Below, in pieces: positions 1 through 64,000 of a stretch of 64,000 nucleotides of DNA. The notes below the pieces were generated by a model. That model saw only the letters and a program-made list of their open reading frames with translations, did not search any database and was not told where the DNA came from. How positions within the stretch are numbered: the first letter of the stretch is position 1; each line of letters opens with the position of its first letter. This stretch comes from Leptospiraceae bacterium (lineage in GTDB: Bacteria; Spirochaetota; Leptospiria; Leptospirales; Leptospiraceae). The position numbers were made by a program, and so were the translations under genes. Location of the stretch: contig JAGOHK010000015.1 of assembly GCA_017996175.1 (NCBI GenBank), forward strand, positions 1 to 64,000, read 5' to 3'.

Positions 1-203
1 GAAATCTCAACGCGTAAATCGAGTCTTCCTTGATTAGGAGAATCTGCTAAAGAAATATTACTTAATTCAGTAAGCGGTAAATCAAGATTATCCATCACTT
101 CCTTGACAGTGAAATTACGTAAACCACTTTCTCCTAAATTGCAAGAAACAATTAACCTATTCTTTTCTAAACGATCTTCTATGAAAAATTCTCTAGGATT
201 CAA
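1..203 (-). CDS. Probable PLP aminotransferase, N-terminal fragment (runs off the left edge)
   Basis: The minus strand is open from 203 to the window edge, giving about 67 residues. They contain a 'CNLGESGLRNFTVKE' stretch and 'DSPNQGRLDLR', which resemble the N-terminal arm and the G-x-x-x-LR motif of class I/II PLP aminotransferases; this is a family guess from memory. An in-frame stop at 212-210 limits the start. The best start is TTG at 203-201, which overlaps the TGA stop of the upstream receiver-GGDEF gene (TTGA), implying translational coupling. No close Shine-Dalgarno is seen. It would be the last visible gene of the minus-strand signalling operon. The catalytic lysine lies outside the window, so the function is unproven. 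Confidence 0.5.
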   Translation of the reverse strand, partial: MNPREFFIEDRLEKNRLIVSCNLGESGLRNFTVKEVMDNLDLPLTELSNISLADSPNQGRLDLRVEI

Positions 204-1438
204 TTTTTTTCAGTCCGATTTCTTCCTGCCTTTTTTGCTCGGTACAATGCGTTATCCGCCCTATCAACGAAAGTCTCTAGAGTATCATTCGGAAAATACT
301 GAGTAACTCCCATACTAACTGTAACTTGCCTGTCCTCAATAAAAGGGTGGTTTTGTACTAGGATTCTAATTTTCTCGCAGATTTTGACTCCATCATCTAA
401 GTTTGATCCAACTAGTAACAAAGTAAATTCTTCGCCACCCCAACGGCAAAGAATATCCGACATTCGAATTTGACCTTTGATAAAACTAGAAATATTTACA
501 AGCACTTCGTCGCCTTTATTGTGTCCATACGTATCATTTATTTTTTTGAAATGATCTATATCAAAAATAACCAGACATAAAGACTTGGGGCTAATTTTAT
601 TTTCCTCTAAAATGTTTTTGAATAGTTGTTGGAATTTTGTCCTGTTATATACCTTTGTGAGCTCGTCAATGCTAGCTTTTTCTTCGAGGGAGGTTTTCTG
701 ATTTTCTAATTGAGTAATATCAGTCAGACTTAAAATGCTAACTCCTTTTTCTGGAATGATATTTTGTTTAACTCGGAAGATTAGATTTTTTCCTTCTATA
801 GTATTTATTTTTATTCTAAACTCCTCATCTTTTGGGAGTTTTTGTAACTTAATTCCCGCATAACTATTATCTGAAACTGGATCAAATTCTAAAAAATCAA
901 TAATAGAGGGGTATTTTGAATTAAACTCTTCCACATTTTTCGTATTTGCAAATTCAAGAAAACTGTAATTAGCCGCTATTATTTTTTCTCCATCCGTCAT
1001 TAGTACCATATCTCTCTGGAAATTCAAAAGAGTTTGCAATAGCTCTTGGTTAAACTTAAACTCTAGATGAGTTTTCACCCGCGCAAGTAACTCACTGGAA
1101 TTGAATGGCTTAATGATATAATCCGCAGCACCTAACTGAAATCCTTTTACTATATCCTCCGGCTGCGTCTTGGCTGTTAGAAATATAACTGGAATGTCTT
1201 TTAAACTTTCAGATTCTTTTATTCTTTTACAGGTTTCATAACCATCTAGATCGGGCATCATTACATCTAGTAAAATTAAATCGGGTTTTACTTTCTCCAA
1301 TATTCCTAAAGCTTGCAACCCATTAGTAGCAACGATGATTTTGTAACCTACATTTTTTAATACTGTTCCTAATAATTGAATATTTTTTGGGGTGTCATCC
1401 ACAATTAAAATATGGGCATTTTTAAACTGACTTAGCAT
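200..1438 (-). CDS. Response regulator with GGDEF domain (diguanylate cyclase)
   Basis: 412 residues. A receiver domain (about 5-120) has the acidic pair D14/D15, phosphoacceptor D58 in LLDVMMPD, and the conserved Lys in FLTAK. A middle segment (about 130-250) looks PAS-like. A C-terminal GGDEF domain (about 260-410) has an intact GGEEF signature in RWGGEEF and an upstream RMSD that fits the RxxD inhibitory site. The protein should therefore make cyclic di-GMP in the cytoplasm under phosphorylation control and be feedback-inhibited. It overlaps the upstream histidine kinase gene by 17 bp, so that kinase, which has no receiver of its own, is the likely phosphodonor. The start is an ATG. Family confidence is high; the pairing is inferred from the operon. 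Confidence 0.93.
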   Translation of the reverse strand: MLSQFKNAHILIVDDTPKNIQLLGTVLKNVGYKIIVATNGLQALGILEKVKPDLILLDVMMPDLDGYETCKRIKESESLKDIPVIFLTAKTQPEDIVKGFQLGAADYIIKPFNSSELLARVKTHLEFKFNQELLQTLLNFQRDMVLMTDGEKIIAANYSFLEFANTKNVEEFNSKYPSIIDFLEFDPVSDNSYAGIKLQKLPKDEEFRIKINTIEGKNLIFRVKQNIIPEKGVSILSLTDITQLENQKTSLEEKASIDELTKVYNRTKFQQLFKNILEENKISPKSLCLVIFDIDHFKKINDTYGHNKGDEVLVNISSFIKGQIRMSDILCRWGGEEFTLLLVGSNLDDGVKICEKIRILVQNHPFIEDRQVTVSMGVTQYFPNDTLETFVDRADNALYRAKKAGRNRTEKN

Positions 1439-4400
1439 TCTCTCTTAACTCGTTTAGTATAATTGGATAGATTTTTAGTAGTATCAGAAGAGATTTCATG
1501 TCAAACAGTAAAGCTTTTGATTGCAAATCATCAGCGTAAGCACTTAGTGGTGGATAATGATATTTATCCCCAAGATATTTAATTTTATAAGCAAACTCTT
1601 CAATTTCGTTTATACTGGATACATCGGATAAATTTTTCCATTCATTGAATAAATCATTTTCCATTTCATCCAATAAGGGTTGCATATTTTCTATGTTTTC
1701 TTCGCCATGCTGGTAACTCGGATTTTGTTTGGTTTCTTTAACTATTTCCGGCAACTCAGTATTAGTCTGCACGTTGGGTATTTGAATATATTCATCACTA
1801 GAAATTAGTGCATTATAAAGATTAATTTGAAATATACTTCCTTTGCCTACTTGACTTTTGACCGATATGGTTCCATTCATAAGTTGGACGAGTCGATTGG
1901 AAATTGCTAATCCCAAACCAGTGCCACCATACTTAGCATGGCTTTGTCCTTTTTGTTGCGTAAACGCTTCAAAAATTACACCTTGATCTTCTTCTGGAAT
2001 TCCTATTCCAGTATCTTCGACTGTGAAAATTAAATCCATGTGGTTTATGTCTTTATCATTTTTTTGTAAACTTGCGGTTAGTTTAATGTAGCCACTATCT
2101 GTAAATTTAATTGCATTGCTTAATAAATTTAAAAAAATTTGCCTGAACCTAAGTTCATCCAAAATTATCTCTCTCGGTAGATTCTGGTCAACTATAATTC
2201 TAAAATCTAAATTTTTCTCTTCGATTTTTTGAGAGAAAATATTTTTAAGTTCCATAAAAATAATTTCTATATTAACATAAGAAAGTTCAAGCTCAAGTTT
2301 GCCTGATTCTACTTTGGATAAATCAAGTATGTCGTTAATTAAGGCTAATAACGTTTTTCCGCTAGAGACAATATTCTCTAAGTATTTTTTTTGAATATCA
2401 TCAGAAATGGAAGATCTTAGTATTTCAGTAAAACCTAAAATAGCATTCATAGGTGTCCTTATTTCATGACTGATATTAGCCAAAAAATCTCCTTTGACTT
2501 TGCTTGCAGCTTCGGCAGCTTTTTTGGCAACTACTTGTTCGCTTATGTCCAAACCAAAGCCTATGAGACCGCTTGTTGATTCATCTAAGAAAAAATAATT
2601 TTGGAAATACCATTCAATCCCATCATTGTAAAGACCACTGGAAATAAAAACTTGTGGTTCGCCTGCAAATGCTTGTTTAAATTCTGTGGTAAACTCAGAG
2701 TAAACTTCAAATATATTGATATTGATAGCTTGGTTTTCCATTAGTCCCATTTTTGTTAACCCAGCTCCAATACTTTGTGTAATGATTCCATTTTTGTTTA
2801 CTCTAAAAACTACAACTGGCATGTTTGCTAGAATCCCACCAAGCATTTGACTTTTTTCATTAATATCCTTTTCGATTTTCTTTCGTTCTGTGATATTGCG
2901 CATAACGGCATGTACTTCAAGGCTACCGGTATTTTTGTTTATAATGTATCTGGAAACTACCTCTGTCCAAATTGTAGTTCCGTCTTTTTTATACTGTTCC
3001 ATCTCATCTACATAAATTCCTTTCATTGACTTTTTGCCGGAAAGAATTCGCTTAATTCTTAATGGAAAAGTTCTTTGCGCATAACGTAGAGATGCAGGAG
3101 TTAAAAGTTCTTTTTGGCTAAGTGACATTATTTCTAAAACAGAATAATCTGTTAGATTTTTAATGGAAGGGCTAATGTATAGTAGCTTCATTGTATTTGG
3201 ATCTAAGATCAAAATTACATCAGCCATATTCTCTGTAATGATTCTATATCGTTCTTCGTTTTCGACTAAAGCATCCTCGGCAAGTTTTCTTTCTGTTATA
3301 TCTCTAACATTAGTCAAAATTCCTACATTTACATTTTCGTTTTGATAAATCGCATGTTGAATTTCAATCGGGAATTGAGTTTTATCCTTTCTAATTGCAA
3401 TACTTTCGTAGGTATAATTCGTGTAATCTGAATTTAGTAAAGACCTCATAATCGAAACAACTTTTTCTCTTTCTTCTTGTATAGCAAAGTCCACTGCGTG
3501 TAATTCTCTAATTTCCTCTATTGACTCATATCCGAACATTCGCAGCATTTTATTGTTTGCCCAGAGAATAGAATAATCTAATCCTATTAGTAAAATTGCA
3601 TCAGGAGATATTTCGATTAACGTTCTGAATAATTCTTCATTTCTTCCCACTTCTTTTTCTATTCTAGTTTTCTCTGCGTCTATTTTTCTGTGATCTTCTA
3701 CCATTTGATTGAATGTCTTGATGAATTTACCTAGCTCGTCCTTAGATTCGTATTCAATTCTAACTTTCCAATCCCCTTTTGCGATCCTGTTGGCTGCTTT
3801 CTCTGCTAATTCGAGTGGAAATAAAAATTGTTTGAACGTGTAGTAAATTACAAGATAAATAAATAGAATTGTAAAAATTGAGGTGATGATCATTTGAAAT
3901 AGCAGAGAATAATAAGAGTTTTCCACTATTTTATTTGATTCCAATTCGCCTGCATGGTTGAGAGCTATCATCCTGTAGAGGTCTGCTAAAACTGTGTCGA
4001 TTTCTATTTTAGCTTTCTCGCTATTCAGTAGAATTAGTTGTCTATTATTATTTTTAGAGCTTTCAATGAGCTGATTATGTGAATCTAAATAATTCTTCAC
4101 GTCTAAAGAAAATTTATTCGATAAAGTTTTTTCTCTATCTGCATTGATTGTTTCATAGATAACCTTATCATCCATAAAAACTTTTTGCAATTGATCTAAT
4201 GTTTTTTCAATTTCTCTTCTTTCATTTTCATCGTTTGATAAAATATGCATTGATTCCAACTTTCGAAAAGAATCTAACTTACTAATCATATCAGAAATTT
4301 TCAAAATACTTCCCATCCACTTATCATGGATTTCTTTTGTTTCTTCATGAATTCTGTTTACAAGGTGAATTGAAAGAGAAAGGCTAGTAATAAAAATGAG

Positions 4401-4493
4401 GCAAATAATGGATATACCTACTAGAGCTTTACTTTTTATTCTTAGTTGATTATACCAACTAACGGTTGTTATATAATGTCTAGTAGATTCCAT
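1422..4493 (-). CDS. Membrane sensor histidine kinase, HAMP and three PAS domains, HPt-like tail
   Basis: 1023 residues. One transmembrane helix (about 23-45), an extracytoplasmic helical region to about 190, a second membrane helix (about 190-217), a HAMP segment, three PAS domains (about 285-400, 412-535, 545-655), a HisKA domain with phosphoacceptor H676 in NISHEIRTPMN, and an HATPase_c domain with NLLSNAIKF, DTGIGIP and GGTGLGLAIS motifs. The last ~110 residues form a helical tail that resembles an HPt domain but has Tyr where the phosphorylatable His would be expected (FAYKIKYLG). It lies 3 bp after the cyclase gene and overlaps the receiver-GGDEF gene, so the three genes look like one signalling operon. 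The ligand is unknown. Confidence 0.93.
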   Translation of the reverse strand: MESTRHYITTVSWYNQLRIKSKALVGISIICLIFITSLSLSIHLVNRIHEETKEIHDKWMGSILKISDMISKLDSFRKLESMHILSNDENERREIEKTLDQLQKVFMDDKVIYETINADREKTLSNKFSLDVKNYLDSHNQLIESSKNNNRQLILLNSEKAKIEIDTVLADLYRMIALNHAGELESNKIVENSYYSLLFQMIITSIFTILFIYLVIYYTFKQFLFPLELAEKAANRIAKGDWKVRIEYESKDELGKFIKTFNQMVEDHRKIDAEKTRIEKEVGRNEELFRTLIEISPDAILLIGLDYSILWANNKMLRMFGYESIEEIRELHAVDFAIQEEREKVVSIMRSLLNSDYTNYTYESIAIRKDKTQFPIEIQHAIYQNENVNVGILTNVRDITERKLAEDALVENEERYRIITENMADVILILDPNTMKLLYISPSIKNLTDYSVLEIMSLSQKELLTPASLRYAQRTFPLRIKRILSGKKSMKGIYVDEMEQYKKDGTTIWTEVVSRYIINKNTGSLEVHAVMRNITERKKIEKDINEKSQMLGGILANMPVVVFRVNKNGIITQSIGAGLTKMGLMENQAININIFEVYSEFTTEFKQAFAGEPQVFISSGLYNDGIEWYFQNYFFLDESTSGLIGFGLDISEQVVAKKAAEAASKVKGDFLANISHEIRTPMNAILGFTEILRSSISDDIQKKYLENIVSSGKTLLALINDILDLSKVESGKLELELSYVNIEIIFMELKNIFSQKIEEKNLDFRIIVDQNLPREIILDELRFRQIFLNLLSNAIKFTDSGYIKLTASLQKNDKDINHMDLIFTVEDTGIGIPEEDQGVIFEAFTQQKGQSHAKYGGTGLGLAISNRLVQLMNGTISVKSQVGKGSIFQINLYNALISSDEYIQIPNVQTNTELPEIVKETKQNPSYQHGEENIENMQPLLDEMENDLFNEWKNLSDVSSINEIEEFAYKIKYLGDKYHYPPLSAYADDLQSKALLFDMKSLLILLKIYPIILNELRENAKSV

Positions 4494-4496
4494 TAA

Positions 4497-7001
4497 TTAT
4501 AAGTTTACTCTTTCAATTATATTTTTTATTGATTCAATCCTTATTGGTTTTAGAATGAAATCATTTGCACCACATTCGTATATTTGCGATTTTATTTTTT
4601 GCGTAATTTCATCTGCCATTACAACAATATAACAATCACTTTTTGAAAACATTAAATCTTTTCTTAGAGTTTTGATTAATTCATAAGGATTTTTGTCCCC
4701 TAAATTTAAGCTTATAAAAATTAGAGATGGATTCATACTTTTACAAGTGGTTAATGTTTCTTCGCCAGATCCTACAGTAATTACGTCGAGTTTTTCTTTT
4801 TTAAGAATAACTTCCATTTCATCTAGAGATAATTTATTATTATCCGCTATGAGTGCTAGGATTGGTTTTAGTAGATTCTGTTCTGTGTCTACCGTTGATG
4901 AGCCAAGTAAAAAATCATTACAGCGATTGATGTAGAGAGAAGAAATTGGATCATCAGGGATCAAAGTCAGGCAATTGGAAAAAATTTCCTTCGCTTTTTT
5001 AGTTAAGCCACCTCGATATAGTGTAAGTGCATGAAAATATTCGGCAGAAATATTTTTTTTCTTTTCCCGAATTATATCAAAATCACCGCCGAAATATTCA
5101 TAAATAGTCATGAAGCCATCCACACCTTTGAGTTTTATATGATCAATTTCTCGGCTCTCTGCCTTAGTCTCTATTTCCAGTCCGGAGTATGTTTGCTCGG
5201 AAATAATTACAGTGGTAAAAAATGATTTAGTTAAACTTTCTAATTTTTTTGCAACTCCCACTACATTCCCAATAACGGTTGTGTCCATTCGTTCTTTGCC
5301 GCCAAGTGTCCCAAGTGTTACTTGACCTGTATGAATTCCGATCCCTATTTTAATATTTAATTTTTGTTTTTTGACTTGAGATAGATTAAAATCTTCCAAG
5401 TAATGAGCCATCTCTCTCGCTGTTATTATAGCATGTTCGGGAGATTCTGGAAATAAAACAACAATTTCATCACCAATAAATTTATCAATGAAACCCTTAT
5501 TTCTGCGAATAATAGAAGTTATCCCTGTGTAATATTCATTTAATAAATCGAATATTTCTACTGGATTCATTTTATCACAAATTGAGGTAAATCCTCTTAT
5601 GCCGCTAAATAGAATAGTAATCTCAGTGTTCACTAGATTTCCGAGCTGAATATCTGTGATACTTTCCTTTCCGAGTAATGCAAGAAATTCCTTTGGCACA
5701 AAGTTACTATATGCCTTATTAACGATACTAAGATGATTCGAAATTCTTTCTATATCGCTAAAAGCAAGAGAAAACCTCCTAGATAAAATTACGGATTGAG
5801 CTAAAAGAAAAATAAATACACCAACTTGGAGAAGTTCGCTTGTTTGTACAAGTTTTTTATTGTATAAAAAATCATTCACGATGAATAGAACTAGAATATT
5901 TGTTGAAAGAAATATCAGAATTGAATCATCTCGTCGTCTTAAAATTATTTTGATTTGATGAAATATTACAATTAGAATTGTAATAAATAAGACAATATAA
6001 TTGAAATCTACAAAGTTATTGTAAACTTTTAGGTTAAAGAAACAGACGATCATCCCAAGAATTCCACCAATGGAAATTCCTATTTGGCTAATAGATATGG
6101 GAATATCATTAGGAAATAATTCCGTAAAGAAAATCAAAAATAGAGGTGCCAAAAGGTAAAAAGAGAAATATTCGAATTTAGTAACTAACTCGTATGGGAT
6201 ACTCGGTATTAACTGAACAATCATTACTTCGCCTGTCGAGACAACGCGCATAAGAGCAATTAGGCAGAAAAAAGCAAAATACAAACTGGTAAGATCTGTT
6301 CTTCTAAACAAAAAAAGTATAAAGTGATAAATTGTCATTATCAGTATACTTCCACCAAGTAAGAATTCTAAGAAATTGCGCTCATATTTTTGATTTTGAA
6401 TTTGTTCGTGATTTCCTAGTTTAGGAATACTCCAAACACCTCCGTTTCTGTGATGAAAATTGGAGACAACTAAGATCAGATTGATAACTGGTTTTTCGGT
6501 TTCAAAAAAGACTGTATTGGTTCCATATCCAGGGACAGAACTTGTTTTATCTTTACCAACTTTTCCCTTTTGCGATAACAGCTCGTTATCCATATACAAT
6601 TCATAAGCCGTTGCTTGTTCTTTCATTCGGATTGCTAATTTTTGTCTTTTAGTCTGTTTGTCTGGGAGTAAAATTTTTAATTTAAATGTAGCAAATCCGT
6701 CGCCGCCAGCTACTTCATTTTGAAACATTCTATCATTCCAAAAACCTGGGAATGTAAAATAGCCCGAAGAACTTTCTGATTTTAGCAGATCTAATTGATT
6801 TGGTTGATATAATTGTTTCCAATAAATTTCCCAATTCCCTTCGAGTGAAATGATACCATTTTTTTCAAAATCCCAGAATGTAAGATTCAGTACACCGTTT
6901 TCTGCACGAGGCGAATTGCTGAAAGTAAAATTAGTACTGCAACTATTTATAAAAAGAAAAAATAGTGGGAGTAAAAAAAATTTTAAACAAAACATATACA
7001 A
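4497..7001 (-). CDS. 7TM-DISM lipoprotein with class III cyclase domain and pseudo-receiver
   Basis: 834 residues. The leader ends in a lipobox (FINSC). An extracytoplasmic jelly-roll domain (about 30-205) and seven membrane helices (about 210-410) match the 7TMR-DISM layout. A class III adenylate/guanylate cyclase domain (about 450-620) follows, then a short helical linker and a receiver-like domain (about 712-834). The cyclase has FSGIRGFT where active enzymes have FSDIRGFT: the first metal-binding Asp is Gly467, while the second (D511 in KFIGDE) is kept. In the receiver domain the phosphoacceptor position is Ser (FISLNLGD). The protein may be catalytically impaired or a binding protein. 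It is the first gene of the minus-strand operon, divergent from the lipoprotein at 7142. Confidence 0.9.
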   Translation of the reverse strand: MYMFCLKFFLLPLFFLFINSCSTNFTFSNSPRAENGVLNLTFWDFEKNGIISLEGNWEIYWKQLYQPNQLDLLKSESSSGYFTFPGFWNDRMFQNEVAGGDGFATFKLKILLPDKQTKRQKLAIRMKEQATAYELYMDNELLSQKGKVGKDKTSSVPGYGTNTVFFETEKPVINLILVVSNFHHRNGGVWSIPKLGNHEQIQNQKYERNFLEFLLGGSILIMTIYHFILFLFRRTDLTSLYFAFFCLIALMRVVSTGEVMIVQLIPSIPYELVTKFEYFSFYLLAPLFLIFFTELFPNDIPISISQIGISIGGILGMIVCFFNLKVYNNFVDFNYIVLFITILIVIFHQIKIILRRRDDSILIFLSTNILVLFIVNDFLYNKKLVQTSELLQVGVFIFLLAQSVILSRRFSLAFSDIERISNHLSIVNKAYSNFVPKEFLALLGKESITDIQLGNLVNTEITILFSGIRGFTSICDKMNPVEIFDLLNEYYTGITSIIRRNKGFIDKFIGDEIVVLFPESPEHAIITAREMAHYLEDFNLSQVKKQKLNIKIGIGIHTGQVTLGTLGGKERMDTTVIGNVVGVAKKLESLTKSFFTTVIISEQTYSGLEIETKAESREIDHIKLKGVDGFMTIYEYFGGDFDIIREKKKNISAEYFHALTLYRGGLTKKAKEIFSNCLTLIPDDPISSLYINRCNDFLLGSSTVDTEQNLLKPILALIADNNKLSLDEMEVILKKEKLDVITVGSGEETLTTCKSMNPSLIFISLNLGDKNPYELIKTLRKDLMFSKSDCYIVVMADEITQKIKSQIYECGANDFILKPIRIESIKNIIERVNL

Positions 7002-7141
7002 TGTTTATCGTAACCTATCAAAAAAGAAATCTCTTTTACTGGACTTTTTTAGGAAAAAATAAAAGCTGGGGGTAATCCGAATAAAGATATATGAACCAAA
7101 AATTCGATGATTTAAGTACATAAAAAAGAAGAGAACCTCTT

Positions 7142-8437
7142 ATGAGATCAAACACATTCACTATACTATTCTCCATTGCCTTTATTGGCTTTTTAATAAG
7201 TTGTGCAAGCGCACCAGTAGACATAAAAAAAGAAAATCCAAAGCTTTTTGGGGAAATGATAAGAGACTATTTTGTTGCCAGTGAGGAATTTCCTGGAAAA
7301 GTAAATAGTTTAAAGTTTATTGAGGATGAAAAACAAACTATAGTAGGAAAGATTGATAATTTTCCAATAGAAAATTGCAATTGGTTTTTTGATAGAAAGA
7401 TAGATAAAGATAAATCCGAAGAGCAAATACCAGTTACAAAGACCATAAACCTGAATTGTGGCGGTCAGTACTATGTCATTGACTTTGATCGAAAAATTTT
7501 ACATCCAAATAAATTAAGATACAATGGTGCCTACAAGAAAATATTTCACCAACTAAAGAAAGGAGTTATTTTAGAGGCTTCCTGTAGTATTAATTCTATT
7601 AATGAAAAAGAGAATGATGAAAAAAATACTACGATTGAATGTTACCCTTATCCTTACGATTTGGAACGTTATACGAAAACACAGAAGAGAGAAGTAGTTG
7701 CTGGTTATTTTCTTTACACCGATAAACAGGAAAGTTTAGAAACTTTGATGGAAGCTTCTAAAGAGGAACAAGATAACTATCTGACTTTCGAGACTTTTAA
7801 GAAAAATTTTAATGATGAAAAATCTGCAAATCAAAAAGAATTTAATCCTTCTATAGGACAAAATTTTTCCTTTAAAAATTGTGAATTTATTGATTTTAGA
7901 GAATTGCCTGTTTTAAATGAAAAGGGTAGGGAACTTAAGGATAAGATTGATAAACTCTTAAATTCAGATTTGAGTGATCCAGTTAATAAAGAAAGTTTGA
8001 AAGATGCTTTTGAAGAGTATAAAAATTGCGGAACGTTATGTGTGAGCAAAGAGAAAGAAATACAGGTTCTTTTTGAAATTAGAAATGTTGAGGCAAAACG
8101 GAAAATCCTCTTGATAAAGAAAGTAGATTCTAAGTCGGACATTTCTCAATACAAACGATTTAATTTTTATCCGGTAGATGGAAATTTAAAAGCAATTGAT
8201 TTTTCAGTAAAAGGAGAAATTGAAAAAATCTACCTAAACCCTTTATCTGTAGACGCAAAAAAATCAGACATTAAGAAGGAAACCTCCAAAGAAACTCTAA
8301 TCGAAAATGATTTAGATATAAAAAACTCAGACTCCAATCAGAATAAAATATTAGAGGAAGAGGAAAGTCCAAAATCTCCCAAAGGGGGAAAAAACAAAAA
8401 AGCAGAAACGATTAATCTTAATCAAGAGCCTGAATAA
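7142..8437 (+). CDS. Hypothetical lipoprotein with charged C-terminus
   Basis: 431 residues. The N-terminus is a signal peptide ending in a lipobox (FLISC, Cys21), so the mature protein should be a lipoprotein. No family is recognised. The body contains several Cys residues (around CNWFF, LNCGG, CSINS, IECYPYPYD and KNCGTLC) and ends in a Lys/Glu-rich low-complexity tail (about 375-431). It is divergent from the cyclase gene with 140 bp between the start codons, and is followed by a hairpin terminator at 8566, so it is probably transcribed alone. Function unknown. Confidence 0.75.
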   Translation: MRSNTFTILFSIAFIGFLISCASAPVDIKKENPKLFGEMIRDYFVASEEFPGKVNSLKFIEDEKQTIVGKIDNFPIENCNWFFDRKIDKDKSEEQIPVTKTINLNCGGQYYVIDFDRKILHPNKLRYNGAYKKIFHQLKKGVILEASCSINSINEKENDEKNTTIECYPYPYDLERYTKTQKREVVAGYFLYTDKQESLETLMEASKEEQDNYLTFETFKKNFNDEKSANQKEFNPSIGQNFSFKNCEFIDFRELPVLNEKGRELKDKIDKLLNSDLSDPVNKESLKDAFEEYKNCGTLCVSKEKEIQVLFEIRNVEAKRKILLIKKVDSKSDISQYKRFNFYPVDGNLKAIDFSVKGEIEKIYLNPLSVDAKKSDIKKETSKETLIENDLDIKNSDSNQNKILEEEESPKSPKGGKNKKAETINLNQEPE

Positions 8438-8565
8438 AATTTCCCAAAGCTCAAGCGGGTTTATCCAACCACCTCTATTTATGAAAATAAAATTACTCGA
8501 CTTATTTCCTTAGATTCAAAAACTAGAATCAAAATATTTTCCTTTTTCATCTAATCCGTACGTAT

Positions 8566-8597
8566 ACGATAGTTGTGGTGACTATCGTTGTTTTTTA
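8566..8597 (+). terminator. Rho-independent terminator after the 7142 lipoprotein gene
   Basis: Perfect 8-bp stem ACGATAGT (8566-8573) and ACTATCGT (8581-8588) with a 7-nt loop, followed by TGTTTTTT. It lies 128 bp after the lipoprotein stop and 55 bp before the large kinase gene. The stem is only moderately GC-rich. Confidence 0.65.
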
Positions 8598-8651
8598 ATA
8601 GATTAGTTCATGTAGTAAAAATTAAATTATCAGTAAAGGATTTTAACCTAG

Positions 8652-11600
8652 ATGTTGACATTGCCTGGATTCTGGATTTATGAAGAGCTTTACTACGGTG
8701 AGAAAAGTATCGTTTACAGAGCGGATAAGGATGGTAAGTCTTTAATAGTCAAAGCTTTGCAAAACGAATATCCAGGTGTAACCGAACTTGCCGCATTTCA
8801 TAATGAATATGAATTACTAAAATCAATAACACATCCCGGAATAGTCAAGGTTGTAGGTGTAGAAAAATACGAGAATAGCTTTGTTATTCTATTTGAGGAT
8901 ATAAAGGGTAAAGCACTTTCTCATCTAATGAGAAACGGAAAAGTTTTTTCCTTGCCACAAATTTTATCTATAGCAATAAAATTGGCACAAGCAATAGGTG
9001 AAATTCATAAAGCAAATATTGTTCATAGAGATATTAAACCTCATAATATTGTATTCAATGAAAGGTCTGGTGAATTAAATATAATTGATTTTGGAAGTGC
9101 AAGCCAGTTATCGCGGCAAAATTCATTTATCCCCTTGAATACTTCTCTAGAAGGAACTCTGACTTATATTTCACCAGAACAAACTGGACGAATGAATCGA
9201 ACGGTGGACTATCGAACTGATTTTTATTCGCTGGGAATTACAATCTATGAATTACTGGTAGGAGAATATCCTTTTTTATATTCCGACCCGATGGAATTAG
9301 TTCATGCGCATATTGCGCGTATACCAACATCTCCGAAAGTTCGTAATAATACCCCTAAAGCCATGTCGGATATTGTAATGAAACTTATCGAAAAAAATCC
9401 GGAAGATCGTTATCAAAATATAAATGGACTAATTTTTGATTTAGAGTGGTGTAAGGCAAACATAGATTTACTTGAGCGAAATGAGAATAGAAATAATTCT
9501 ATCAATTTTAAAATTGGAGAAAAAGATTTTTCAGGAAAATTTCAAATTCCTGAAAAACTATATGGTCGTAATACGGAGGTTTCTCAGATTATAGAAACTT
9601 TCAAGTTTGCTGCGAAGGGTAATACTGAGTTGCTTCTTATATCCGGTCCATCCGGTATAGGAAAATCAAATTTAATTAACGAATTAAATAAACCTATTTT
9701 AGAATACAAAGGATATTTTATTACTGGGAAGTATGATCAATTCAAAAGATCTATTCCCTACCGTGCCATTACTTATGCATTCAAAGGATTAATACAGCAA
9801 ATACTCTCTGAAAAGGCGAGTTTGATTTTGCAGTGGAGAAAAAAAATACTCGATGTTTTATCGCCTAACGCACAAATACTAATAGATGTTATACCTGGAT
9901 TAGAATCTCTTTTAGGTAGTCAGGAACCAGTTGTGGATTTAGGACCGGAAGAATCTCAGAATCGTTTTCATTTAGTTTTTCAAAAATTCATTGCAGTTCT
10001 TAGTGCCAAAGAACATCCTTTGGCGATTTTTTTGGATGATATGCAATGGGCGGATACTTCGAGTATTAAATTGATTCAAAATATTTTAGCTGACTCTGAA
10101 AAAAAACATCTTTTGCTAATGTTATCGTTTAGGGATAATGAGCTGTATCCGACAGACTCACTTTCTATATTACTAGATAATCTTAGGAAAGCTGATTTTA
10201 GTTACAAAGAAATTCATTTACATCCACTTTCTTTAATTGATATTCATACTTTGGTATCGGAAACTCTTTCTTGCGATAAGGAAAGATGCCGAGAATTAGC
10301 AGAAATACTTTACTCAAAAACAACTGGTAATCCTTTTTTTGTAAATACACTATTCAAAAGTCTTTACGATAAAAACTTAATCTATTTTTCAGAAGAAAGA
10401 TGGAATTGGGATATTCAAAAAATTCGAGAAGTGGAAATTTCAGAAAATGTAATTGATTTAATGTTTGAAAAAATAAAAAATCTAAAAACGTCCCTTATTG
10501 AAATTCTAAAATTTTCAGCCTGTATCGGTAACGAATTTAGGATAGATGCATTCACGCAAATCACAAAAGGAGATTTTTTTAACCTGAATCTTCAATTACA
10601 AGTTTTATCCAATGAAGGTTTTTTTATAATGACAGGGAATAATGTCCGTTTTGCGCACGACAAAATAAGAGAAACTATTTATTCAATGATGACGGAAGCC
10701 GAGAAAATCCAAAACCATTATAGAATCGGGAAGTGGTGGTTGGCAAATACTCCTAAAAAACTTTTGGAAGATAATATTTTTCATATTATCGGGCAGTTAA
10801 ATTATGGTAAAACATTAATTCATGATAATGATGAACGGTTACTGTTAGTTAAACTCAATCTAAAAGCTGGGAAAAAGGCGAAAATATCTACCGCTTATGA
10901 AGGAGCATTAAATTTCTTACACGAATGTGTCAGTATTCTTCCCGAAGATAAATGGGAAAATTTATATGACTTAACTCTTGAAATTTATAGAGAGTTAGTC
11001 GAGTGCGAATACCTCGCTACGCATTTTGAAGCGGCTAATAACCTGTATGACTACATTCTTGCAAATGCAAAAAATTTGAGCGATAAAATTCCAATCTATC
11101 AAATTTTAATTAGGCAAAGAGCGGGTGAGGGGAATGGTCAAGAGGCATTTTTAATCGGGTTTAATATATTAAAGCAGCTAGGTTTAACCTTGCCAGATAT
11201 CACCGACCCGGTTGCCATTAAAGGTGCGTTTATTGAGCAGTTAGGTGAATACGAACAATTACGCGGTGAAAAACCTATTCCCAGTTTAATCAACCTACCA
11301 GAAATGAAAGACCAAAATGCAATAGAAGCAATTTCACTCATTACAAATTTAGGAGATATTGCAATTTCATTGAAACCAGAATTGTTAGGGTTAATGTCTG
11401 TGCTTGGCGTGAATCTATCTTTGAAATACGGCAACACTCATGTATCTCCCATATCTTATGTTATGTGGGGAGTTATTACTAACCTTACATTTTTAGATTA
11501 TAAAAGCGGATATGAACTGGGGAAACTTAGCATTAGCCTTAATGAACAAAAATTTCCAAGCGGCTTGATATTTGCTAAACTATGCAGTTTTTACGGATGG

Positions 11601-14120
11601 AATATTCATCACTGGGTTCACCATGTGAAAGAAGACTTAGATATAGCTAAGAAAGGATATGAAATTGCTATGGCTAATAGTGATTTGATCTACGGCTCTT
11701 ATTTGATCGGAATGTCATTTAAGGCTTCTTTCTATATTGGTCTTCCCTTAAATAATGTATTAGAATATGCTAATAGAGCTTATTTATTTTCTGAAAAATA
11801 CAAACAACCTTTTTTAAAGGTTTTTGTATCTTCAAGTACCCGGATTATCAATGCGTTACTTGGAAGGACGGAAAATTATACATCGTTTGAAGATAAGGAA
11901 TTTAAAGAAGAAATTTTTATCAATGAAAATGAGAAATACGGACAAGTGATGGCATATTTTTATTTTAGAAAATTGCAACTGTATTATATTTTTGGTGAAT
12001 ATGAAAAATGTTTAGAGATACTTCCTAAAGTCGAATCCTATTTCCCAAATATTCCTCATCATATTGTATTTGCTGAATTTCATTTTTACAATGCTCTACT
12101 TTTAATTAGAAGGATGTCCAGCTTTTCAGAGAAAGATAAAAAAAATTATAAAGCAAAAATAAATGAAAGTTATGATTTTCTGCAAGTCTGGTCATCTTTA
12201 TGTGAAGATAATTTTCTACACTTATACTTACTGGTTCAAGCCGAAAAATCACGATTAGCCGGGGAAGAATTAGAAGCAATGCAGTTATACGATAAGTCAA
12301 TTGCCTCAGCAAAAAAATATGATTACACAAATAATGCAGCGATTGCAAACGAATTGGCTGCACAATTTTATTTATCAAAAGGTTTAGAAAAAGTTGCACT
12401 TGTATATTTGCAGGAATCACTATATTTGTTTAAGTTATGGGGCGCAGTGGCTAAAGTCAAACATCTAGAAGAAACCTATCCGCCGTTAAAAAAGCAATCT
12501 TTAAAACCGCTGGATTTAGATTTAGAAAAACGTATCAGCCCTAAGACGTTAGGAACCATAGGCACATCTTCGAATGGACATTTCCTTGATTTACATACTG
12601 TAATTAAAGCATCGCAGACTATTTCCGGGGAAATTCAATTAGAAAAATTACTTGAGAAGATGATTAAAATTCTCATAGAAAATGCGGGCGCAGAGAGAGG
12701 ATTTTTCTTATTAAAAGAACAGGACACTTGGTATATAAAGGCGGAAGGAAATTCAAATACAGAAGAGATAGAGGTTTTAGAAGCAAAACCTTTAGACGGC
12801 AACTCAGATTTATGCACTGGTATAGCAAATTATGTAATTCATACAAAACGAATTGTTCTTTTGAGTGATGCTGCAAGAAAAGGAATTTTTGTAAATGATG
12901 AATATGTGAGAAATAGGAAACCACGGTCAATTCTTTGTTATCCGGTGATAAACAAGGGAGAACTTTTAGGACTTGTTTATTTAGAAAATAATCTTAGTTC
13001 GGAAGCATTCACTTCAGATCGGGTTGAAATTTTAAATATTCTTTCCTCTCAGATTGCACTTAGTTTAGAGAATTCTCTACTCTATACAAATTTAGAGGGA
13101 AAAGTCGCAGAGCGAACTAGGGACTTAGAAGTTACGTTGGATAATTTGAAGTTAACCCAAAATGAGTTAATTCAATCAGAGAAAACGGCGGCTCTTGGAC
13201 AGTTGATTGCGGGTGTCGCACATGAAATAAATACTCCCATTGGAGCAATTAGTTCTTCTATGGAATCTGTTCAAGGATTTTTGGATAGAGACTTCATTGC
13301 TGTGTTAGACTATTTTATCCAAGCAAAGCCAGAAGATAGAGTATTTATGCAGAAAATTCTTTATAGACAATCGCAAAATAAATCCTTTATATCTTCTAAA
13401 GAAAAGAGGCAAATTAAAATAAACCTTCAAAATATTCTTTCCGAGCAGAATGTAAAAGATTCAGATATTATTGCAGATCATTTAACTGATATTGGAATAT
13501 ATGAAAATATTGAAGAATATATTCCAATTCTAAAAAGTTCGGGTGCTGCTTTATTAAATAAAGTATATAAACTTTCTATATTAAGAAAAGCATTGGGTAA
13601 TATACAATTAGCCACAGATAAAACTTCGAAAATTGTTTATGCGTTGAAAAGTTATTCGCACAAAGAGTCAACAGGAGTAAAAACCAAAACTAGAATTGAA
13701 GTTGGTATGGATACTGTTTTGACTTTGTACCAGAATGTATTAAATAGAGGGATCGAGCTACAAAAATTCTATGAGCCTAATCTACCGGAAATTCAATGTT
13801 ATCCGGATGAGCTAAGTCAAGTGTGGATTAATTTAATTCAAAATGCAATTCACGCAATGGATTCAAAGGGAAAACTAATCATTTCTGTTAGGAAAGAAAA
13901 CTCTGATATTAAAATCGAAATTACTGACAATGGAAAAGGAATTCCCCCAGAAGTTCAAAAAAAGATATTTCAACCTTTTTTTACTACCAAACCTGCCGGA
14001 GAAGGGAGCGGACTTGGTTTGGGAATAGTAGAGCAAATTTTAGAAAAACATGAAGGCTCAATTCGATTTGAATCAGAGCCAGGCAAAACAACTTTTACGA
14101 TAACACTTCCAATAAAATAA
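8652..14120 (+). CDS. Ser/Thr kinase-ATPase-GAF-histidine kinase multidomain sensor
   Basis: 1822 residues. An N-terminal Hanks-type protein kinase (about 8-270) has Lys34 (LIVKAL), catalytic H125-R126-D127, and D146-F147-G148. A predicted ATPase of the AAA/STAND type follows, with Walker A GPSGIGKS (Lys338) and a Walker B-like FLDDMQWAD. Then come a long helical TPR-like region (about 700-1290), a GAF domain (about 1315-1460), a coiled coil, a histidine kinase dimerisation helix with H1524 (GVAHEINTP), and an HATPase_c domain (QNAIHAMD, DNGKGIP, GSGLGLGIV). No membrane segment is evident, so it should be cytoplasmic. Proteins with this layout are known as trifunctional kinases. The following receiver gene starts 10 bp downstream and is the obvious phosphoacceptor. 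Confidence 0.93.
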   Translation: MLTLPGFWIYEELYYGEKSIVYRADKDGKSLIVKALQNEYPGVTELAAFHNEYELLKSITHPGIVKVVGVEKYENSFVILFEDIKGKALSHLMRNGKVFSLPQILSIAIKLAQAIGEIHKANIVHRDIKPHNIVFNERSGELNIIDFGSASQLSRQNSFIPLNTSLEGTLTYISPEQTGRMNRTVDYRTDFYSLGITIYELLVGEYPFLYSDPMELVHAHIARIPTSPKVRNNTPKAMSDIVMKLIEKNPEDRYQNINGLIFDLEWCKANIDLLERNENRNNSINFKIGEKDFSGKFQIPEKLYGRNTEVSQIIETFKFAAKGNTELLLISGPSGIGKSNLINELNKPILEYKGYFITGKYDQFKRSIPYRAITYAFKGLIQQILSEKASLILQWRKKILDVLSPNAQILIDVIPGLESLLGSQEPVVDLGPEESQNRFHLVFQKFIAVLSAKEHPLAIFLDDMQWADTSSIKLIQNILADSEKKHLLLMLSFRDNELYPTDSLSILLDNLRKADFSYKEIHLHPLSLIDIHTLVSETLSCDKERCRELAEILYSKTTGNPFFVNTLFKSLYDKNLIYFSEERWNWDIQKIREVEISENVIDLMFEKIKNLKTSLIEILKFSACIGNEFRIDAFTQITKGDFFNLNLQLQVLSNEGFFIMTGNNVRFAHDKIRETIYSMMTEAEKIQNHYRIGKWWLANTPKKLLEDNIFHIIGQLNYGKTLIHDNDERLLLVKLNLKAGKKAKISTAYEGALNFLHECVSILPEDKWENLYDLTLEIYRELVECEYLATHFEAANNLYDYILANAKNLSDKIPIYQILIRQRAGEGNGQEAFLIGFNILKQLGLTLPDITDPVAIKGAFIEQLGEYEQLRGEKPIPSLINLPEMKDQNAIEAISLITNLGDIAISLKPELLGLMSVLGVNLSLKYGNTHVSPISYVMWGVITNLTFLDYKSGYELGKLSISLNEQKFPSGLIFAKLCSFYGWNIHHWVHHVKEDLDIAKKGYEIAMANSDLIYGSYLIGMSFKASFYIGLPLNNVLEYANRAYLFSEKYKQPFLKVFVSSSTRIINALLGRTENYTSFEDKEFKEEIFINENEKYGQVMAYFYFRKLQLYYIFGEYEKCLEILPKVESYFPNIPHHIVFAEFHFYNALLLIRRMSSFSEKDKKNYKAKINESYDFLQVWSSLCEDNFLHLYLLVQAEKSRLAGEELEAMQLYDKSIASAKKYDYTNNAAIANELAAQFYLSKGLEKVALVYLQESLYLFKLWGAVAKVKHLEETYPPLKKQSLKPLDLDLEKRISPKTLGTIGTSSNGHFLDLHTVIKASQTISGEIQLEKLLEKMIKILIENAGAERGFFLLKEQDTWYIKAEGNSNTEEIEVLEAKPLDGNSDLCTGIANYVIHTKRIVLLSDAARKGIFVNDEYVRNRKPRSILCYPVINKGELLGLVYLENNLSSEAFTSDRVEILNILSSQIALSLENSLLYTNLEGKVAERTRDLEVTLDNLKLTQNELIQSEKTAALGQLIAGVAHEINTPIGAISSSMESVQGFLDRDFIAVLDYFIQAKPEDRVFMQKILYRQSQNKSFISSKEKRQIKINLQNILSEQNVKDSDIIADHLTDIGIYENIEEYIPILKSSGAALLNKVYKLSILRKALGNIQLATDKTSKIVYALKSYSHKESTGVKTKTRIEVGMDTVLTLYQNVLNRGIELQKFYEPNLPEIQCYPDELSQVWINLIQNAIHAMDSKGKLIISVRKENSDIKIEITDNGKGIPPEVQKKIFQPFFTTKPAGEGSGLGLGIVEQILEKHEGSIRFESEPGKTTFTITLPIK

Positions 14121-14130
14121 AGAGGAATAT

Positions 14131-15429
14131 ATGAAACCCATAATTCTATGTGTAGATGATGAGAGTTTAATTTTAGATAGTTTAAAAATGGTATTGAAAG
14201 AACATTTTGGTGACGGCTATTCTGTTGAAACCGCAGAGAACGGAGATGATGCTCTAGAGTTAATTGATGAGTTAACCCGAAATGGTATGGAAATTCCAGT
14301 ATTGATTTCAGATTATGTGATGCCTGGAATTAAGGGAGATGAGTTTCTAATTTTAGCACATAGCAGAATTCCAAACGCATTAAAGATTATGCTGACAGGT
14401 CAAGCTGATTTACACGGGGTAGAAAATGTAATCAATAGAGCAACTCTCTATCGTTTTCTAAGTAAACCTTGGAGCACACAAGATTTTATTATGACTATCG
14501 AAGAGGCACTCAAAAGTTATGCGCAAACAAGACAAATTTCAATCCAAAATCGTGAGTTAGAAAAATCAGAAAAAAAATACAAAGACCTAGTTGAAAATTC
14601 GCCAGATATTATTTTCTCTCTAGATAAAGATGAGCGGATAAGAACCATTAATCAGTCGGTTAATCGTATTTTAAGATACAAACCGAAAAGTTTAATTGGT
14701 AAAAAGTTTTCTGAACTAATTTATATCACAGAATGGGTGAATGAAAAAATTGTACAGGAAAAAATGTTGGAGCTAATTCACTCAAATGGTCCTGTTGTGT
14801 TTAATTGCGATTTAGTTACTGCGGCTGGTGAACCGAAAGAAATGTTAATCAAGTTACAGCGAATGTCTACAGGAAATGATTTTTTAATTTTAGGAACTGC
14901 CTCAAATATAGAAGAGGATTTGCTTATTCGTCTATGTGAAAGAGAAACCCAGGTTTATATAATCGAAAACTATATGACTCAAATTGATATGGTATGTAAA
15001 AGAATTTCAAATGCTATTACAAAATATGGTAGTGAAGAGGATATTTTTTTAATCAAACTTTGTATTATGGAGTTACTCGTAAATGCAATGGAACATGGAA
15101 ACCTAGATATAAGCTTTGATGAAAAAACAGAAGCACTGGATAATAACGAATACTACCAACTGTTGTTCAAAAGACAACATAATCCTAATTTTAAAAATAA
15201 GCGGATAATAATAGAATTCGCACTTGAACCCCAAAAAGTTGAAATACGAATTACCGATGAAGGGAAAGGTTTTGATCACAAAAAGCATTTAGCAAAAGTT
15301 GATGCTGAAGGTGTTTCACTTAGATCAACTCACGGTCGGGGTCTTCAAATGGCGAAAAGTTTTTTTCATACATTTGAATACAATGAAAAAGGAAATTCCG
15401 TTTTCTTAATTCGAAATTTCCAAGTTTAG
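14131..15429 (+). CDS. Receiver-PAS-RsbW-type ATPase response regulator
   Basis: 432 residues. A receiver domain (about 3-125) has D9/D10 and phosphoacceptor D61 (ISDYVMPG). A PAS domain (about 145-265) follows, and a C-terminal HATPase_c domain of the RsbW/anti-sigma kinase kind (about 280-430) has the N-box ELLVNAMEHGN, DEGKGFD and HGRGLQMAKSF. A good Shine-Dalgarno (AGAGGAA) precedes the ATG, 10 bp after the 1822-residue kinase. The output looks like a Ser kinase acting on a STAS-type or other partner; the STAS protein at 49136 is a possible target, but this is only inference. Confidence 0.9.
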   Translation: MKPIILCVDDESLILDSLKMVLKEHFGDGYSVETAENGDDALELIDELTRNGMEIPVLISDYVMPGIKGDEFLILAHSRIPNALKIMLTGQADLHGVENVINRATLYRFLSKPWSTQDFIMTIEEALKSYAQTRQISIQNRELEKSEKKYKDLVENSPDIIFSLDKDERIRTINQSVNRILRYKPKSLIGKKFSELIYITEWVNEKIVQEKMLELIHSNGPVVFNCDLVTAAGEPKEMLIKLQRMSTGNDFLILGTASNIEEDLLIRLCERETQVYIIENYMTQIDMVCKRISNAITKYGSEEDIFLIKLCIMELLVNAMEHGNLDISFDEKTEALDNNEYYQLLFKRQHNPNFKNKRIIIEFALEPQKVEIRITDEGKGFDHKKHLAKVDAEGVSLRSTHGRGLQMAKSFFHTFEYNEKGNSVFLIRNFQV

Positions 15430-15435
15430 TATTTT

Positions 15436-16701
15436 TTATTTACTCGAACTAGTAAATATTCCCTTCGCCATTGAAGCAGATAATACTTCGGCAGCACGAA
15501 TATCATTTGGATAGGACTTATAGTGACTGCATTTATTTTTACATATTTGGTCTTCTAAGATTTCAACTTTTCTATTGTAAAAATCATCCTTACTTTGCAT
15601 ATTGATGTTCAAGTTAAATAGTCCCGATAATAATAAAATCAGGGCTAAATGTTTTCTTATTCTTATGTTTGGAAGAAAACAAAGATAAATGACCGCATAG
15701 AGGATTACTGTATTTAATTGATACCTTGAAGCAAAAGCTTGCCCGTAACCGAATCTATCTCTTGAAATAATTAAAGATACAAATGAAATTAATACAAATG
15801 ATAACATAGATAGATGAAGTCTCGAAAATTGCTTATGATTTTTAAAAATATACAAAATAAATAGTAAAGGAATTACACCGACTACAAGAATAATTTTGGA
15901 TTGGAAAACAGAGGATAATAATGTTAAGGCGTAAAAAATTCGATTTATTAAAAAAAGTTTTTCAAATCTAAATAATACAGTTGGATATGCATCTGGTTTT
16001 TGATATGGAAATAAAATAAAATAAGTAAAAATCGTAATTAGCCCAATCAGTACCCATGAAATTAAACGAGGTCTGTTCCTTAATAAAACCAAAACCCCAC
16101 TAAAAAAAACAAACATACCATTTCCTTGAGAGAAAGAAGATAATAGCGCAAAAAATATTCCAAGACAAAAATAGCCGATTTCTGATCTATTGATTAGATA
16201 CAATGATAGAAAGGCAAAAATCAAAACGGGGTAATTACTCAAAGAACCCATTGCCCATGTTTGTGTTTCCCAAAAACTGGAATTTAAAATGAGGAAGAAT
16301 ACTGGAGAAATTAAAATAAATTTACGTTTATCGTTCGTTGAATTATAAAGTGTAACCAAAAGTAGTATAAATAAAAAGTTTCCTAGTAATATTAAGTGAA
16401 CAAAATTTATGGAGGAAAAAAGTTTATAGTAAATCAACACTATAATTCTGAGAAATACAAGGCGATGCTCATTGTGCTGGCTAAACAAAGTTATAATTTT
16501 TGAATTACTATCTTCCCATGTATTTAAAAAAGATAGTATAGAATCATAATCATCAGCCAATGGAAAATTTACTGCATATTTATAAATAGCATAGTAATAA
16601 TTATTTAATGTTGAGGCAATAATAAGCAAGGTAATGATTTTCAGTAAGGTTGTGCGCTTAATTTTATACTTCATTAATATAGTAGAAATTTTTTTTAACA
16701 T
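15436..16701 (-). CDS. Polytopic membrane protein, possibly GT-C type glycosyltransferase
   Basis: 421 residues with about ten hydrophobic helices starting at residue ~18. The first extracytoplasmic loop has PLADDYDSIL and a later SQHNEHRL motif. The acidic pair in the first loop is reminiscent of GT-C fold glycosyltransferases that use polyprenyl-linked sugars, but the similarity is only topological. It converges on the response regulator gene with a 6-bp gap. No sugar or O-antigen genes are adjacent. Function unproven. Confidence 0.6.
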   Translation of the reverse strand: MLKKISTILMKYKIKRTTLLKIITLLIIASTLNNYYYAIYKYAVNFPLADDYDSILSFLNTWEDSNSKIITLFSQHNEHRLVFLRIIVLIYYKLFSSINFVHLILLGNFLFILLLVTLYNSTNDKRKFILISPVFFLILNSSFWETQTWAMGSLSNYPVLIFAFLSLYLINRSEIGYFCLGIFFALLSSFSQGNGMFVFFSGVLVLLRNRPRLISWVLIGLITIFTYFILFPYQKPDAYPTVLFRFEKLFLINRIFYALTLLSSVFQSKIILVVGVIPLLFILYIFKNHKQFSRLHLSMLSFVLISFVSLIISRDRFGYGQAFASRYQLNTVILYAVIYLCFLPNIRIRKHLALILLLSGLFNLNINMQSKDDFYNRKVEILEDQICKNKCSHYKSYPNDIRAAEVLSASMAKGIFTSSSK

Positions 16702-16841
16702 TCTTTCCTAATCCTTTCTTTACAAAAATTTTAATTAAAAGAAAGTCAAGTTTATTTAATAATTGATATCGCACAAAAAAGGAAATTAATAACTCACCTT
16801 ATTGGGAATGTGAAAAAAGTGTCCCACCGTGGCAAAATTTT

Positions 16842-17120
16842 TTGCGTTTACATATTCCCCAAGGTTCACTGATAGTGATCTACAAGTTTAAATCTACCTT
16901 GAAAGAATTTTCTATGACGAACGTAAAGAATTTTGTGAATCACCCGCAGTCGAATGGAAAGTTGGATCGTTTTCATGGAACTATCAAACCAGAGGCTATT
17001 CGTTATATACCAAAAATTACTTTTGAGCAAAGGAAAAAAGAAGTCGAAGAGATTCTATTTTATCAGAACGAAAGCGAAAATTGCTTGAAGGAAAACAAAA
17101 GCGTAAAGAGTATTCATTAA
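16842..17120 (+). pseudogene. Decayed transposase (integrase-core C-terminal fragment)
   Basis: The fragment contains NHPQSNGKLDRFHGT, the conserved end of the DDE integrase core of IS3/IS481-type transposases. Just upstream, a TDSDLQ piece recalling the HSD-x-G motif is readable only in another frame. The 3' end continues as an ERKRKLLEGKQKRKEYS-like tail in yet another frame, up to about 17140. The fragment is thus truncated and frameshifted. No terminal inverted repeats were identified. The rest of 16702-17228 is AT-rich with nothing else recognised. Confidence 0.75.
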
Positions 17121-17228
17121 AAGCAAAAACAAATTTTGAGGTAATAACACGAGAGTGGTTTAGCTTATTTTTATCCCTTCAAAATTCCGTTTATGGCTGA
17201 ATAAGACAAACGATAAAGGAATTAATAC

Positions 17229-17864
17229 ATGAAAATTTTATTCGCCTTAATTTTATCAATGAACCTTAATTGTGTTCAAAATATTATGCAATGTCCAACT
17301 GATGTTGTTACATTAAAACAAGAATGTAATTCTTATAAGGAAAGAACAAAATCTAGTCAGGATATGGTTTTGGTTGGACTTGGAATTTCTGCGGTGGGGT
17401 TTAATAATCTTAGCTCCGAGTCAGCTTCTGTACCTGGAATTACAAGTGAGCATAATAGACTAAGAGCATTGGAAGCTGTAGGTTTGCCGAATTTAGTTTG
17501 GGATGCGACAGTTGCTTCCTATGCTGCTGAAAAAGTTGCCTATCTTGCGTATAATAATAATTGCGCGCTAAATCATAATGTTGGACCTACAAATCCGGGT
17601 TATGGCGAAAATCTTGCCTGGGCTAGTTTTACCAGTTACACAGCAGTAGCCGCAACTAATGCCTGGTACAATGAAAAGGCGGATTATACACTTGCGACTA
17701 ATTCCTGTGCTAGTGGAAAAGTTTGTGGGCATTATACTCAAGTTGTTTGGAAAAACTCTACAAAGCTAGGCTGTGCCGGCGTGATCTGTCCGAATAATGG
17801 GGGCATAATATATGGTTGCAATTACAATCCACCGGGAAATTACTCCGGTCAAAAACCTTATTAA
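17229..17864 (+). CDS. CAP/SCP-domain (PR-1-like) lipoprotein
   Basis: 211 residues. A short leader ends at a Cys (MNLNC, Cys15), consistent with a lipoprotein. From about residue 70 to the end is a CAP (SCP/PR-1) domain with the four cavity residues H116 (LNHNVG), E127 (YGENLAW), E149 (WYNEKADY) and H168 (CGHYTQVVW), plus the Cys-rich GCNYNPPGNY ending. A good Shine-Dalgarno (AAGGAATT) precedes the ATG. Bacterial CAP proteins are extracytoplasmic and have various proposed roles (lipid binding, proteolysis); the role here is unknown. Confidence 0.9.
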   Translation: MKILFALILSMNLNCVQNIMQCPTDVVTLKQECNSYKERTKSSQDMVLVGLGISAVGFNNLSSESASVPGITSEHNRLRALEAVGLPNLVWDATVASYAAEKVAYLAYNNNCALNHNVGPTNPGYGENLAWASFTSYTAVAATNAWYNEKADYTLATNSCASGKVCGHYTQVVWKNSTKLGCAGVICPNNGGIIYGCNYNPPGNYSGQKPY

Positions 17865-17978
17865 TATCTAATCCTCCCCTAGATTTGGCAAGAAATTATT
17901 GAAAATTAAACTTGAACTTTAAACCCAAATATAGATTAATTCAATCTGTATTCTATTTTTTATTTATTGGAGTTTTTC

Positions 17979-18944
17979 ATGAAACAATTTTCTACGGGTA
18001 TTCTTTTTTTTATACTATCTGTCTTCCTTTCTTCATTATTACTTGCAAAACCAACGGAAGACCGTGGAATTCGCAAAGCAATTAAAAAAGCAGATACAGA
18101 GTTTTTTAAAACAATCACATTAGAAGACCTAGATGCTGGAAACAAACCAGATTCCGAAGGGAAAACACTGATTACCCGCATGGAGATAGATGGAGTGAAT
18201 GCACTCGTTGGTGCTTTTAAGAATCCTAATGTAGAAGTTAGAAAAAGAATTTACAAAGAATTACTTTATTCGGATATTTTTAGAGATTTAGAAGGGGTTA
18301 CGGTTGCGGATTTCATGTCCCAAGACAAACAACTTAAACAATATCTTGATAAACTCAGAATTGCAATTTATTCTGTTGATGAATTTGAGGATTCAGAGGC
18401 TTCTGATGCGTTATCCGCTCTAATTAAACAATATGGTTACAGTGTTAAAGAAGCAATCAAGGCAAAGAATCCAAAAGCGATAGCCGTGATGTCTCCTGAA
18501 TTTTTTAAAAAATCTAATTCTGAAGATCCTAAAACAGTAATTGTAAGATTTAAGAAAAATGGTGTAAAAACTTTAATCAAAGCACTTGAATACGAACCGG
18601 GTAATCCTGAAACGAAGAAGCTAATCATAGAAAGCCTCTTCTACAAAACGTTAGGTGGACCGGAAAAAGTTATTCCGAAAAAAAGTGCAAGAGAAACTAA
18701 GGCGGAGAGTTTATTTTTAATAGCGGATAAAGAAAAGAATCCGGAAATAAGAACACTCTTAATGCAACTAGCACAAGCATATTATTTCCCAGAAGATAGT
18801 GAACCTGTAAAAAGTACAACTAAGAATGATGAAAAAACTGATTCAGACAAATCTAATCTTTCCGACGATGAAGATGAATCTCCAAATGAAGAAGTAAAAG
18901 AAAAACCAAAAGCAAAAAAGAAAAAAAGAAGAAATAATAAATGA
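17979..18944 (+). CDS. Exported hypothetical protein with basic tail
   Basis: 321 residues from the ATG at 17979, which has a GGAG seven bases upstream; an upstream TTG in frame at 17967 lies on that ribosome site and is unlikely. The N-terminus is a signal peptide (about 1-25). The body has repeated helical blocks around IDGVNALVGAFKNPN and KNGVKTLIKALE, suggesting two related HEAT-like units, and the tail is Asp/Glu- then Lys-rich. No family is recognised. Its TGA overlaps the ATG of the MFS transporter (ATGA), so the two are co-translated. Confidence 0.75.
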   Translation: MKQFSTGILFFILSVFLSSLLLAKPTEDRGIRKAIKKADTEFFKTITLEDLDAGNKPDSEGKTLITRMEIDGVNALVGAFKNPNVEVRKRIYKELLYSDIFRDLEGVTVADFMSQDKQLKQYLDKLRIAIYSVDEFEDSEASDALSALIKQYGYSVKEAIKAKNPKAIAVMSPEFFKKSNSEDPKTVIVRFKKNGVKTLIKALEYEPGNPETKKLIIESLFYKTLGGPEKVIPKKSARETKAESLFLIADKEKNPEIRTLLMQLAQAYYFPEDSEPVKSTTKNDEKTDSDKSNLSDDEDESPNEEVKEKPKAKKKKRRNNK

Positions 18945-20320
18945 CCTCCCAAAAAAAATCCAAACATCTACTTATATATTTTGGATTGGGTGACCTGTCG
19001 CAGCAAGGTTGGAGAGCGATCCTTGCGTTCTGGATGATTGTCGGAATGACTTTCTTTTTATTCGGAGATCAAAACTTGATTGCCCCGAATCTAAAAAATA
19101 TTGCAGCTTCGTTTGGAATAACAAATCAGAAAGATATTGATTGGTATATGGGGGGGCTAATCCCTATTTTCTTCTTCATCTTGGGTGGATGTGTTTCTCT
19201 TTCTATGGGATATTTTTCTCAAAAATTTTCTAGAAAGAACTTACTTATTTTTTCCGTCCTCATGGGGGAAATTCCTTGTTTGCTTACAGGATTTTCTACT
19301 TCGTATACTGAATTTTTTATCTACCGCGTATTATGCGGATTTGGACTTGGCGGAGTATTTCCAATTCTTTTTTCTATCGTAGGAGATTATTTTACTTCCA
19401 AGTCAAGGGTTACGGCTACTGCCTATATATCGCTTGCGATGGGGCTTGGTGTGGGTATAGGGCAATTAGTCGGTGGAATTTTGGGTAATGCAGACCCTAT
19501 CAATGGTTGGAGAACTAGTTTTATTGTGATGTCGGTTCCTTCTTTCTTTTTTGCTTTTATTTACTGGTTGTTTTGCACTGAGCCGAAACGCGGTGTAATG
19601 GAAGAGGAATTTCAGAATATAAATGTAGATGAACTAAATCATAAACTTTCTTTCCAAGATTTAAAAATTATTTTGCAGAGTAAAACTAACCTCGGAGTTT
19701 TTTTGCAGGGAATTCCCGGATGCGTTCCCTGGGGAGTTTTTTTTGTATTTCTAGTTGATTATTACGAATCTGCTTACTCTCTTGGGAAGGCGGAAGCTTC
19801 CGGATTACTAACATTTGCCGCTATTGGAATTTTTCTCGGAACTTTTTTAGGCGGATTAATCGGGCAAAAATTATTTAATATAAATCGCACTTATCAACCA
19901 ATATTCGTGATGATTTCCATTTTCCTTGGAGTATTTCCTTGTCTCTATTTACTTCATGCAGGTTCGATTGTAAACTCTCCAGTTTTTATTTTAGTAAATA
20001 TTTTTGCTGGTATGGTAATTACCTTTCCGCTTTCTAATGTTCGCTCTATTTTAATTAACGCCAATTCTCCCAAGAATCGAAGTGCTGCATTTGCTCTCTA
20101 TAATTTAACAGATGACTTGGGGAAGGGACTTGGACCAGCTCTTAGTGCGATTATCCTAACGTTAATTCCAGAGAGAACTACTGCTCTTTCGATTTCTATT
20201 TTATTTTGGATTCCATGTGCATTATTTTGGTTGCCGATAGTTCTGAATTTTAAAAAAGATGAATTAAAGGTGAGAGAATCTCTAGCCAAAGATGCTCTGA
20301 GGATAAAGGCAAACTTATGA
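18941..20320 (+). CDS. MFS transporter
   Basis: 459 residues with 12 predicted helices in two halves. The loop between helices 2 and 3 (GYFSQKFSRKN) matches the MFS signature (G-x-x-x-D-R-x-G-R-R) in degenerate form, and RVLCGFGLGGVFPI fits helix 4. It is probably a proton-coupled permease of the Spinster-like or sugar-phosphate-like groups; the substrate cannot be read. It overlaps the preceding exported protein and the following mtnC gene by 4 bp each (ATGA), forming a tight operon. Confidence 0.85.
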   Translation: MTSQKKSKHLLIYFGLGDLSQQGWRAILAFWMIVGMTFFLFGDQNLIAPNLKNIAASFGITNQKDIDWYMGGLIPIFFFILGGCVSLSMGYFSQKFSRKNLLIFSVLMGEIPCLLTGFSTSYTEFFIYRVLCGFGLGGVFPILFSIVGDYFTSKSRVTATAYISLAMGLGVGIGQLVGGILGNADPINGWRTSFIVMSVPSFFFAFIYWLFCTEPKRGVMEEEFQNINVDELNHKLSFQDLKIILQSKTNLGVFLQGIPGCVPWGVFFVFLVDYYESAYSLGKAEASGLLTFAAIGIFLGTFLGGLIGQKLFNINRTYQPIFVMISIFLGVFPCLYLLHAGSIVNSPVFILVNIFAGMVITFPLSNVRSILINANSPKNRSAAFALYNLTDDLGKGLGPALSAIILTLIPERTTALSISILFWIPCALFWLPIVLNFKKDELKVRESLAKDALRIKANL

Positions 20321-21042
20321 AACTAGAAGAATATTCAGTTTGTTTATTTGATATAGAAGGAACTACTACTCCAATTAGTTTTGTGCATGAAGTATTATTT
20401 CCTTATTCCAAAGAAAAAATGTCTGATTTTATTTTCAGTGGAAAATTAGCCCACAAAATAGTTGCTGAATTGATTTTGGAAAATCGCAAGGACATTGAGG
20501 AAGGATTATTTTCCGCTCAAATACTCGGGTCGGATCATATTGTTAATCTGCCGGCTCTTGTTTCTTATTTGCAATATTTAATTCGAGTGGATAGGAAGAG
20601 TAAGCCGCTCAAGGAGATTCAAGGGCAAATCTGGAAAGTTGGGTATGAAAATGCCGAATTAAAAAGTATCCTATTCGCTGATGTTACTGATTTTTTTAAG
20701 AGACTAGAAGATAAAAAAATCCAAATCGGTATTTATTCATCTGGAAGTGTAGAAGCACAAAAATATATTTTTCGATATTCTAACTTCGGGGATTTGACTA
20801 AATATATTTCTTTTTACTTTGATACTAATATTGGCGGAAAACGAGAAAAACAAAGTTATGAAGAAATTGCAAGGCTAATAAGGGTTACTCCCAATCAGAT
20901 TTTATTTTTTACAGACGTAAAAGAAGAAGCGGACGCAGCAGAAAATGCAGGTCTTTCTGTATTTATTTTGGATCGTCCGGGTAATCATCCGCAGCCCCCA
21001 CACCACTACTCTATCCTACAGGATTTTACTTCCTTACTGTAA
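20317..21042 (+). CDS. mtnC: Enolase-phosphatase E1 (acireductone synthase)
   Basis: 241 residues, usual length for MtnC. It is a HAD-superfamily enzyme: motif I is FDIEGTTTPISF (nucleophile D12, with the family-typical EGTT), motif II is YSSGS, and motif III lies near FFTDVKEEADAAENAG. It converts 2,3-diketo-5-methylthiopentyl-1-phosphate to acireductone in the methionine salvage pathway, in the cytoplasm. Its ATG overlaps the stop of the MFS gene. No other methionine salvage gene is in the window, so the pathway context is incomplete. Confidence 0.93.
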   Translation: MKLEEYSVCLFDIEGTTTPISFVHEVLFPYSKEKMSDFIFSGKLAHKIVAELILENRKDIEEGLFSAQILGSDHIVNLPALVSYLQYLIRVDRKSKPLKEIQGQIWKVGYENAELKSILFADVTDFFKRLEDKKIQIGIYSSGSVEAQKYIFRYSNFGDLTKYISFYFDTNIGGKREKQSYEEIARLIRVTPNQILFFTDVKEEADAAENAGLSVFILDRPGNHPQPPHHYSILQDFTSLL

Positions 21043-21048
21043 TTTGTT

Positions 21049-22041
21049 ATGATAAATCAAAATTCTACTGCCATGAATGAATTCCTCTCTTATAACGGAG
21101 AGAATTTCGATAAAATGACTCTTGTTCCTAAAGAAGCATCCGTTCGTAATTACTACCGTGTGCATTACGAAAAATCGGAATTGGTTCTCTGCATTGATGA
21201 AAATTTTACATCTACACCTTATCCTTTCTTAGAAGTTCAGAATTTTTTAAAACAAAATCAAATTCCTGTTCCAGAGGTAATTCGATATAATCCTGAGTTA
21301 CATGCTATATTATTAAATGATGCTGGTGAACGTGATTTAACATCTATTGCAAATGATAATGATTATGTAATAGAATTAAAAAAATCACTGGAACTAATTT
21401 TTAAACTTCAAACATTAAATCCAATTCCAATTATCGCAGATAAATCTTTTCATTATGAAAAGCTGATGTTTGAAGTAGACCATACTTGTTCGGGTTATAG
21501 CCGTTTTAAGGATACATACAAAATAGATCTTTTAATTACAGGGGAAATGTATGCGTTTTTGCAGGAGGCTTCTGGCTTTCTTGCTGGATTCGAAGATAAA
21601 GTAATTTGTCACCGTGATTATCATGCCCGTAATATATTACTAAACGCTAAGGGAGAGCAAACGATCATTGACTTCCAAGATATGATGATGGGAACTCCTC
21701 AGTATGATCTTGCAAGTCTTATCTATGACGCCTATCGTCCTTTGCCATTGGCGAGACGGGAAGAGTTATATACTTTTTTTAAATCACAATCTCCGCATAA
21801 AGGCAAACGTTTTCGTGAATACTATTTAACGCAAGCATTGCAGCGATCTTTTAAAGCACTTGGAACTTACTTAGTTCAATTCCACGACAGAAAAAATCCT
21901 AGATTCAAAGAAAGTATTTCCAAAGCGCTCGACAATCTAATGGAGATTTGCCAACTGGGTGGATTTCCGGATCAACTCTATGTTTTCTTTTACCTATTAA
22001 ACAAGCGGTTAAAGGAAAATGCTTTGTTTAATCAAAATTAA
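21049..22041 (+). CDS. APH-family small-molecule kinase, AmgK-like
   Basis: 330 residues. It has the aminoglycoside-phosphotransferase fold motifs CHRDYHARN (catalytic Asp) and [10 protein letters not shown] (metal-binding Asp), plus YDLASLIYD. The [13 protein letters not shown] combination resembles AmgK, the N-acetylmuramate/N-acetylglucosamine anomeric kinase of cell-wall recycling. It follows mtnC by 6 bp; a methylthioribose kinase role was considered, but the motifs fit AmgK better. Two ATG starts are possible (21049 and 21070) and neither has a clear ribosome site. It converges on the tonB-like gene with a 4-bp overlap. Confidence 0.8.
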
Positions 22042-22664
22042 TTCAACTTAAAGCGAATCGGCACGAGCACTTTCACAGTAATCGCCCTACCTTCTAAATA
22101 GGAAGGAGAGAACTTTTTAGAGCGGTAAACTTTGATTGCCTCTTCTTCTAAACCAAAACCAAATTTTTTCCCGATAGATCTTACTTGGAGCACATCACCG
22201 GTATCCGCTATAACAATTTCTAAAGTCATTGCACCTTCTACACCTGCGGATCTTGCTTCATCGGTATAATCTGGTTTGACGCTCGGACTTAAATCTATAG
22301 GGGCAGTTGCGCCTGATAGAATTGCATCTTGGGCGCCGGCAATTCGTGGATCTTCTTTGATTTCTTTTTTCAGTGTGTCAGCAAGTTCCACATCACCGTC
22401 AGTAGGTGTGTCGGCTACGTTTTCAGTAATAGATACAGCATCTACAAATGCGACTTCATCAACGAATTTATCTAGAGAGTTAAATTTTAAATCAGGCGTA
22501 TACCAAAAAAATAAAACCAATAATTGTAGAATGGTCGAAATCGTGAGACCTACGTTCAAGCGGTTACGGTCGATAAACCGGTGAACGATTGCTCGTTTCG
22601 ATCTTCTTGGTTTTACTTCTGGATTATTCTGATTATGCTCTTTTTCTAAAGTAACTTGTGCCAT
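22038..22664 (-). CDS. TonB-like energy-transducing protein
   Basis: 208 residues from the ATG at 22664, preceded by AAGGAAA; longer in-frame extensions would run into the exbD gene. One N-terminal membrane helix (about 35-55) follows a basic cytoplasmic tail. The C-terminal domain (about 115-208) is a TonB_C domain ([15 protein letters not shown] and a pairing strand near LEIVIADTG). The linker is short and lacks the Pro-Lys/Glu repeats of classical TonB. It is the last gene of exbB-exbD-exbD-tonB and should transmit proton-motive energy to outer-membrane receptors. Confidence 0.88.
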
Positions 22665-22665
22665 T

Positions 22666-23088
22666 TTAGTTTCCTTTCGGTCCACCGCCCGCTGACGTTT
22701 GAGTAACAAGAGAAATTTTAAGAGCACCAGCTTCTTTTAACATATCAAACACATGGTCAACTTCGTTGTAAGTGAGGTCTTTATCTGCATGAATCAATAC
22801 TTTTAAATCTGGAGTAGTTGCGAGCTTAGCTCTTACATTATTGATTGCCTCAGCTAATGGAACGCGCATAGAATTATAATATACCGTTCTATTTTTATCT
22901 GAACTCAAATATATATTAGAGACTTTTTTATTCAATTGCTCACCACCCGGAACATCAGGAAGTGAAATCGGTAAATCTGGATCAGAATCTAAAACGGATG
23001 TCACCATAAAAAATACCAAAAGTAAAAAGGCAATGTCTGCCATTGAGCTAACTGGTATAGATGGATTGGATTTATTTCTTCTTATCAT
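22666..23088 (-). CDS. exbD: ExbD/TolR biopolymer transport protein (second copy)
   Basis: 140 residues. One N-terminal membrane helix with the conserved Asp ([16 protein letters not shown]) and a periplasmic C-terminal domain. It works with ExbB as a proton channel energising TonB. It overlaps the preceding exbD by 4 bp (ATGA) and ends next to the tonB-like gene. The two ExbD proteins differ strongly outside the helix, so they may form a heteromer. Confidence 0.92.
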
Positions 23089-23504
23089 TTCTTTTTCCTT
23101 ACATTCACTTGGGTAAATCCTCTTAACTGAATAGCGGATAACGCATCTAACATATTACCATACTTTGTCTCGCCACTTGTAGAGATGATTGCCAATTTTT
23201 GAGACAAATCAGGAATTTCCAGTTTGTTTAATTCCTCTCTAAATTCTTTTAGCGTCTTATAATACTTAGTCCCGACAGAAACATTCCGAAGAGAAACCGT
23301 ATCCCCGTTAACGTTTATTTCAAACACATTCGAGCGAAGAACTTGTGTGGGAGGGACATTTTTTCTGGGAAGTTGAATGTTCAGACCTTCCTTCACAAAA
23401 AATACCGCCGTTACCATAAAAAATACTAGAAGAAGAAATGCGATATCCGACATAGATGCCGCTGATATTTCTTCTAATTCTACTTTTTTCTTTAATTTAA
23501 TCAT
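23085..23504 (-). CDS. exbD: ExbD/TolR biopolymer transport protein (first copy)
   Basis: 139 residues. The membrane helix carries the proton-path Asp ([17 protein letters not shown]), followed by a periplasmic domain containing [10 protein letters not shown]. It begins 5 bp after exbB and overlaps the second exbD. The role is the same: stator partner of ExbB for TonB-dependent uptake. Confidence 0.92.
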
Positions 23505-23509
23505 TGTCT

Positions 23510-24349
23510 TTATTTAGCGGCTAACGCGCCTTTTTTGCGTAAAAGTTCTTTATAGATTTTGTTTGCACCTTCTTCTACTTCTGTTGCAAACCCATTTACC
23601 TTTCCTGTTAGGAATTGATAGAATGACATGGTAGGAATAGCAACGATAAGACCAGCAGCAGTAGTGATAAGAGCTTCTTTAATACCACCGGCAACTACTT
23701 TCGCATTCACCTGGTCAGCATTTGCGATTGCATCGAATGCGTTAATCATACCGGATACAGTTCCCAAGAATCCAATGAGCGGTGCAATGGTAGATACAGA
23801 GGCTAATATGGTTAATCCCCTTTCGAGTAAGGTAATTACCTCAGCAGCTTCTCTTTCGACACCTTTTGCGAATAAGTCAGGGTCGCCGCTGGATACATCA
23901 ATTCCGTCAGAAAGAATTTGAGTGATTCGCTGATCCCCGTTTTCTTTTAGATGAACTAGTGCTCCATCGTAACCTTTTTCTTCAATTTTGTCGGATAGGT
24001 TTTGGTTATAACCTTTAGAAACTAATTTTGTTGTAAAAAAGAAATACAATCTTTCGAATGCGACTCCAAATCCAACGATAGACGCAAGAGCCAAAGGCCA
24101 CATAGACCAACCGCCCACGATGAATAAATCAACTAGTCCTGGACTTTTTTTAGGAGCGGCTTCCGCTGGTTTTTCTGTTTCAGCAGGTTTGGCATCTTTA
24201 CTATCTTTGGTTTCTACAGTAGTTGTGTTAACCGGTGCATCCGTTGTTGCTTGGGAAAATAGGGCAGGTGTAAGTAGGTATAAGAGTGTAAGTAAAATCG
24301 CAGTAAATGCAAGCGTTCTAACAGCCGTTTTTGGAATTAAAAATTTCAT
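23510..24349 (-). CDS. exbB: ExbB/TolQ/MotA-family proton channel protein
   Basis: 279 residues from the ATG at 24349, which has GGAGA seven bases upstream. An N-terminal signal-like helix (about 10-30) is followed by an Ala/Pro/Lys/Glu-rich linker (about 36-70), then the MotA/TolQ/ExbB domain with three helices (first around [19 protein letters not shown]; later [20 protein letters not shown] and [15 protein letters not shown]). The N-terminal leader plus linker is an extension relative to E. coli ExbB but common in spirochaetes and others. It heads the operon exbB-exbD-exbD-tonB. Confidence 0.93.
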
Positions 24350-24672
24350 TTGTTTCTCCACAGAATCTTTTTTCTAAGAAAGTTCTTAGTTTTTATAAAT
24401 TCTATTATTGTGAAGTATGTTACATTTTAATTACAACTAAATTAAGACTCGGTACTAAAATACATTTACAGTGCGGCTATTTTTAAATTCTTTGTAGTAG
24501 ACAATTTGTATTGCAGCTAGGTAGGTTCTCAATTTGTCATTCCCTAAATTTTTTGTCGAAGATCTTTAGGAGTAGAGATTCCCGACAAAAAAAATCGGGA
24601 ATGACGTTTAAAGGTGCTATTTATTGTTTCAAATTCTTGCATGGAACTTATATTAAATTTTATATAAAAAAA
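24350..24672. other. Intergenic region between exbB and the ferritin-like gene
   Basis: 323 bp without a gene, containing the divergent promoters for exbB and the ferritin-like gene. It holds one nested palindromic element (24536-24605). Nothing else recognisable. Confidence 0.6.
24536..24605. repeat. Nested palindromic element (REP/MITE-like)
   Basis: The element is bounded by GTCATTCCC (24536-24544) and its reverse complement GGGAATGAC (24597-24605). Inside the right part is a perfect 8-bp hairpin ATTCCCGA (24578-24585) / TCGGGAAT (24595-24602) around an A-rich loop. Such GTCATTCCCG palindromes are frequent intergenic repeats in many genomes. It occurs once in this window, so its repetitive nature here is inferred. 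Confidence 0.55.
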
Positions 24673-25527
24673 ATGAAAACAATTAACGAATACTGCCACT
24701 TTATACTTTGCTCAGAAAAGTTAGAGGATAAACTAAAAAGCCCACCGGACGATTTAGTCGATGAACGAAATGATTCGGACACTGAGCGAAGCAGAAATAC
24801 CCCAAATAGAGAAAGTCGAATTCAAATCTCAGATAAAAAATCCAAAATTCCAAGATTAGAGCATCTTCATATTCCGATAAATCGCGGGTTGGCGCTACAT
24901 CATTTTGCAAATCATGAGCTAATGGCTACAGAAATTTTTGCATGGGCGCTGTTGAAGTTTCAAACAATCTCCGACAAATCACGATTAGACTTATTTAGTA
25001 GTTTAAAAGAAGAACAAAAACATCTCAAACTTTATTTGGAAAGAATGCAGGAACTAGGAATAGAATTTGGCGAACGCCCTCTCAATGGAATTTTTTGGAA
25101 ATACATTCCTCTGATGAGTAACTTTGAAAAATTTAGTGCAATCATGTCAATCTCCTTTGAAGGGGCAAACCTAGATTATGCGACAATTTATCAGAAAACA
25201 TTTGCGCAGTACGGAGACAGTAAGAGTGCAGAAATAATGGAAATAGTTTTTTTAGATGAATTAAAACATGTAAAAAGAGGACTCAAAGTTTTACAAAAAC
25301 GAGAAGATGAATCTATTTCCGAATGGGATTATTATAAATCTCTACTAGATCACCCGTTTACACCTAGAAGAGCAAAAGGGTATTTTTATATTCCAGACAC
25401 AAGACGTAAGGTTGGATTTTCAGAAGATTTTATTTTGAAACTAGCAGAATACAAAGATGAATTTTCGAATCGAAAAAAAGAAATTATTCCAGAGGAACTT
25501 GCAAAATGGGGAATTTATACAGGTTAA
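24673..25527 (+). CDS. DUF455 ferritin-like (diiron) protein
   Basis: 284 residues from the ATG at 24673. The reading frame stays open upstream to 24511, but that part runs through the palindromic element, so the later ATG is preferred. Four helices carry the ferritin-like metal-ligand pattern: HHFANHELMATE, EEQKHLKLY, FEGANLDYA and LDELKHVKRG. The C-terminal part (about 205-284) is less clear. The DUF455 family is poorly characterised; related diiron folds oxidise or hydroxylate substrates. It overlaps the following ATP-grasp-like gene by 22 bp. Confidence 0.85.
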   Translation: MKTINEYCHFILCSEKLEDKLKSPPDDLVDERNDSDTERSRNTPNRESRIQISDKKSKIPRLEHLHIPINRGLALHHFANHELMATEIFAWALLKFQTISDKSRLDLFSSLKEEQKHLKLYLERMQELGIEFGERPLNGIFWKYIPLMSNFEKFSAIMSISFEGANLDYATIYQKTFAQYGDSKSAEIMEIVFLDELKHVKRGLKVLQKREDESISEWDYYKSLLDHPFTPRRAKGYFYIPDTRRKVGFSEDFILKLAEYKDEFSNRKKEIIPEELAKWGIYTG

Positions 25528-26705
25528 ATTCTCTTTTTGAATTAGAGATAACTCGACCAATTGAAGAAATTTCTCAGAATCCATCTTTATTAGAGCGAAA
25601 TACTGTATATGAATACTTATTTTTAGTAATATCGAAAGAGGATGATTTTACCATTCTTAGCGAGCCCGCTTCCAAAGAACTTTTAGAATATTGGAAAGAA
25701 AATAAAATTGAAATTGGAGATACTATTCTAACGGATATGCCTTATTATCCGAAGATACTTTTACTAAATGGAAATATCCCTGAAGATATTACATTGATAG
25801 AATGGGGTAAAACAAGTATACTCGATACTCAAAAAGGATTTCTCTTAAAGAATGATAATATACTTAATCATTCCATTTATAACAATTCCAAGATAAATCA
25901 GACTCGCTGGAAAGAAAGTTCTGGATTTAATCGTTTAACAAGTCTTATCTGCACAGATAAAAATGAATTAGATTTTTGTATCGCTAATTTTCGATTCCCA
26001 TTAGTTATAAAACCTGAATTTGGATTCTCCGGTAGAGGAATCTTTATATTGAGAAATGATTTAGATTTTAAAAAATACTATAAACAAATACTAGAAATGT
26101 TTTCCGTAAATACGAACGGAATTATCATTGAAGAATGGGTAGGAAACGATAAAATACTAGACTTCAGTGGAATATATGATTTATCCGCAAAACGACCTCA
26201 GTTAATTACATATACGAAAATGTTAGTCGACAAAATGGGTATCTACAGAGGAACGATTATTGAAAAAAAATTTGGTAAAGAATTTGGCAATGGCATGAAG
26301 GGGATAATATCTAGTTACCAGATAGATAAGTTTCCCTATAATGGTAGCATTACAATGGATGGATTTACCTTTACCAGAGACGGCTTAATACAAATTCAAT
26401 ACATGAGTGAAATTAATTTTCGATATTCTATGGGTCGGATTTTGTATGAACTTCATCAGAAGATAGGAAAAGGTTTGGATAATTGTGGGTTATTCTTTTT
26501 TCCAATTAGAAATAAAAGAATTAGTTTTCGCTATACTATCATTGGTTTAGAAATATTAAAGGCTAAATATAAAATGGATTTACTAATATTAACTCCTTTA
26601 CATAACGCAAAATCAAAATTAAACCCATTTGTTGGAATCTATTCGAATAGTTCAGAGGAAATTTCTTTGGAAATAGTCGACGAAATCAAAAAACTATTTG
26701 TTTAA
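25506..26705 (+). CDS. ATP-grasp-like ligase of unknown substrate
   Basis: 399 residues. The middle and end resemble an ATP-grasp domain: a nucleotide-binding Lys and Gly-rich loop (LVIKPEFGFSGRGIF, about 160-180), an EEW segment, and a metal-binding E-x-N-x-R motif in SEINFRYSMGR. The N-terminal ~130 residues are not recognised. It overlaps the DUF455 gene by 22 bp and converges with the ankyrin gene (12-bp overlap). An amide- or thioester-forming reaction is expected from the fold; the substrate is unknown. Confidence 0.75.
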   Translation: MGNLYRLNSLFELEITRPIEEISQNPSLLERNTVYEYLFLVISKEDDFTILSEPASKELLEYWKENKIEIGDTILTDMPYYPKILLLNGNIPEDITLIEWGKTSILDTQKGFLLKNDNILNHSIYNNSKINQTRWKESSGFNRLTSLICTDKNELDFCIANFRFPLVIKPEFGFSGRGIFILRNDLDFKKYYKQILEMFSVNTNGIIIEEWVGNDKILDFSGIYDLSAKRPQLITYTKMLVDKMGIYRGTIIEKKFGKEFGNGMKGIISSYQIDKFPYNGSITMDGFTFTRDGLIQIQYMSEINFRYSMGRILYELHQKIGKGLDNCGLFFFPIRNKRISFRYTIIGLEILKAKYKMDLLILTPLHNAKSKLNPFVGIYSNSSEEISLEIVDEIKKLFV

Positions 26706-29700
26706 TCGAATGAGGAAAGTGTCTGTTAGACCCAGATTCTGATTTTTTCCAATAGAGCTTTCTGTCGTTCCATGAATTAGGGGACGATTTTTTTCATCGA
26801 ACGAAATTCCATTGATAACATCGTCAGCATTTGAGCCAATAAATTCTGTCCATAAACGATTCCCATTTGAATCAAATTTAAAAACAAATCCATCTTTACC
26901 TCCCATATTTTTTTGGGAATGAAAGTCGATAGTCGTTGTTCCATGTACGAAAATATTTCCTTCCGTGTCACTAGAAATGCCCGCCGGACTTATTTCTTTT
27001 GTTGAATATAAATATTTTTTCCAGACAAGTTTACCTGCTTTATTGAATTTAGAAAAAAATAGAACCTCTGTTTTGGGAGATAATATTGTTTTACCAGTAG
27101 CGAAAAAAGAATCAGATAATTTATCATAAAAGTTTGCCATGACCTCTTCTGAATTTCCTAGTTTTAAATTGATTGGTTTTTTGCCATCAAGCTGGATAGA
27201 ATTTATTTTTTTACCAACTAGATAGATTCTATCGTCTGAAACCTGAATATTATTAAAACTTTCTTGTGTTTTCTCTTTCCAAAGAATCTCTCCTTCTTGT
27301 GAAAGTTTTACTATTTGAAATGATTTCGGTCCAAAATTCATTCCGATATAAACGTTATTTTCATAATCATTTACTATAGAAATCGCGTTTGTGTTTAGAC
27401 AGGCTCCCTTTTCTGAGAAATACTTTACCCAGATTTCTTCTCCATTTTCATTTAATTTTTTTACAGAAATAATTTTAGATTCATTTGGTTTACACTTGGT
27501 ATCCGTGACATCTTTTATTTTATCAAACGTAATTCTAAGTAAAAATATATTTTCCTTTTGATCGACTAAAAAGTCCTCGATTGATTCCAGTTTCAAAGTA
27601 GAAATTGGTTCTCCTGTATTCGAATACTTACTTAAAATAGATTTCCCGTTTGACTCTATTAAATGATAAATTATTCCTGACTTACTTATTTGCAGTTTTT
27701 TACTTTTATCCGCTTCACTGGAATTAGGCAAAGAAATATTAAACTCGTTGTCTATTCGATTAGAATTTACATACCTATTTGCGATAGATTGGATTTCTTT
27801 TTCATTAGAATTCTTAATGTAGTCTAATGCTGATTTTCCTTTTTCATTTTTTAATAGTAAATCCGTATTTAGATCGAGTAATTTTCTGATAATTTGTAAA
27901 CATGCAACATCGTCTTTTTCTTTATCCGATTTTGTTGCAATCATCAAAGGATTTAAACCTTCATTATTAAAGGAATTCATATCTGTTTTATAATTAAATA
28001 GAATATGAATAAAATCCTCCAATTCTTTGTTCTTAATTCGATCGTATACTGCGGTAAACGTAAGTTTATGAACTGCATTATTTCCTGACAAATCAACAAG
28101 ATTCGGATTCGCGCCCTCCTTTAATAAAAATTCTGTTAATCTATAATTTTTACGATTAATTGCGTAGCTTAACGCAGAATTTCCGAAAGAATTTTGCAAA
28201 TTTATATCTGCTCCATTTTTAAGTAGAAGAGAAATTACTTCGATTGTATTTTTAAGATTTCCTGATTCTGACTTTGCTGATTCGATTAATACTGAATTGC
28301 CGACATTATTGGTTAACTCTATATTAGCCTTTGCACGTAATAATTCCTTTATGGTTTTTAAATCTTGTCTTCCTACTGCAATCAATAAAGCCGTTTCATC
28401 ACGACTATTCATTTCATTAACAACTGCACCTCTGTTTAACAAAAATGATACGAGTTGACTAAATCCGCCCTGTGCTGAAAATATTAAAGGAGTATTACCG
28501 TTAACCCCCTTTTCTTTAAGATCAAAACCATTGTCTAATAATACTTTCACAACTTCTTCCTTTCCAATCATGCAAGCAATATGTAAAAGATTATTTCCGT
28601 CTTTGTCCAAGACTTTCTTATCTGCTCCATTTTTTAGTAAAGCAGTCACAATTTCTGCATTTCCTTTCTCTATATACTCGGTGAGTAAAGATTTATTTGA
28701 TGCAGTGGTAATATTTACATTAGCCCCTTGGTTTATAATTTCTATGAACATTTTAGTTTTATTGGCGGTAATAGCTTTTAGAAGAAATTCATGTGCTATT
28801 ATTAAAATTGGTTTCCCGTCTAATGATTTTGTGCTGTTATCTGCGCCATTTGCCATTAGCTCCTTAAATGTCAAAACATTACTATCTTTTACAGAAACTA
28901 GAATTGCCGTATCCCCATCCTGGTTTCGTTGGTTTAAATCAGCTCCTTTCACAATGACTTGTTTTATAAATTTAGGGTATTTAGATTTTGCTAGATAGTG
29001 TAATACGGAAGACTTACTAGAATCTAGAACTTTTACATCTGCGTTTTGCTCAATCAAAAAAGCAAATGCAGTTTCTTTATTTTTTTCTAAGGTATATATT
29101 AGGGGAGTTTTACCTAAATTATTGGGTACATTCAGAAGTGTTGGTACTTGATTGAGGATACTTTTAGCTGCTTTAATATTATTTTCTGCCAACATAATAT
29201 GGAGAAGAGTATTACCATCATTATCCGTTATATCAGGCGCGGCTCCTTCTTTAAGTAATTCATCAAACGTAGGCATTAGTTTATTTTTGTAAGCAAGCAG
29301 AAGAGGACTGTTTCCGCTAGAGTCTTTTGCGTTTAAATCTGGTTTTGCTTTTAACATGACTGTTAAATTTTTAACTTGCTTACTTGAAATTGCAATATGA
29401 ATTGGAGTCTGTCCAGCTAGGTTAACATCATTTATCCTCAAACCTTTTTCTAATAAACTCTCTATTAAGCTTACATCTGATTTTTTCGCTAGATAATGAA
29501 GAGCATTGTTTCCATTAGAATCTACTGAATTAAAATCAATACTTAGATTTAGAAAATATTGAATAATCTGTTTGTTTCCCTTTGATACTGAAATTAGAAA
29601 TGCGGTTAATCCTGATTCATCCTTAGTATTCGGATCTGCCCCTTGTGAAATGGAATCTTTTATTTTTTGAAGATTATTAGACTTAATAGATAAAAGTAAA

Positions 29701-29774
29701 TCTTCATTGGGATCAGAATAGATCGCCCAAGAAGTAAAAATAAAAAAAGCAAATAATAATCTATATAAAATCAA
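26694..29774 (-). CDS. Exported ankyrin-repeat protein with SBBP beta-propeller domain
   Basis: 1026 residues. The start is TTG at 29774 with a good GAGGAAA. A signal peptide (about 1-20) is followed by roughly 17-19 ankyrin repeats (about 25-650; typical units contain DGNTLLHI, DGNNLLHIA and GNSALSYAI). The C-terminal ~350 residues carry SBBP/PQQ-like beta-propeller repeats (WVKYF, NVYIGMNFG, GGKDGFVFKFDSNGNRLW). It should be periplasmic or surface-located, probably for protein interaction. It lies 16 bp after the M23 peptidase gene, so they are likely co-transcribed. Confidence 0.9.
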   Translation of the reverse strand: MILYRLLFAFFIFTSWAIYSDPNEDLLLSIKSNNLQKIKDSISQGADPNTKDESGLTAFLISVSKGNKQIIQYFLNLSIDFNSVDSNGNNALHYLAKKSDVSLIESLLEKGLRINDVNLAGQTPIHIAISSKQVKNLTVMLKAKPDLNAKDSSGNSPLLLAYKNKLMPTFDELLKEGAAPDITDNDGNTLLHIMLAENNIKAAKSILNQVPTLLNVPNNLGKTPLIYTLEKNKETAFAFLIEQNADVKVLDSSKSSVLHYLAKSKYPKFIKQVIVKGADLNQRNQDGDTAILVSVKDSNVLTFKELMANGADNSTKSLDGKPILIIAHEFLLKAITANKTKMFIEIINQGANVNITTASNKSLLTEYIEKGNAEIVTALLKNGADKKVLDKDGNNLLHIACMIGKEEVVKVLLDNGFDLKEKGVNGNTPLIFSAQGGFSQLVSFLLNRGAVVNEMNSRDETALLIAVGRQDLKTIKELLRAKANIELTNNVGNSVLIESAKSESGNLKNTIEVISLLLKNGADINLQNSFGNSALSYAINRKNYRLTEFLLKEGANPNLVDLSGNNAVHKLTFTAVYDRIKNKELEDFIHILFNYKTDMNSFNNEGLNPLMIATKSDKEKDDVACLQIIRKLLDLNTDLLLKNEKGKSALDYIKNSNEKEIQSIANRYVNSNRIDNEFNISLPNSSEADKSKKLQISKSGIIYHLIESNGKSILSKYSNTGEPISTLKLESIEDFLVDQKENIFLLRITFDKIKDVTDTKCKPNESKIISVKKLNENGEEIWVKYFSEKGACLNTNAISIVNDYENNVYIGMNFGPKSFQIVKLSQEGEILWKEKTQESFNNIQVSDDRIYLVGKKINSIQLDGKKPINLKLGNSEEVMANFYDKLSDSFFATGKTILSPKTEVLFFSKFNKAGKLVWKKYLYSTKEISPAGISSDTEGNIFVHGTTTIDFHSQKNMGGKDGFVFKFDSNGNRLWTEFIGSNADDVINGISFDEKNRPLIHGTTESSIGKNQNLGLTDTFLIRLNK

Positions 29775-29790
29775 ATCAATTTCCTCGGAG

Positions 29791-31050
29791 TTAGTTATTT
29801 GCAGGCAAAGAGATATAATTCGCAGGATTAAGACATTCTTCCCAAAGTCCAGTTCTTACTTCAAAGTGCAAATGAGGACCGGTTGACTTTCCTGTATTTC
29901 CAATTTTACCAATCAAATCCCCCGCTCGCACTCGGTCGCCTTGTTTTACTAACCATTCATTCTGGTGCGCATAATAGGTAACAAGTCCATTGTCATGTTT
30001 TACGACGGTTAAGTTTCCGTAACCGCTGTTACTACTCGTATGAATTACAGTTCCATCTCCAGCCGCATAAATCGGAGTTCCTGTTCCTGTGTAAGCATAT
30101 AAATCAACTCCTGTATGATTGGAACCAGGTTTTTTTGTGACTGGGTCAATCCTAGTTCCATACGAACTGGAGACGTAGTTAAGCCCTACACCGGAATCAA
30201 GTGGATATAAAAAAGTTTTATCTAAAGTATCCGCTATTACTGTAGAAGTTTTTTTATCGCTTAGAAATCCACCGAACACCCAGCCACTTGTTCCATCCTG
30301 TTCTACTTTTACCCAAATAGAGCGTAATCGTCCGATGCTTTCGAATTCTTTTCGTCTATCTAATACTTTTAATACTGAACCGTTAGCCGCGATATATACG
30401 ATCGTTCCATATTTACTTGGTTCATTTCTGAGTTGGAGGTATTTCGTCCTAACATATTTAGTGGTCCCAAATAAAATATGATTCTGGTCTTCTTCTTCAG
30501 CTATATCTTTTTTTGATTCAGAAATGTAACCTGCAAAAACCCAACCTTCTACCCCGGAACTTGCTCTAACAAATGCCCATTTGGCGGAAATTCCATCAAT
30601 TAAATCATCATTCTCACTGAATTTATTAACTGTTAATTCTGAGTTCTGCGATAGGCTTGTAATGATTTCTCCTTCTCGGTATGGCGACTCACGCATATAA
30701 AGACTACTTGCTGTTGTGAAATATTTTATAGGAATAAATCGCTCTCTGATAATTGGCTTAGTTAATATAGGTTTTTCTTTTTGAAGATATTTGAATAACA
30801 CATACCCTTCCTTGTTTTCGAATTTAACCTTTGCCCAAAACTCATCTTCTTTTTTAGTGGCAGCAAGATTTTCTTCCAGAAGTAAAAGTTCGACTTCATC
30901 AGTTGGATAAAGTTTTGCAATGATGTCTTGGTTTTTTTCGAAAGCACGACCACGAAGAGATGTTTTTTCATTTAGAAAATAATTTTCTCCGATAGACTGA
31001 GATGCAATTTGAAATACAAAAAGCAAAATAGAAATTAAAAAAAGTCTCAT
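29791..31050 (-). CDS. SH3-domain and M23 (LytM) peptidase, exported
   Basis: 419 residues. A signal peptide (about 1-18), three SH3-like segments (around 25-90, 108-178, 195-262), and a C-terminal M23 peptidase (about 285-415) with zinc-ligand motifs NHTGVDLY (H-x-x-x-D) and GPHLHFEV (H-x-H). All catalytic motifs are intact, so it should cleave peptidoglycan cross-links in the periplasm. It is upstream of, and probably co-transcribed with, the ankyrin/beta-propeller gene. Confidence 0.93.
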   Translation of the reverse strand: MRLFLISILLFVFQIASQSIGENYFLNEKTSLRGRAFEKNQDIIAKLYPTDEVELLLLEENLAATKKEDEFWAKVKFENKEGYVLFKYLQKEKPILTKPIIRERFIPIKYFTTASSLYMRESPYREGEIITSLSQNSELTVNKFSENDDLIDGISAKWAFVRASSGVEGWVFAGYISESKKDIAEEEDQNHILFGTTKYVRTKYLQLRNEPSKYGTIVYIAANGSVLKVLDRRKEFESIGRLRSIWVKVEQDGTSGWVFGGFLSDKKTSTVIADTLDKTFLYPLDSGVGLNYVSSSYGTRIDPVTKKPGSNHTGVDLYAYTGTGTPIYAAGDGTVIHTSSNSGYGNLTVVKHDNGLVTYYAHQNEWLVKQGDRVRAGDLIGKIGNTGKSTGPHLHFEVRTGLWEECLNPANYISLPANN

Positions 31051-31117
31051 GATAGTACCATATTGAAAAACAATCTAGGGAGTGGAAGAAATTCGTAAAT
31101 AAATTTTTTATTAAGAA

Positions 31118-32551
31118 TTACAGCGTTTCCATTTTATGAGAAAGAATTTCATGCAACTCGGGATCGTATTGTTTATCAACGGCGTAAATGATATTGCGAG
31201 ATAAATCTTTATTTAAATCATATTGGGCGGGTCGCAAAATAGTTCGAAGTGGGTCGAGGTCAAACCCAGATATCCGCAGTTTAGGAGATTTTTCTACAAT
31301 AATATCAATATTTCCGCAGCGTTCAACAACTGGCTTACTTTGAAAATTCTCATGCTCTGTAATTCTGCAAGCTTCATAAAGCGATTTCGCGTCATTATTC
31401 ACTACTTGTAGAATAATAAAATCTCCTTCTGAAAGAATTGTTTTATTTTCACAGAGGCTAATCGCAGTATGATCTAAAAAATCTCTCACAATTCGCGGCA
31501 TATAGGTGAATAAGGAGTTATTTATAATCATCCGCACAGCCCGAATTGGATCAAACGCATTTCTCCAGGGAACTTTTGTAGTTAGTGAAGAAAATTCAGA
31601 AGCGATTGCTAAAATATTCGCATCCTCATCGTAATAAGACGTATCCTCTTTTAAAAGTTTTAACTGCCCTTGAATATCTATAGAAATTGCTTGCTTAGAA
31701 GTCCACTCGAATTGTTTGGAATGTGCATTTAATTTTTCAACCAGATAGTCCATCTTCGGATAATTGTTGTTAGGCTTATCTTCTCGTAAAGGTCTATGAT
31801 GACATAGAATATTTCTTTTGATGGCAGGATTTAAGTCATCGGTATGCGCAACCATAAGATAGGACATGATAGGATGATACCTGATATAATCCATTTTCAT
31901 TTTTGTCAATTCGCGAGTTTTAGGATGAGCCATTCGCAAGAAACCAATATCGCAAAGTAAAGCACTCATCATGATATTGTAAACAAGCTCATGCATCACA
32001 CCTTGGTCACGAATGTTTTGGTAATACATACCTCGAATTTTTAAAGCCATAGCGATCACGGCTCTTTTAACAGCAATTTCGATTTCATAATCTAGTGATT
32101 TATTTTGTAAAACTTCTAGTATATTAATGGAGCCTCGAATGGCATTTTGATTTTGTGTAAATTCCCTCATCGCGTCCGCGAGTTTACTTCCTGTTTTCCG
32201 CACATGGTACGAAGTTAAGGCTGATTCTTTTAACCTTAAAAATAACTCTGATGTTTCTTCGCAAAGTAGGTGGGCAATTTCATCTGAGATCAGTTTTGAA
32301 TTTGTATACGGAGTTTTTATTTTTTTCTCTTTTGGTTTATCTTCGGGGATAATGTTTCTATACTCCTCTTCGTTATAATAAATCCCTTGTTTGATAAATC
32401 CAAACAACCTTTCTATTTCTTCATGCGTTGCATTTTCTTTTTGATAAATTAAAACTTGTCCTCTACTATTGTAAAAATCAAGTGGAATTGTTTTACGCTC
32501 TGTAATGTATTCCATTAACTCTGATTTGAAGTTGAATAATTTAAGGTGCAT
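31118..32551 (-). CDS. Degenerate HD-GYP-like protein
   Basis: 477 residues. The central part (about 185-370) follows the HD-GYP layout: ALLCDIGF in place of ALLHDIGK (Cys200 replaces the first HD-motif His, D201 kept), YHPIMSYLM in place of HPxxGxxIL, ILCHH (H251-H252 kept), and NNNYP in place of DGSGYP. The N-terminal ~60 residues resemble the extension seen in other HD-GYP proteins. The metal centre is likely incomplete, so cyclic di-GMP hydrolysis is doubtful; binding is possible. It follows the LpxC-like gene by 6 bp, suggesting joint function. Confidence 0.75.
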   Translation of the reverse strand: MHLKLFNFKSELMEYITERKTIPLDFYNSRGQVLIYQKENATHEEIERLFGFIKQGIYYNEEEYRNIIPEDKPKEKKIKTPYTNSKLISDEIAHLLCEETSELFLRLKESALTSYHVRKTGSKLADAMREFTQNQNAIRGSINILEVLQNKSLDYEIEIAVKRAVIAMALKIRGMYYQNIRDQGVMHELVYNIMMSALLCDIGFLRMAHPKTRELTKMKMDYIRYHPIMSYLMVAHTDDLNPAIKRNILCHHRPLREDKPNNNYPKMDYLVEKLNAHSKQFEWTSKQAISIDIQGQLKLLKEDTSYYDEDANILAIASEFSSLTTKVPWRNAFDPIRAVRMIINNSLFTYMPRIVRDFLDHTAISLCENKTILSEGDFIILQVVNNDAKSLYEACRITEHENFQSKPVVERCGNIDIIVEKSPKLRISGFDLDPLRTILRPAQYDLNKDLSRNIIYAVDKQYDPELHEILSHKMETL

Positions 32552-32557
32552 GGCTAG

Positions 32558-33535
32558 TTAGTAAACAATTCCAATTTTTTCCATTTCATTACTACATATA
32601 AAATTGGCAGCGTCAATTTGTTTATGATGATCGAATAAAAATGTGGTAAGACGCCCTACAAATTTTCCTGAATATTTTATATCAACAAACTTTAAAAAAG
32701 CGATGATGTCGATGAGTTCGTGCATCATAAATTCATAATTTATCCCGTTGAAGTCAAATTTTGAACGCGGATTATAATAAGTATCCTCATCTACGAATAA
32801 AACATTTTCCACAGTAATCGGATAATCCTTGATTAGTTTATTTTTTACGATTTCAAAATTTTTTACAGTTTCTTCTTTGGGACGAAATGCAGGTGTTCTT
32901 GCTTCGCATAAAAAGGTATAAAAATCAGGTGTAATTTCCACTTGAATTCGAGTATTGCCAATAGATGTACCCGGATAACTTACTTGGTGATCGACTAATA
33001 GAGATTTTTCCCCTTCGTCTGGTTCGATTATAAAATATCCTTTATCGAATATTCCGGCAAATGGGTGTTTGACTGTAAAAAATTTTGCATCATCTACTAC
33101 TTTTAGATTACCAAATAAGGCGTCTATATAAGGTTTGTTGCAATAATCGAAAGTAGGAAAACTTGGCTCTGATACTTGAAAGTCCAAATTGATATTAAGC
33201 GCGGTCATAAAAGAAATTGGATGTTCAATGATTTTAATTTCACCTAGTTGAATATTATGCTGACCCTTGATTGTTAATTCTGGAGAAATAGACAGCGATT
33301 TTTCGTTGTAAGTCATTCTAGGTATTTGCGTTAAACAAGGTGTAAGCTCAATTTGAATCGGTTTATTTTCAAAAGAAGATATGCCTGTAATTGTGGTTGG
33401 ATTTATGATAGAATAGGATTTATCTTTTTTTATTCCAAGTTTATTGTCTCGAAATATATCCGGCACGGGAGTGATATTGGCAAACCGCTCCGATTTCATT
33501 TGTTTGATATTGTCTAAGTTTGTTTCGATATTCAT
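32558..33535 (-). CDS. Divergent LpxC-like protein, probably not a normal deacetylase
   Basis: 325 residues. I read the whole length as an LpxC (UDP-3-O-acyl-GlcNAc deacetylase) fold: KIIEHPISFMTALNI matches TVEHL (E104, H105 kept), ITPDFYTFLCEARTPAF matches the RxISRARTFGF region, VENVLFVDEDTYYNP matches the DNAVVLDD...LN region, and MHELIDIIAFLKF matches RHKMLDAIGDL. In the last motif the zinc Asp (D246 in E. coli) is Phe280, while H272 and a His at 303/304 are kept. DGSA is replaced by DYCN. Two of the three zinc ligands are therefore retained. ATG start with GGAGAG upstream. Co-transcribed with the HD-GYP-like gene. Confidence 0.68.
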   Translation of the reverse strand: MNIETNLDNIKQMKSERFANITPVPDIFRDNKLGIKKDKSYSIINPTTITGISSFENKPIQIELTPCLTQIPRMTYNEKSLSISPELTIKGQHNIQLGEIKIIEHPISFMTALNINLDFQVSEPSFPTFDYCNKPYIDALFGNLKVVDDAKFFTVKHPFAGIFDKGYFIIEPDEGEKSLLVDHQVSYPGTSIGNTRIQVEITPDFYTFLCEARTPAFRPKEETVKNFEIVKNKLIKDYPITVENVLFVDEDTYYNPRSKFDFNGINYEFMMHELIDIIAFLKFVDIKYSGKFVGRLTTFLFDHHKQIDAANFICSNEMEKIGIVY

Positions 33536-33608
33536 TCTGCTCTCCAGAATAGATAGGATTTATTGAATAGAATAGGGATTATTTTGTCATCTCTAATAAT
33601 CTTACGAC

Positions 33609-33636
33609 TTGACAATTATTAGTTTTTAACTAGGAT
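33609..33636 (+). promoter_or_regulatory. Sigma-70-like promoter for the 33663 gene
   Basis: TTGACA at 33609-33614, a 16-bp spacer and TAGGAT as -10, followed by a strong Shine-Dalgarno (GAGGAAA) before the ATG at 33663. The -35 is perfect and the -10 matches four of six bases. Confidence 0.5.
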
Positions 33637-33662
33637 TAATAGAACCTAAAGAGGAAAATCCA

Positions 33663-33899
33663 ATGTCTGAACTAGAAATCTTAAAAGCAAAAGTCGTTGA
33701 GTTAGAAGAGAAAATTGAATTTCTTTACAAAAAATTCAATATCTCCTATCTAGAGGAAACTTCTGAAATTAATCCAAGAATTATTGAGCAGTTGAAAAAA
33801 GGAAATAAAATCGAAGCAATCAAAATCTACCGCGAACTTTTTAACAGCAGTCTAGTTGTAGCAAAAGACGCAGTAGAAGCAATCCAAAGAAATTTATAA
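33663..33899 (+). CDS. Small coiled-coil protein with ribosomal L7/L12 C-terminal-like domain
   Basis: 78 residues. A short coiled coil (about 1-30) is followed by a domain (about 42-78) with GNKIEAIKIYRE and AKDAVEAIQ, which matches the helix-turn-helix core of the L7/L12 C-terminal domain. Stand-alone proteins of this kind are known but uncharacterised. It has its own promoter and a strong ribosome site, and converges on the DegT-like gene with a 6-bp gap. A true ribosomal role is unlikely. Confidence 0.75.
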   Translation: MSELEILKAKVVELEEKIEFLYKKFNISYLEETSEINPRIIEQLKKGNKIEAIKIYRELFNSSLVVAKDAVEAIQRNL

Positions 33900-33905
33900 A
33901 AACGA

Positions 33906-34994
33906 TTAATAAATACCCTTAATGGAGTTTGCAATCCGATTTACATTATCCTTTGTAAGGTTAGGATAAATAGGAATACAATGACCTCTTTGATAAAGCC
34001 TTTCCGCGTTCGCAAAATCTCCGTTATTCGCTTTTAGAATTCTATGCAATGGTAGTGAAATTGTTTTTTGTGTTCCAATTTGTAAGGATTTAAAATACCT
34101 TTCTACTTCTTCATAAGGTTTAGAAATGATAATTGGAAAACGGTTAAATTGATCCTGGCTTGCATGTTTGAAAAAAGTTTCATGCGAAGCGGATAATACT
34201 GATTGTAGGTAGATTTGAGCAATTTTTTTCTTACGCTCAATGATTACACCCAGTTTAGAAATTTGTTCAATTCCAATTGCAGCTTGGAAATCGAGTAAAT
34301 TATAATCGAATTTAGGTTTATCTGATTCTCTTTTTTCGTTATGTCCTAATTTTAAAGAGCGAATATTTTCAGCGAGAGTATCAGTGGGGGTAATTAGGAT
34401 TGCACCGTTCCCAGTTGTGATTACATGGTTTGGTAACATCCCACAAATTGAAATAGTTCCTTGTTTACTAACTGGAATATCTTCCGAGTCAGCGCCTATC
34501 GCTTCAGAGTAATCTTCGATTACAGGAATTTCTTTTACATTGTATTTTTTTAGATCGAATAAACATCCAAAGGCGTGGTCAATTAAAATTGCTTTCGGAG
34601 AAAATTCTTCTACTCGATGATTGAATTCTTCGACATCCATATGAAAAGAGGATTTGCCGAGATCGACTAATACTGGTTTTGCGCGAAGCATTAGAATTGC
34701 ATCAAGAGCAGCATGAGGAGCATAAGTCGAAAGTAAAACTGGATCGTTATCTGTTACGCCTAACGCAAGTAGTGCCAAGTGATAGGCAGACGTAAGGCTG
34801 TTTGCAGAAATTACATTTCGCAATTTGAACGTAGATTTGAAATCTTTTTCGAATCTGTCCGTGATTACGCCAGAAGAAAGCATATCGTCAACTAGACAAT
34901 CTAGGACTGTGACAAGCTCTTCTTTGGATAAAGTCGGTTTATTGAATTCTATGGATTGGTTTTTTGGTGATAGTTTCTCTGCAATATTTCCCAC
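33906..34994 (-). CDS. DegT/DnrJ/EryC1-family PLP protein with His at the lysine position
   Basis: 362 residues with GTG start and AAAGG upstream. The fold is the DegT sugar aminotransferase family: substrate/PLP region NSLTSAYHLALLALG, D161 in PVIEDYSEAIGA (PLP-pyridine Asp), and LPNHVITTGNGAIL, which aligns with the SFxxxKxxxxGEGG motif. Here the Schiff-base Lys is His190. The same Lys-to-His change is known in ColD, a sugar 3-dehydrase. GEGG is GNGA, a further change. No nucleotide-sugar genes are adjacent. A dehydrase or non-catalytic role is inferred. Confidence 0.8.
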   Translation of the reverse strand: MGNIAEKLSPKNQSIEFNKPTLSKEELVTVLDCLVDDMLSSGVITDRFEKDFKSTFKLRNVISANSLTSAYHLALLALGVTDNDPVLLSTYAPHAALDAILMLRAKPVLVDLGKSSFHMDVEEFNHRVEEFSPKAILIDHAFGCLFDLKKYNVKEIPVIEDYSEAIGADSEDIPVSKQGTISICGMLPNHVITTGNGAILITPTDTLAENIRSLKLGHNEKRESDKPKFDYNLLDFQAAIGIEQISKLGVIIERKKKIAQIYLQSVLSASHETFFKHASQDQFNRFPIIISKPYEEVERYFKSLQIGTQKTISLPLHRILKANNGDFANAERLYQRGHCIPIYPNLTKDNVNRIANSIKGIY

Positions 34995-35018
34995 GGTTTT
35001 GCTGCCTTTTATTTATAT

Positions 35019-35045
35019 TATGTCACATTATTCTAATGAGACATA
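35019..35045. promoter_or_regulatory. Operator-like inverted repeat upstream of the DegT-like gene
   Basis: Arms TATGTCACATTA (35019-35030) and TAATGAGACATA (35034-35045), 12 bp each with one mismatch and a 3-bp centre. It starts 25 bp upstream of the GTG at 34994, where a repressor could block transcription. No poly-T follows, so it is not a typical terminator. Confidence 0.4.
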
Positions 35046-35254
35046 ACTTGTAAAGTGAAAAAATGAGAATTTTGTGTCAAAAACTGTTTATTAGGTTCAA
35101 AAGCTAGTTCATGGATTCTTTCTCGAAAGTTGAAAAATCAAGTATTACTTCGATTATTTTGCAGGTTTTGGAAAATATTTTGGCAATATTGGATTAAAAT
35201 GCCTTTTTTTCTCTAGTCCTATTTTGCCGATGTAAGTGTTTTTTAGTATTTTTG

Positions 35255-35782
35255 CTATACTCTAACGTAGTAACTCCGTGCAAAGTCCTGTGAAACCCGC
35301 CTTAATGAGAGAGAAACTCGTAGTTGTAACTTATTTTTGGTAGGAACTGCGTTGCTTAACCCCGACTCTGATAAAATATCCCAAAATCCTAAAATATCCA
35401 GTTCAAGTAAGAAGGTAAACATCCAGCAGCGAGATTTTCCAAAAGCAAGAGCCAGTTCCCCGAGTTCTATCCAGTCTGCGTTTCCGACACGAAAGTTAAC
35501 TCGTTTCAAATCAAGACCTTCCTCTTGGTATTCAGTCTTAATTTTCTTGGGCGGCAGAATCATTCCAGAATGAGTAACGATTCGGTACATCCGTAGAAGA
35601 TTTCGAAGATAAATGATAAGGCTATTTCCATTTTCTTTCGTTTTCCTTTTCAAATCTTCGAGCAAATGCGCGGGCACAAGGAGAGTCGAAATAGTTTTCT
35701 CGCTTTCTCCGAGTTGATTGAATCGAAATGTTTTTTTATTTTGAAACTTTATCATACTATTACTAGGCAGAAAAATTTTCAT
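35255..35782 (-). CDS. DUF1564 family protein
   Basis: 175 residues. LLVPAHLLEDLKRK, IIYLRNLLRMYR, KTEYQEEGLDLKRVNFRVGNADWIELG and AFGKSRCWMF correspond, from memory, to DUF1564, a family of unknown function seen mainly in Leptospira and often present in many copies. The basic, helical N-terminal part resembles a ribbon-helix-helix-type DNA-binding region, but this is uncertain. ATG starts at 35782 or 35755 are possible; no good ribosome site is seen. The stretch 35046-35254 upstream of the DegT-like gene shows no gene. Confidence 0.75.
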   Translation of the reverse strand: MKIFLPSNSMIKFQNKKTFRFNQLGESEKTISTLLVPAHLLEDLKRKTKENGNSLIIYLRNLLRMYRIVTHSGMILPPKKIKTEYQEEGLDLKRVNFRVGNADWIELGELALAFGKSRCWMFTFLLELDILGFWDILSESGLSNAVPTKNKLQLRVSLSLRRVSQDFARSYYVRV

Positions 35783-35929
35783 TTGGTGCGAAAAATTTAA
35801 GACTTTTTTAATAATAGGTTAACGATCTGTTCAAATTTTTATGAGGATTAAATCATCTACAAGTGGCAAAAAGAATTTAGGCACGAATTACTTAATTGAC
35901 CAGTGCAGTAGATTCTAAAATCTATTTCC

Positions 35930-36643
35930 ATGAAGTCAGCCATTATCACGGGAGTTAGTTCAGGGATCGGTTTTGCAATCGCTGAAAAAGTTCTAAAACT
36001 AGGTTATCAAGTTTATGGTTTATCCAGAAAAGAGCCTACTGTGTTAAAGCAAAATCCTAATTTTCAATTCATTGAATCTGATTTGCGCGATGCAAAATAC
36101 CTGCGAAAAAAAATGGACGAAATTCAAAAGTCTGATAAAAATATTCATCTATTAATCAATAATGCCGGTTTTGGATTAATTGGACTTCATGAAGAACTTG
36201 ACTACTTAAAATTGGAAGAGATAATCCAAGTTAACCTCACCGCTCCTATTTTACTTACAAGACTTCTTTTAAGGCAAATTAAATCGAACCAGGGAACTAT
36301 TATAAATATTTCTTCCATCACTGCTAAAAAATCTTCCCCACTTGCATCTGCCTATTCTGCGGCTAAGGCTGGTTTAACTCAATTTGGTGAATCTCTTTTC
36401 GAAGAAGTGCGAAAGTCAGGTGTTAAAGTTTGTAATATTCATCCAGATGTTACAAAAACAAATTTTTATAATGACCTTTCGATTAAAGAAAATTCCGATC
36501 CAGACTCCTATCTACTTCCGGAAAGTATCGCCGATACCGTGGAGGTGATTTTAACTCAAAAAAATACTCTAGCGATTACTGACATTACTCTCCAGCCACA
36601 AAAACATAAAATAGAAAGAAAATCTAAAGTCCATTTCGCATAA
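35930..36643 (+). CDS. Short-chain dehydrogenase/reductase (SDR)
   Basis: 237 residues. Classical SDR: cofactor motif TGVSSGIG (about 8-15), NNAGFG (about 81-86), catalytic Ser in NISSITAKK, and YSAAKAG with Tyr and Lys. SRKEP after the second strand suggests NADP(H) preference. The substrate is unknown. It converges with the lipoprotein gene on the other strand, overlapping by 20 bp. Confidence 0.92.
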   Translation: MKSAIITGVSSGIGFAIAEKVLKLGYQVYGLSRKEPTVLKQNPNFQFIESDLRDAKYLRKKMDEIQKSDKNIHLLINNAGFGLIGLHEELDYLKLEEIIQVNLTAPILLTRLLLRQIKSNQGTIINISSITAKKSSPLASAYSAAKAGLTQFGESLFEEVRKSGVKVCNIHPDVTKTNFYNDLSIKENSDPDSYLLPESIADTVEVILTQKNTLAITDITLQPQKHKIERKSKVHFA

Positions 36644-37958
36644 CGTCTAAATATTCTCGAACATAAAAAATATATTCCTGGTGAAGTTGATGATAAGAGA
36701 AGTTAGTTTCTGGATTTAATTTCATATAATCGAATTTATTCATTGTTTTCATAAGTCGAGTGAAATTTTTGAAGTAGTGAATATAATAACGACTATCAGG
36801 ATGATCTTTAGAATATTGTATAAGAGATCGGAGAATGTCATTCATATTGATTCTAGAGTCGGTGAGAGTTTGAAAAAATTCTGTTACAAGTAATGGAGTG
36901 TAACCGCTATTAGTTCTTTTAATTTGACCTTTTATAATACTCTCTGTATTAAATTTTTCTTCTTCCCAGCGAAGCAAAAGTAATTCCATTTGGTTTTTGA
37001 ACAAACTGGCTTTTAATTCATATTGTTTTTTATAAGGAGAATTTTCATAAATAGTTTGAATTTGTTTGTATTCATCTGGTCTTTCTTTCTTTGCATTTTC
37101 GTAGATGGAAATAGACGTTTGTAAAATTTCTACATTTCGTCTTATTTGAGAGTTGGCATCTGATATAACCTTAGAATTATTGATGATCTTTTCCTGTTTA
37201 GTTAGCTCCAACAAGTCAGAAGAAATTTGTGTTAAGGTATGAATGATTTCATTTAGCGGAAGTATGTATAATCCGTCTTTCATTTGAGAAGCTTTGAACT
37301 TGCGGATAGCATTCATATACCCGTAAATAGTTTTCTTTCGTTTTTCTTCTTTCCCTTCTAGATAGAGTTTTAGAGCTTCATAGTTTCTAGTAAGTTCAAA
37401 ACCGGAAGTTAGTTTATCGAATCCTTCTTTGTTTTCGGGCTCGAGAGTTGTAAGAATTTTTTCAGATAGATTTTGAATTAACTCTACAGAATTTTCTTTA
37501 GCTTCCACTTGAAATTCAGATTTAATTTTATTTCTTTGTATGATTTTTACGGAAACGAAAACTTTTTTATCTCTTTGAAAATAATATCCACTGATATAAG
37601 TATCAATTCCCGGATTTTCTTTTTCATGAATGGAAATTATATCTTTTACTAATTTTTCAAACTCAACATCACCAATGCTCTGAGCAAGTTGTAAAGAATT
37701 GTAAATATAATACTTTTCAAATTCTTCATCTACATACCGAAAGTTTTGAGAAAACCCAAGAGTTGTTATGGCGACTGAGGCTAAAATTACACCGAGAGAT
37801 TCATCCTTTAATTTTTGTTTATTTATAAATGGAATAACCGAGGTTCTAAAAGTTTTTTTTATTTCATTCGATCTAGTCTGCGAAGATTGACAGGAATTTA
37901 AACAGAATATTATGCAGAAAGACAGAATTAAAAATGAATAATTTGGAGGCATAATCAT
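36624..37958 (-). CDS. Hypothetical lipoprotein
   Basis: 444 residues. Signal peptide with lipobox CLNSC (Cys23). The region after it (about 35-160) has SVIPFINKQKL and GYYFQRDKKVFVSVKII, which recall the FlgO/TolB-like N-terminal domain of outer-membrane lipoproteins; the rest is helical and charged. No enzyme motif is seen. It is oriented away from dnaA's 3' end; the 193-bp gap between them has short tandem repeats. Confidence 0.7.
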   Translation of the reverse strand: MIMPPNYSFLILSFCIIFCLNSCQSSQTRSNEIKKTFRTSVIPFINKQKLKDESLGVILASVAITTLGFSQNFRYVDEEFEKYYIYNSLQLAQSIGDVEFEKLVKDIISIHEKENPGIDTYISGYYFQRDKKVFVSVKIIQRNKIKSEFQVEAKENSVELIQNLSEKILTTLEPENKEGFDKLTSGFELTRNYEALKLYLEGKEEKRKKTIYGYMNAIRKFKASQMKDGLYILPLNEIIHTLTQISSDLLELTKQEKIINNSKVISDANSQIRRNVEILQTSISIYENAKKERPDEYKQIQTIYENSPYKKQYELKASLFKNQMELLLLRWEEEKFNTESIIKGQIKRTNSGYTPLLVTEFFQTLTDSRINMNDILRSLIQYSKDHPDSRYYIHYFKNFTRLMKTMNKFDYMKLNPETNFSYHQLHQEYIFYVREYLDVMRNGL

Positions 37959-38006
37959 TTGACTAGTCGGATCTATACTCAGAACAGATTGGGTTTCGGT
38001 TTCTTT

Positions 38007-38033
38007 ATCCTGTAAATCTTGTTAATCCTGTCT
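38007..38033. repeat. Three tandem 9-bp units
   Basis: ATCCTGTAA (38007-38015), ATCTTGTTA (38016-38024) and ATCCTGTCT (38025-38033) are three consecutive related 9-mers in the gap between dnaA and the 36624 lipoprotein. Similar 'atcctgtaaatcctgttaatcctgtc' strings are, from memory, common short intergenic repeats in several bacteria. No function is evident. Confidence 0.5.
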
Positions 38034-38151
38034 AAAAAAATTTTCTGTACCGGAAACCAATCTAGCTTGTGTAAACCAAGTTAAGGAAAGTCTAAACGAT
38101 TACCACGCGCAAGGCTATGAACATCGATGGACACGGATAAAAGGTGCAGTA

Positions 38152-39486
38152 TTATTTATACTCAAACTGAGATTTAATCGAAAGAACTGATTTCTTAAAA
38201 CTAAGATCTTCTTTCATCATTTCTTTGACTCGATTTATCGCACTAATAACAGTAGTATGTTTCGTATTGAAGACTCGTCCGATAACAGTTTTATTCATAT
38301 TACAAACTTCGAATAGTAAATACATGCAGATATGACGCGGAATAATATACTCAGCCTTACGGCTTTTACTTAGAATATCCTTCTTATGTTGCGTATAACG
38401 TTCGCAAACTGTATCTATGATCTTTTCGTGGTTTACACCTAGGTCTTTGATTTTATGAAGTCTGTTTTCTAGGATTTCTTTTACTTTTTCATCGCTCACA
38501 AACAGTAAAGAAAATGTCTTCTTGTAAAGCTGAATATCATTCAAACAACCGAATAGAGCCCTGGTGTCAGTTTGAAAATTATCCGAAATAAACTGAATAG
38601 ATGAATCAGTTAATTGTAAATTTGCTTCTTTTGATTTCTGTTTTAAAATTCCAATTCTAACAGTTTCGTCTGGTGCTTGTATTTCTACTTGGCAACCTGT
38701 GATAAAACGAGACTTAAGCTTTTCGTTAATCGGTAGCTCACTAATGGGGCGATCGGCAGCGAGGATAATCTGTCTTTTGCGATCGAATAGGTAATTAAAA
38801 ATAGCAAAGAACTCCTCTTGTGTTTTTTCTGCACTGCTATTGAGGTTTTGAATATCATCAATGATGAGTGCTTGGTAAGATTGATATTTTAATTTAAATG
38901 CATCCATCAACTGTCTATTTTGAACTGTAAAAACGAATTCAGAAAGAAAATCAGAAATAGAGATATATTTTATCGGTTTGTTTGGATACATTTGCGTAAG
39001 AGCATTTCCAATAGCATGCAGCAAATACGTCTTACCCACACTTACTTTTCCGTGAATATAGATTGGATTTTGAGTTCCTGGGTGTTCAATTGCATCTTTG
39101 CAAGCCATAAAAGCCATTCGATTGCAATCGCCAATTACAAACTTGTCCATAGTGTAATCAGGATTAAATGGAAAAGAGTCTTCTTTGAACTTTGTATCAA
39201 TGAAATTTGAAATCGGTGTATCATTGGAATCAGTATGAATCTGAATTCTAAGTTTGAAGCCACCAACTTTTTCTGCCGCATCTGCAATCACAGATTGATA
39301 TTTTTTTTCTACGTGATTTTTGATTGTAATAGAAGGTGCTTTAATAACCAAATTATCTTCTTTGCACTCTACAAAAGAGAGTGGAGATATAAAAGGGTCA
39401 AAGTACATCGCGGGAATTTGTTTTGAAACTTCATCCAAGATCTTAGGCCAGATAGATTCCAAATTTCCCTCTCTTAAAACACTCAT
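38152..39486 (-). CDS. dnaA: Chromosomal replication initiator DnaA
   Basis: 444 residues, normal length. Domain I (about 8-75), a short variable domain II, an AAA+ domain (about 107-330) with Walker A GKVSVGKT (K152; a Ser replaces the usual fourth-position Gly) and Walker B IIDD (D210, D211), and DNA-binding domain IV (about 350-440) with a basic loop SKSRKAEYIIPRH and the signature TKHTTVISAI. It binds DnaA boxes and opens the origin. Unusually, dnaN, recF and gyrB are not next to it; the upstream side is a 415-bp AT-rich gap and then an icmF operon. It may be the main or a second dnaA. Confidence 0.95.
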   Translation of the reverse strand: MSVLREGNLESIWPKILDEVSKQIPAMYFDPFISPLSFVECKEDNLVIKAPSITIKNHVEKKYQSVIADAAEKVGGFKLRIQIHTDSNDTPISNFIDTKFKEDSFPFNPDYTMDKFVIGDCNRMAFMACKDAIEHPGTQNPIYIHGKVSVGKTYLLHAIGNALTQMYPNKPIKYISISDFLSEFVFTVQNRQLMDAFKLKYQSYQALIIDDIQNLNSSAEKTQEEFFAIFNYLFDRKRQIILAADRPISELPINEKLKSRFITGCQVEIQAPDETVRIGILKQKSKEANLQLTDSSIQFISDNFQTDTRALFGCLNDIQLYKKTFSLLFVSDEKVKEILENRLHKIKDLGVNHEKIIDTVCERYTQHKKDILSKSRKAEYIIPRHICMYLLFEVCNMNKTVIGRVFNTKHTTVISAINRVKEMMKEDLSFKKSVLSIKSQFEYK

Positions 39487-39901
39487 TGCTGTAAAACAAC
39501 ATATTCAAAGTATCGAAATTCATAAACAGTAAAATGATTTTTTTAAGAAAAAAGTGTACTTAAAAATAAAAAATGTTTCGAGTATTATTCATCTGTTTGT
39601 CCATAAAAATTTTTATTTTTTTTTGTCAATGGTACAGTTTAGAAAAGTAAAATTATATTTTAATAATATGATTTATAATTATATTAGTACATTCTAATGT
39701 ACTAATATAATTATTTTTACAATTTACCCAATGATTTTAGAGTTTTATAAAAATGAAAAATTTTATTACAAAAAATTTTAAAATTTTCAGTTTGAGGATT
39801 GACAAATCTGATAGAAAAATTAAGGGAATCATTTTAAAAATAATTTTATTTCTTAGTATTTTCTATTGACAGTAGTTAAATAAATTTTGATTCTTATTTT
39901 T
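39487..39901. other. AT-rich intergenic region upstream of dnaA; candidate origin-associated DNA
   Basis: 415 bp without a credible gene between divergent dnaA and the zinc-ribbon gene, very rich in A+T with long A or T runs around 39600-39680. It contains a perfect 19-bp palindrome (39675-39714). The only DnaA-box-like sequence I found is TTATGGACA (minus strand, 39606-39598), with one mismatch to TTATNCACA, so origin function is unsupported by box clustering. Candidate -35 elements TTGACA occur at 39799 and 39866 without convincing -10 partners. Confidence 0.4.
39675..39714. repeat. Perfect 19-bp palindrome with 2-nt centre
   Basis: Left arm 39675-39693 begins ATAATTATATTAG and the right arm 39696-39714 is its exact reverse complement, separated by CT. 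It lies 189 bp upstream of dnaA's start and 188 bp upstream of the zinc-ribbon gene, nearly the midpoint of the gap. It could be an operator, a cruciform-forming site or an origin element; no T-run pattern distinguishes it as a terminator in this AT-rich context. Confidence 0.75.
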
Positions 39902-40222
39902 ATGGCAGATAAAAAATCTTTCGTTCGTGTCTGGACCTCTTTAGATCCAATCGAAATCAAAAAACATCTGCTTTTAATTGATGATCTCTATGGCTCTTGT
40001 GCCAATTGTAAACAACTTGGTTTAAATTATCTCAAAGATAAAGAATGTCCTGGTTGCAAAACCACTTTCAAATATGTAACAACCAACTTAAAAGGTCTTG
40101 ATGATGCAAAAAAAATTTTGAATCGAATCCAAGATATGAATTTAAAATTAATCTTAATCGAAAAAGAAGATTATATTCAAGCGACTGCAAAAGACGCAAT
40201 GAAAGATTTATTTAAAAGCTGA
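39902..40222 (+). CDS. Small zinc-ribbon protein coupled to icmF
   Basis: 106 residues from the ATG at 39902 (an in-frame TTG at 39887 is less likely). CANC and CPGC, about 20 residues apart, form a zinc-ribbon-like pair of C-x-x-C motifs (about 32-55). The rest is charged and helical. The family is not recognised. The stop TGA overlaps the icmF ATG by one base (TGATG), so translation is coupled, suggesting a role with IcmF, for example in assembly or regulation, but this is inference. No clear Shine-Dalgarno. Confidence 0.75.
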
Positions 40223-43200
40223 TGTCTTCTTCTCCAATTTACCAATCCAAACATAAAATTCGAATTGTAACTTCTACTTCCTTGTTCGATGGACACGATG
40301 CCAGTATCAATGTGATGCGTCGAATTTTACAAGCAAGTGGCGCCGAAGTAATTCATTTAGGTCACAACAGGTCTGCAAAAGAGATTGTAGATTGTGCGAT
40401 CCAAGAAGATGTGCAGGCAATTGCGATTACCTCTTACCAAGGTGGGCATATCGAATTTTTCAAATACATGTTTGACTTGCTAAAAGAAAAACATTGTGGA
40501 CATATTCGTATTTTTGGTGGAGGCGGCGGCACGATTCTTCCTTCTGAGATTGTAGAACTCCATTCCTATGGGATAACACGTATTTATTCCCCAGACGATG
40601 GACGTGCAATGGGTCTACAAGGAATGATCAATGATTTATTGGAAAAATCTGACTTTCCCAACGGGCATCTTGGAGATACGAAAGATTATCCGCTAGACAA
40701 AGAAATTCTTTTAGGAAAAGCTATATCTTTATTGGATAACTCACTAGAAATTCCTTTTGATTTACAAAATAAATTACATCTCAAAGAAAATTCCACTACT
40801 CCTGTGATCGGTTTAACTGGAACAGGCGGAGCTGGGAAATCTTCTATCACAGATGAACTCATTCGTCGTTTTATAAATGATTTTCCTGAGAAACAAATCG
40901 CTATTATCTCCATAGATCCAAGCAAAAAAAAGACAGGGGGAGCACTACTCGGAGATAGAATTCGTATGAATTCGATTCATCATCCGAATATTTTTATGCG
41001 CTCTCTTGCTACGAGAGAAGCAAATCTTTCTGTAAACAAACATATATCTGAAATTGTAAAGTTGGTTCGTAATTCTTACTTTGATTTGATTTTTATTGAA
41101 ACAGCTGGAATTGGACAGTCAGATTCTATGATTACCGAAATTGCGGATATTAGCATTTATGCGATGACTCCTGAATTTGGAGCGGCAACTCAATTAGAAA
41201 AAATTGATATGTTAGACTTTGCAGACTTAGTTGTTATTAACAAGTTTGATCGATTTGGTGCAGAAGACGCACTTAGATCAGTTGCAAAACAATACCAAAG
41301 AAATCACAAACGTTTTGATGAAAAAATTGAATCCATGCCAGTTTATGGAACCATTGCTTCTCAATTCAATGATGCAGGAATGAATCGTTTTTACTTGGCA
41401 GTGCTTGGTAAGATTGAAGAAAAATTAAACCAAACGTTTTTATCTAAAACATTTTCTGAAATCAAATCTAAATCAGATACAAAGAATTTTTCTCTAAGTA
41501 TTGTTCCCCAAACTAGAACTAGGTATCTTTCGGAAATCGCAAAAGAAGTTGCGGATTACAAAGAGTTTACCCAAGAACAATCCGAAATTGCTAGTAAAAT
41601 GTATCAATTGAGAGGCTCAATTGAGTTACTTTATCCCGAAATCAAATCTAAAACTTCATCGAATGATTTATCTTTTCACAAACATATTTCCATAGAAAGT
41701 AATGAATTTGTTTCTTTCGGAATTGGGGAGCTTTTAAAACTGTATCAATCTTTGGAAACAAAACTTCATCCTGAATGTAAAAGCATTTTAGAAAACTGGG
41801 AAACAAAAACTTCAAACTACAAATCAGAATACTTCACCTACAAAGTCCGCGACAAAGAAATCAAAGTTGCGAATTTTACAAAGTCTCTGTCTGAATTGGA
41901 CATTCCCAAAATTTCTTTACCCCGTTTCAAGGACTGGGGTGATATTCTGAGATGGAATTTACAAGAAAATGTTCCGGGTGAATTCCCATTTACCGCAGGA
42001 GTTTATCCTTTCAAACGCTCCGAAGAAGATCCAACTCGTATGTTTGCAGGAGAAGGTGGACCGGAGAGAACGAACAAACGTTTTCATTATATCACCAAGG
42101 GGCAAAACACGATTCGCCTCTCTACAGCTTTCGATTCAGTGACTTTGTATGGAGAAAATCCAGATAAACGAATGGATATTTACGGAAAAATCGGAAACTC
42201 CGGTGTGTCCATTGCTTCCCTCGACGATATTAAAAAACTCTATTCTGGTTTTGATTTATGTAAACCATCTGCTTCTGTTTCGATGACGATCAATGGTCCA
42301 GCTCCGATGTTACTTGCTTTTTTTATGAATGCAATCATCGACCAACAATGTGAACTCTATATTCGAGAAAATGGTTTAGTAGAAGAAGTAGAAAAGAAAA
42401 TCCAAATTATTTACGCGAGTAATTCGGTAGGTCAACCTAAATACGCAGGTGATTTACCCGAACATCACAATGGTTTGGGTTTATTGTTGTTAGGCGCTAC
42501 CGGAGATCAAGTTCTACCTAAAGAAATTTACGAAAAGATAAAAGCAGATGCAATGTCTAAAGTGCGTGGAACTGTTCAAGCAGATATTCTAAAAGAAGAC
42601 CAAGCGCAAAATACTTGTATCTTTTCTACTGAGTTTGCACTAAAACTTATGGGGGATATTCAGGAGTATTTCATTCACAACAAAGTGCGAAATTTTTACT
42701 CTGTCTCTATTTCTGGTTATCATATTGCCGAAGCAGGTGCAAATCCGATTACACAACTCGCACTGACTCTTTCGAATGGATTTACATATATCGAATACTA
42801 TTTGTCTCGTGGGATGAAGATTGACGACTTTGCGCCTAACTTATCTTTTTTCTTTTCCAACGGAATGGATCCTGAATACAGCGTAATGGGTCGCGTGGCA
42901 AGACGTGTTTGGGCAAAAGCTATCAAGTATAAATACAAAGGCTCTCTTCGTAGCCAACTTTTAAAGTATCATATCCAAACTTCTGGTAGATCTTTACATG
43001 CACAGGAAATTGAATTCAACGATATTCGCACTACCTTACAAGCATTAACCGCTCTTTATGATAATTGTAATTCTCTTCATACAAACGCTTTCGACGAAGC
43101 AATTACTACTCCCACAGAAGATTCGGTTCGTCGTGCAATGGCAATTCAACTTATCATCAACCGAGAAATGGGATTGGCTAAGAATGAGAATCCGCTACAA

Positions 43201-43665
43201 GGAAGTTTTATCATCGAAGAGTTGACTGACTTAGTAGAAGAAAGAGTCATGTTGGAATTCATTCGCATTTCCGAGCGCGGTGGAGTTTTGGGTGCAATGG
43301 AGACGATGTACCAAAGAAATAAAATCCAAGACGAGTCCCTTCACTATGAACATTTAAAACATTCCGGTGAATTTCCAATCATTGGAGTAAATACTTTTTT
43401 AAATAGCAAAGGCTCTCCTACAATAATTCCAGAAGAAGTAATTCGTTCGACCAAAGAAGAGCGTGATTTACAGATTACAAATATTGAAAACTTACATAAA
43501 GCGAAGTCTAGTATTTCTAATGAAAAAATTCTTTCTCTCAAAAAATCTGCCATTCAAAATGAAAATCTATTCGAGCGGCTAATGGATGTTAGTAGATATT
43601 TATCATTAGGACAAATGACACAAGCACTCTACGAAGTCGGTGGTCAATACCGAAGAAATATGTAA
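40222..43665 (+). CDS. icmF: Fused isobutyryl-CoA mutase with G-protein chaperone (IcmF)
   Basis: 1147 residues. An N-terminal cobalamin-binding domain (about 12-150) has the base-off motif FDGHDAS (D23, H25). A MeaB-like P-loop GTPase follows (about 190-480; Walker [11 protein letters not shown]206), then a linker and the acyl-CoA mutase barrel (about 560-1147). Specificity residues read F608 (TRMFAGEG) and Q796 (AQNTCIF), the isobutyryl-CoA type; methylmalonyl-CoA mutases have Tyr and Arg there. It should interconvert isobutyryl-CoA and n-butyryl-CoA, cytoplasmic. It is coupled to the zinc-ribbon gene before it and the thioesterase after it (TAATG). Confidence 0.95.
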
Positions 43666-44525
43666 TGAAAACCTACGAATTCCAACTCAATACAAGACAT
43701 TCTGAATTGGATTCCAGCCTTCATATCAATAACGCAAATTATCTACGTTACCTAGAAGAAGCAAGAGTGAGTATGATGAATGAGCAAAATTTCCCCATTC
43801 ACGCAGTGCATGAAGCAAATGTAGAAATGATTTTGTATAAGTATGTTTGCAATTATAAACAACAAGTGCGTTATCCGGAAAAGCTCACAGTTAGAAGTAA
43901 ACAAATTCAAACTAAAAAAGTGCGAGGAGTTTTACGTCAGGAAATATTTCGAGAAGATGGAAGTCTTTGTTTTGAGGCAGATGCTTATTGGGCTTATTTT
44001 ACAAAAAATAAATCGCAAATAAATAAAACACAAGAGTTTGCACAAAAATTTGGACAAAACCATTACTCTAATACCCCTTTGCTTAAATCCGAAAAAGAAA
44101 GTCCGGTTAATGATTCTTTGCCTCACCACACAATTCAAATAGAAGTTAGACCTTATGAGATTGATTCATTTCAGCACGTAAATAACGCAGTATATGCGAA
44201 TTATTTTGAAATTGGAAGATGGGATTTTAGAAGAAAACTTTTTTCTGATGTGAATGTTTTTAGAAATCTAGATTTAATTTTCGTTTTATATAAATCAATA
44301 GTGCAATTTGCAAGACCATCTTTTTTATTTGAAGAATTATTTGTTAAGACATGGCTAATAGAACTAACGTCTCTACGTATTATTTATTGGCAGGAAATAC
44401 AAGATAAAGATGGAACGATACGCGCAAGCTCTAGGTCAGAAGGTTGCGCTGTGAATAACAAGGGGTTTCCTATTAAGCTTATGCCCGAAATTCTACTAGC
44501 ATACAGAACGATGCTCCTCCCATAA
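43665..44525 (+). CDS. Tandem hot-dog acyl-CoA thioesterase
   Basis: 286 residues with two 4HBT-type hot-dog domains: the first (about 1-130) has SELDSSLHINNANYLRYLEEAR and the second (about 150-286) has YEIDSFQHVNNAVYANYFEIGR. Both keep the D-x-x-x-H-x-N-N pattern of the catalytic helix, with the first more divergent. It probably hydrolyses acyl-CoA or acyl-ACP. Its ATG overlaps the icmF stop (TAATG), so it belongs to the zinc-ribbon-icmF operon and may act on products of the mutase pathway (inferred). Confidence 0.9.
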   Translation: MKTYEFQLNTRHSELDSSLHINNANYLRYLEEARVSMMNEQNFPIHAVHEANVEMILYKYVCNYKQQVRYPEKLTVRSKQIQTKKVRGVLRQEIFREDGSLCFEADAYWAYFTKNKSQINKTQEFAQKFGQNHYSNTPLLKSEKESPVNDSLPHHTIQIEVRPYEIDSFQHVNNAVYANYFEIGRWDFRRKLFSDVNVFRNLDLIFVLYKSIVQFARPSFLFEELFVKTWLIELTSLRIIYWQEIQDKDGTIRASSRSEGCAVNNKGFPIKLMPEILLAYRTMLLP

Positions 44526-44635
44526 TAAATTTATTTTTAAAAAACTTAAGTAGGAAATTTTTATTGTCGACGTTAGACTTATAGTTGGTCTAAAGTATCA
44601 GCAATACTATTTAAAATAATAAGGTGAATGATAGA

Positions 44636-45163
44636 ATGAAACTTTCGTTAGCAAAAATCACTTCTGAAAGAAGTAAATTACTTTCCGCAAAAACTCCAGA
44701 ACAGTACATTGCTTTCTCAATTAACAGCAAGTTGCCTCCAGGAAAAAAAGCAACTATAACATCTGAGTGGTTGGCTAAGACCAATTATACTTATGAAGAC
44801 ATTTCTTATGCTAGAAATAGAGATCCGTATTGGAGAAAGAAAAAATCTTTAGGTAGTAGACAAAGAAATTTGCAAAGAATCCAAGAGTTTAATTTTAAGA
44901 AACCAGGTTCTTTACCTAAAAAAACTTGGACAGTTCAAGAGATTGAAGAAATTTTTGATTTAGATAAGAAATTAGTGGATAGAGATCTCGCTAAAAAATT
45001 CAAAACATCTCTCCCTGCAATTAACCACATTAGAAGAAAATTCAAAATGGTAAAAGAAATTTTTGCAATTAAGAATGATAAGGGAAATAAGAAAAAAATT
45101 GTAGCTTACTCGATGAGAAGTGAAAAACTTCTACGGGAAGAATTAAATTCCTTAAGTAAATAA
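44636..45163 (+). CDS. Hypothetical basic protein, possible DNA-binding
   Basis: 175 residues from the ATG at 44636, with AAGG upstream; an upstream in-frame GTG at 44624 overlaps that site. The protein is Lys/Arg-rich. TWTVQEIEEIF...DRDLAKKFKTSLPAINHIRRKF (about 105-145) resembles a Myb/SANT-like helix-turn-helix, a tentative reading. A 6-bp inverted repeat (44573-44578 / 44588-44593) lies upstream. It converges with the following lipoprotein gene with one base between. Not a recognised family. Confidence 0.6.
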   Translation: MKLSLAKITSERSKLLSAKTPEQYIAFSINSKLPPGKKATITSEWLAKTNYTYEDISYARNRDPYWRKKKSLGSRQRNLQRIQEFNFKKPGSLPKKTWTVQEIEEIFDLDKKLVDRDLAKKFKTSLPAINHIRRKFKMVKEIFAIKNDKGNKKKIVAYSMRSEKLLREELNSLSK

Positions 45164-45164
45164 A

Positions 45165-45569
45165 TTAGAAAGTTATTCCCTGTTGAATTTTTTTCATATT
45201 TTCGCAGGGGATAATTTTATTAATTCCACCAGATCGAATTTCCTCGCAGGATAATTTTTCAAATTCAGTAAAACATGCGCGAGCGGTCTCCTTGATTTTT
45301 AGTGGATCAGATCCTTTTAATAAAAAAACCCTGCTTTTTTTATGTTTCTCATTGCATTTTTCTGGTTTTATCTCTGCCTTCGAGTAGTTTTGTAAGCCCT
45401 TTTTCAGCTTTGTAAAATCGTCCACAACACAAGATCCTAATTTCGAACATATCTTATATGAAATTTCTAAGGATTCTTTTCTCCATTCTGGGTCATTTAG
45501 CTCTGTTTCTTTCGGTTTTTGGCAAAAGGATAAAAATAAAACTGTAATTAGAAAAATATTTTGTTTCAT
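45165..45569 (-). CDS. Small Cys-rich lipoprotein
   Basis: 134 residues. Leader with lipobox FLSFC (Cys16), then six further Cys (CSKLGSC, KC, AC, SC, PC), suggesting disulphides in an extracytoplasmic domain. It looks like the small Cys-rich lipoproteins common in Leptospira; no function is known. A Shine-Dalgarno (AGGAA) precedes the ATG. It follows motB by 12 bp and may be in the same operon. Confidence 0.75.
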   Translation of the reverse strand: MKQNIFLITVLFLSFCQKPKETELNDPEWRKESLEISYKICSKLGSCVVDDFTKLKKGLQNYSKAEIKPEKCNEKHKKSRVFLLKGSDPLKIKETARACFTEFEKLSCEEIRSGGINKIIPCENMKKIQQGITF

Positions 45570-45581
45570 TATGAGTTCCTA

Positions 45582-46316
45582 CTAACGTTTACGTATCATG
45601 ATTTCAATTCTTTCTTGGTTTGCCGCTTCTTCTGGAGTTTCAGCAGCAGAGTTCTTTCTGAAACCAGAAAGTCCTTGCACTGCAATTCTGGATTCTGGAA
45701 TTCCATATTTTTCACTTAAAAATTTTGCCATAACCGAAGCACGATAAGAATTATAAGCCCAATTATTTAAATCTTTTTTATTTTCAATTGTTTCTAAATA
45801 AGGAATCTGAACACGAAGAATAATTTCAATATTCAAATCCTTTGTTACCTCTGCTAATTTTACAAATAACTCATCTGATTCTTTCGACAATTTAATATTA
45901 CCCTCTCCAAGGGAAGAAGCGGGAAGGGTTAGGGTTAATTCTTCGTTATTCTGTAAATCAATCAGAACTTTATCCGAGATTAATAGCTTTTTAACGCTGT
46001 ATTGAAATCTTTCCCATAGTCTATAAATCTGAGATTTAGGAACTAAGTCTTTATCCTTAATGATTCCAGACGATCCGTCTAGTACGAGGGAATCTCCGCC
46101 TTCATCCAAACCAAATCCACCGCGGATAACAGCAGATACACTCTTTAACTTACCAGCGTCTACAGTTGAGATAGAATACATTACTATAAAAAGTCCTAAA
46201 AGTAATGTTATCATATCTGCATAAGTCAATAGCCATCTATCGCTAGTATCTTTTTCTTCTGAATGTTTATTTCCTTTTCGACGTTTTGATTTTTGTTGAG
46301 ATTCGTTACGTATCAT
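45582..46316 (-). CDS. MotB/OmpA-family protein
   Basis: 244 residues from the ATG at 46316 with GGGAAA upstream. A basic N-terminus is followed by one membrane helix (about 30-50) containing the MotB-type proton Asp in TYADMITLLLG, then an extracytoplasmic region and an OmpA-like peptidoglycan-binding domain (about 130-244; YNSYRASVMAKFL, RIAVQGLSGF, NQERIEIMI). It would be a stator-like component. No motA neighbour is present; the upstream gene encodes an unrelated soluble protein. It starts just after that gene's stop. Confidence 0.88.
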   Translation of the reverse strand: MIRNESQQKSKRRKGNKHSEEKDTSDRWLLTYADMITLLLGLFIVMYSISTVDAGKLKSVSAVIRGGFGLDEGGDSLVLDGSSGIIKDKDLVPKSQIYRLWERFQYSVKKLLISDKVLIDLQNNEELTLTLPASSLGEGNIKLSKESDELFVKLAEVTKDLNIEIILRVQIPYLETIENKKDLNNWAYNSYRASVMAKFLSEKYGIPESRIAVQGLSGFRKNSAAETPEEAANQERIEIMIRKR

Positions 46317-46317
46317 A

Positions 46318-46965
46318 TTATTTCCCAAAATTAGGAAAACAAGTTCGCAAGAACTCGTGCTCCGTTTTATCTACTTCAGCAAAAAAAGATTCAAATAAAT
46401 CATGATTTACCGGCAAACAAGCATGATACCCTTCTTCTATTGTTGCGAATAATGGGTGTATGCCTAAAATCTTAGCCATAAATCGAGCAGGTTTTATAAG
46501 CATCGCATTGATTGGTCTATGAGCAAGCTCATAGAATTGACGTAAATTAAGTAGTACGATTTCTAATTGTTTAAAACGTTCTTCTGCATGATCTAGTTCA
46601 ATAAAATATTGATTGTATTGTTTTTGTGTTAAATCTGTTCCCACTTCCCATTTTTTTTCTAATATCAAGTATGCCATCTGAGTATCCAATTTATCAGTCA
46701 AGTTATTCAAATCAATCAAACGCTCCATACTTTCTCTAGTTTGGTCTTTTATCATACTTTTGATTTTATCGAATGAGCTTATTGCTAAATCTACCCATTC
46801 AGCTTTCGCATCAAGGTTGTATATTTTATCAAAAAAATAATTTACCATTTGGATTGTATCAGGTCTTTCGAAGTAATTTTGGTAAGTAATTTTAAATCTA
46901 TTTACTTGTGCTTGTACAACTTGTCTTTTGGCTGCGAGTATTTGCTCTTTGCTGTAATGAATCAT
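46318..46965 (-). CDS. FFLEELY-motif-like protein
   Basis: 215 residues, mostly helical, no membrane segment or signal peptide. The N-terminal YFFDKIY (about 43-49) and a C-terminal LRQFYELAHRPINAMLIKPAR...EEGYHA match my memory of the uncharacterised FFLEELY-motif family. It directly precedes motB (stop TAA followed by ATG), so a role with that stator-like protein is possible. Function unknown. Confidence 0.65.
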   Translation of the reverse strand: MIHYSKEQILAAKRQVVQAQVNRFKITYQNYFERPDTIQMVNYFFDKIYNLDAKAEWVDLAISSFDKIKSMIKDQTRESMERLIDLNNLTDKLDTQMAYLILEKKWEVGTDLTQKQYNQYFIELDHAEERFKQLEIVLLNLRQFYELAHRPINAMLIKPARFMAKILGIHPLFATIEEGYHACLPVNHDLFESFFAEVDKTEHEFLRTCFPNFGK

Positions 46966-47085
46966 GAATTATTCAGTGGAAAATTTTTCCCTTACTATTG
47001 TACCAATGACTAAATAGAATCAGTATACATTGGAGGGATAGGAATTTGTAAACTTTTTTTTATTTGATTTCCTTTGTAAATTCAA

Positions 47086-48072
47086 TTAGGTACGAAACAC
47101 TTTATCCCTCTCATAAAATTTTGTAATTCGATTTGTCATAAATTCCATAATTTCTATTACTTTTCCTTCCGGATATATACTTAATTGTCCAGATCTATCA
47201 AACGGATAATAAAGAATATCTGAGTCAGGTCTTAGTTTTTTCATTTTCTTTAGGTAATCTGCATTTATCCTAAATGTTCCTAAACTTATATCAAAAATTT
47301 TTTCTGCACTAATCCGGGTGAAAGCAAAATCTACAAAATTTCCGTAAATTTCTTTCCAATTTTTTACATGCAGAATAGGATCAAAACAAAGTCTCACTCT
47401 CCATCCGTCGCATAACGCAAGTTGAATATCGCTTAGTCTTCGATTTAAGGTTGGAGTTTTACTTTCGTATCGTTTTACAATTTCATCTGGAGAAATTGTC
47501 CACGCTAAGATTACATTTTCACAAGGTTTGAGGTGTTTTATTAAATGATACTTATTACTTTTAGTTCTAATTTCTATTGTTAAATTTGGATGTAATCTTG
47601 CGAAGTTAATCCAAGAACTAGTATATGGAACTAAATCTTCCATTGCTAATAGATCTGTTTCATAAGAAATACAAAGATAAGTAGGCTTATCCGTTAGTAA
47701 TTTTTCTGTTTCTCTAAAATAATCTTCCACGTTTACGAAGACTACAATATTTCCTGAACTGAACATTCCTTGTAAATAACAATATTCGCAATTATAAACA
47801 CAATTTAATATTAGAGTGTTGTAATAGAAGTTTTCAAATCCGTAATCATTTACAACGCTAGATCCTTTGTAATAAAAATTATCCTTTTTAACGGCTAATA
47901 TCAATTTAACCGAATTCTTTTGTTCTTGGAAATTTTGATTCGGACGATTAAAAATATGTTTGTAATTCTGGACTTTTATTTGAATAGAATTTTGATATTT
48001 TGTAAGGATTTGAGATGTGATCGGATAATGATACGCATCCTCTTCTATGTAAATATGACTAAATCGAATCAA
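47086..48072 (-). CDS. Spore photoproduct lyase-like radical SAM protein
   Basis: 328 residues starting at TTG 48072, which overlaps the lipase stop (TTGA). The frame is open further upstream to 48207, but that would overlap the lipase by 139 bp. The radical SAM motif CVYNCEYC (C-x-x-x-C-x-x-C) sits in the first half, followed by ISYETDLLAMEDL and RLCFDPILHV blocks typical of the SPL family. Spore photoproduct lyase reverses a thymine dimer; no sporulation is expected here, so it may repair DNA or have another substrate. Coupled with the lipase gene. Confidence 0.82.
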   Translation of the reverse strand: MIRFSHIYIEEDAYHYPITSQILTKYQNSIQIKVQNYKHIFNRPNQNFQEQKNSVKLILAVKKDNFYYKGSSVVNDYGFENFYYNTLILNCVYNCEYCYLQGMFSSGNIVVFVNVEDYFRETEKLLTDKPTYLCISYETDLLAMEDLVPYTSSWINFARLHPNLTIEIRTKSNKYHLIKHLKPCENVILAWTISPDEIVKRYESKTPTLNRRLSDIQLALCDGWRVRLCFDPILHVKNWKEIYGNFVDFAFTRISAEKIFDISLGTFRINADYLKKMKKLRPDSDILYYPFDRSGQLSIYPEGKVIEIMEFMTNRITKFYERDKVFRT

Positions 48073-49121
48073 GGAGGCAAATCGCCGTAAAACGTTACTT
48101 GAGTTGAAGATATATAAAGTTTTAAATCCAGATGGTCGTAGGCTCCAATATCCCGAACTGTGAGCGTATTTCCACTTAAACTTGCGCTTGTAGATGGAAC
48201 AATACAATCAGATGGGGCAAAGTTACTTCCTAAAACTGGGCAAGCTAAGTATAGTCCAGGAACAGACCCGCCTGCACCTCTGGTTCCAGATGAATTAACA
48301 GAGCCATAATAGGCATAGAAAAAATCATCTCTATCTGTCTTTGCATTAATATTGGTTAACTTAGCATTAGTCGCTCCGGATATTTTTCCATCAAAATTAT
48401 CCCAAGCCAAATCTCTTCCCCCGGTTGTATCTGTCATAAACCCGGCAATACTTCCTATAGTTCCTTTGTCTGCTTGGTATTCTGGGCTTGCCCACGGAGA
48501 ACCATGAAATGGTGTTCCCATTGTTATGATTCTATTTAGATAAGCAGGTCTAGTATCTTCATAAACAGCAAAACGACTAATAAGCCCACCCATAGAATGT
48601 GCCGCAATAACTACAGTGCCTGATTCAGAACCAAATAAAGCATCCATTCTTGTGCGAAATCGTCTTCCATTTGCCTCAATGGAATTCGAAGTGAGGTAAT
48701 CGAATGCGTAAACATCGTAATTAGCAGTGGTAACAATACCATCAAACGTAGAGCTACTAATAAAATCCGCCCAACTATCGGTAATAATCCTACCTCTCTG
48801 TTCACTAAAGGTAAAACCTCTACTGTCACGATCGTTAAAATCCCATCCATGAACTAAAACTAATTTCTTCTTACCCAAGGTTACATTTGCAGATGTAGCT
48901 TCCACAACGAAATCAAGATCTAATGAGGAGCCGGATTTAATAAGGGGACTAATATAGAATAGCTTCGCAGTATTTTCCCCATTGTCAACAAGACCAAAGA
49001 GTAGATACTGGAGGTATTGTTTAGTTTTCTTATCCTTGTCTTTATTGGAAAGAATTCCACACGAAAAAGCGAATAAAATTAAAAGAGCATATATAAAGTA
49101 ATTTTTAATAATAACTCTCAT
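48069..49121 (-). CDS. Lipase-like alpha/beta hydrolase, lipoprotein
   Basis: 350 residues from the ATG at 49121. Lipobox FAFSC near residue 20 suggests membrane attachment. The oxyanion block LVLVHGWD and the nucleophile elbow AHSMGGL (Ser) are clear, followed by MGTPFHGSPWA. An Asp and His complete the triad near the C-terminus (candidate IGAYDHLDL). It should hydrolyse lipid or ester substrates outside the cytoplasm. It starts 14 bp after the STAS gene and is coupled with the SPL-like gene downstream. Confidence 0.85.
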   Translation of the reverse strand: MRVIIKNYFIYALLILFAFSCGILSNKDKDKKTKQYLQYLLFGLVDNGENTAKLFYISPLIKSGSSLDLDFVVEATSANVTLGKKKLVLVHGWDFNDRDSRGFTFSEQRGRIITDSWADFISSSTFDGIVTTANYDVYAFDYLTSNSIEANGRRFRTRMDALFGSESGTVVIAAHSMGGLISRFAVYEDTRPAYLNRIITMGTPFHGSPWASPEYQADKGTIGSIAGFMTDTTGGRDLAWDNFDGKISGATNAKLTNINAKTDRDDFFYAYYGSVNSSGTRGAGGSVPGLYLACPVLGSNFAPSDCIVPSTSASLSGNTLTVRDIGAYDHLDLKLYISSTQVTFYGDLPP

Positions 49122-49135
49122 AAGAGTAACCACAT

Positions 49136-49471
49136 TTATTTGAAAGATTTAACTGCCTCTTCTTCGCTATCAAAAATTTCTAAGTGAGTATCCATGCCCG
49201 TCATTTTAAAAACTTTCGCCACAGACCCTACAATATTTACGATTTTTAAACTGCCTTGGTATTTTTTTAACCTATACATGCCCGTAACAAGCGTTCCAAT
49301 TCCAGATGAATCCATGAATGGAACTTTTAAAAGATTAAGGATAATTTGGTATTTCCCTTGTTTGATTTTTTCATCAATCATATCCTTTATTTCTTTGGTG
49401 TTATAAAGATCCACTTCACCAATTACATCTATTATTTGGATGGAATTATTTTCTCTTTCAATCATTTCCAT
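49136..49471 (-). CDS. STAS-domain anti-sigma factor antagonist
   Basis: 111 residues. A single STAS domain with the phosphorylatable Ser in VPFMDSSGIGTLV (about 50-62). Such proteins bind an RsbW-type kinase in the dephosphorylated state. The window has an RsbW-type domain in the response regulator at 14131, a possible partner by inference only. It is the first gene of the STAS-lipase-SPL run. Confidence 0.9.
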   Translation of the reverse strand: MEMIERENNSIQIIDVIGEVDLYNTKEIKDMIDEKIKQGKYQIILNLLKVPFMDSSGIGTLVTGMYRLKKYQGSLKIVNIVGSVAKVFKMTGMDTHLEIFDSEEEAVKSFK

Positions 49472-49695
49472 AGAATTACCGAATAAATTTTCCTCTTGTA
49501 TAATGACTCAAAAAGTAAGACTAATCTTTGCTTTTTCAGAGCCGCGCCTTTTATTAATAAATACATATTCCACTTCATACCATATCAAAATAGTAAAATT
49601 TGTCCAAAATGTCTATTTAGAAAACTTTCTTTTGGCGTTTGGTATAAGTAACTGATAGCTCTATCATATTTCAAGAAAAATATAATTGCTGGACA

Positions 49696-49735
49696 AAAAA
49701 AAAGCCTTGTCCAATGCAATGGACAAGGCTTTTTT
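49696..49735 (-). terminator. Strong intrinsic terminator after glnK
   Basis: A 13-bp perfect stem, AAAGCCTTGTCCA (49701-49713) with TGGACAAGGCTTT (49720-49732) and a 6-nt loop, flanked by A-runs on the left and T-runs on the right, so it can act in both directions. On the minus strand it follows the amtB-glnK operon by 14 bp. Confidence 0.9.
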
Positions 49736-49748
49736 GAGAAAGCGAATA

Positions 49749-50093
49749 CTAGATAGCGCTTGTTCCCCTTTCCCCATTTCTAATTCGAATTACTTCCTCA
49801 ATTGGCATGATGAAAATTTTTCCATCTCCAATTTTACCTTCACCTGTTTTGGCAGACTTTAGAATCGCATCAACAGTAGGTTTTACAAATTCATCATTGA
49901 CTGCTATTTCTAATCTAACTTTTCTAAGCAAATTGACTTGGTATTCATGTCCTCTAAATACTTCGGTTTTCCCCTTTTGCTGCCCATAACCTTGCACATC
50001 ACTTACAGTAAGCCGATAAATCTCATTTTTGGTAAGTTCCGCCTTTACTTCTTCTAGTTTATGCGGTTGAATAATTGCTACAATTAGTTTCAT
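49749..50093 (-). CDS. glnK: P-II nitrogen regulatory protein
   Basis: 114 residues, usual length. The T-loop FRGHEYQV has Tyr51, the uridylylation site, and the B-loop KTGEGKIGDGK and C-loop RNGERG are intact. It binds 2-oxoglutarate and ATP/ADP and gates the ammonium channel AmtB. It lies 13 bp after amtB with a good Shine-Dalgarno (AGGAGAT), the usual amtB-glnK pairing. Between 49472 and 49695 no gene is seen. Confidence 0.95.
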   Translation of the reverse strand: MKLIVAIIQPHKLEEVKAELTKNEIYRLTVSDVQGYGQQKGKTEVFRGHEYQVNLLRKVRLEIAVNDEFVKPTVDAILKSAKTGEGKIGDGKIFIMPIEEVIRIRNGERGTSAI

Positions 50094-50106
50094 TTACATT
50101 ATCTCC

Positions 50107-51414
50107 TTATATTCCGTATCCATTTTCACCATGAATCTCTTGGTCGAGACCCGCAATTTCTTTCTCTTCATCAATTCTAAATCCAATGGACTTTTCAATT
50201 AGAAAAGCTAGGATATAAGAAACTACGAAGGAATAAGCTCCAGTTGCAAGAACACTTACAGTTTGAACCCAGATTTGGTGACCACGAGTAACACCGTCAG
50301 CTAATGATAATGCAAATACTCCAGTTAAAATTGCTCCCAAGGCTCCACCAACACCATGAACACCAAAAGCATCTAAAGTATCATCATAACCGAGTTTACC
50401 TTTCATAAGAATTGCACCGTAACATACAGGCGAAACTATAAATCCCATGATAATTGCTTCCATGGGACCAACAAAGCCAGAAGCGGGTGTAATTACAACT
50501 AGACCCGCAACGATTCCGGATGCAGCACCAAGAGCAGTAGCTTTTTTAGTATGAATCCATTCAATCAATAACCAAGCAGCACCGGCAGCAGCAGGAGCAA
50601 TCAAGGTTACAAGAAAGGCTCTAGCAGCTAATCCATTGATAGCCAAACCAGAACCCGCATTAAAACCAAACCAACCAAACCATAATAATCCAGAACCAAG
50701 AAGGGTATAAGTCATATTATTCGGGTGAGTTAAAGTCGCAGCATCGCCTTTACGTTTACCAATTACTAAGGCAGCTGCGAGACCAGCAATCCCAGAAATT
50801 AAGTGAACTACCGTTCCACCAGCAAAGTCAAGAGCACCGTCTTTGAATAACCAACCATCCGCAGCCCAAACCCAATGTGCGACTGGGTCATAAACTAAAG
50901 TTGCCCAAAGAAAAATAAATACCACGTAACCAGAGAGTTTTACTCTCTCAGCGATAGCACCGGAAATAAGAGCCGGAGTAATTAAAGCAAACATCCCTTG
51001 GAATAAGAAATGGACATATTTCGGAATTGTTCCCTCAAGTGTATCTAAATCAATTCCTTTCAAAAAAGCTAAGCTAAAATCTCCATAGAAAGGGTTACTC
51101 CCTGAAAAAGCAAAGCTATACCCAAACATAGTCCACTGCAAAGTTAACACAATAATTGCTATGAAACTATGCATCATAGTAGAAAGAACGTTTTTGGATT
51201 TAACGATACCGCCATAGAATAAAGCCAAACCTGGAATCATGAAGAATACCAATGCAGAAGATACTATCATCCAAGTGGTATCCGCTTTATCTAGCGTCGG
51301 CGCAGGTGCCGGTGCTGGTGTACTTGTTGCATCTTGGCCATTTAACAAGGTCGGAATTAGAATCGCCATGATAAACAGGACTAGATATTTGAATTTACTT
51401 TTGTTTAACATCAA
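50107..51414 (-). CDS. amtB: Ammonium transporter AmtB
   Basis: 435 residues. An N-terminal signal-like helix and an Ala/Pro-rich linker (about 1-40), then 11 membrane helices with ammonium-transporter landmarks (FYGGIVKSKNVLSTMMHS, GFNAGSG, AFGVHGVGGALGA). A strong GGGGG precedes the ATG, and a sigma-54-like promoter is 114 bp upstream. Inner-membrane transport of ammonium, regulated by the co-transcribed GlnK. Confidence 0.95.
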   Translation of the reverse strand: MMLNKSKFKYLVLFIMAILIPTLLNGQDATSTPAPAPAPTLDKADTTWMIVSSALVFFMIPGLALFYGGIVKSKNVLSTMMHSFIAIIVLTLQWTMFGYSFAFSGSNPFYGDFSLAFLKGIDLDTLEGTIPKYVHFLFQGMFALITPALISGAIAERVKLSGYVVFIFLWATLVYDPVAHWVWAADGWLFKDGALDFAGGTVVHLISGIAGLAAALVIGKRKGDAATLTHPNNMTYTLLGSGLLWFGWFGFNAGSGLAINGLAARAFLVTLIAPAAAGAAWLLIEWIHTKKATALGAASGIVAGLVVITPASGFVGPMEAIIMGFIVSPVCYGAILMKGKLGYDDTLDAFGVHGVGGALGAILTGVFALSLADGVTRGHQIWVQTVSVLATGAYSFVVSYILAFLIEKSIGFRIDEEKEIAGLDQEIHGENGYGI

Positions 51415-51757
51415 AGAGCCCCCTATTACTGTTGAACTACACTTTATTTATTTACCACTCTATAAATAAAATAGAAATTGTAAGAAGTGTAATTCTTTTA
51501 TTTTAAATTAATTTTTGTAAGATATTTTGCAAAAATTGTACCTTCTTTGTAATTTAAACAAGAATGGCTTAAAAAAGATAAAACTCAATGAACATACGGA
51601 TTCTTGTAATAGAATGGAATCATTAGGTATCAAAGTAAAATGTTTGGTTAAAAAAGGATTAAACTGTTAGATCTACTAGTTTTTTCTAAAAGCAATATAA
51701 GTCTTGTTTTTGTATGTACACTCTGCTTATTCTTTTGGCAATCGTTGGTTTAAAAAA
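51415..51757. other. Intergenic region upstream of amtB
   Basis: 343 bp without a gene. It holds the amtB leader and the sigma-54-like promoter at 51528-51543. The remainder (51544-51757) is AT-rich, with nothing else recognised. Confidence 0.6.
51528..51543 (-). promoter_or_regulatory. Sigma-54-like promoter for amtB-glnK
   Basis: On the minus strand the site reads AGGTACAATTTTTGCA, against consensus TGGCACN5TTGCA. The -24 GG (51542-51541) and -12 GC (51530-51529) are both present with correct spacing of ten bases. Transcription would start near 51517, giving a ~100-nt leader. Nitrogen-responsive sigma-54 control of amtB-glnK is known in many bacteria. Confidence 0.6.
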
Positions 51758-52117
51758 TTAATCTAATTTTTTTAAAGTTTCTCTGAGCCATTTTGCGGAC
51801 TCGATTTTCTTGCCATCAGGTAATTTTACGTAGTATTTGTTGCCGGTAAGATAGGATTTCGTAGCAATCCTATCTATAAAGTCTTCCACAGTTTTAATTT
51901 TACTTCCTGCATAATCTAGTTTTTTTTGCATATGCTCTCGGGCTTCTTTCCCAGAAAATTCTTCTCCATTTCGAATAAATTTTAAATTCGCCTCGGGTTT
52001 GTCTAATTCTTTCAGCAGAAATTTAATCTTATCCGCTTCGGTCAGAATATGTTTATTTTGGGAATGTAAGGAAAACAGAGAAAGTAGGGAAATAAATAGA
52101 ATTAAAAATTGCTTCAT
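51758..52117 (-). CDS. DUF5329-like exported protein
   Basis: 119 residues. Signal peptide (about 1-19), then FIRNGEEFSGKEAREHMQKKL, IKTVEDFIDRIATKS and KYYVKLPDGKKIESAKWLR, which match my memory of the DUF5329 family. Function unknown; probably periplasmic. Strong Shine-Dalgarno (AGGAGA). Confidence 0.8.
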   Translation of the reverse strand: MKQFLILFISLLSLFSLHSQNKHILTEADKIKFLLKELDKPEANLKFIRNGEEFSGKEAREHMQKKLDYAGSKIKTVEDFIDRIATKSYLTGNKYYVKLPDGKKIESAKWLRETLKKLD

Positions 52118-52205
52118 GTAAATCTCCTAGAACACCTTTTTCTTTTTCAGGTTTCAACTATTTATATACAAGGTCAATCTATTTATCCCTATTATTTTCA
52201 ATGTT

Positions 52206-52904
52206 CTATTTTAGTTTGTTTAAAACTTTTTGGTAAAACTTGAGACCAGAATTTTTATTGATAAACTTTTGTAATTGTTTTACAAAAATATGATCTTCAT
52301 CGATTCCTTTAATATTTTCTAAATATTGATTGGCTTTGTCAGGCTCAGTTCGCAATGCAAAGTATTTTCCAAGTGCAAAGTTAAATGCTAAAATTTCCTG
52401 AATATGAAAGGTTGCTTTTTCAGGATATAAAAGTCTAAAGTCATATTTATTCTGAAGTAGTTCTGGAATTTTATCTAATTCTTTTGAGTCGAGGTAAATC
52501 TCTATTTGACTCACTTTTCCAAAAATATAATCAGGAAACTTTTTTGCCGTTAGCCTCGCGATTTCGTTTGCATTAACAAAATCTTCTTCTTCCCGATAAA
52601 CATTTTCCAAGTAATTGTAAAAGATTTGTATATCCGAATATTCTTCGATCATCTCTTTTAGTTTTGGAATTTGATCCTTTGGATGTTTTTGAACTGAATA
52701 ATAAAAATCACAAATTTCATCACGTAAATCAGAAGTAATTTTACGACGTGTATTTAACGAATCCCAATTGATACTGTAAGATACCGTTGCGATGCTTGGA
52801 ACTTTTCTATCTTCTTCAAGAGGAGCACTTAACTCTTCTTCGGCTACTTGCTCTGGCTCAAAACTAGAACCTGGCGTTCTTTTTCTTCGACTGGACTTTC
52901 TCAT
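52206..52904 (-). CDS. Hypothetical helical (TPR-like) protein
   Basis: 232 residues. A charged, low-complexity start (KSSRRKRTPG) is followed by helices with IFYNYLENVYREEEDFVNANEIARL-like spacing that suggests TPR repeats (about 90-220). No signal peptide. No family recognised. It stands alone, between the DUF5329 and acyltransferase genes, with gaps of 88 bp and 187 bp. Confidence 0.65.
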   Translation of the reverse strand: MRKSSRRKRTPGSSFEPEQVAEEELSAPLEEDRKVPSIATVSYSINWDSLNTRRKITSDLRDEICDFYYSVQKHPKDQIPKLKEMIEEYSDIQIFYNYLENVYREEEDFVNANEIARLTAKKFPDYIFGKVSQIEIYLDSKELDKIPELLQNKYDFRLLYPEKATFHIQEILAFNFALGKYFALRTEPDKANQYLENIKGIDEDHIFVKQLQKFINKNSGLKFYQKVLNKLK

Positions 52905-53091
52905 AATTTCATGAATTGGAGAAAACTCAAATTACACAAGTGTTTTTTGATTTTTTAAGACTACCGGAGACTGATTAGATTTTCATTAGATCCCAATCAG
53001 TCAACCAAGTGTCAAAGCCATCAAGTTAAAGATTTCTCCCAAGGATAGATACTGAATTTGTGCATCATTCAATCGTTAACGGAAATTACCT

Positions 53092-54372
53092 CTAGTCAAC
53101 CAAACTTTCTGTATCAAATGGTTTTACAATCGGACGAGAAAGATACATAGATGCATCAAGTAATTCCTGCAAGTCAACTCGAAGTCTTGCCATCATAGAA
53201 TCAATCGCAGCCCGTTTTTTTGTTTTGTATTCGCCGTAGTATTCAGATAAGTGAAATGGTTTTTTGAAAGTTATATAAGCTTTACGCGGCAAATGAGCAG
53301 CTTCCCCACCTAAAGCGCGTGGAATTTTTCCAAATATGTATGATTCATAACGAGTAAGCCATTCGTAAAAACGTTCCGGTGTAGGATTGGATGCAAGATA
53401 ATCACCCTTAATCGCAATAAAGTCAAATGCCTTTACGCATTCTCGTTTGAACCATTCTATTTCTTGGTTAGTAAGTTTTGGAAGAGTATCATCAGGATAT
53501 TTAATCATAACCATTTCCATTACAGCAAATAGGTGACGGAGTTTATGAATTGCATCATCGTCTCTCTTGTAACCTTTGATTTGAAATCTATCGGCACAAT
53601 TATCCAAAATAGCATGACGAATACGACCAACACGGTAGTCAAAATCATGTTTGTCACCGTCTTTGATTCCGTATTCTCTTTCTGCTTCTTCCATCATATA
53701 GCGACCAACAGTGAGAAACCGACGAAGCATATTTTTGCGACCCGGGTCAATGCTATAATGTTTTTCTAGTTTTCGAATTGAATCTTCTAAATCATTTCGA
53801 ATTTCTCTTTCCGTAGCATCAATTACATATTTCATAAACCCAGGCAAAATAGTTACATCGGCATTTGGATCCAGTTTCTTCGCATCTTCATATCCCCAGA
53901 AACCTAACTGAGCAAGCCCAGGTTGGAATGGCATTAAGTTATCATTTTCCCCACTTGTAGGTTCTCCCTCTGGGAATAATACCAATTTGCCTTCTTTAGC
54001 GGCTAACGCACTTCTTGCCGCTTTGAGAGAATCTCGATCAGGAATCCCAGCAATTACAGAAAACGCACCAATTCCAGAAATGACTTTTCCAACCATTCCC
54101 CCATTCCATTCAAACACTTGTCTAGAAGCCATAAATTTAAAACGTGTTCCCATCAAGTTTGCAATATGGTATGCGATAGGCGGCTCAGCCGTAGTCGGAT
54201 GATTTGTAAAAAATAGCAATCTATCTTTTTTTAAACTTCTAAGCATTGCTTTGTCTTCGTCTGTAATCACTACTTCATTGATATTTTGCACCGCTTTTAG
54301 TAAAACGGGAAATAGTAAATCGGCAGTCCAATTGAGTGCGAGATTAAATGTGGCTGGAATGAATGGTTGCAT
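53092..54372 (-). CDS. Acyltransferase (PlsC family)
   Basis: 426 residues. PlsC motif I reads NHPTTAEP (H-x4-E in place of the usual H-x4-D), motif III is FPEGEPTS (FPEG), and GLAQLGFW fits motif IV. Membrane association is likely through the N-terminal segment. The long C-terminal region (about 200-426) is unusual for simple PlsC proteins. It probably acylates a lysophospholipid or similar glycerolipid. GAGGAT precedes the ATG. Confidence 0.82.
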   Translation of the reverse strand: MQPFIPATFNLALNWTADLLFPVLLKAVQNINEVVITDEDKAMLRSLKKDRLLFFTNHPTTAEPPIAYHIANLMGTRFKFMASRQVFEWNGGMVGKVISGIGAFSVIAGIPDRDSLKAARSALAAKEGKLVLFPEGEPTSGENDNLMPFQPGLAQLGFWGYEDAKKLDPNADVTILPGFMKYVIDATEREIRNDLEDSIRKLEKHYSIDPGRKNMLRRFLTVGRYMMEEAEREYGIKDGDKHDFDYRVGRIRHAILDNCADRFQIKGYKRDDDAIHKLRHLFAVMEMVMIKYPDDTLPKLTNQEIEWFKRECVKAFDFIAIKGDYLASNPTPERFYEWLTRYESYIFGKIPRALGGEAAHLPRKAYITFKKPFHLSEYYGEYKTKKRAAIDSMMARLRVDLQELLDASMYLSRPIVKPFDTESLVD

Positions 54373-54488
54373 TTAGATTGATCCTCTTGTAAAAACTACT
54401 ATCTCAACGGAAATTTTTTTTCAACTTTGAGTCAACCTTTTTTGTGAATGGATTGACAAAACCAAATGTTCGTTCTGAGATAGCAGGC

Positions 54489-54917
54489 ATGCGCTTAACA
54501 TTACTTACTGTTTTATTTCTTATTCAATGTGCATTTCCACATCGATTTACGATGGGAGATTTAGATGGAACAATTTCCAAGAAAAAACACTTCCAAGTCA
54601 TGGTCAGCGAAACTGGCTTTAATTTTGAACAAGGCATAGCGATAGCGCAAGCCGGTATGTTAGCCACTAACTCCAAAGCAAATATGGAGGGTGTTCGCCA
54701 ACTTGAATACGTTAAGCTCGCTATAGCACTCTCAACCATGGGACCTGTAACTGGAAGGAAAACTTTTAACAGTACCTATGCTGATGATCTTACAGATGTA
54801 ATCTATCAACATTGTAAGTCAGGAAAAATTGTGAACCTAAAGAGCATACGTGAATCAGCCCGCTATCCTGTCGTAAGTGGAGAAATTATTCGCATTGAAG
54901 GAGATTGTCTTGAATAA
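54489..54917 (+). CDS. Small lipoprotein, first of a related triplet
   Basis: 142 residues from the ATG at 54489 (AGG upstream). Lipobox LIQC (Cys13). The C-terminal part DDLTDVIYQHCKSGKI...GDC shares a Cys-x-x-Gly-x-Ile and final Gly-x-Cys pattern with the next two genes. The stop overlaps the start of the second gene by 8 bp. A TTGACA at 54453 is a possible -35. Function unknown. Confidence 0.7.
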   Translation: MRLTLLTVLFLIQCAFPHRFTMGDLDGTISKKKHFQVMVSETGFNFEQGIAIAQAGMLATNSKANMEGVRQLEYVKLAIALSTMGPVTGRKTFNSTYADDLTDVIYQHCKSGKIVNLKSIRESARYPVVSGEIIRIEGDCLE

Positions 54918-55230
54918 ATTATTTAAAATTCTATTAATCGCATTATTGGTATTAGCCTCAGGGATTGTAAACTGTGTTCAATTACATTCGATTGCAATTA
55001 ATTCTCAGCCTGAACCAAAAGAAAGAGAAAAGCAGATAACAGCACAAACTGACAAGCTAGTGTTCCTAGCATTTAATTTTAATAATGATTTTTTAGACGA
55101 AGCTCCAAAAAAACTTTTAGAACAATGCAAAGATGGAAAAATTAAAGGCATTGTTTCGAAGTTTGAGACAGTGAACTATTTCTTATTCATACGATATGTT
55201 ATAAAAGCTAGTGGTTACTGTGTAAAATGA
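54910..55230 (+). CDS. Small lipoprotein, second of the triplet
   Basis: 106 residues from TTG at 54910, chosen because GAAGGAGA is 8 bases upstream and the start lies at the end of the previous gene. Lipobox IVNC (Cys22). The pattern FNNDFLDEAPKKLLEQCKDGKI...ASGYC aligns with both neighbours. Its stop overlaps the third gene's ATG (ATGA). Likely a tandem duplication product. Confidence 0.7.
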   Translation: MNKLFKILLIALLVLASGIVNCVQLHSIAINSQPEPKEREKQITAQTDKLVFLAFNFNNDFLDEAPKKLLEQCKDGKIKGIVSKFETVNYFLFIRYVIKASGYCVK

Positions 55231-55541
55231 AAAAGCTCTTATTCTTCAGTCTGCCGATCATACTCAATTGTATGTCCTCCGTTCATCAGTTTAATCAGTC
55301 TGATCCGATGAGCTTTCAAGATTACCAGTCTGCCAAAAAAATCACAGCTGATGCGGAACAATTTGCTATTTTAGGATTTGTGTATGATACAAATTATGTA
55401 GAAGAAGCTATTAAAAAATTACACGACAGTTGTCCAGATGGCAGTATTGAACAGATAGGTACCACTTTTAAAACTAAACTAGGTTTTATGTCTTGGACAA
55501 ATCAAATTCATCTAGTAGGATATTGTCGCGGAAAAAAATAA
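55227..55541 (+). CDS. Small lipoprotein, third of the triplet
   Basis: 104 residues. Lipobox LNC (Cys13). The body has YDTNYVEEAIKKLHDSCPDGSI...LVGYC, similar to the second gene in spacing and Cys position. It overlaps the second by 4 bp. The three genes form one translationally coupled operon. No family is recognised. Confidence 0.7.
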   Translation: MKKLLFFSLPIILNCMSSVHQFNQSDPMSFQDYQSAKKITADAEQFAILGFVYDTNYVEEAIKKLHDSCPDGSIEQIGTTFKTKLGFMSWTNQIHLVGYCRGKK

Positions 55542-55730
55542 ATGATTAATGCTCTTACTTTCAAATACTATAATTTTATTTTGCATGATTTCTCCTCATC
55601 TTTGCTGTAGCTTATTTTCATTACCCTCTCAGGAAACTTAATCGAGTCCGTTTGTTTGGTTGCAAACACAGCGCCTTCGCATCCTTAACGCGGGGTTTTG
55701 TTGTATGGTTGTAATCCGCATCGTATTTAC

Positions 55731-56042
55731 CTAATTACCTTCCCCAATAGTTGGTATGTATTCAGATTTCTTATTGCAATTCTTTTCAGCTTCAACAGCG
55801 GCTAAACAATTTGCTAAAGCTAAATTAAACCACTGATTCCCGAATTCATTCGGATCATTCTCAGCATTCGGATTTTCACTGAAAGATAGCAAAAATTTTG
55901 ACATTCCTATATTTTTAAAACAGCTTTTCGTATCAGTTCCCTTTAATGCGATTTTTCTTTGACAATGATCCTTTTGGTTCGATACCCCGCAATTTAAGAA
56001 AAATATTGCTAAGGCTATAAAAATTCCTATTCTTCTAATCAT
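55731..56042 (-). CDS. Small hypothetical lipoprotein
   Basis: 103 residues. Lipobox FFLNC (Cys18). Further Cys at HCQRK, SCFKN, NCLAA and NCNKK suggest two disulphides. GGGAG precedes the ATG. It resembles other small Leptospira lipoproteins; function unknown. The gap 55542-55730 shows nothing else. Confidence 0.65.
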   Translation of the reverse strand: MIRRIGIFIALAIFFLNCGVSNQKDHCQRKIALKGTDTKSCFKNIGMSKFLLSFSENPNAENDPNEFGNQWFNLALANCLAAVEAEKNCNKKSEYIPTIGEGN

Positions 56043-56148
56043 ATTAAAAACTCCCCAAACTACAACCTTCTGAAAGAAAGTGTTTGATGATTTATATCTT
56101 TTGTATACTTCAATTATACGGCTAATCTCATTTTGGCGTTCAATAGCT

Positions 56149-56471
56149 TCATATTTTCTCTTCCCCCAATATCCGCTTTATTTCTTTGTCGAAATCCGAG
56201 ATATAATTTTCGTCTTGGATAATTCTAAATTGTTCAAATTCTTTTTCGGCTTTTAGTTTTGCTTCTAATATGGAAACTTTTCCTTTGTCAGTAAGGATTT
56301 TATAGTTTGATAATTCTAAGAAACTATGCAAAAATTTCACCCAGTCTTCCATTGTGGTGGCTATTTGTCGTTTGGCTCTATTTTCTGCTAAGTCAAGGTA
56401 GGCAGAAATAATTCTATTCAATTCTCATCGGTGTATAAAATAAATTTTTGCTGTTTTAATTCATCGTTCAT
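56149..56471 (-). pseudogene. RhuM-family pseudogene with internal deletion
   Basis: The C-terminal ORF (56149-56421, 90 residues) has LNRIISAYLDLAENRAKR-like sequence, TMEDWVKFL, LTDKGKVS and QFRIIQDENYISDFDKEI, matching the C-terminal end of RhuM-family proteins from memory. Just upstream, an ATG at 56471 starts MNDELKQQKFILYTDEN and stops at once; this looks like the RhuM N-terminus. So the start and end of the gene survive and the middle (most of the DNA-binding-like part) is deleted, with a frame shift at the junction near 56420. RhuM function is unknown. Confidence 0.75.
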
Positions 56472-56517
56472 TGTGATAGATTGATTTCCTAATTGAATTA
56501 CCTTTATCCTCTAATCC

Positions 56518-58308
56518 CTAAATCAAGTAAGGCAATTGAATCTTAAACCGAGTTTCGCCTGGCTTAGAAGTAGCGGAAATTTTTCCTTTGTGTTTTTCTA
56601 CGATGCCTTTGACGATGCCGAGACCTAGACCAGAACCTTCGCCTTGGTCTTTGGTGGTAAAAAATGGATCCCAAATTCTATCTAGGATTTCTGGTTTAAT
56701 TCCAGAACCACTATCCGCGATCTCAATACAAACAAAAGGCTCTTCTAGATAGGAAGAAATTTTAAGAGTTCCTTTTCCTTTCATCGCGTGAATGGCATTC
56801 TGAATGATATTTGTCCACACTTGATTGAGTTCGTCTAGGTTACACGGAACAAGTGGAATTTTTTGAAAATCACGCTCCACTGTAATTCCCAATTTGATTT
56901 GATTATGAAAAATAATCAGTGTATTTTCAATTCCCTCAATCAAGTCTGCATCCACATGACTTGCTTGGTCTAAGTGAGAATAGTATTTTAATGCTCGCAC
57001 AATTCGTACAATATTTTTAATTGCGTAGTTAATATTTTTTAAATTCAAATTCAAATGACTTGTGCGTTTTAAAAGTTCTAAAATATCTCTTCCACCTACT
57101 TTTACGATTTCGAGTAGAAGTTCTTGTTTCTCTACAAAGTTTTTTTCTACGAGAAAGCTCGCAAAGTCATCAGCGAGTAACGGGTCTAAGCCGCTCTTCG
57201 ATACTTTATCCCTAATTTCTCTTTTTAGTTTGAAACGATCTTTTGAATCGAGTGGATTTCGATTTGTCTCAGCTATCATCATTCCTAAGAAGGTTATGTA
57301 TTTTTTAGCAAACTCTTCGTCTTGAAAGTATTTTACAGCTTCTGGAAATCTTACAATCAGATAATGGAGATTTTCCTCCATGTTCCCAGCAGAGCCATGT
57401 ATCACGCCAGCAGGAGTATTAATTTCATGTGCGATACCCGCAACCATCACACCGAGAGATGCCATTTTTTCTGACATTACTAATTGTGCTTGTGCTTCTT
57501 CCAATGCCTTGGTTCTTTCTTTTACTTTGTTTTCCAAATTTTCTGTGAGAGCAATTGACCTTGCATAAAAAATCGCATTTGATAAAGACATAACAGACGT
57601 AGATTTAACTTCATACAACCTATCTAATTCTTCTGCTGACATGAGAGTCGAATCTTTCTTTTTAGCCAAAAATAAAATTCCAAGAAGACTTGCGTTTAGT
57701 GTAAGTGGAATAATCGTTTCTGCCTCTGCTGCATCAAGTATTCGAATCGCATCATTTCGAATATCTGCATAACCGGGTGCTTTGTTAAAATGATCTCTTG
57801 TTAAAATTTGATCGTTATCCGTAAGCCAAAGCATAAAAGGATCATAAACAAAAAAAGGATTTGCGTCTTTTACAGCAGGCATTGGCAGAAATGCTCCCTG
57901 TTCATCCGACCATAAATAAATCCTAGAATGTTTTACTTTGAAGACATCGACCAGAAACTCATTGAGTGCCTCGCAGATTCGGACTGTTTGATTCATTCGA
58001 AATAAATTATTTTTTAAATTTCCAAGTGTAGTAATGTAGGCGATTTCTCGAATTCTATCTTGCTCTTCTCGCATGATAATTTCAAACTTAAGTCTCTCTT
58101 TTTTCTTTCTATAAATTTGGCTCACAAATGACCAAATCAAGTTTAATAAAAATATGATAGAAATTTCAATACCAGATTGAATAAAGGTAGGATGAAATCC
58201 AAAATGATTGAAATAAAAAAACAGCAGGGTATACTGAAGGGCAGTTATCAGAATCAGAGTCAAAAAAGTTACAACTGCAGATGTGTTAATTTTTTCATTG
58301 AATTTCAT
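56518..58308 (-). CDS. Membrane GAF-domain histidine kinase
   Basis: 596 residues from the ATG at 58308 (a TTG-started extension would overlap rsgA). Two N-terminal membrane helices (about 8-30 and 37-57), a GAF domain (about 90-245), a coiled coil (about 250-280), the HisKA helix with H294 (GIAHEINTPAG), and an HATPase_c domain (QNAIHAMKG, DSGSGI, GSGLGLGIV). The kinase half resembles the end of the 1822-residue protein at 8652, including the long insert between H-box and N-box. It has no receiver. It is divergent from rsgA, with 14 bp between the two start codons. Confidence 0.92.
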   Translation of the reverse strand: MKFNEKINTSAVVTFLTLILITALQYTLLFFYFNHFGFHPTFIQSGIEISIIFLLNLIWSFVSQIYRKKKERLKFEIIMREEQDRIREIAYITTLGNLKNNLFRMNQTVRICEALNEFLVDVFKVKHSRIYLWSDEQGAFLPMPAVKDANPFFVYDPFMLWLTDNDQILTRDHFNKAPGYADIRNDAIRILDAAEAETIIPLTLNASLLGILFLAKKKDSTLMSAEELDRLYEVKSTSVMSLSNAIFYARSIALTENLENKVKERTKALEEAQAQLVMSEKMASLGVMVAGIAHEINTPAGVIHGSAGNMEENLHYLIVRFPEAVKYFQDEEFAKKYITFLGMMIAETNRNPLDSKDRFKLKREIRDKVSKSGLDPLLADDFASFLVEKNFVEKQELLLEIVKVGGRDILELLKRTSHLNLNLKNINYAIKNIVRIVRALKYYSHLDQASHVDADLIEGIENTLIIFHNQIKLGITVERDFQKIPLVPCNLDELNQVWTNIIQNAIHAMKGKGTLKISSYLEEPFVCIEIADSGSGIKPEILDRIWDPFFTTKDQGEGSGLGLGIVKGIVEKHKGKISATSKPGETRFKIQLPYLI

Positions 58309-58322
58309 AGAGTGCAGGCTGT

Positions 58323-59321
58323 ATGAATTTAGAAAAAACAAGTTCTACTGTCAAAGAAAATTTTATCGTTTCTAAAATTTATGGAGCTTATTACGAAATT
58401 TATTCTCCAAGGCTCGGATTTAAACGAGCTACTTTAAAAGGGAAACTACGACTCAGTAAATCTGAAGATAGGCATCCATTCGTTGTGGGAGATAGAATCC
58501 AAGCAGAAAATGAACTTACCGAAAAGGCGGACTGGGTCATTCTCTCTAAAGGGGAACGAAGTAGTGTTTTAGCAAGGCAGAGTAGCAACTCCGACAAACA
58601 TATCTTATGTGCTAACGTTGACTTTGTAGCCATCATCGCATCTCTTTCTGGACCGGAAACAAAAGATGGATTTATTGATCGAAGTATCACCGCTTGTTAC
58701 CATTCAAATGTCACACCTATCATCATCTTTAATAAAAAGGATTTGGTAACGGAAGAAAAATTAAACGAAAGAAAAGAAAAATACGAGGATCTAGGTTACA
58801 AAGTTTTTCCAATTACCTGCACAGACTTAAACAGCATCAAAGAACTACTTGCCGCTTTGCAAGATAAGACCACTTACCTAGTTGGAAACTCTGGTGTAGG
58901 AAAATCTAGTTTGATTAATCTAATCACAAGTAATTCAGAGCAAAAGACAAATGAAATTAGCCACTCTACTCAAAAAGGAAAACATACAACTACTAATTCA
59001 AGTGTAATCGTAATTAACCCCACAACTATACTAATTGATTCTCCGGGGATAAAAGAATGGGGGTTACTTCATCTTACTAAGGGGCAAATACTGTCTACTT
59101 TTCCTGAATTGAATAAATATAAAAAGAAATGTAAAGTTGGTGGATGTTGTAATGCGGGTAATGATTGTATGATGTTGGAAAAAATCCAGAAGCTAGAAGA
59201 AGAAAGATTAAAAAGTCTAGAATCTATGTTAGAAGGTCTAGAAATTCCTTATCGCATTCGCGTTGGAAATTTAAAAAGTGGAAAACTAAGACGACAGAAA
59301 AAAAATAGGCAATGGGAATAA
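58323..59321 (+). CDS. rsgA: Ribosome small subunit-dependent GTPase A
   Basis: 332 residues. An N-terminal OB-fold (about 12-85) is followed by a circularly permuted GTPase: FNKKD (G4), GNSGVGKSS (G1) and DSPGIKEWG (G3) in the permuted order. The C-terminal zinc region reads CKVGGCCNAGNDC: the usual Cys-x4-Cys-x-His-x5-Cys is altered, with Asn at the His position and one fewer spacer. It helps mature the 30S subunit in the cytoplasm. The next exported-protein gene starts 4 bp downstream. Confidence 0.94.
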   Translation: MNLEKTSSTVKENFIVSKIYGAYYEIYSPRLGFKRATLKGKLRLSKSEDRHPFVVGDRIQAENELTEKADWVILSKGERSSVLARQSSNSDKHILCANVDFVAIIASLSGPETKDGFIDRSITACYHSNVTPIIIFNKKDLVTEEKLNERKEKYEDLGYKVFPITCTDLNSIKELLAALQDKTTYLVGNSGVGKSSLINLITSNSEQKTNEISHSTQKGKHTTTNSSVIVINPTTILIDSPGIKEWGLLHLTKGQILSTFPELNKYKKKCKVGGCCNAGNDCMMLEKIQKLEEERLKSLESMLEGLEIPYRIRVGNLKSGKLRRQKKNRQWE

Positions 59322-59325
59322 TAGA

Positions 59326-60360
59326 ATGATTACTACATTGAAACTTTGGATAATCTCCTGTTTACTTTTTACAAACATCTTAAACTCCGAAGAATTATTA
59401 CAAAGAGGCGAAGCTTATATTCTCACAGAATCCTCTTGGCACGAAGTGAAGGCGCGAGAGAAAGAATCCTTCAAAGAATCAAAAAAAGAAAAACGAAAAC
59501 TAAAAAAAGAAACATTAGAAAAAATAGAATCCGCAGAAAAAAAATCCGTTCGTTATGTTAGTCCAGAAGGAAATATTTTTATCAATAAACTTTATCATCT
59601 AAAATTAGCAAATGAATTTAAAGGAGATATTTTAGTAAGTGTGGATGACGCAAAGGAACAAAAACTAGTATCGGATATTCTAATTTTAGGAGCCGGTTTT
59701 CATAATATCGCATACAAACTGTTAGACGAAAAAGGAAAAGTTCAATTCGAAAAAAAAGAAACCATATTTCTAGATATTACTCGCCCGGAGGTGAATGCTC
59801 AATTGGAAGGAGTTTTTTTTGAAAGAAATTCTTTTTACTATTATAAGCCTGGGGTAAAACTTTTTTTACAAGCAAGGGATAGTGATTCTGGTGTAGAAGA
59901 TATATTTATTAATCTAAATCGAAAAGGATATTTACCAATGGATAAGATCGATCAGCCTGTAGATAGTCCCGGACCAAAAGAAATAAAAATACTGGCAACT
60001 GACAAAGTTACAAATCTTTCCCAAGAGATTTATCTTAGATACACCGTCGACTCAGAACCCCCCGCAGTAAATCTTGAACTAAGCAGTATACCAGAACAAA
60101 ATTCTAAATTTGGAAAAGTATGTGAGCCAGATACATCTATTCGTTTAAGTGCATTTGATTTTGGTTCGGGAGTATCTAGAATTGAATTTAGAAAACTGGG
60201 ATCCAAGACTTGGAGAGTTTATAGAGATTATCCGCTTGTGCCTAGAAATAAGAAAAAAATTTCCCTTGAATATAGAGCAATAGATAATTTAGGAAATGAA
60301 TCACCAGTAAAATATTTTCGGTGTAAGGTAAAAAATGAAGCTACTGCAATACCTGAATAG
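59326..60360 (+). CDS. Exported Ig-like (OmpL47-type) protein
   Basis: 344 residues. Signal peptide (about 1-22), then a strongly charged Lys/Glu/Arg-rich segment (about 38-65), then beta-rich domains including YTVDSEPPAVNLEL, which resembles the OmpL47-type Ig-like repeats of Leptospira surface proteins. It overlaps the next gene by 26 bp. Likely periplasmic or outer membrane-associated; function unknown. Confidence 0.75.
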   Translation: MITTLKLWIISCLLFTNILNSEELLQRGEAYILTESSWHEVKAREKESFKESKKEKRKLKKETLEKIESAEKKSVRYVSPEGNIFINKLYHLKLANEFKGDILVSVDDAKEQKLVSDILILGAGFHNIAYKLLDEKGKVQFEKKETIFLDITRPEVNAQLEGVFFERNSFYYYKPGVKLFLQARDSDSGVEDIFINLNRKGYLPMDKIDQPVDSPGPKEIKILATDKVTNLSQEIYLRYTVDSEPPAVNLELSSIPEQNSKFGKVCEPDTSIRLSAFDFGSGVSRIEFRKLGSKTWRVYRDYPLVPRNKKKISLEYRAIDNLGNESPVKYFRCKVKNEATAIPE

Positions 60361-61732
60361 TAAAATTAAAATACTATATTTTTTATTAAGTTTCATCTTG
60401 GTTAGCCAAGACTTTGCTGTAGAAGCTCAAAAAAATTTGAGTTCACCCAGTTTTTCAATTTACGCTGACAAAATCCCAGTTTATGCAACTCTCTCTGGAA
60501 ATTTTACTTTTTATCCGCAAAAAGAAATTCATAAAGTCGAAACATTTTTAAAAAACAAAAAACAAAAAGTAGAGCATAATGCTTATAACTCTTCTTATCT
60601 GAGTATCAAGTATGATAATAAAGTTTTTAAATTTCATGAACTAGAAAATCATAAGTCCGAATGGAATTTAGAGGATAGTTCAATTCATATTTCAGCCTTA
60701 ATACCTAATGCAAATGTTGAAATATTTATGGAACTAAAAAATCACTCCACAAGAAGTGAATCCTTTATTATTTCTTATGGTGCAATTAATAACACCAATA
60801 AAATCATAGACGTTGGATTTAGAAGTCTTATTGATATTGATTCTGAGGATAATGAAAGTATTCCGCTTAAAATTTGTTCGGATAATGCTAATGAAAAAGA
60901 AATATATTCCAATGAATTCAAATTTACTCCTTATAAGAGCGGTTACTGGGAAACGTATCAATCGCAACCAGAGACTACCATCGGCATAAGAAATCATTTA
61001 ACTGGAAATAAAAATACCCCTCCTGATCAAATTGCATTCGTGAATTGGGAACGAGCATTTCCTACAGAATGGAAGTATTTTACAAATAAAAATTTTTCAA
61101 CCGATCCTGATTCTGCTGTTCTAATCTGGTGGAATCCACGTCCTATAAAACCGGGAGACAAGCTAGAAATATTAACAGAGTTCGAAATCAAAAAAAATAA
61201 AGAAGCCATTTCCTTTCAGTTGACAGATGCGGTAACAGGAAGTGGAAGATTGCACCTAAAAACAGAGAATAATTCTAGTTCTCCGAAAGAAGTTTCTTAT
61301 TTTATAGATACAGGCGAATACACGTTTACCGCACTGAACCGAGAAAATCCGATGAAATTTATTTTAGAGCCAAATTCTATTTTGGATAAAATTATACCGA
61401 TTACTCTGCACGGCAAAGGCGATATTCCTCTTACTATTAAGGAGAAAGTTGGAACTGTCGAGACTAATCATCATTTACCCGTAAGACTAACCAATGAAAA
61501 TAGAAGTCAAAGTCCAAAATTCTGGAAATCATCGAAATACCCCATTATTTATAATTCAGACAAAGATGGTCTAAAACTAAAAGGAATTGTTCGAGCAAAG
61601 GATTCAGGTAAAAAACTTGGAGAAACAGAACTTATCTCAGTAAAATCTATTCAGAATAGTTTTGTATATTTAGGAGAAGTAGATATCAGGGAATTTAGCG
61701 GTGAAGTACTGGTTGAAATATTCAAACAATAA
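60335..61732 (+). CDS. Exported hypothetical beta-rich protein
   Basis: 465 residues. A signal peptide or N-terminal anchor (about 12-30) precedes a beta-rich protein with aromatic residues (VNWERAFPTEWKYF, VLIWWNPRPIKPGD). No family is recognised. The start ATG lies inside the end of the previous gene (26-bp overlap), so the two are co-translated and probably work together. Confidence 0.65.
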   Translation: MKLLQYLNSKIKILYFLLSFILVSQDFAVEAQKNLSSPSFSIYADKIPVYATLSGNFTFYPQKEIHKVETFLKNKKQKVEHNAYNSSYLSIKYDNKVFKFHELENHKSEWNLEDSSIHISALIPNANVEIFMELKNHSTRSESFIISYGAINNTNKIIDVGFRSLIDIDSEDNESIPLKICSDNANEKEIYSNEFKFTPYKSGYWETYQSQPETTIGIRNHLTGNKNTPPDQIAFVNWERAFPTEWKYFTNKNFSTDPDSAVLIWWNPRPIKPGDKLEILTEFEIKKNKEAISFQLTDAVTGSGRLHLKTENNSSSPKEVSYFIDTGEYTFTALNRENPMKFILEPNSILDKIIPITLHGKGDIPLTIKEKVGTVETNHHLPVRLTNENRSQSPKFWKSSKYPIIYNSDKDGLKLKGIVRAKDSGKKLGETELISVKSIQNSFVYLGEVDIREFSGEVLVEIFKQ

Positions 61733-61775
61733 AGTTCTAAAAGATGTTATAGATAAATGAAATCATTATTTATTT

Positions 61776-61860
61776 ACTCACCTTACGCTAGGTGAGTTCC
61801 AGCGTCCTCACGCAGGAGGAGAGGTTGGCACCTAGCGGTGGGCATGACGGCGCAGGTTAT
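61776..61860. repeat. GC-rich hairpin cluster in an AT-rich gap
   Basis: ACTCACCT (61776-61783) pairs perfectly with AGGTGAGT (61790-61797) across a 6-nt loop. Just downstream TCCT/AGGA (around 61805-61817) can form a short second stem, and CACC...GGTG (around 61830-61840) a third. The patch is clearly more GC-rich than its flanks. It lies between the exported protein gene and the winged-helix gene (minus strand). It could be a terminator region or a REP-like repeat. Confidence 0.45.
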
Positions 61861-61943
61861 TGAATTTATTAATCCATTAGCTTTTCCTAATATTCTTAAT
61901 TTAACTTCAAATCTCATAATTTTGCTTTTTTGCGTAACGTCAG

Positions 61944-62255
61944 TTATTTAATTAGTTTTAATAAATCGCCTATCGTCTTATGAGATTCGAGATGATGACG
62001 AAGTGATATAGATTCATGAATTTTATATTTATTCCTTCTACCTTCTTTGAACCGGACTAGAACACCGGCGGATTCCAAATCTTCAATAATACTAATCACC
62101 GCCCTCTCTGTAATACCAACATTAAACGCTAAATCTCTTAGTCGCACCGTCGGATCTCGATAAAGACAGATTAGAACATGAGCATGGTTACTTAAAAAAG
62201 TCCAATTCTGCTTCATGGAACTCAACTTTATAATCTTAGCTTTTTTTTCTGCCAT
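61944..62255 (-). CDS. Winged-helix transcriptional regulator
   Basis: 103 residues from the ATG at 62255; a TTG at 62297 in frame is possible but falls in a TTGACA-like -35. A MarR/ArsR-like winged helix (about 20-85): VRLRDLAFNVGITERAVISIIEDLESAGVLVRFKEG with a wing. It is thus a DNA-binding regulator; its target is unknown. It is upstream of, and oriented the same way as, nothing close; the TolC-like gene ends 122 bp further on. Confidence 0.82.
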   Translation of the reverse strand: MAEKKAKIIKLSSMKQNWTFLSNHAHVLICLYRDPTVRLRDLAFNVGITERAVISIIEDLESAGVLVRFKEGRRNKYKIHESISLRHHLESHKTIGDLLKLIK

Positions 62256-62376
62256 GTCAATTTGTATATTATTTTCATTGTTTAGTTGAAATGTCAATTG
62301 TATTTTAATTCATGAATATCTTTTCTGCTTTAGCTAGGAGTAACCGAGTGAAGCTACTATATGAAAAACGACTTCG

Positions 62377-63867
62377 CTAATCCTTTTTCTTTAATACATC
62401 TGCGACAGCAGCTTTATAATTAGCAATTGCTCTATGGTGATCGACTAACGCATCAATTTCTCGGATTGCAGCTTCTCCTGTTGTCTGCTCTCGAATATTT
62501 ACTACTAGCAGAGTTCCTTCTCCCATTACGTATCGAATGCGCTCTGCTTCTTCTAGTTTTTTTGCAAGAACAAATTCTTTTTGTGCGAGGATTGCTCTTT
62601 GCCTTGTTACATTTACATTAGATAATGAGTTGCGTATATCTGCTGTTATCCGGTCTCTGAAAAACTTTTCCTGCTTAGATAACTTTTCGTTTTTTGCTGA
62701 AGCCCCATCTAATTTACCTTGCTGAGTTCTTGTTCGTAGTGGGACATTTAACACAATTGAGGCTTCTAGTTCGGGTTTACTTCTAGTTACACTACCAGTT
62801 CCTAAATCTTGGGATGCAATTACTACAATATCCACACCTGGTCCCATTTGGTTTTTGGCGAGTTCCTGATCAATTCGATTTTGATCTCTTTGTGCTTGGA
62901 AACGTTTTAATTCTGGTCTTCTCTCTAAAGCATTTTCAATTTCCTTATCCAAATTATTTTCTCGAATTTCTTCAAACAAAGAAAATATTGAATCAGGAAT
63001 TTCTTCTATTCTAGGATGTCTCTGATTTCCTTCTTCATCTGTTAAATAGATAGAAAGTTCATTTGCAGCAATATGTAAACTCTGCTCGGAGCCAATTAAA
63101 AAGGATTCTCTTTGTAGAAGTACACGCTCGTTATCCGCTTGTTCAATGGGCGGTAGGTCGCCTGCTTTTACTCGTTTGATGATTTGTTTTTCTCTTTCTA
63201 TTGCGACATCGTAAAGACTCTTTGCAATTGTATAACGTCTTGCTGCTGCAATCCAATCCCAATAACGAAGCGTTGCATTACGGATAATATCAATCTTCTG
63301 CTGTGCCACAGAAAGATCTGCGATTTGAACTCCGATTTCCGCCTGTTTTAAGGCTGCCCGATTTTTATCAATCGCCCGATCCCTCCAGAGCGGAACACGG
63401 GCTCCCGCCCTAACTTCTCCTAAAGAATTAGTAGCTAATTTTCCGTCGTATGGAGCAAACGAACCGCGTCCCATTCTATAGCCACCAAAAAAAGACATAC
63501 CATTGTACATAGTTGGTTGTTCGACAAGCATATCCATTCGATTGTTGGAATAATAACCAGTAGGCGCAGTTGTTCCATTTGCTTTAATATTTCCGTCAAA
63601 TGCTCCTTTGGCGCTTAATAATTCACTTTCCGCAATATCCATATCTTGAAATGCCGCGAGTAAAAGAGAAAAGTTTTTATTGATTCCGTCAATCAATAAA
63701 TCAAGAGTTAGCGGTTTATCAACACTTTGCGCTTTATCGACAGGAACTATTTTTACAATTTCCGTTCGAGCCTGTATTTTTTCTTTTTTGATCTTCTGCA
63801 ATTCTGATCCTTCTAAATCAAGTAGAAATAGAAGTAAAACTTTTGAAAATCGCTTCATCCGAATCAT
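62377..63867 (-). CDS. TolC-family outer-membrane efflux protein
   Basis: 496 residues. The mostly helical body with two-fold repeat (LKQAEIGVQIADLSVAQQKI...RYWDWIAAARRYTIAK and the later LAKNQMGPGVDIVV...LNVPLRTRTQQGKL) fits the TolC/OEP family. The N-terminus is a weak signal peptide. It should form an outer-membrane exit duct for an efflux or secretion pump. Its ATG overlaps the stop of the upstream partial gene (TAATG), so it lies in an operon. Confidence 0.85.
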   Translation of the reverse strand: MIRMKRFSKVLLLFLLDLEGSELQKIKKEKIQARTEIVKIVPVDKAQSVDKPLTLDLLIDGINKNFSLLLAAFQDMDIAESELLSAKGAFDGNIKANGTTAPTGYYSNNRMDMLVEQPTMYNGMSFFGGYRMGRGSFAPYDGKLATNSLGEVRAGARVPLWRDRAIDKNRAALKQAEIGVQIADLSVAQQKIDIIRNATLRYWDWIAAARRYTIAKSLYDVAIEREKQIIKRVKAGDLPPIEQADNERVLLQRESFLIGSEQSLHIAANELSIYLTDEEGNQRHPRIEEIPDSIFSLFEEIRENNLDKEIENALERRPELKRFQAQRDQNRIDQELAKNQMGPGVDIVVIASQDLGTGSVTRSKPELEASIVLNVPLRTRTQQGKLDGASAKNEKLSKQEKFFRDRITADIRNSLSNVNVTRQRAILAQKEFVLAKKLEEAERIRYVMGEGTLLVVNIREQTTGEAAIREIDALVDHHRAIANYKAAVADVLKKKD

Positions 63868-64000
63868 TACTTTGAATCCTTTTTGTTCTTTGTTTTATCT
63901 GCGTTATGCGTTGGGTTATACGGGAGGTCAGGCGGAAAATCATTGAATCTTCGCCACATTTCATAAGCAAGAGAAACTTCATTTAAAAATATCCATGCGT
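63867..64000 (-). CDS. C-terminal fragment of an unidentified protein (runs off the right edge)
   Basis: The last 43 residues of a minus-strand gene can be read, including FLNEVSLAYEMWRRFNDFPP and a Lys/Asp-rich end, stopping at TAA (63869-63867), which shares a base with the ATG of the TolC-like gene. The family is not recognised. From the coupling it should be functionally linked to efflux or secretion. Confidence 0.6.
   Translation of the reverse strand, partial: AWIFLNEVSLAYEMWRRFNDFPPDLPYNPTHNADKTKNKKDSK

Follow-up and report, generated by a model that had tools for sequence, protein, structure and literature searches.

A divergent LpxC paralogue with a retained zinc site and an altered substrate region, encoded beside a degenerate HD-GYP gene in a Leptospiraceae genome

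Does a distant relative of LpxC, encoded directly beside what looks like a degenerate HD-GYP protein, still perform the LpxC reaction, has it decayed into a pseudo-enzyme, or has it been diverted to another task? LpxC is the enzyme that commits cells to lipid A synthesis. The question arises from a window of 64,000 nucleotides (the whole stretch of DNA analysed) of a Leptospiraceae bacterium, in which open reading frames of 325 amino acids (32558-33535) and 477 amino acids (31118-32551) lie on the minus strand, with the coordinates, strand and lengths given in an initial annotation of this DNA. That annotation read the two products as a pair of pseudo-enzymes, which may sense a lipid A precursor or c-di-GMP and regulate envelope synthesis.

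The 325-amino-acid protein is a true LpxC homologue, in agreement with the LpxC layout first noticed from its sequence. It matches PF03331 at residues 43-294 (E 8.7e-13, 48.8 bits against a Pfam cut-off of 27), and this cut-off is also passed by seven of its nine relatives (by name search). Its identity to the canonical LpxCs of the same order amounts to 16-19%, and with TIGR00325, the lpxC equivalog of NCBIfam, its score is 25 bits, far below the cut-off of 187. Structure prediction, the check proposed in the initial annotation, yielded an LpxC fold: the AF2 model, for which nine members of the family were used, reached a pLDDT of 84.8 and a pTM of 0.84, and all 50 of the PDB matches listed by Foldseek are LpxC (best E 5e-16). 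Superposition on LpxC structures is loose, with an rmsd of about 7 A and a TM of about 0.62 by query, and confidence in the model is low at residues 211-260. The predicted LpxC fold is secure; the fine geometry of the active site is not.

For a comparison of residues, the LpxC-like family was aligned with canonical LpxCs of the same order and each column was classified, with E. coli numbers assigned by motif position; the family sample comprises ten sequences, whose identity to the window's protein is only 39-49%. Identical throughout both groups are, among others, E104, H105, D130, R213, T214, F217, H272, D276 and H303, which are the equivalents of E78, H79, D105, R190, T191, F194, H238, D242 and H265 of E. 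coli. The zinc ligands of LpxC are H79, H238 and D242 (PMC10254716), and this triad is complete as H105, H272 and D276. The earlier reading that Phe280 replaces the zinc Asp was an error of register: the HKxxDxxGD motif reads H272-E-L-I-D276-I-I-A-F280, the ligand D242 corresponds to the invariant D276, and Phe280 stands at the position of D246, which is no ligand. Loss of a zinc ligand is ruled out by the alignment, in which all three are kept. The residues that had been listed as retained (E104, H105, H272 and H303/304) are indeed present, and it is H303, not H304, that corresponds to H265, because FGHEQQI of the relatives aligns with FDHHKQI of the 325-amino-acid protein. A supposed loss of DGSA holds in part only: the Asp (D130) is invariant in the LpxC-like family, whereas Gly-Ser has changed to Tyr/Glu-Cys. 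The initial annotation mentioned neither the retention of R190 and T191 as R213 and T214 nor a change at the K239 position, which is Glu273 here and Glu in all ten family members. The D246 position is occupied by Phe or Trp across the family. On the minus strand, the codons concerned lie at 33221-33226 (E104, the general base, and H105), 32894-32896 (T214, oxyanion/substrate), 32717-32722 (H272 and Glu273), 32708-32710 (D276), 32696-32698 (Phe280) and 32627-32629 (H303, the catalytic His).

The two altered positions are significant for function. K239 of LpxC contacts the pyrophosphate and the hexose of the substrate. D246 forms a hydrogen bond to H265 and tunes it (PMC6286764). In deep mutational scanning of E. 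coli LpxC, D246 accepted Asp only and K239 accepted Met and Asn besides Lys (PMC9842644). Neither Glu at K239 nor Phe or Trp at D246 is thus tolerated in the E. coli enzyme, and the 325-amino-acid protein is therefore not expected to be a working LpxC. The same scan tolerated H265Q and E78V (PMC9842644), so that the conservation of E104 and H303 is no proof of catalysis.

The source genome possesses one canonical lpxC (318 bits at G000:C197, all catalytic residues present), i.e. the second copy whose absence, according to the initial annotation, would make the 325-residue protein the working enzyme. Canonical lpxC is likewise present in all six other genomes checked from the window's own family (f1), and in seven of the nine genomes with an LpxC-like gene from f2, the second family of the order, whose records are titled Leptospirales, Leptospiraceae or other spirochaete MAGs; the two genomes without it are G021 (87% complete) and G026 (77% complete). 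The LpxC-like gene itself was found in 9 of 22 genomes of this sister family and in no other f1 genome, including three species of the window's genus. A scan of 393 Spirochaetota genomes gave five weak extra matches in other families, of which the strongest (G051, the only one read) is a canonical LpxC, and no further members were found in a contig collection of 85k species or in plasmids, phages and viral contigs. In a tree, moderate support (90/96) places the window copy among those of f2. Estimates of dN/dS for the family are 0.03-0.08 in the three estimable pairs, a rough figure given high dS and saturation of the other pairs, and point to purifying selection. Judged from these comparisons, the LpxC-like family appears to be a narrowly distributed, selected paralogue with an intact zinc site.

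The adjoining 477-amino-acid protein, which has N- and C-terminal parts of its own, was matched to canonical HD-GYP in a profile-profile comparison with hhalign (99.5%, E 7e-23); HD_5 matches occur in 14 of 21 members of its family, while the window copy falls under the cut-off. Our reference for the metal site was PmGH, with the ligands H189, H221, D222, H250, H276, H277 and D305 (PMC4159591). The window protein keeps D222, H250, H276 and H277, but H221 is replaced by Cys200 (codon 31952-31954, minus strand), the H189 position lacks a His, and the D305 ligand is lost, with Ser-Glu around its place; GYP reads NYP. Cys200 for the HD-motif His and the NYP motif had been recognised from the start, and the losses at H189 and D305 are additional. 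Lacking the ligand set of an active phosphodiesterase, the protein is, as far as its residues indicate, a genuinely degenerate HD-GYP. Most genomes of this class contain a member of the HD-GYP family (19 of 22 f2 genomes, with further members in f1, f3 and f5), and a fully supported branch separates the window copy from the f1 copies. In f2, the HD-GYP gene has in 10 of 11 loci a same-strand neighbour of 615-870 amino acids without a Pfam or NCBIfam family (e.g. L093:4373-6685, minus strand, and L099:8861-11131, plus strand), for which neither the window's genome nor the f1, f3 and f5 genomes tested have a counterpart. Divergent from this f2 operon lie genes for a crotonyl-CoA carboxylase/reductase, an MsbA-like ABC exporter and a LipL41-like lipoprotein (L093:8580-13544, plus strand, and equivalents), which are conserved across the sister family.

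What, then, may the LpxC-like protein do? We give about even chances to the reading that it belongs to a small, clade-restricted family derived from LpxC with a different job, that of a zinc hydrolase acting on a new substrate. A kept metal site and kept base, oxyanion and acid residues, combined with changes at K239 and D246, fit a changed substrate better than simple decay. H105, H272 and D276 would probably bind one zinc, and E104 as the base, T214 at the oxyanion and H303 as the acid would hydrolyse an acetamide- or ester-type bond. The substrate would probably be other than UDP-3-O-acyl-GlcNAc, because Glu invariably replaces the Lys that contacts the sugar diphosphate, and Phe or Trp takes the place of the Asp that partners the His; Glu273 may serve as a new acidic partner of H303. 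Lipid A of the host would be made by its own canonical LpxC, and the degenerate HD-GYP protein would probably act as a non-hydrolysing regulator or scaffold. The neighbouring genes gave no hint of a substrate, as no neighbours of the LpxC-like gene are conserved beyond genus level. Counting against a zinc hydrolase is that D246 is essential in E. coli and has no proven replacement here; the protein may be catalytically dead.

A zinc-binding pseudo-enzyme, which binds a lipid A precursor or competes for LpxC regulators and so tunes lipid A synthesis, comes near to the original idea, and we regard it as somewhat unlikely but worth serious consideration. The changes at D246 and K239, two positions at which the E. 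coli enzyme is intolerant, the canonical lpxC in the same genome and the degenerate HD-GYP protein next door are all in keeping with it. However, the invariance of the general base, the oxyanion Thr and the catalytic His is more than zinc binding alone needs, a UDP-linked precursor is less likely to be bound where Glu stands for the diphosphate-binding Lys, and a pseudo-enzyme with an HD-GYP partner is at odds with genes that are unlinked elsewhere. Of the original interpretation, it holds that neither homologue does its textbook job, one being a degenerate HD-GYP and the other no ordinary LpxC. A pair of pseudo-enzymes is not upheld, as the LpxC-like protein keeps its zinc ligands, its base, the catalytic His and the Thr of the oxyanion site. 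The idea that the pair senses a lipid A precursor or c-di-GMP and regulates the envelope found no support, and similar HD-GYP proteins of L. interrogans are predicted not to bind c-di-GMP (PMC12943098).

A related question is whether the two genes form a unit. They lie on the same strand with a gap of 6 bp, and no terminator-like site was found between them; because of this close spacing and the missing terminator-like site, they are likely co-transcribed. Their adjacency was nevertheless found in the source genome only, and in each of the eight f2 genomes that carry both genes the two are separated, which rules out a conserved operon; the check on co-occurrence suggested earlier thus revealed no linkage outside the source genome. 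As HD-GYP is nearly universal in f2, its co-occurrence with the LpxC-like gene is uninformative. That the products constitute a dedicated functional module is doubtful: the spacing and the absence of both genes from sibling species, together with their common affinity to the sister family, speak in its favour, whereas the separation of the genes in eight sister-family genomes, and the different conserved protein that adjoins HD-GYP there, speak against it. A joint function is a guess. The fullest version of our preferred reading, namely LpxC-derived zinc hydrolases with a non-UDP substrate, in which the acidic partner of the catalytic His has shifted to the K239 position from that of D246, and which in this species work with a degenerate HD-GYP regulator of the same operon, must be called improbable as a whole.

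We consider it very unlikely that the protein is an ordinary, fast-evolving LpxC isozyme that still deacetylates UDP-3-O-acyl-GlcNAc. The retained zinc site and core acid/base residues and a score above the Pfam cut-off would agree with such an isozyme, but both substitutions, K239Glu and D246Phe/Trp, are untolerated in E. coli LpxC, the score is far under the lpxC equivalog cut-off and the genome already has the canonical enzyme.

The surroundings of the two genes bear on their origin. In a sibling species (G003) the gene for a DegT-type aminotransferase comes immediately after an ATP-grasp gene, whereas the window has four extra genes in between, which encode an ankyrin-repeat protein (26694-29774), an M23 peptidase with three SH3 domains (29791-31050), the HD-GYP protein and the LpxC-like protein, all on the minus strand. 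The DegT gene (33906-34994, minus strand), whose counterparts in two sibling species show 93% and 91% identity, marks native genome on its side of the block. The M23 and ankyrin genes, assigned by domain search, probably stand outside the pair: they are also adjacent in other f1 genomes (G004, G005), so that the LpxC-like and HD-GYP genes are best seen as a unit of their own. The M23 gene had no match at E <= 1e-40 in 20 genomes of other families, and its full-length form is absent from three siblings. An imported island of four genes including M23 and ankyrin is weakened, given that M23-ankyrin is an f1 pair and M23 has no close sister-family relative. A role of DegT as a GnnB-like lipid A enzyme was dropped, since siblings without the LpxC-like gene have DegT too. 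No mobile-element borders were found around the block. The simplest reading of these comparisons is a gain of the LpxC-like and HD-GYP genes, probably together, from a lineage related to f2; the alternative is that the other f1 genomes have lost them. That foreign DNA was joined to the genome by an error of assembly or binning, as the 232 contigs, a contamination estimate of 3.3% and the affinity of both genes to another family might suggest, is hardly credible, since the block lies between a DegT gene 93% identical in a sibling and an M23-ankyrin pair characteristic of f1, its G+C content is like that of the rest of the window, and identity to known sister-family copies is at most 50%.

Elsewhere in the window, a DUF1564 protein (35255-35782, 77 bits) is encoded beside the DegT gene that borders the extra block, a DnaA-type protein (38152-39486) contains all three Pfam DnaA domains, and a single protein of 1147 amino acids (40222-43665) combines B12-binding, MeaB GTPase and methylmalonyl-CoA-mutase-type domains in the layout of an IcmF-type fused mutase.

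Degenerate HD-GYP proteins of this kind appear to have been described already, to judge from the published account of LIC_10138 and LIC_10139 of Leptospira interrogans, for which loss of metal and c-di-GMP binding is predicted (PMC12943098). By that description they are like the 477-amino-acid protein in their central HD-GYP, N- and C-terminal domains, substituted ligands and an insert after the mutated GYP, and the window gene differs in that it adjoins an LpxC-like gene. Bd1817 of Bdellovibrio bacteriovorus, as cited in PMC4159591, is a protein with an HD-GYP fold reported to be enzymatically inactive, which keeps a di-iron centre. Compared with Bd1817 as cited there, the window protein is without the equivalents of H221, H189 and D305.

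For the LpxC-like family, no published description of such a paralogue was found in the open library searched. LpxC is usually regarded as an enzyme with one copy and one function, and as an antibiotic target. If our reading is true, selected LpxC paralogues with a rebuilt site for substrate and His partner would demonstrate that evolution can turn the LpxC fold to a different reaction, and the family could be an off-target or a decoy for hydroxamate inhibitors of LpxC. Compared with LpxC as defined by PF03331 and TIGR00325, the 325-amino-acid protein is alike in its predicted fold, its zinc triad and the equivalents of E78, R190, T191 and H265, but differs in K239 changed to Glu, D246 changed to Phe or Trp and the altered Gly-Ser of the DGS motif, and in a longer N-terminus and inserts.
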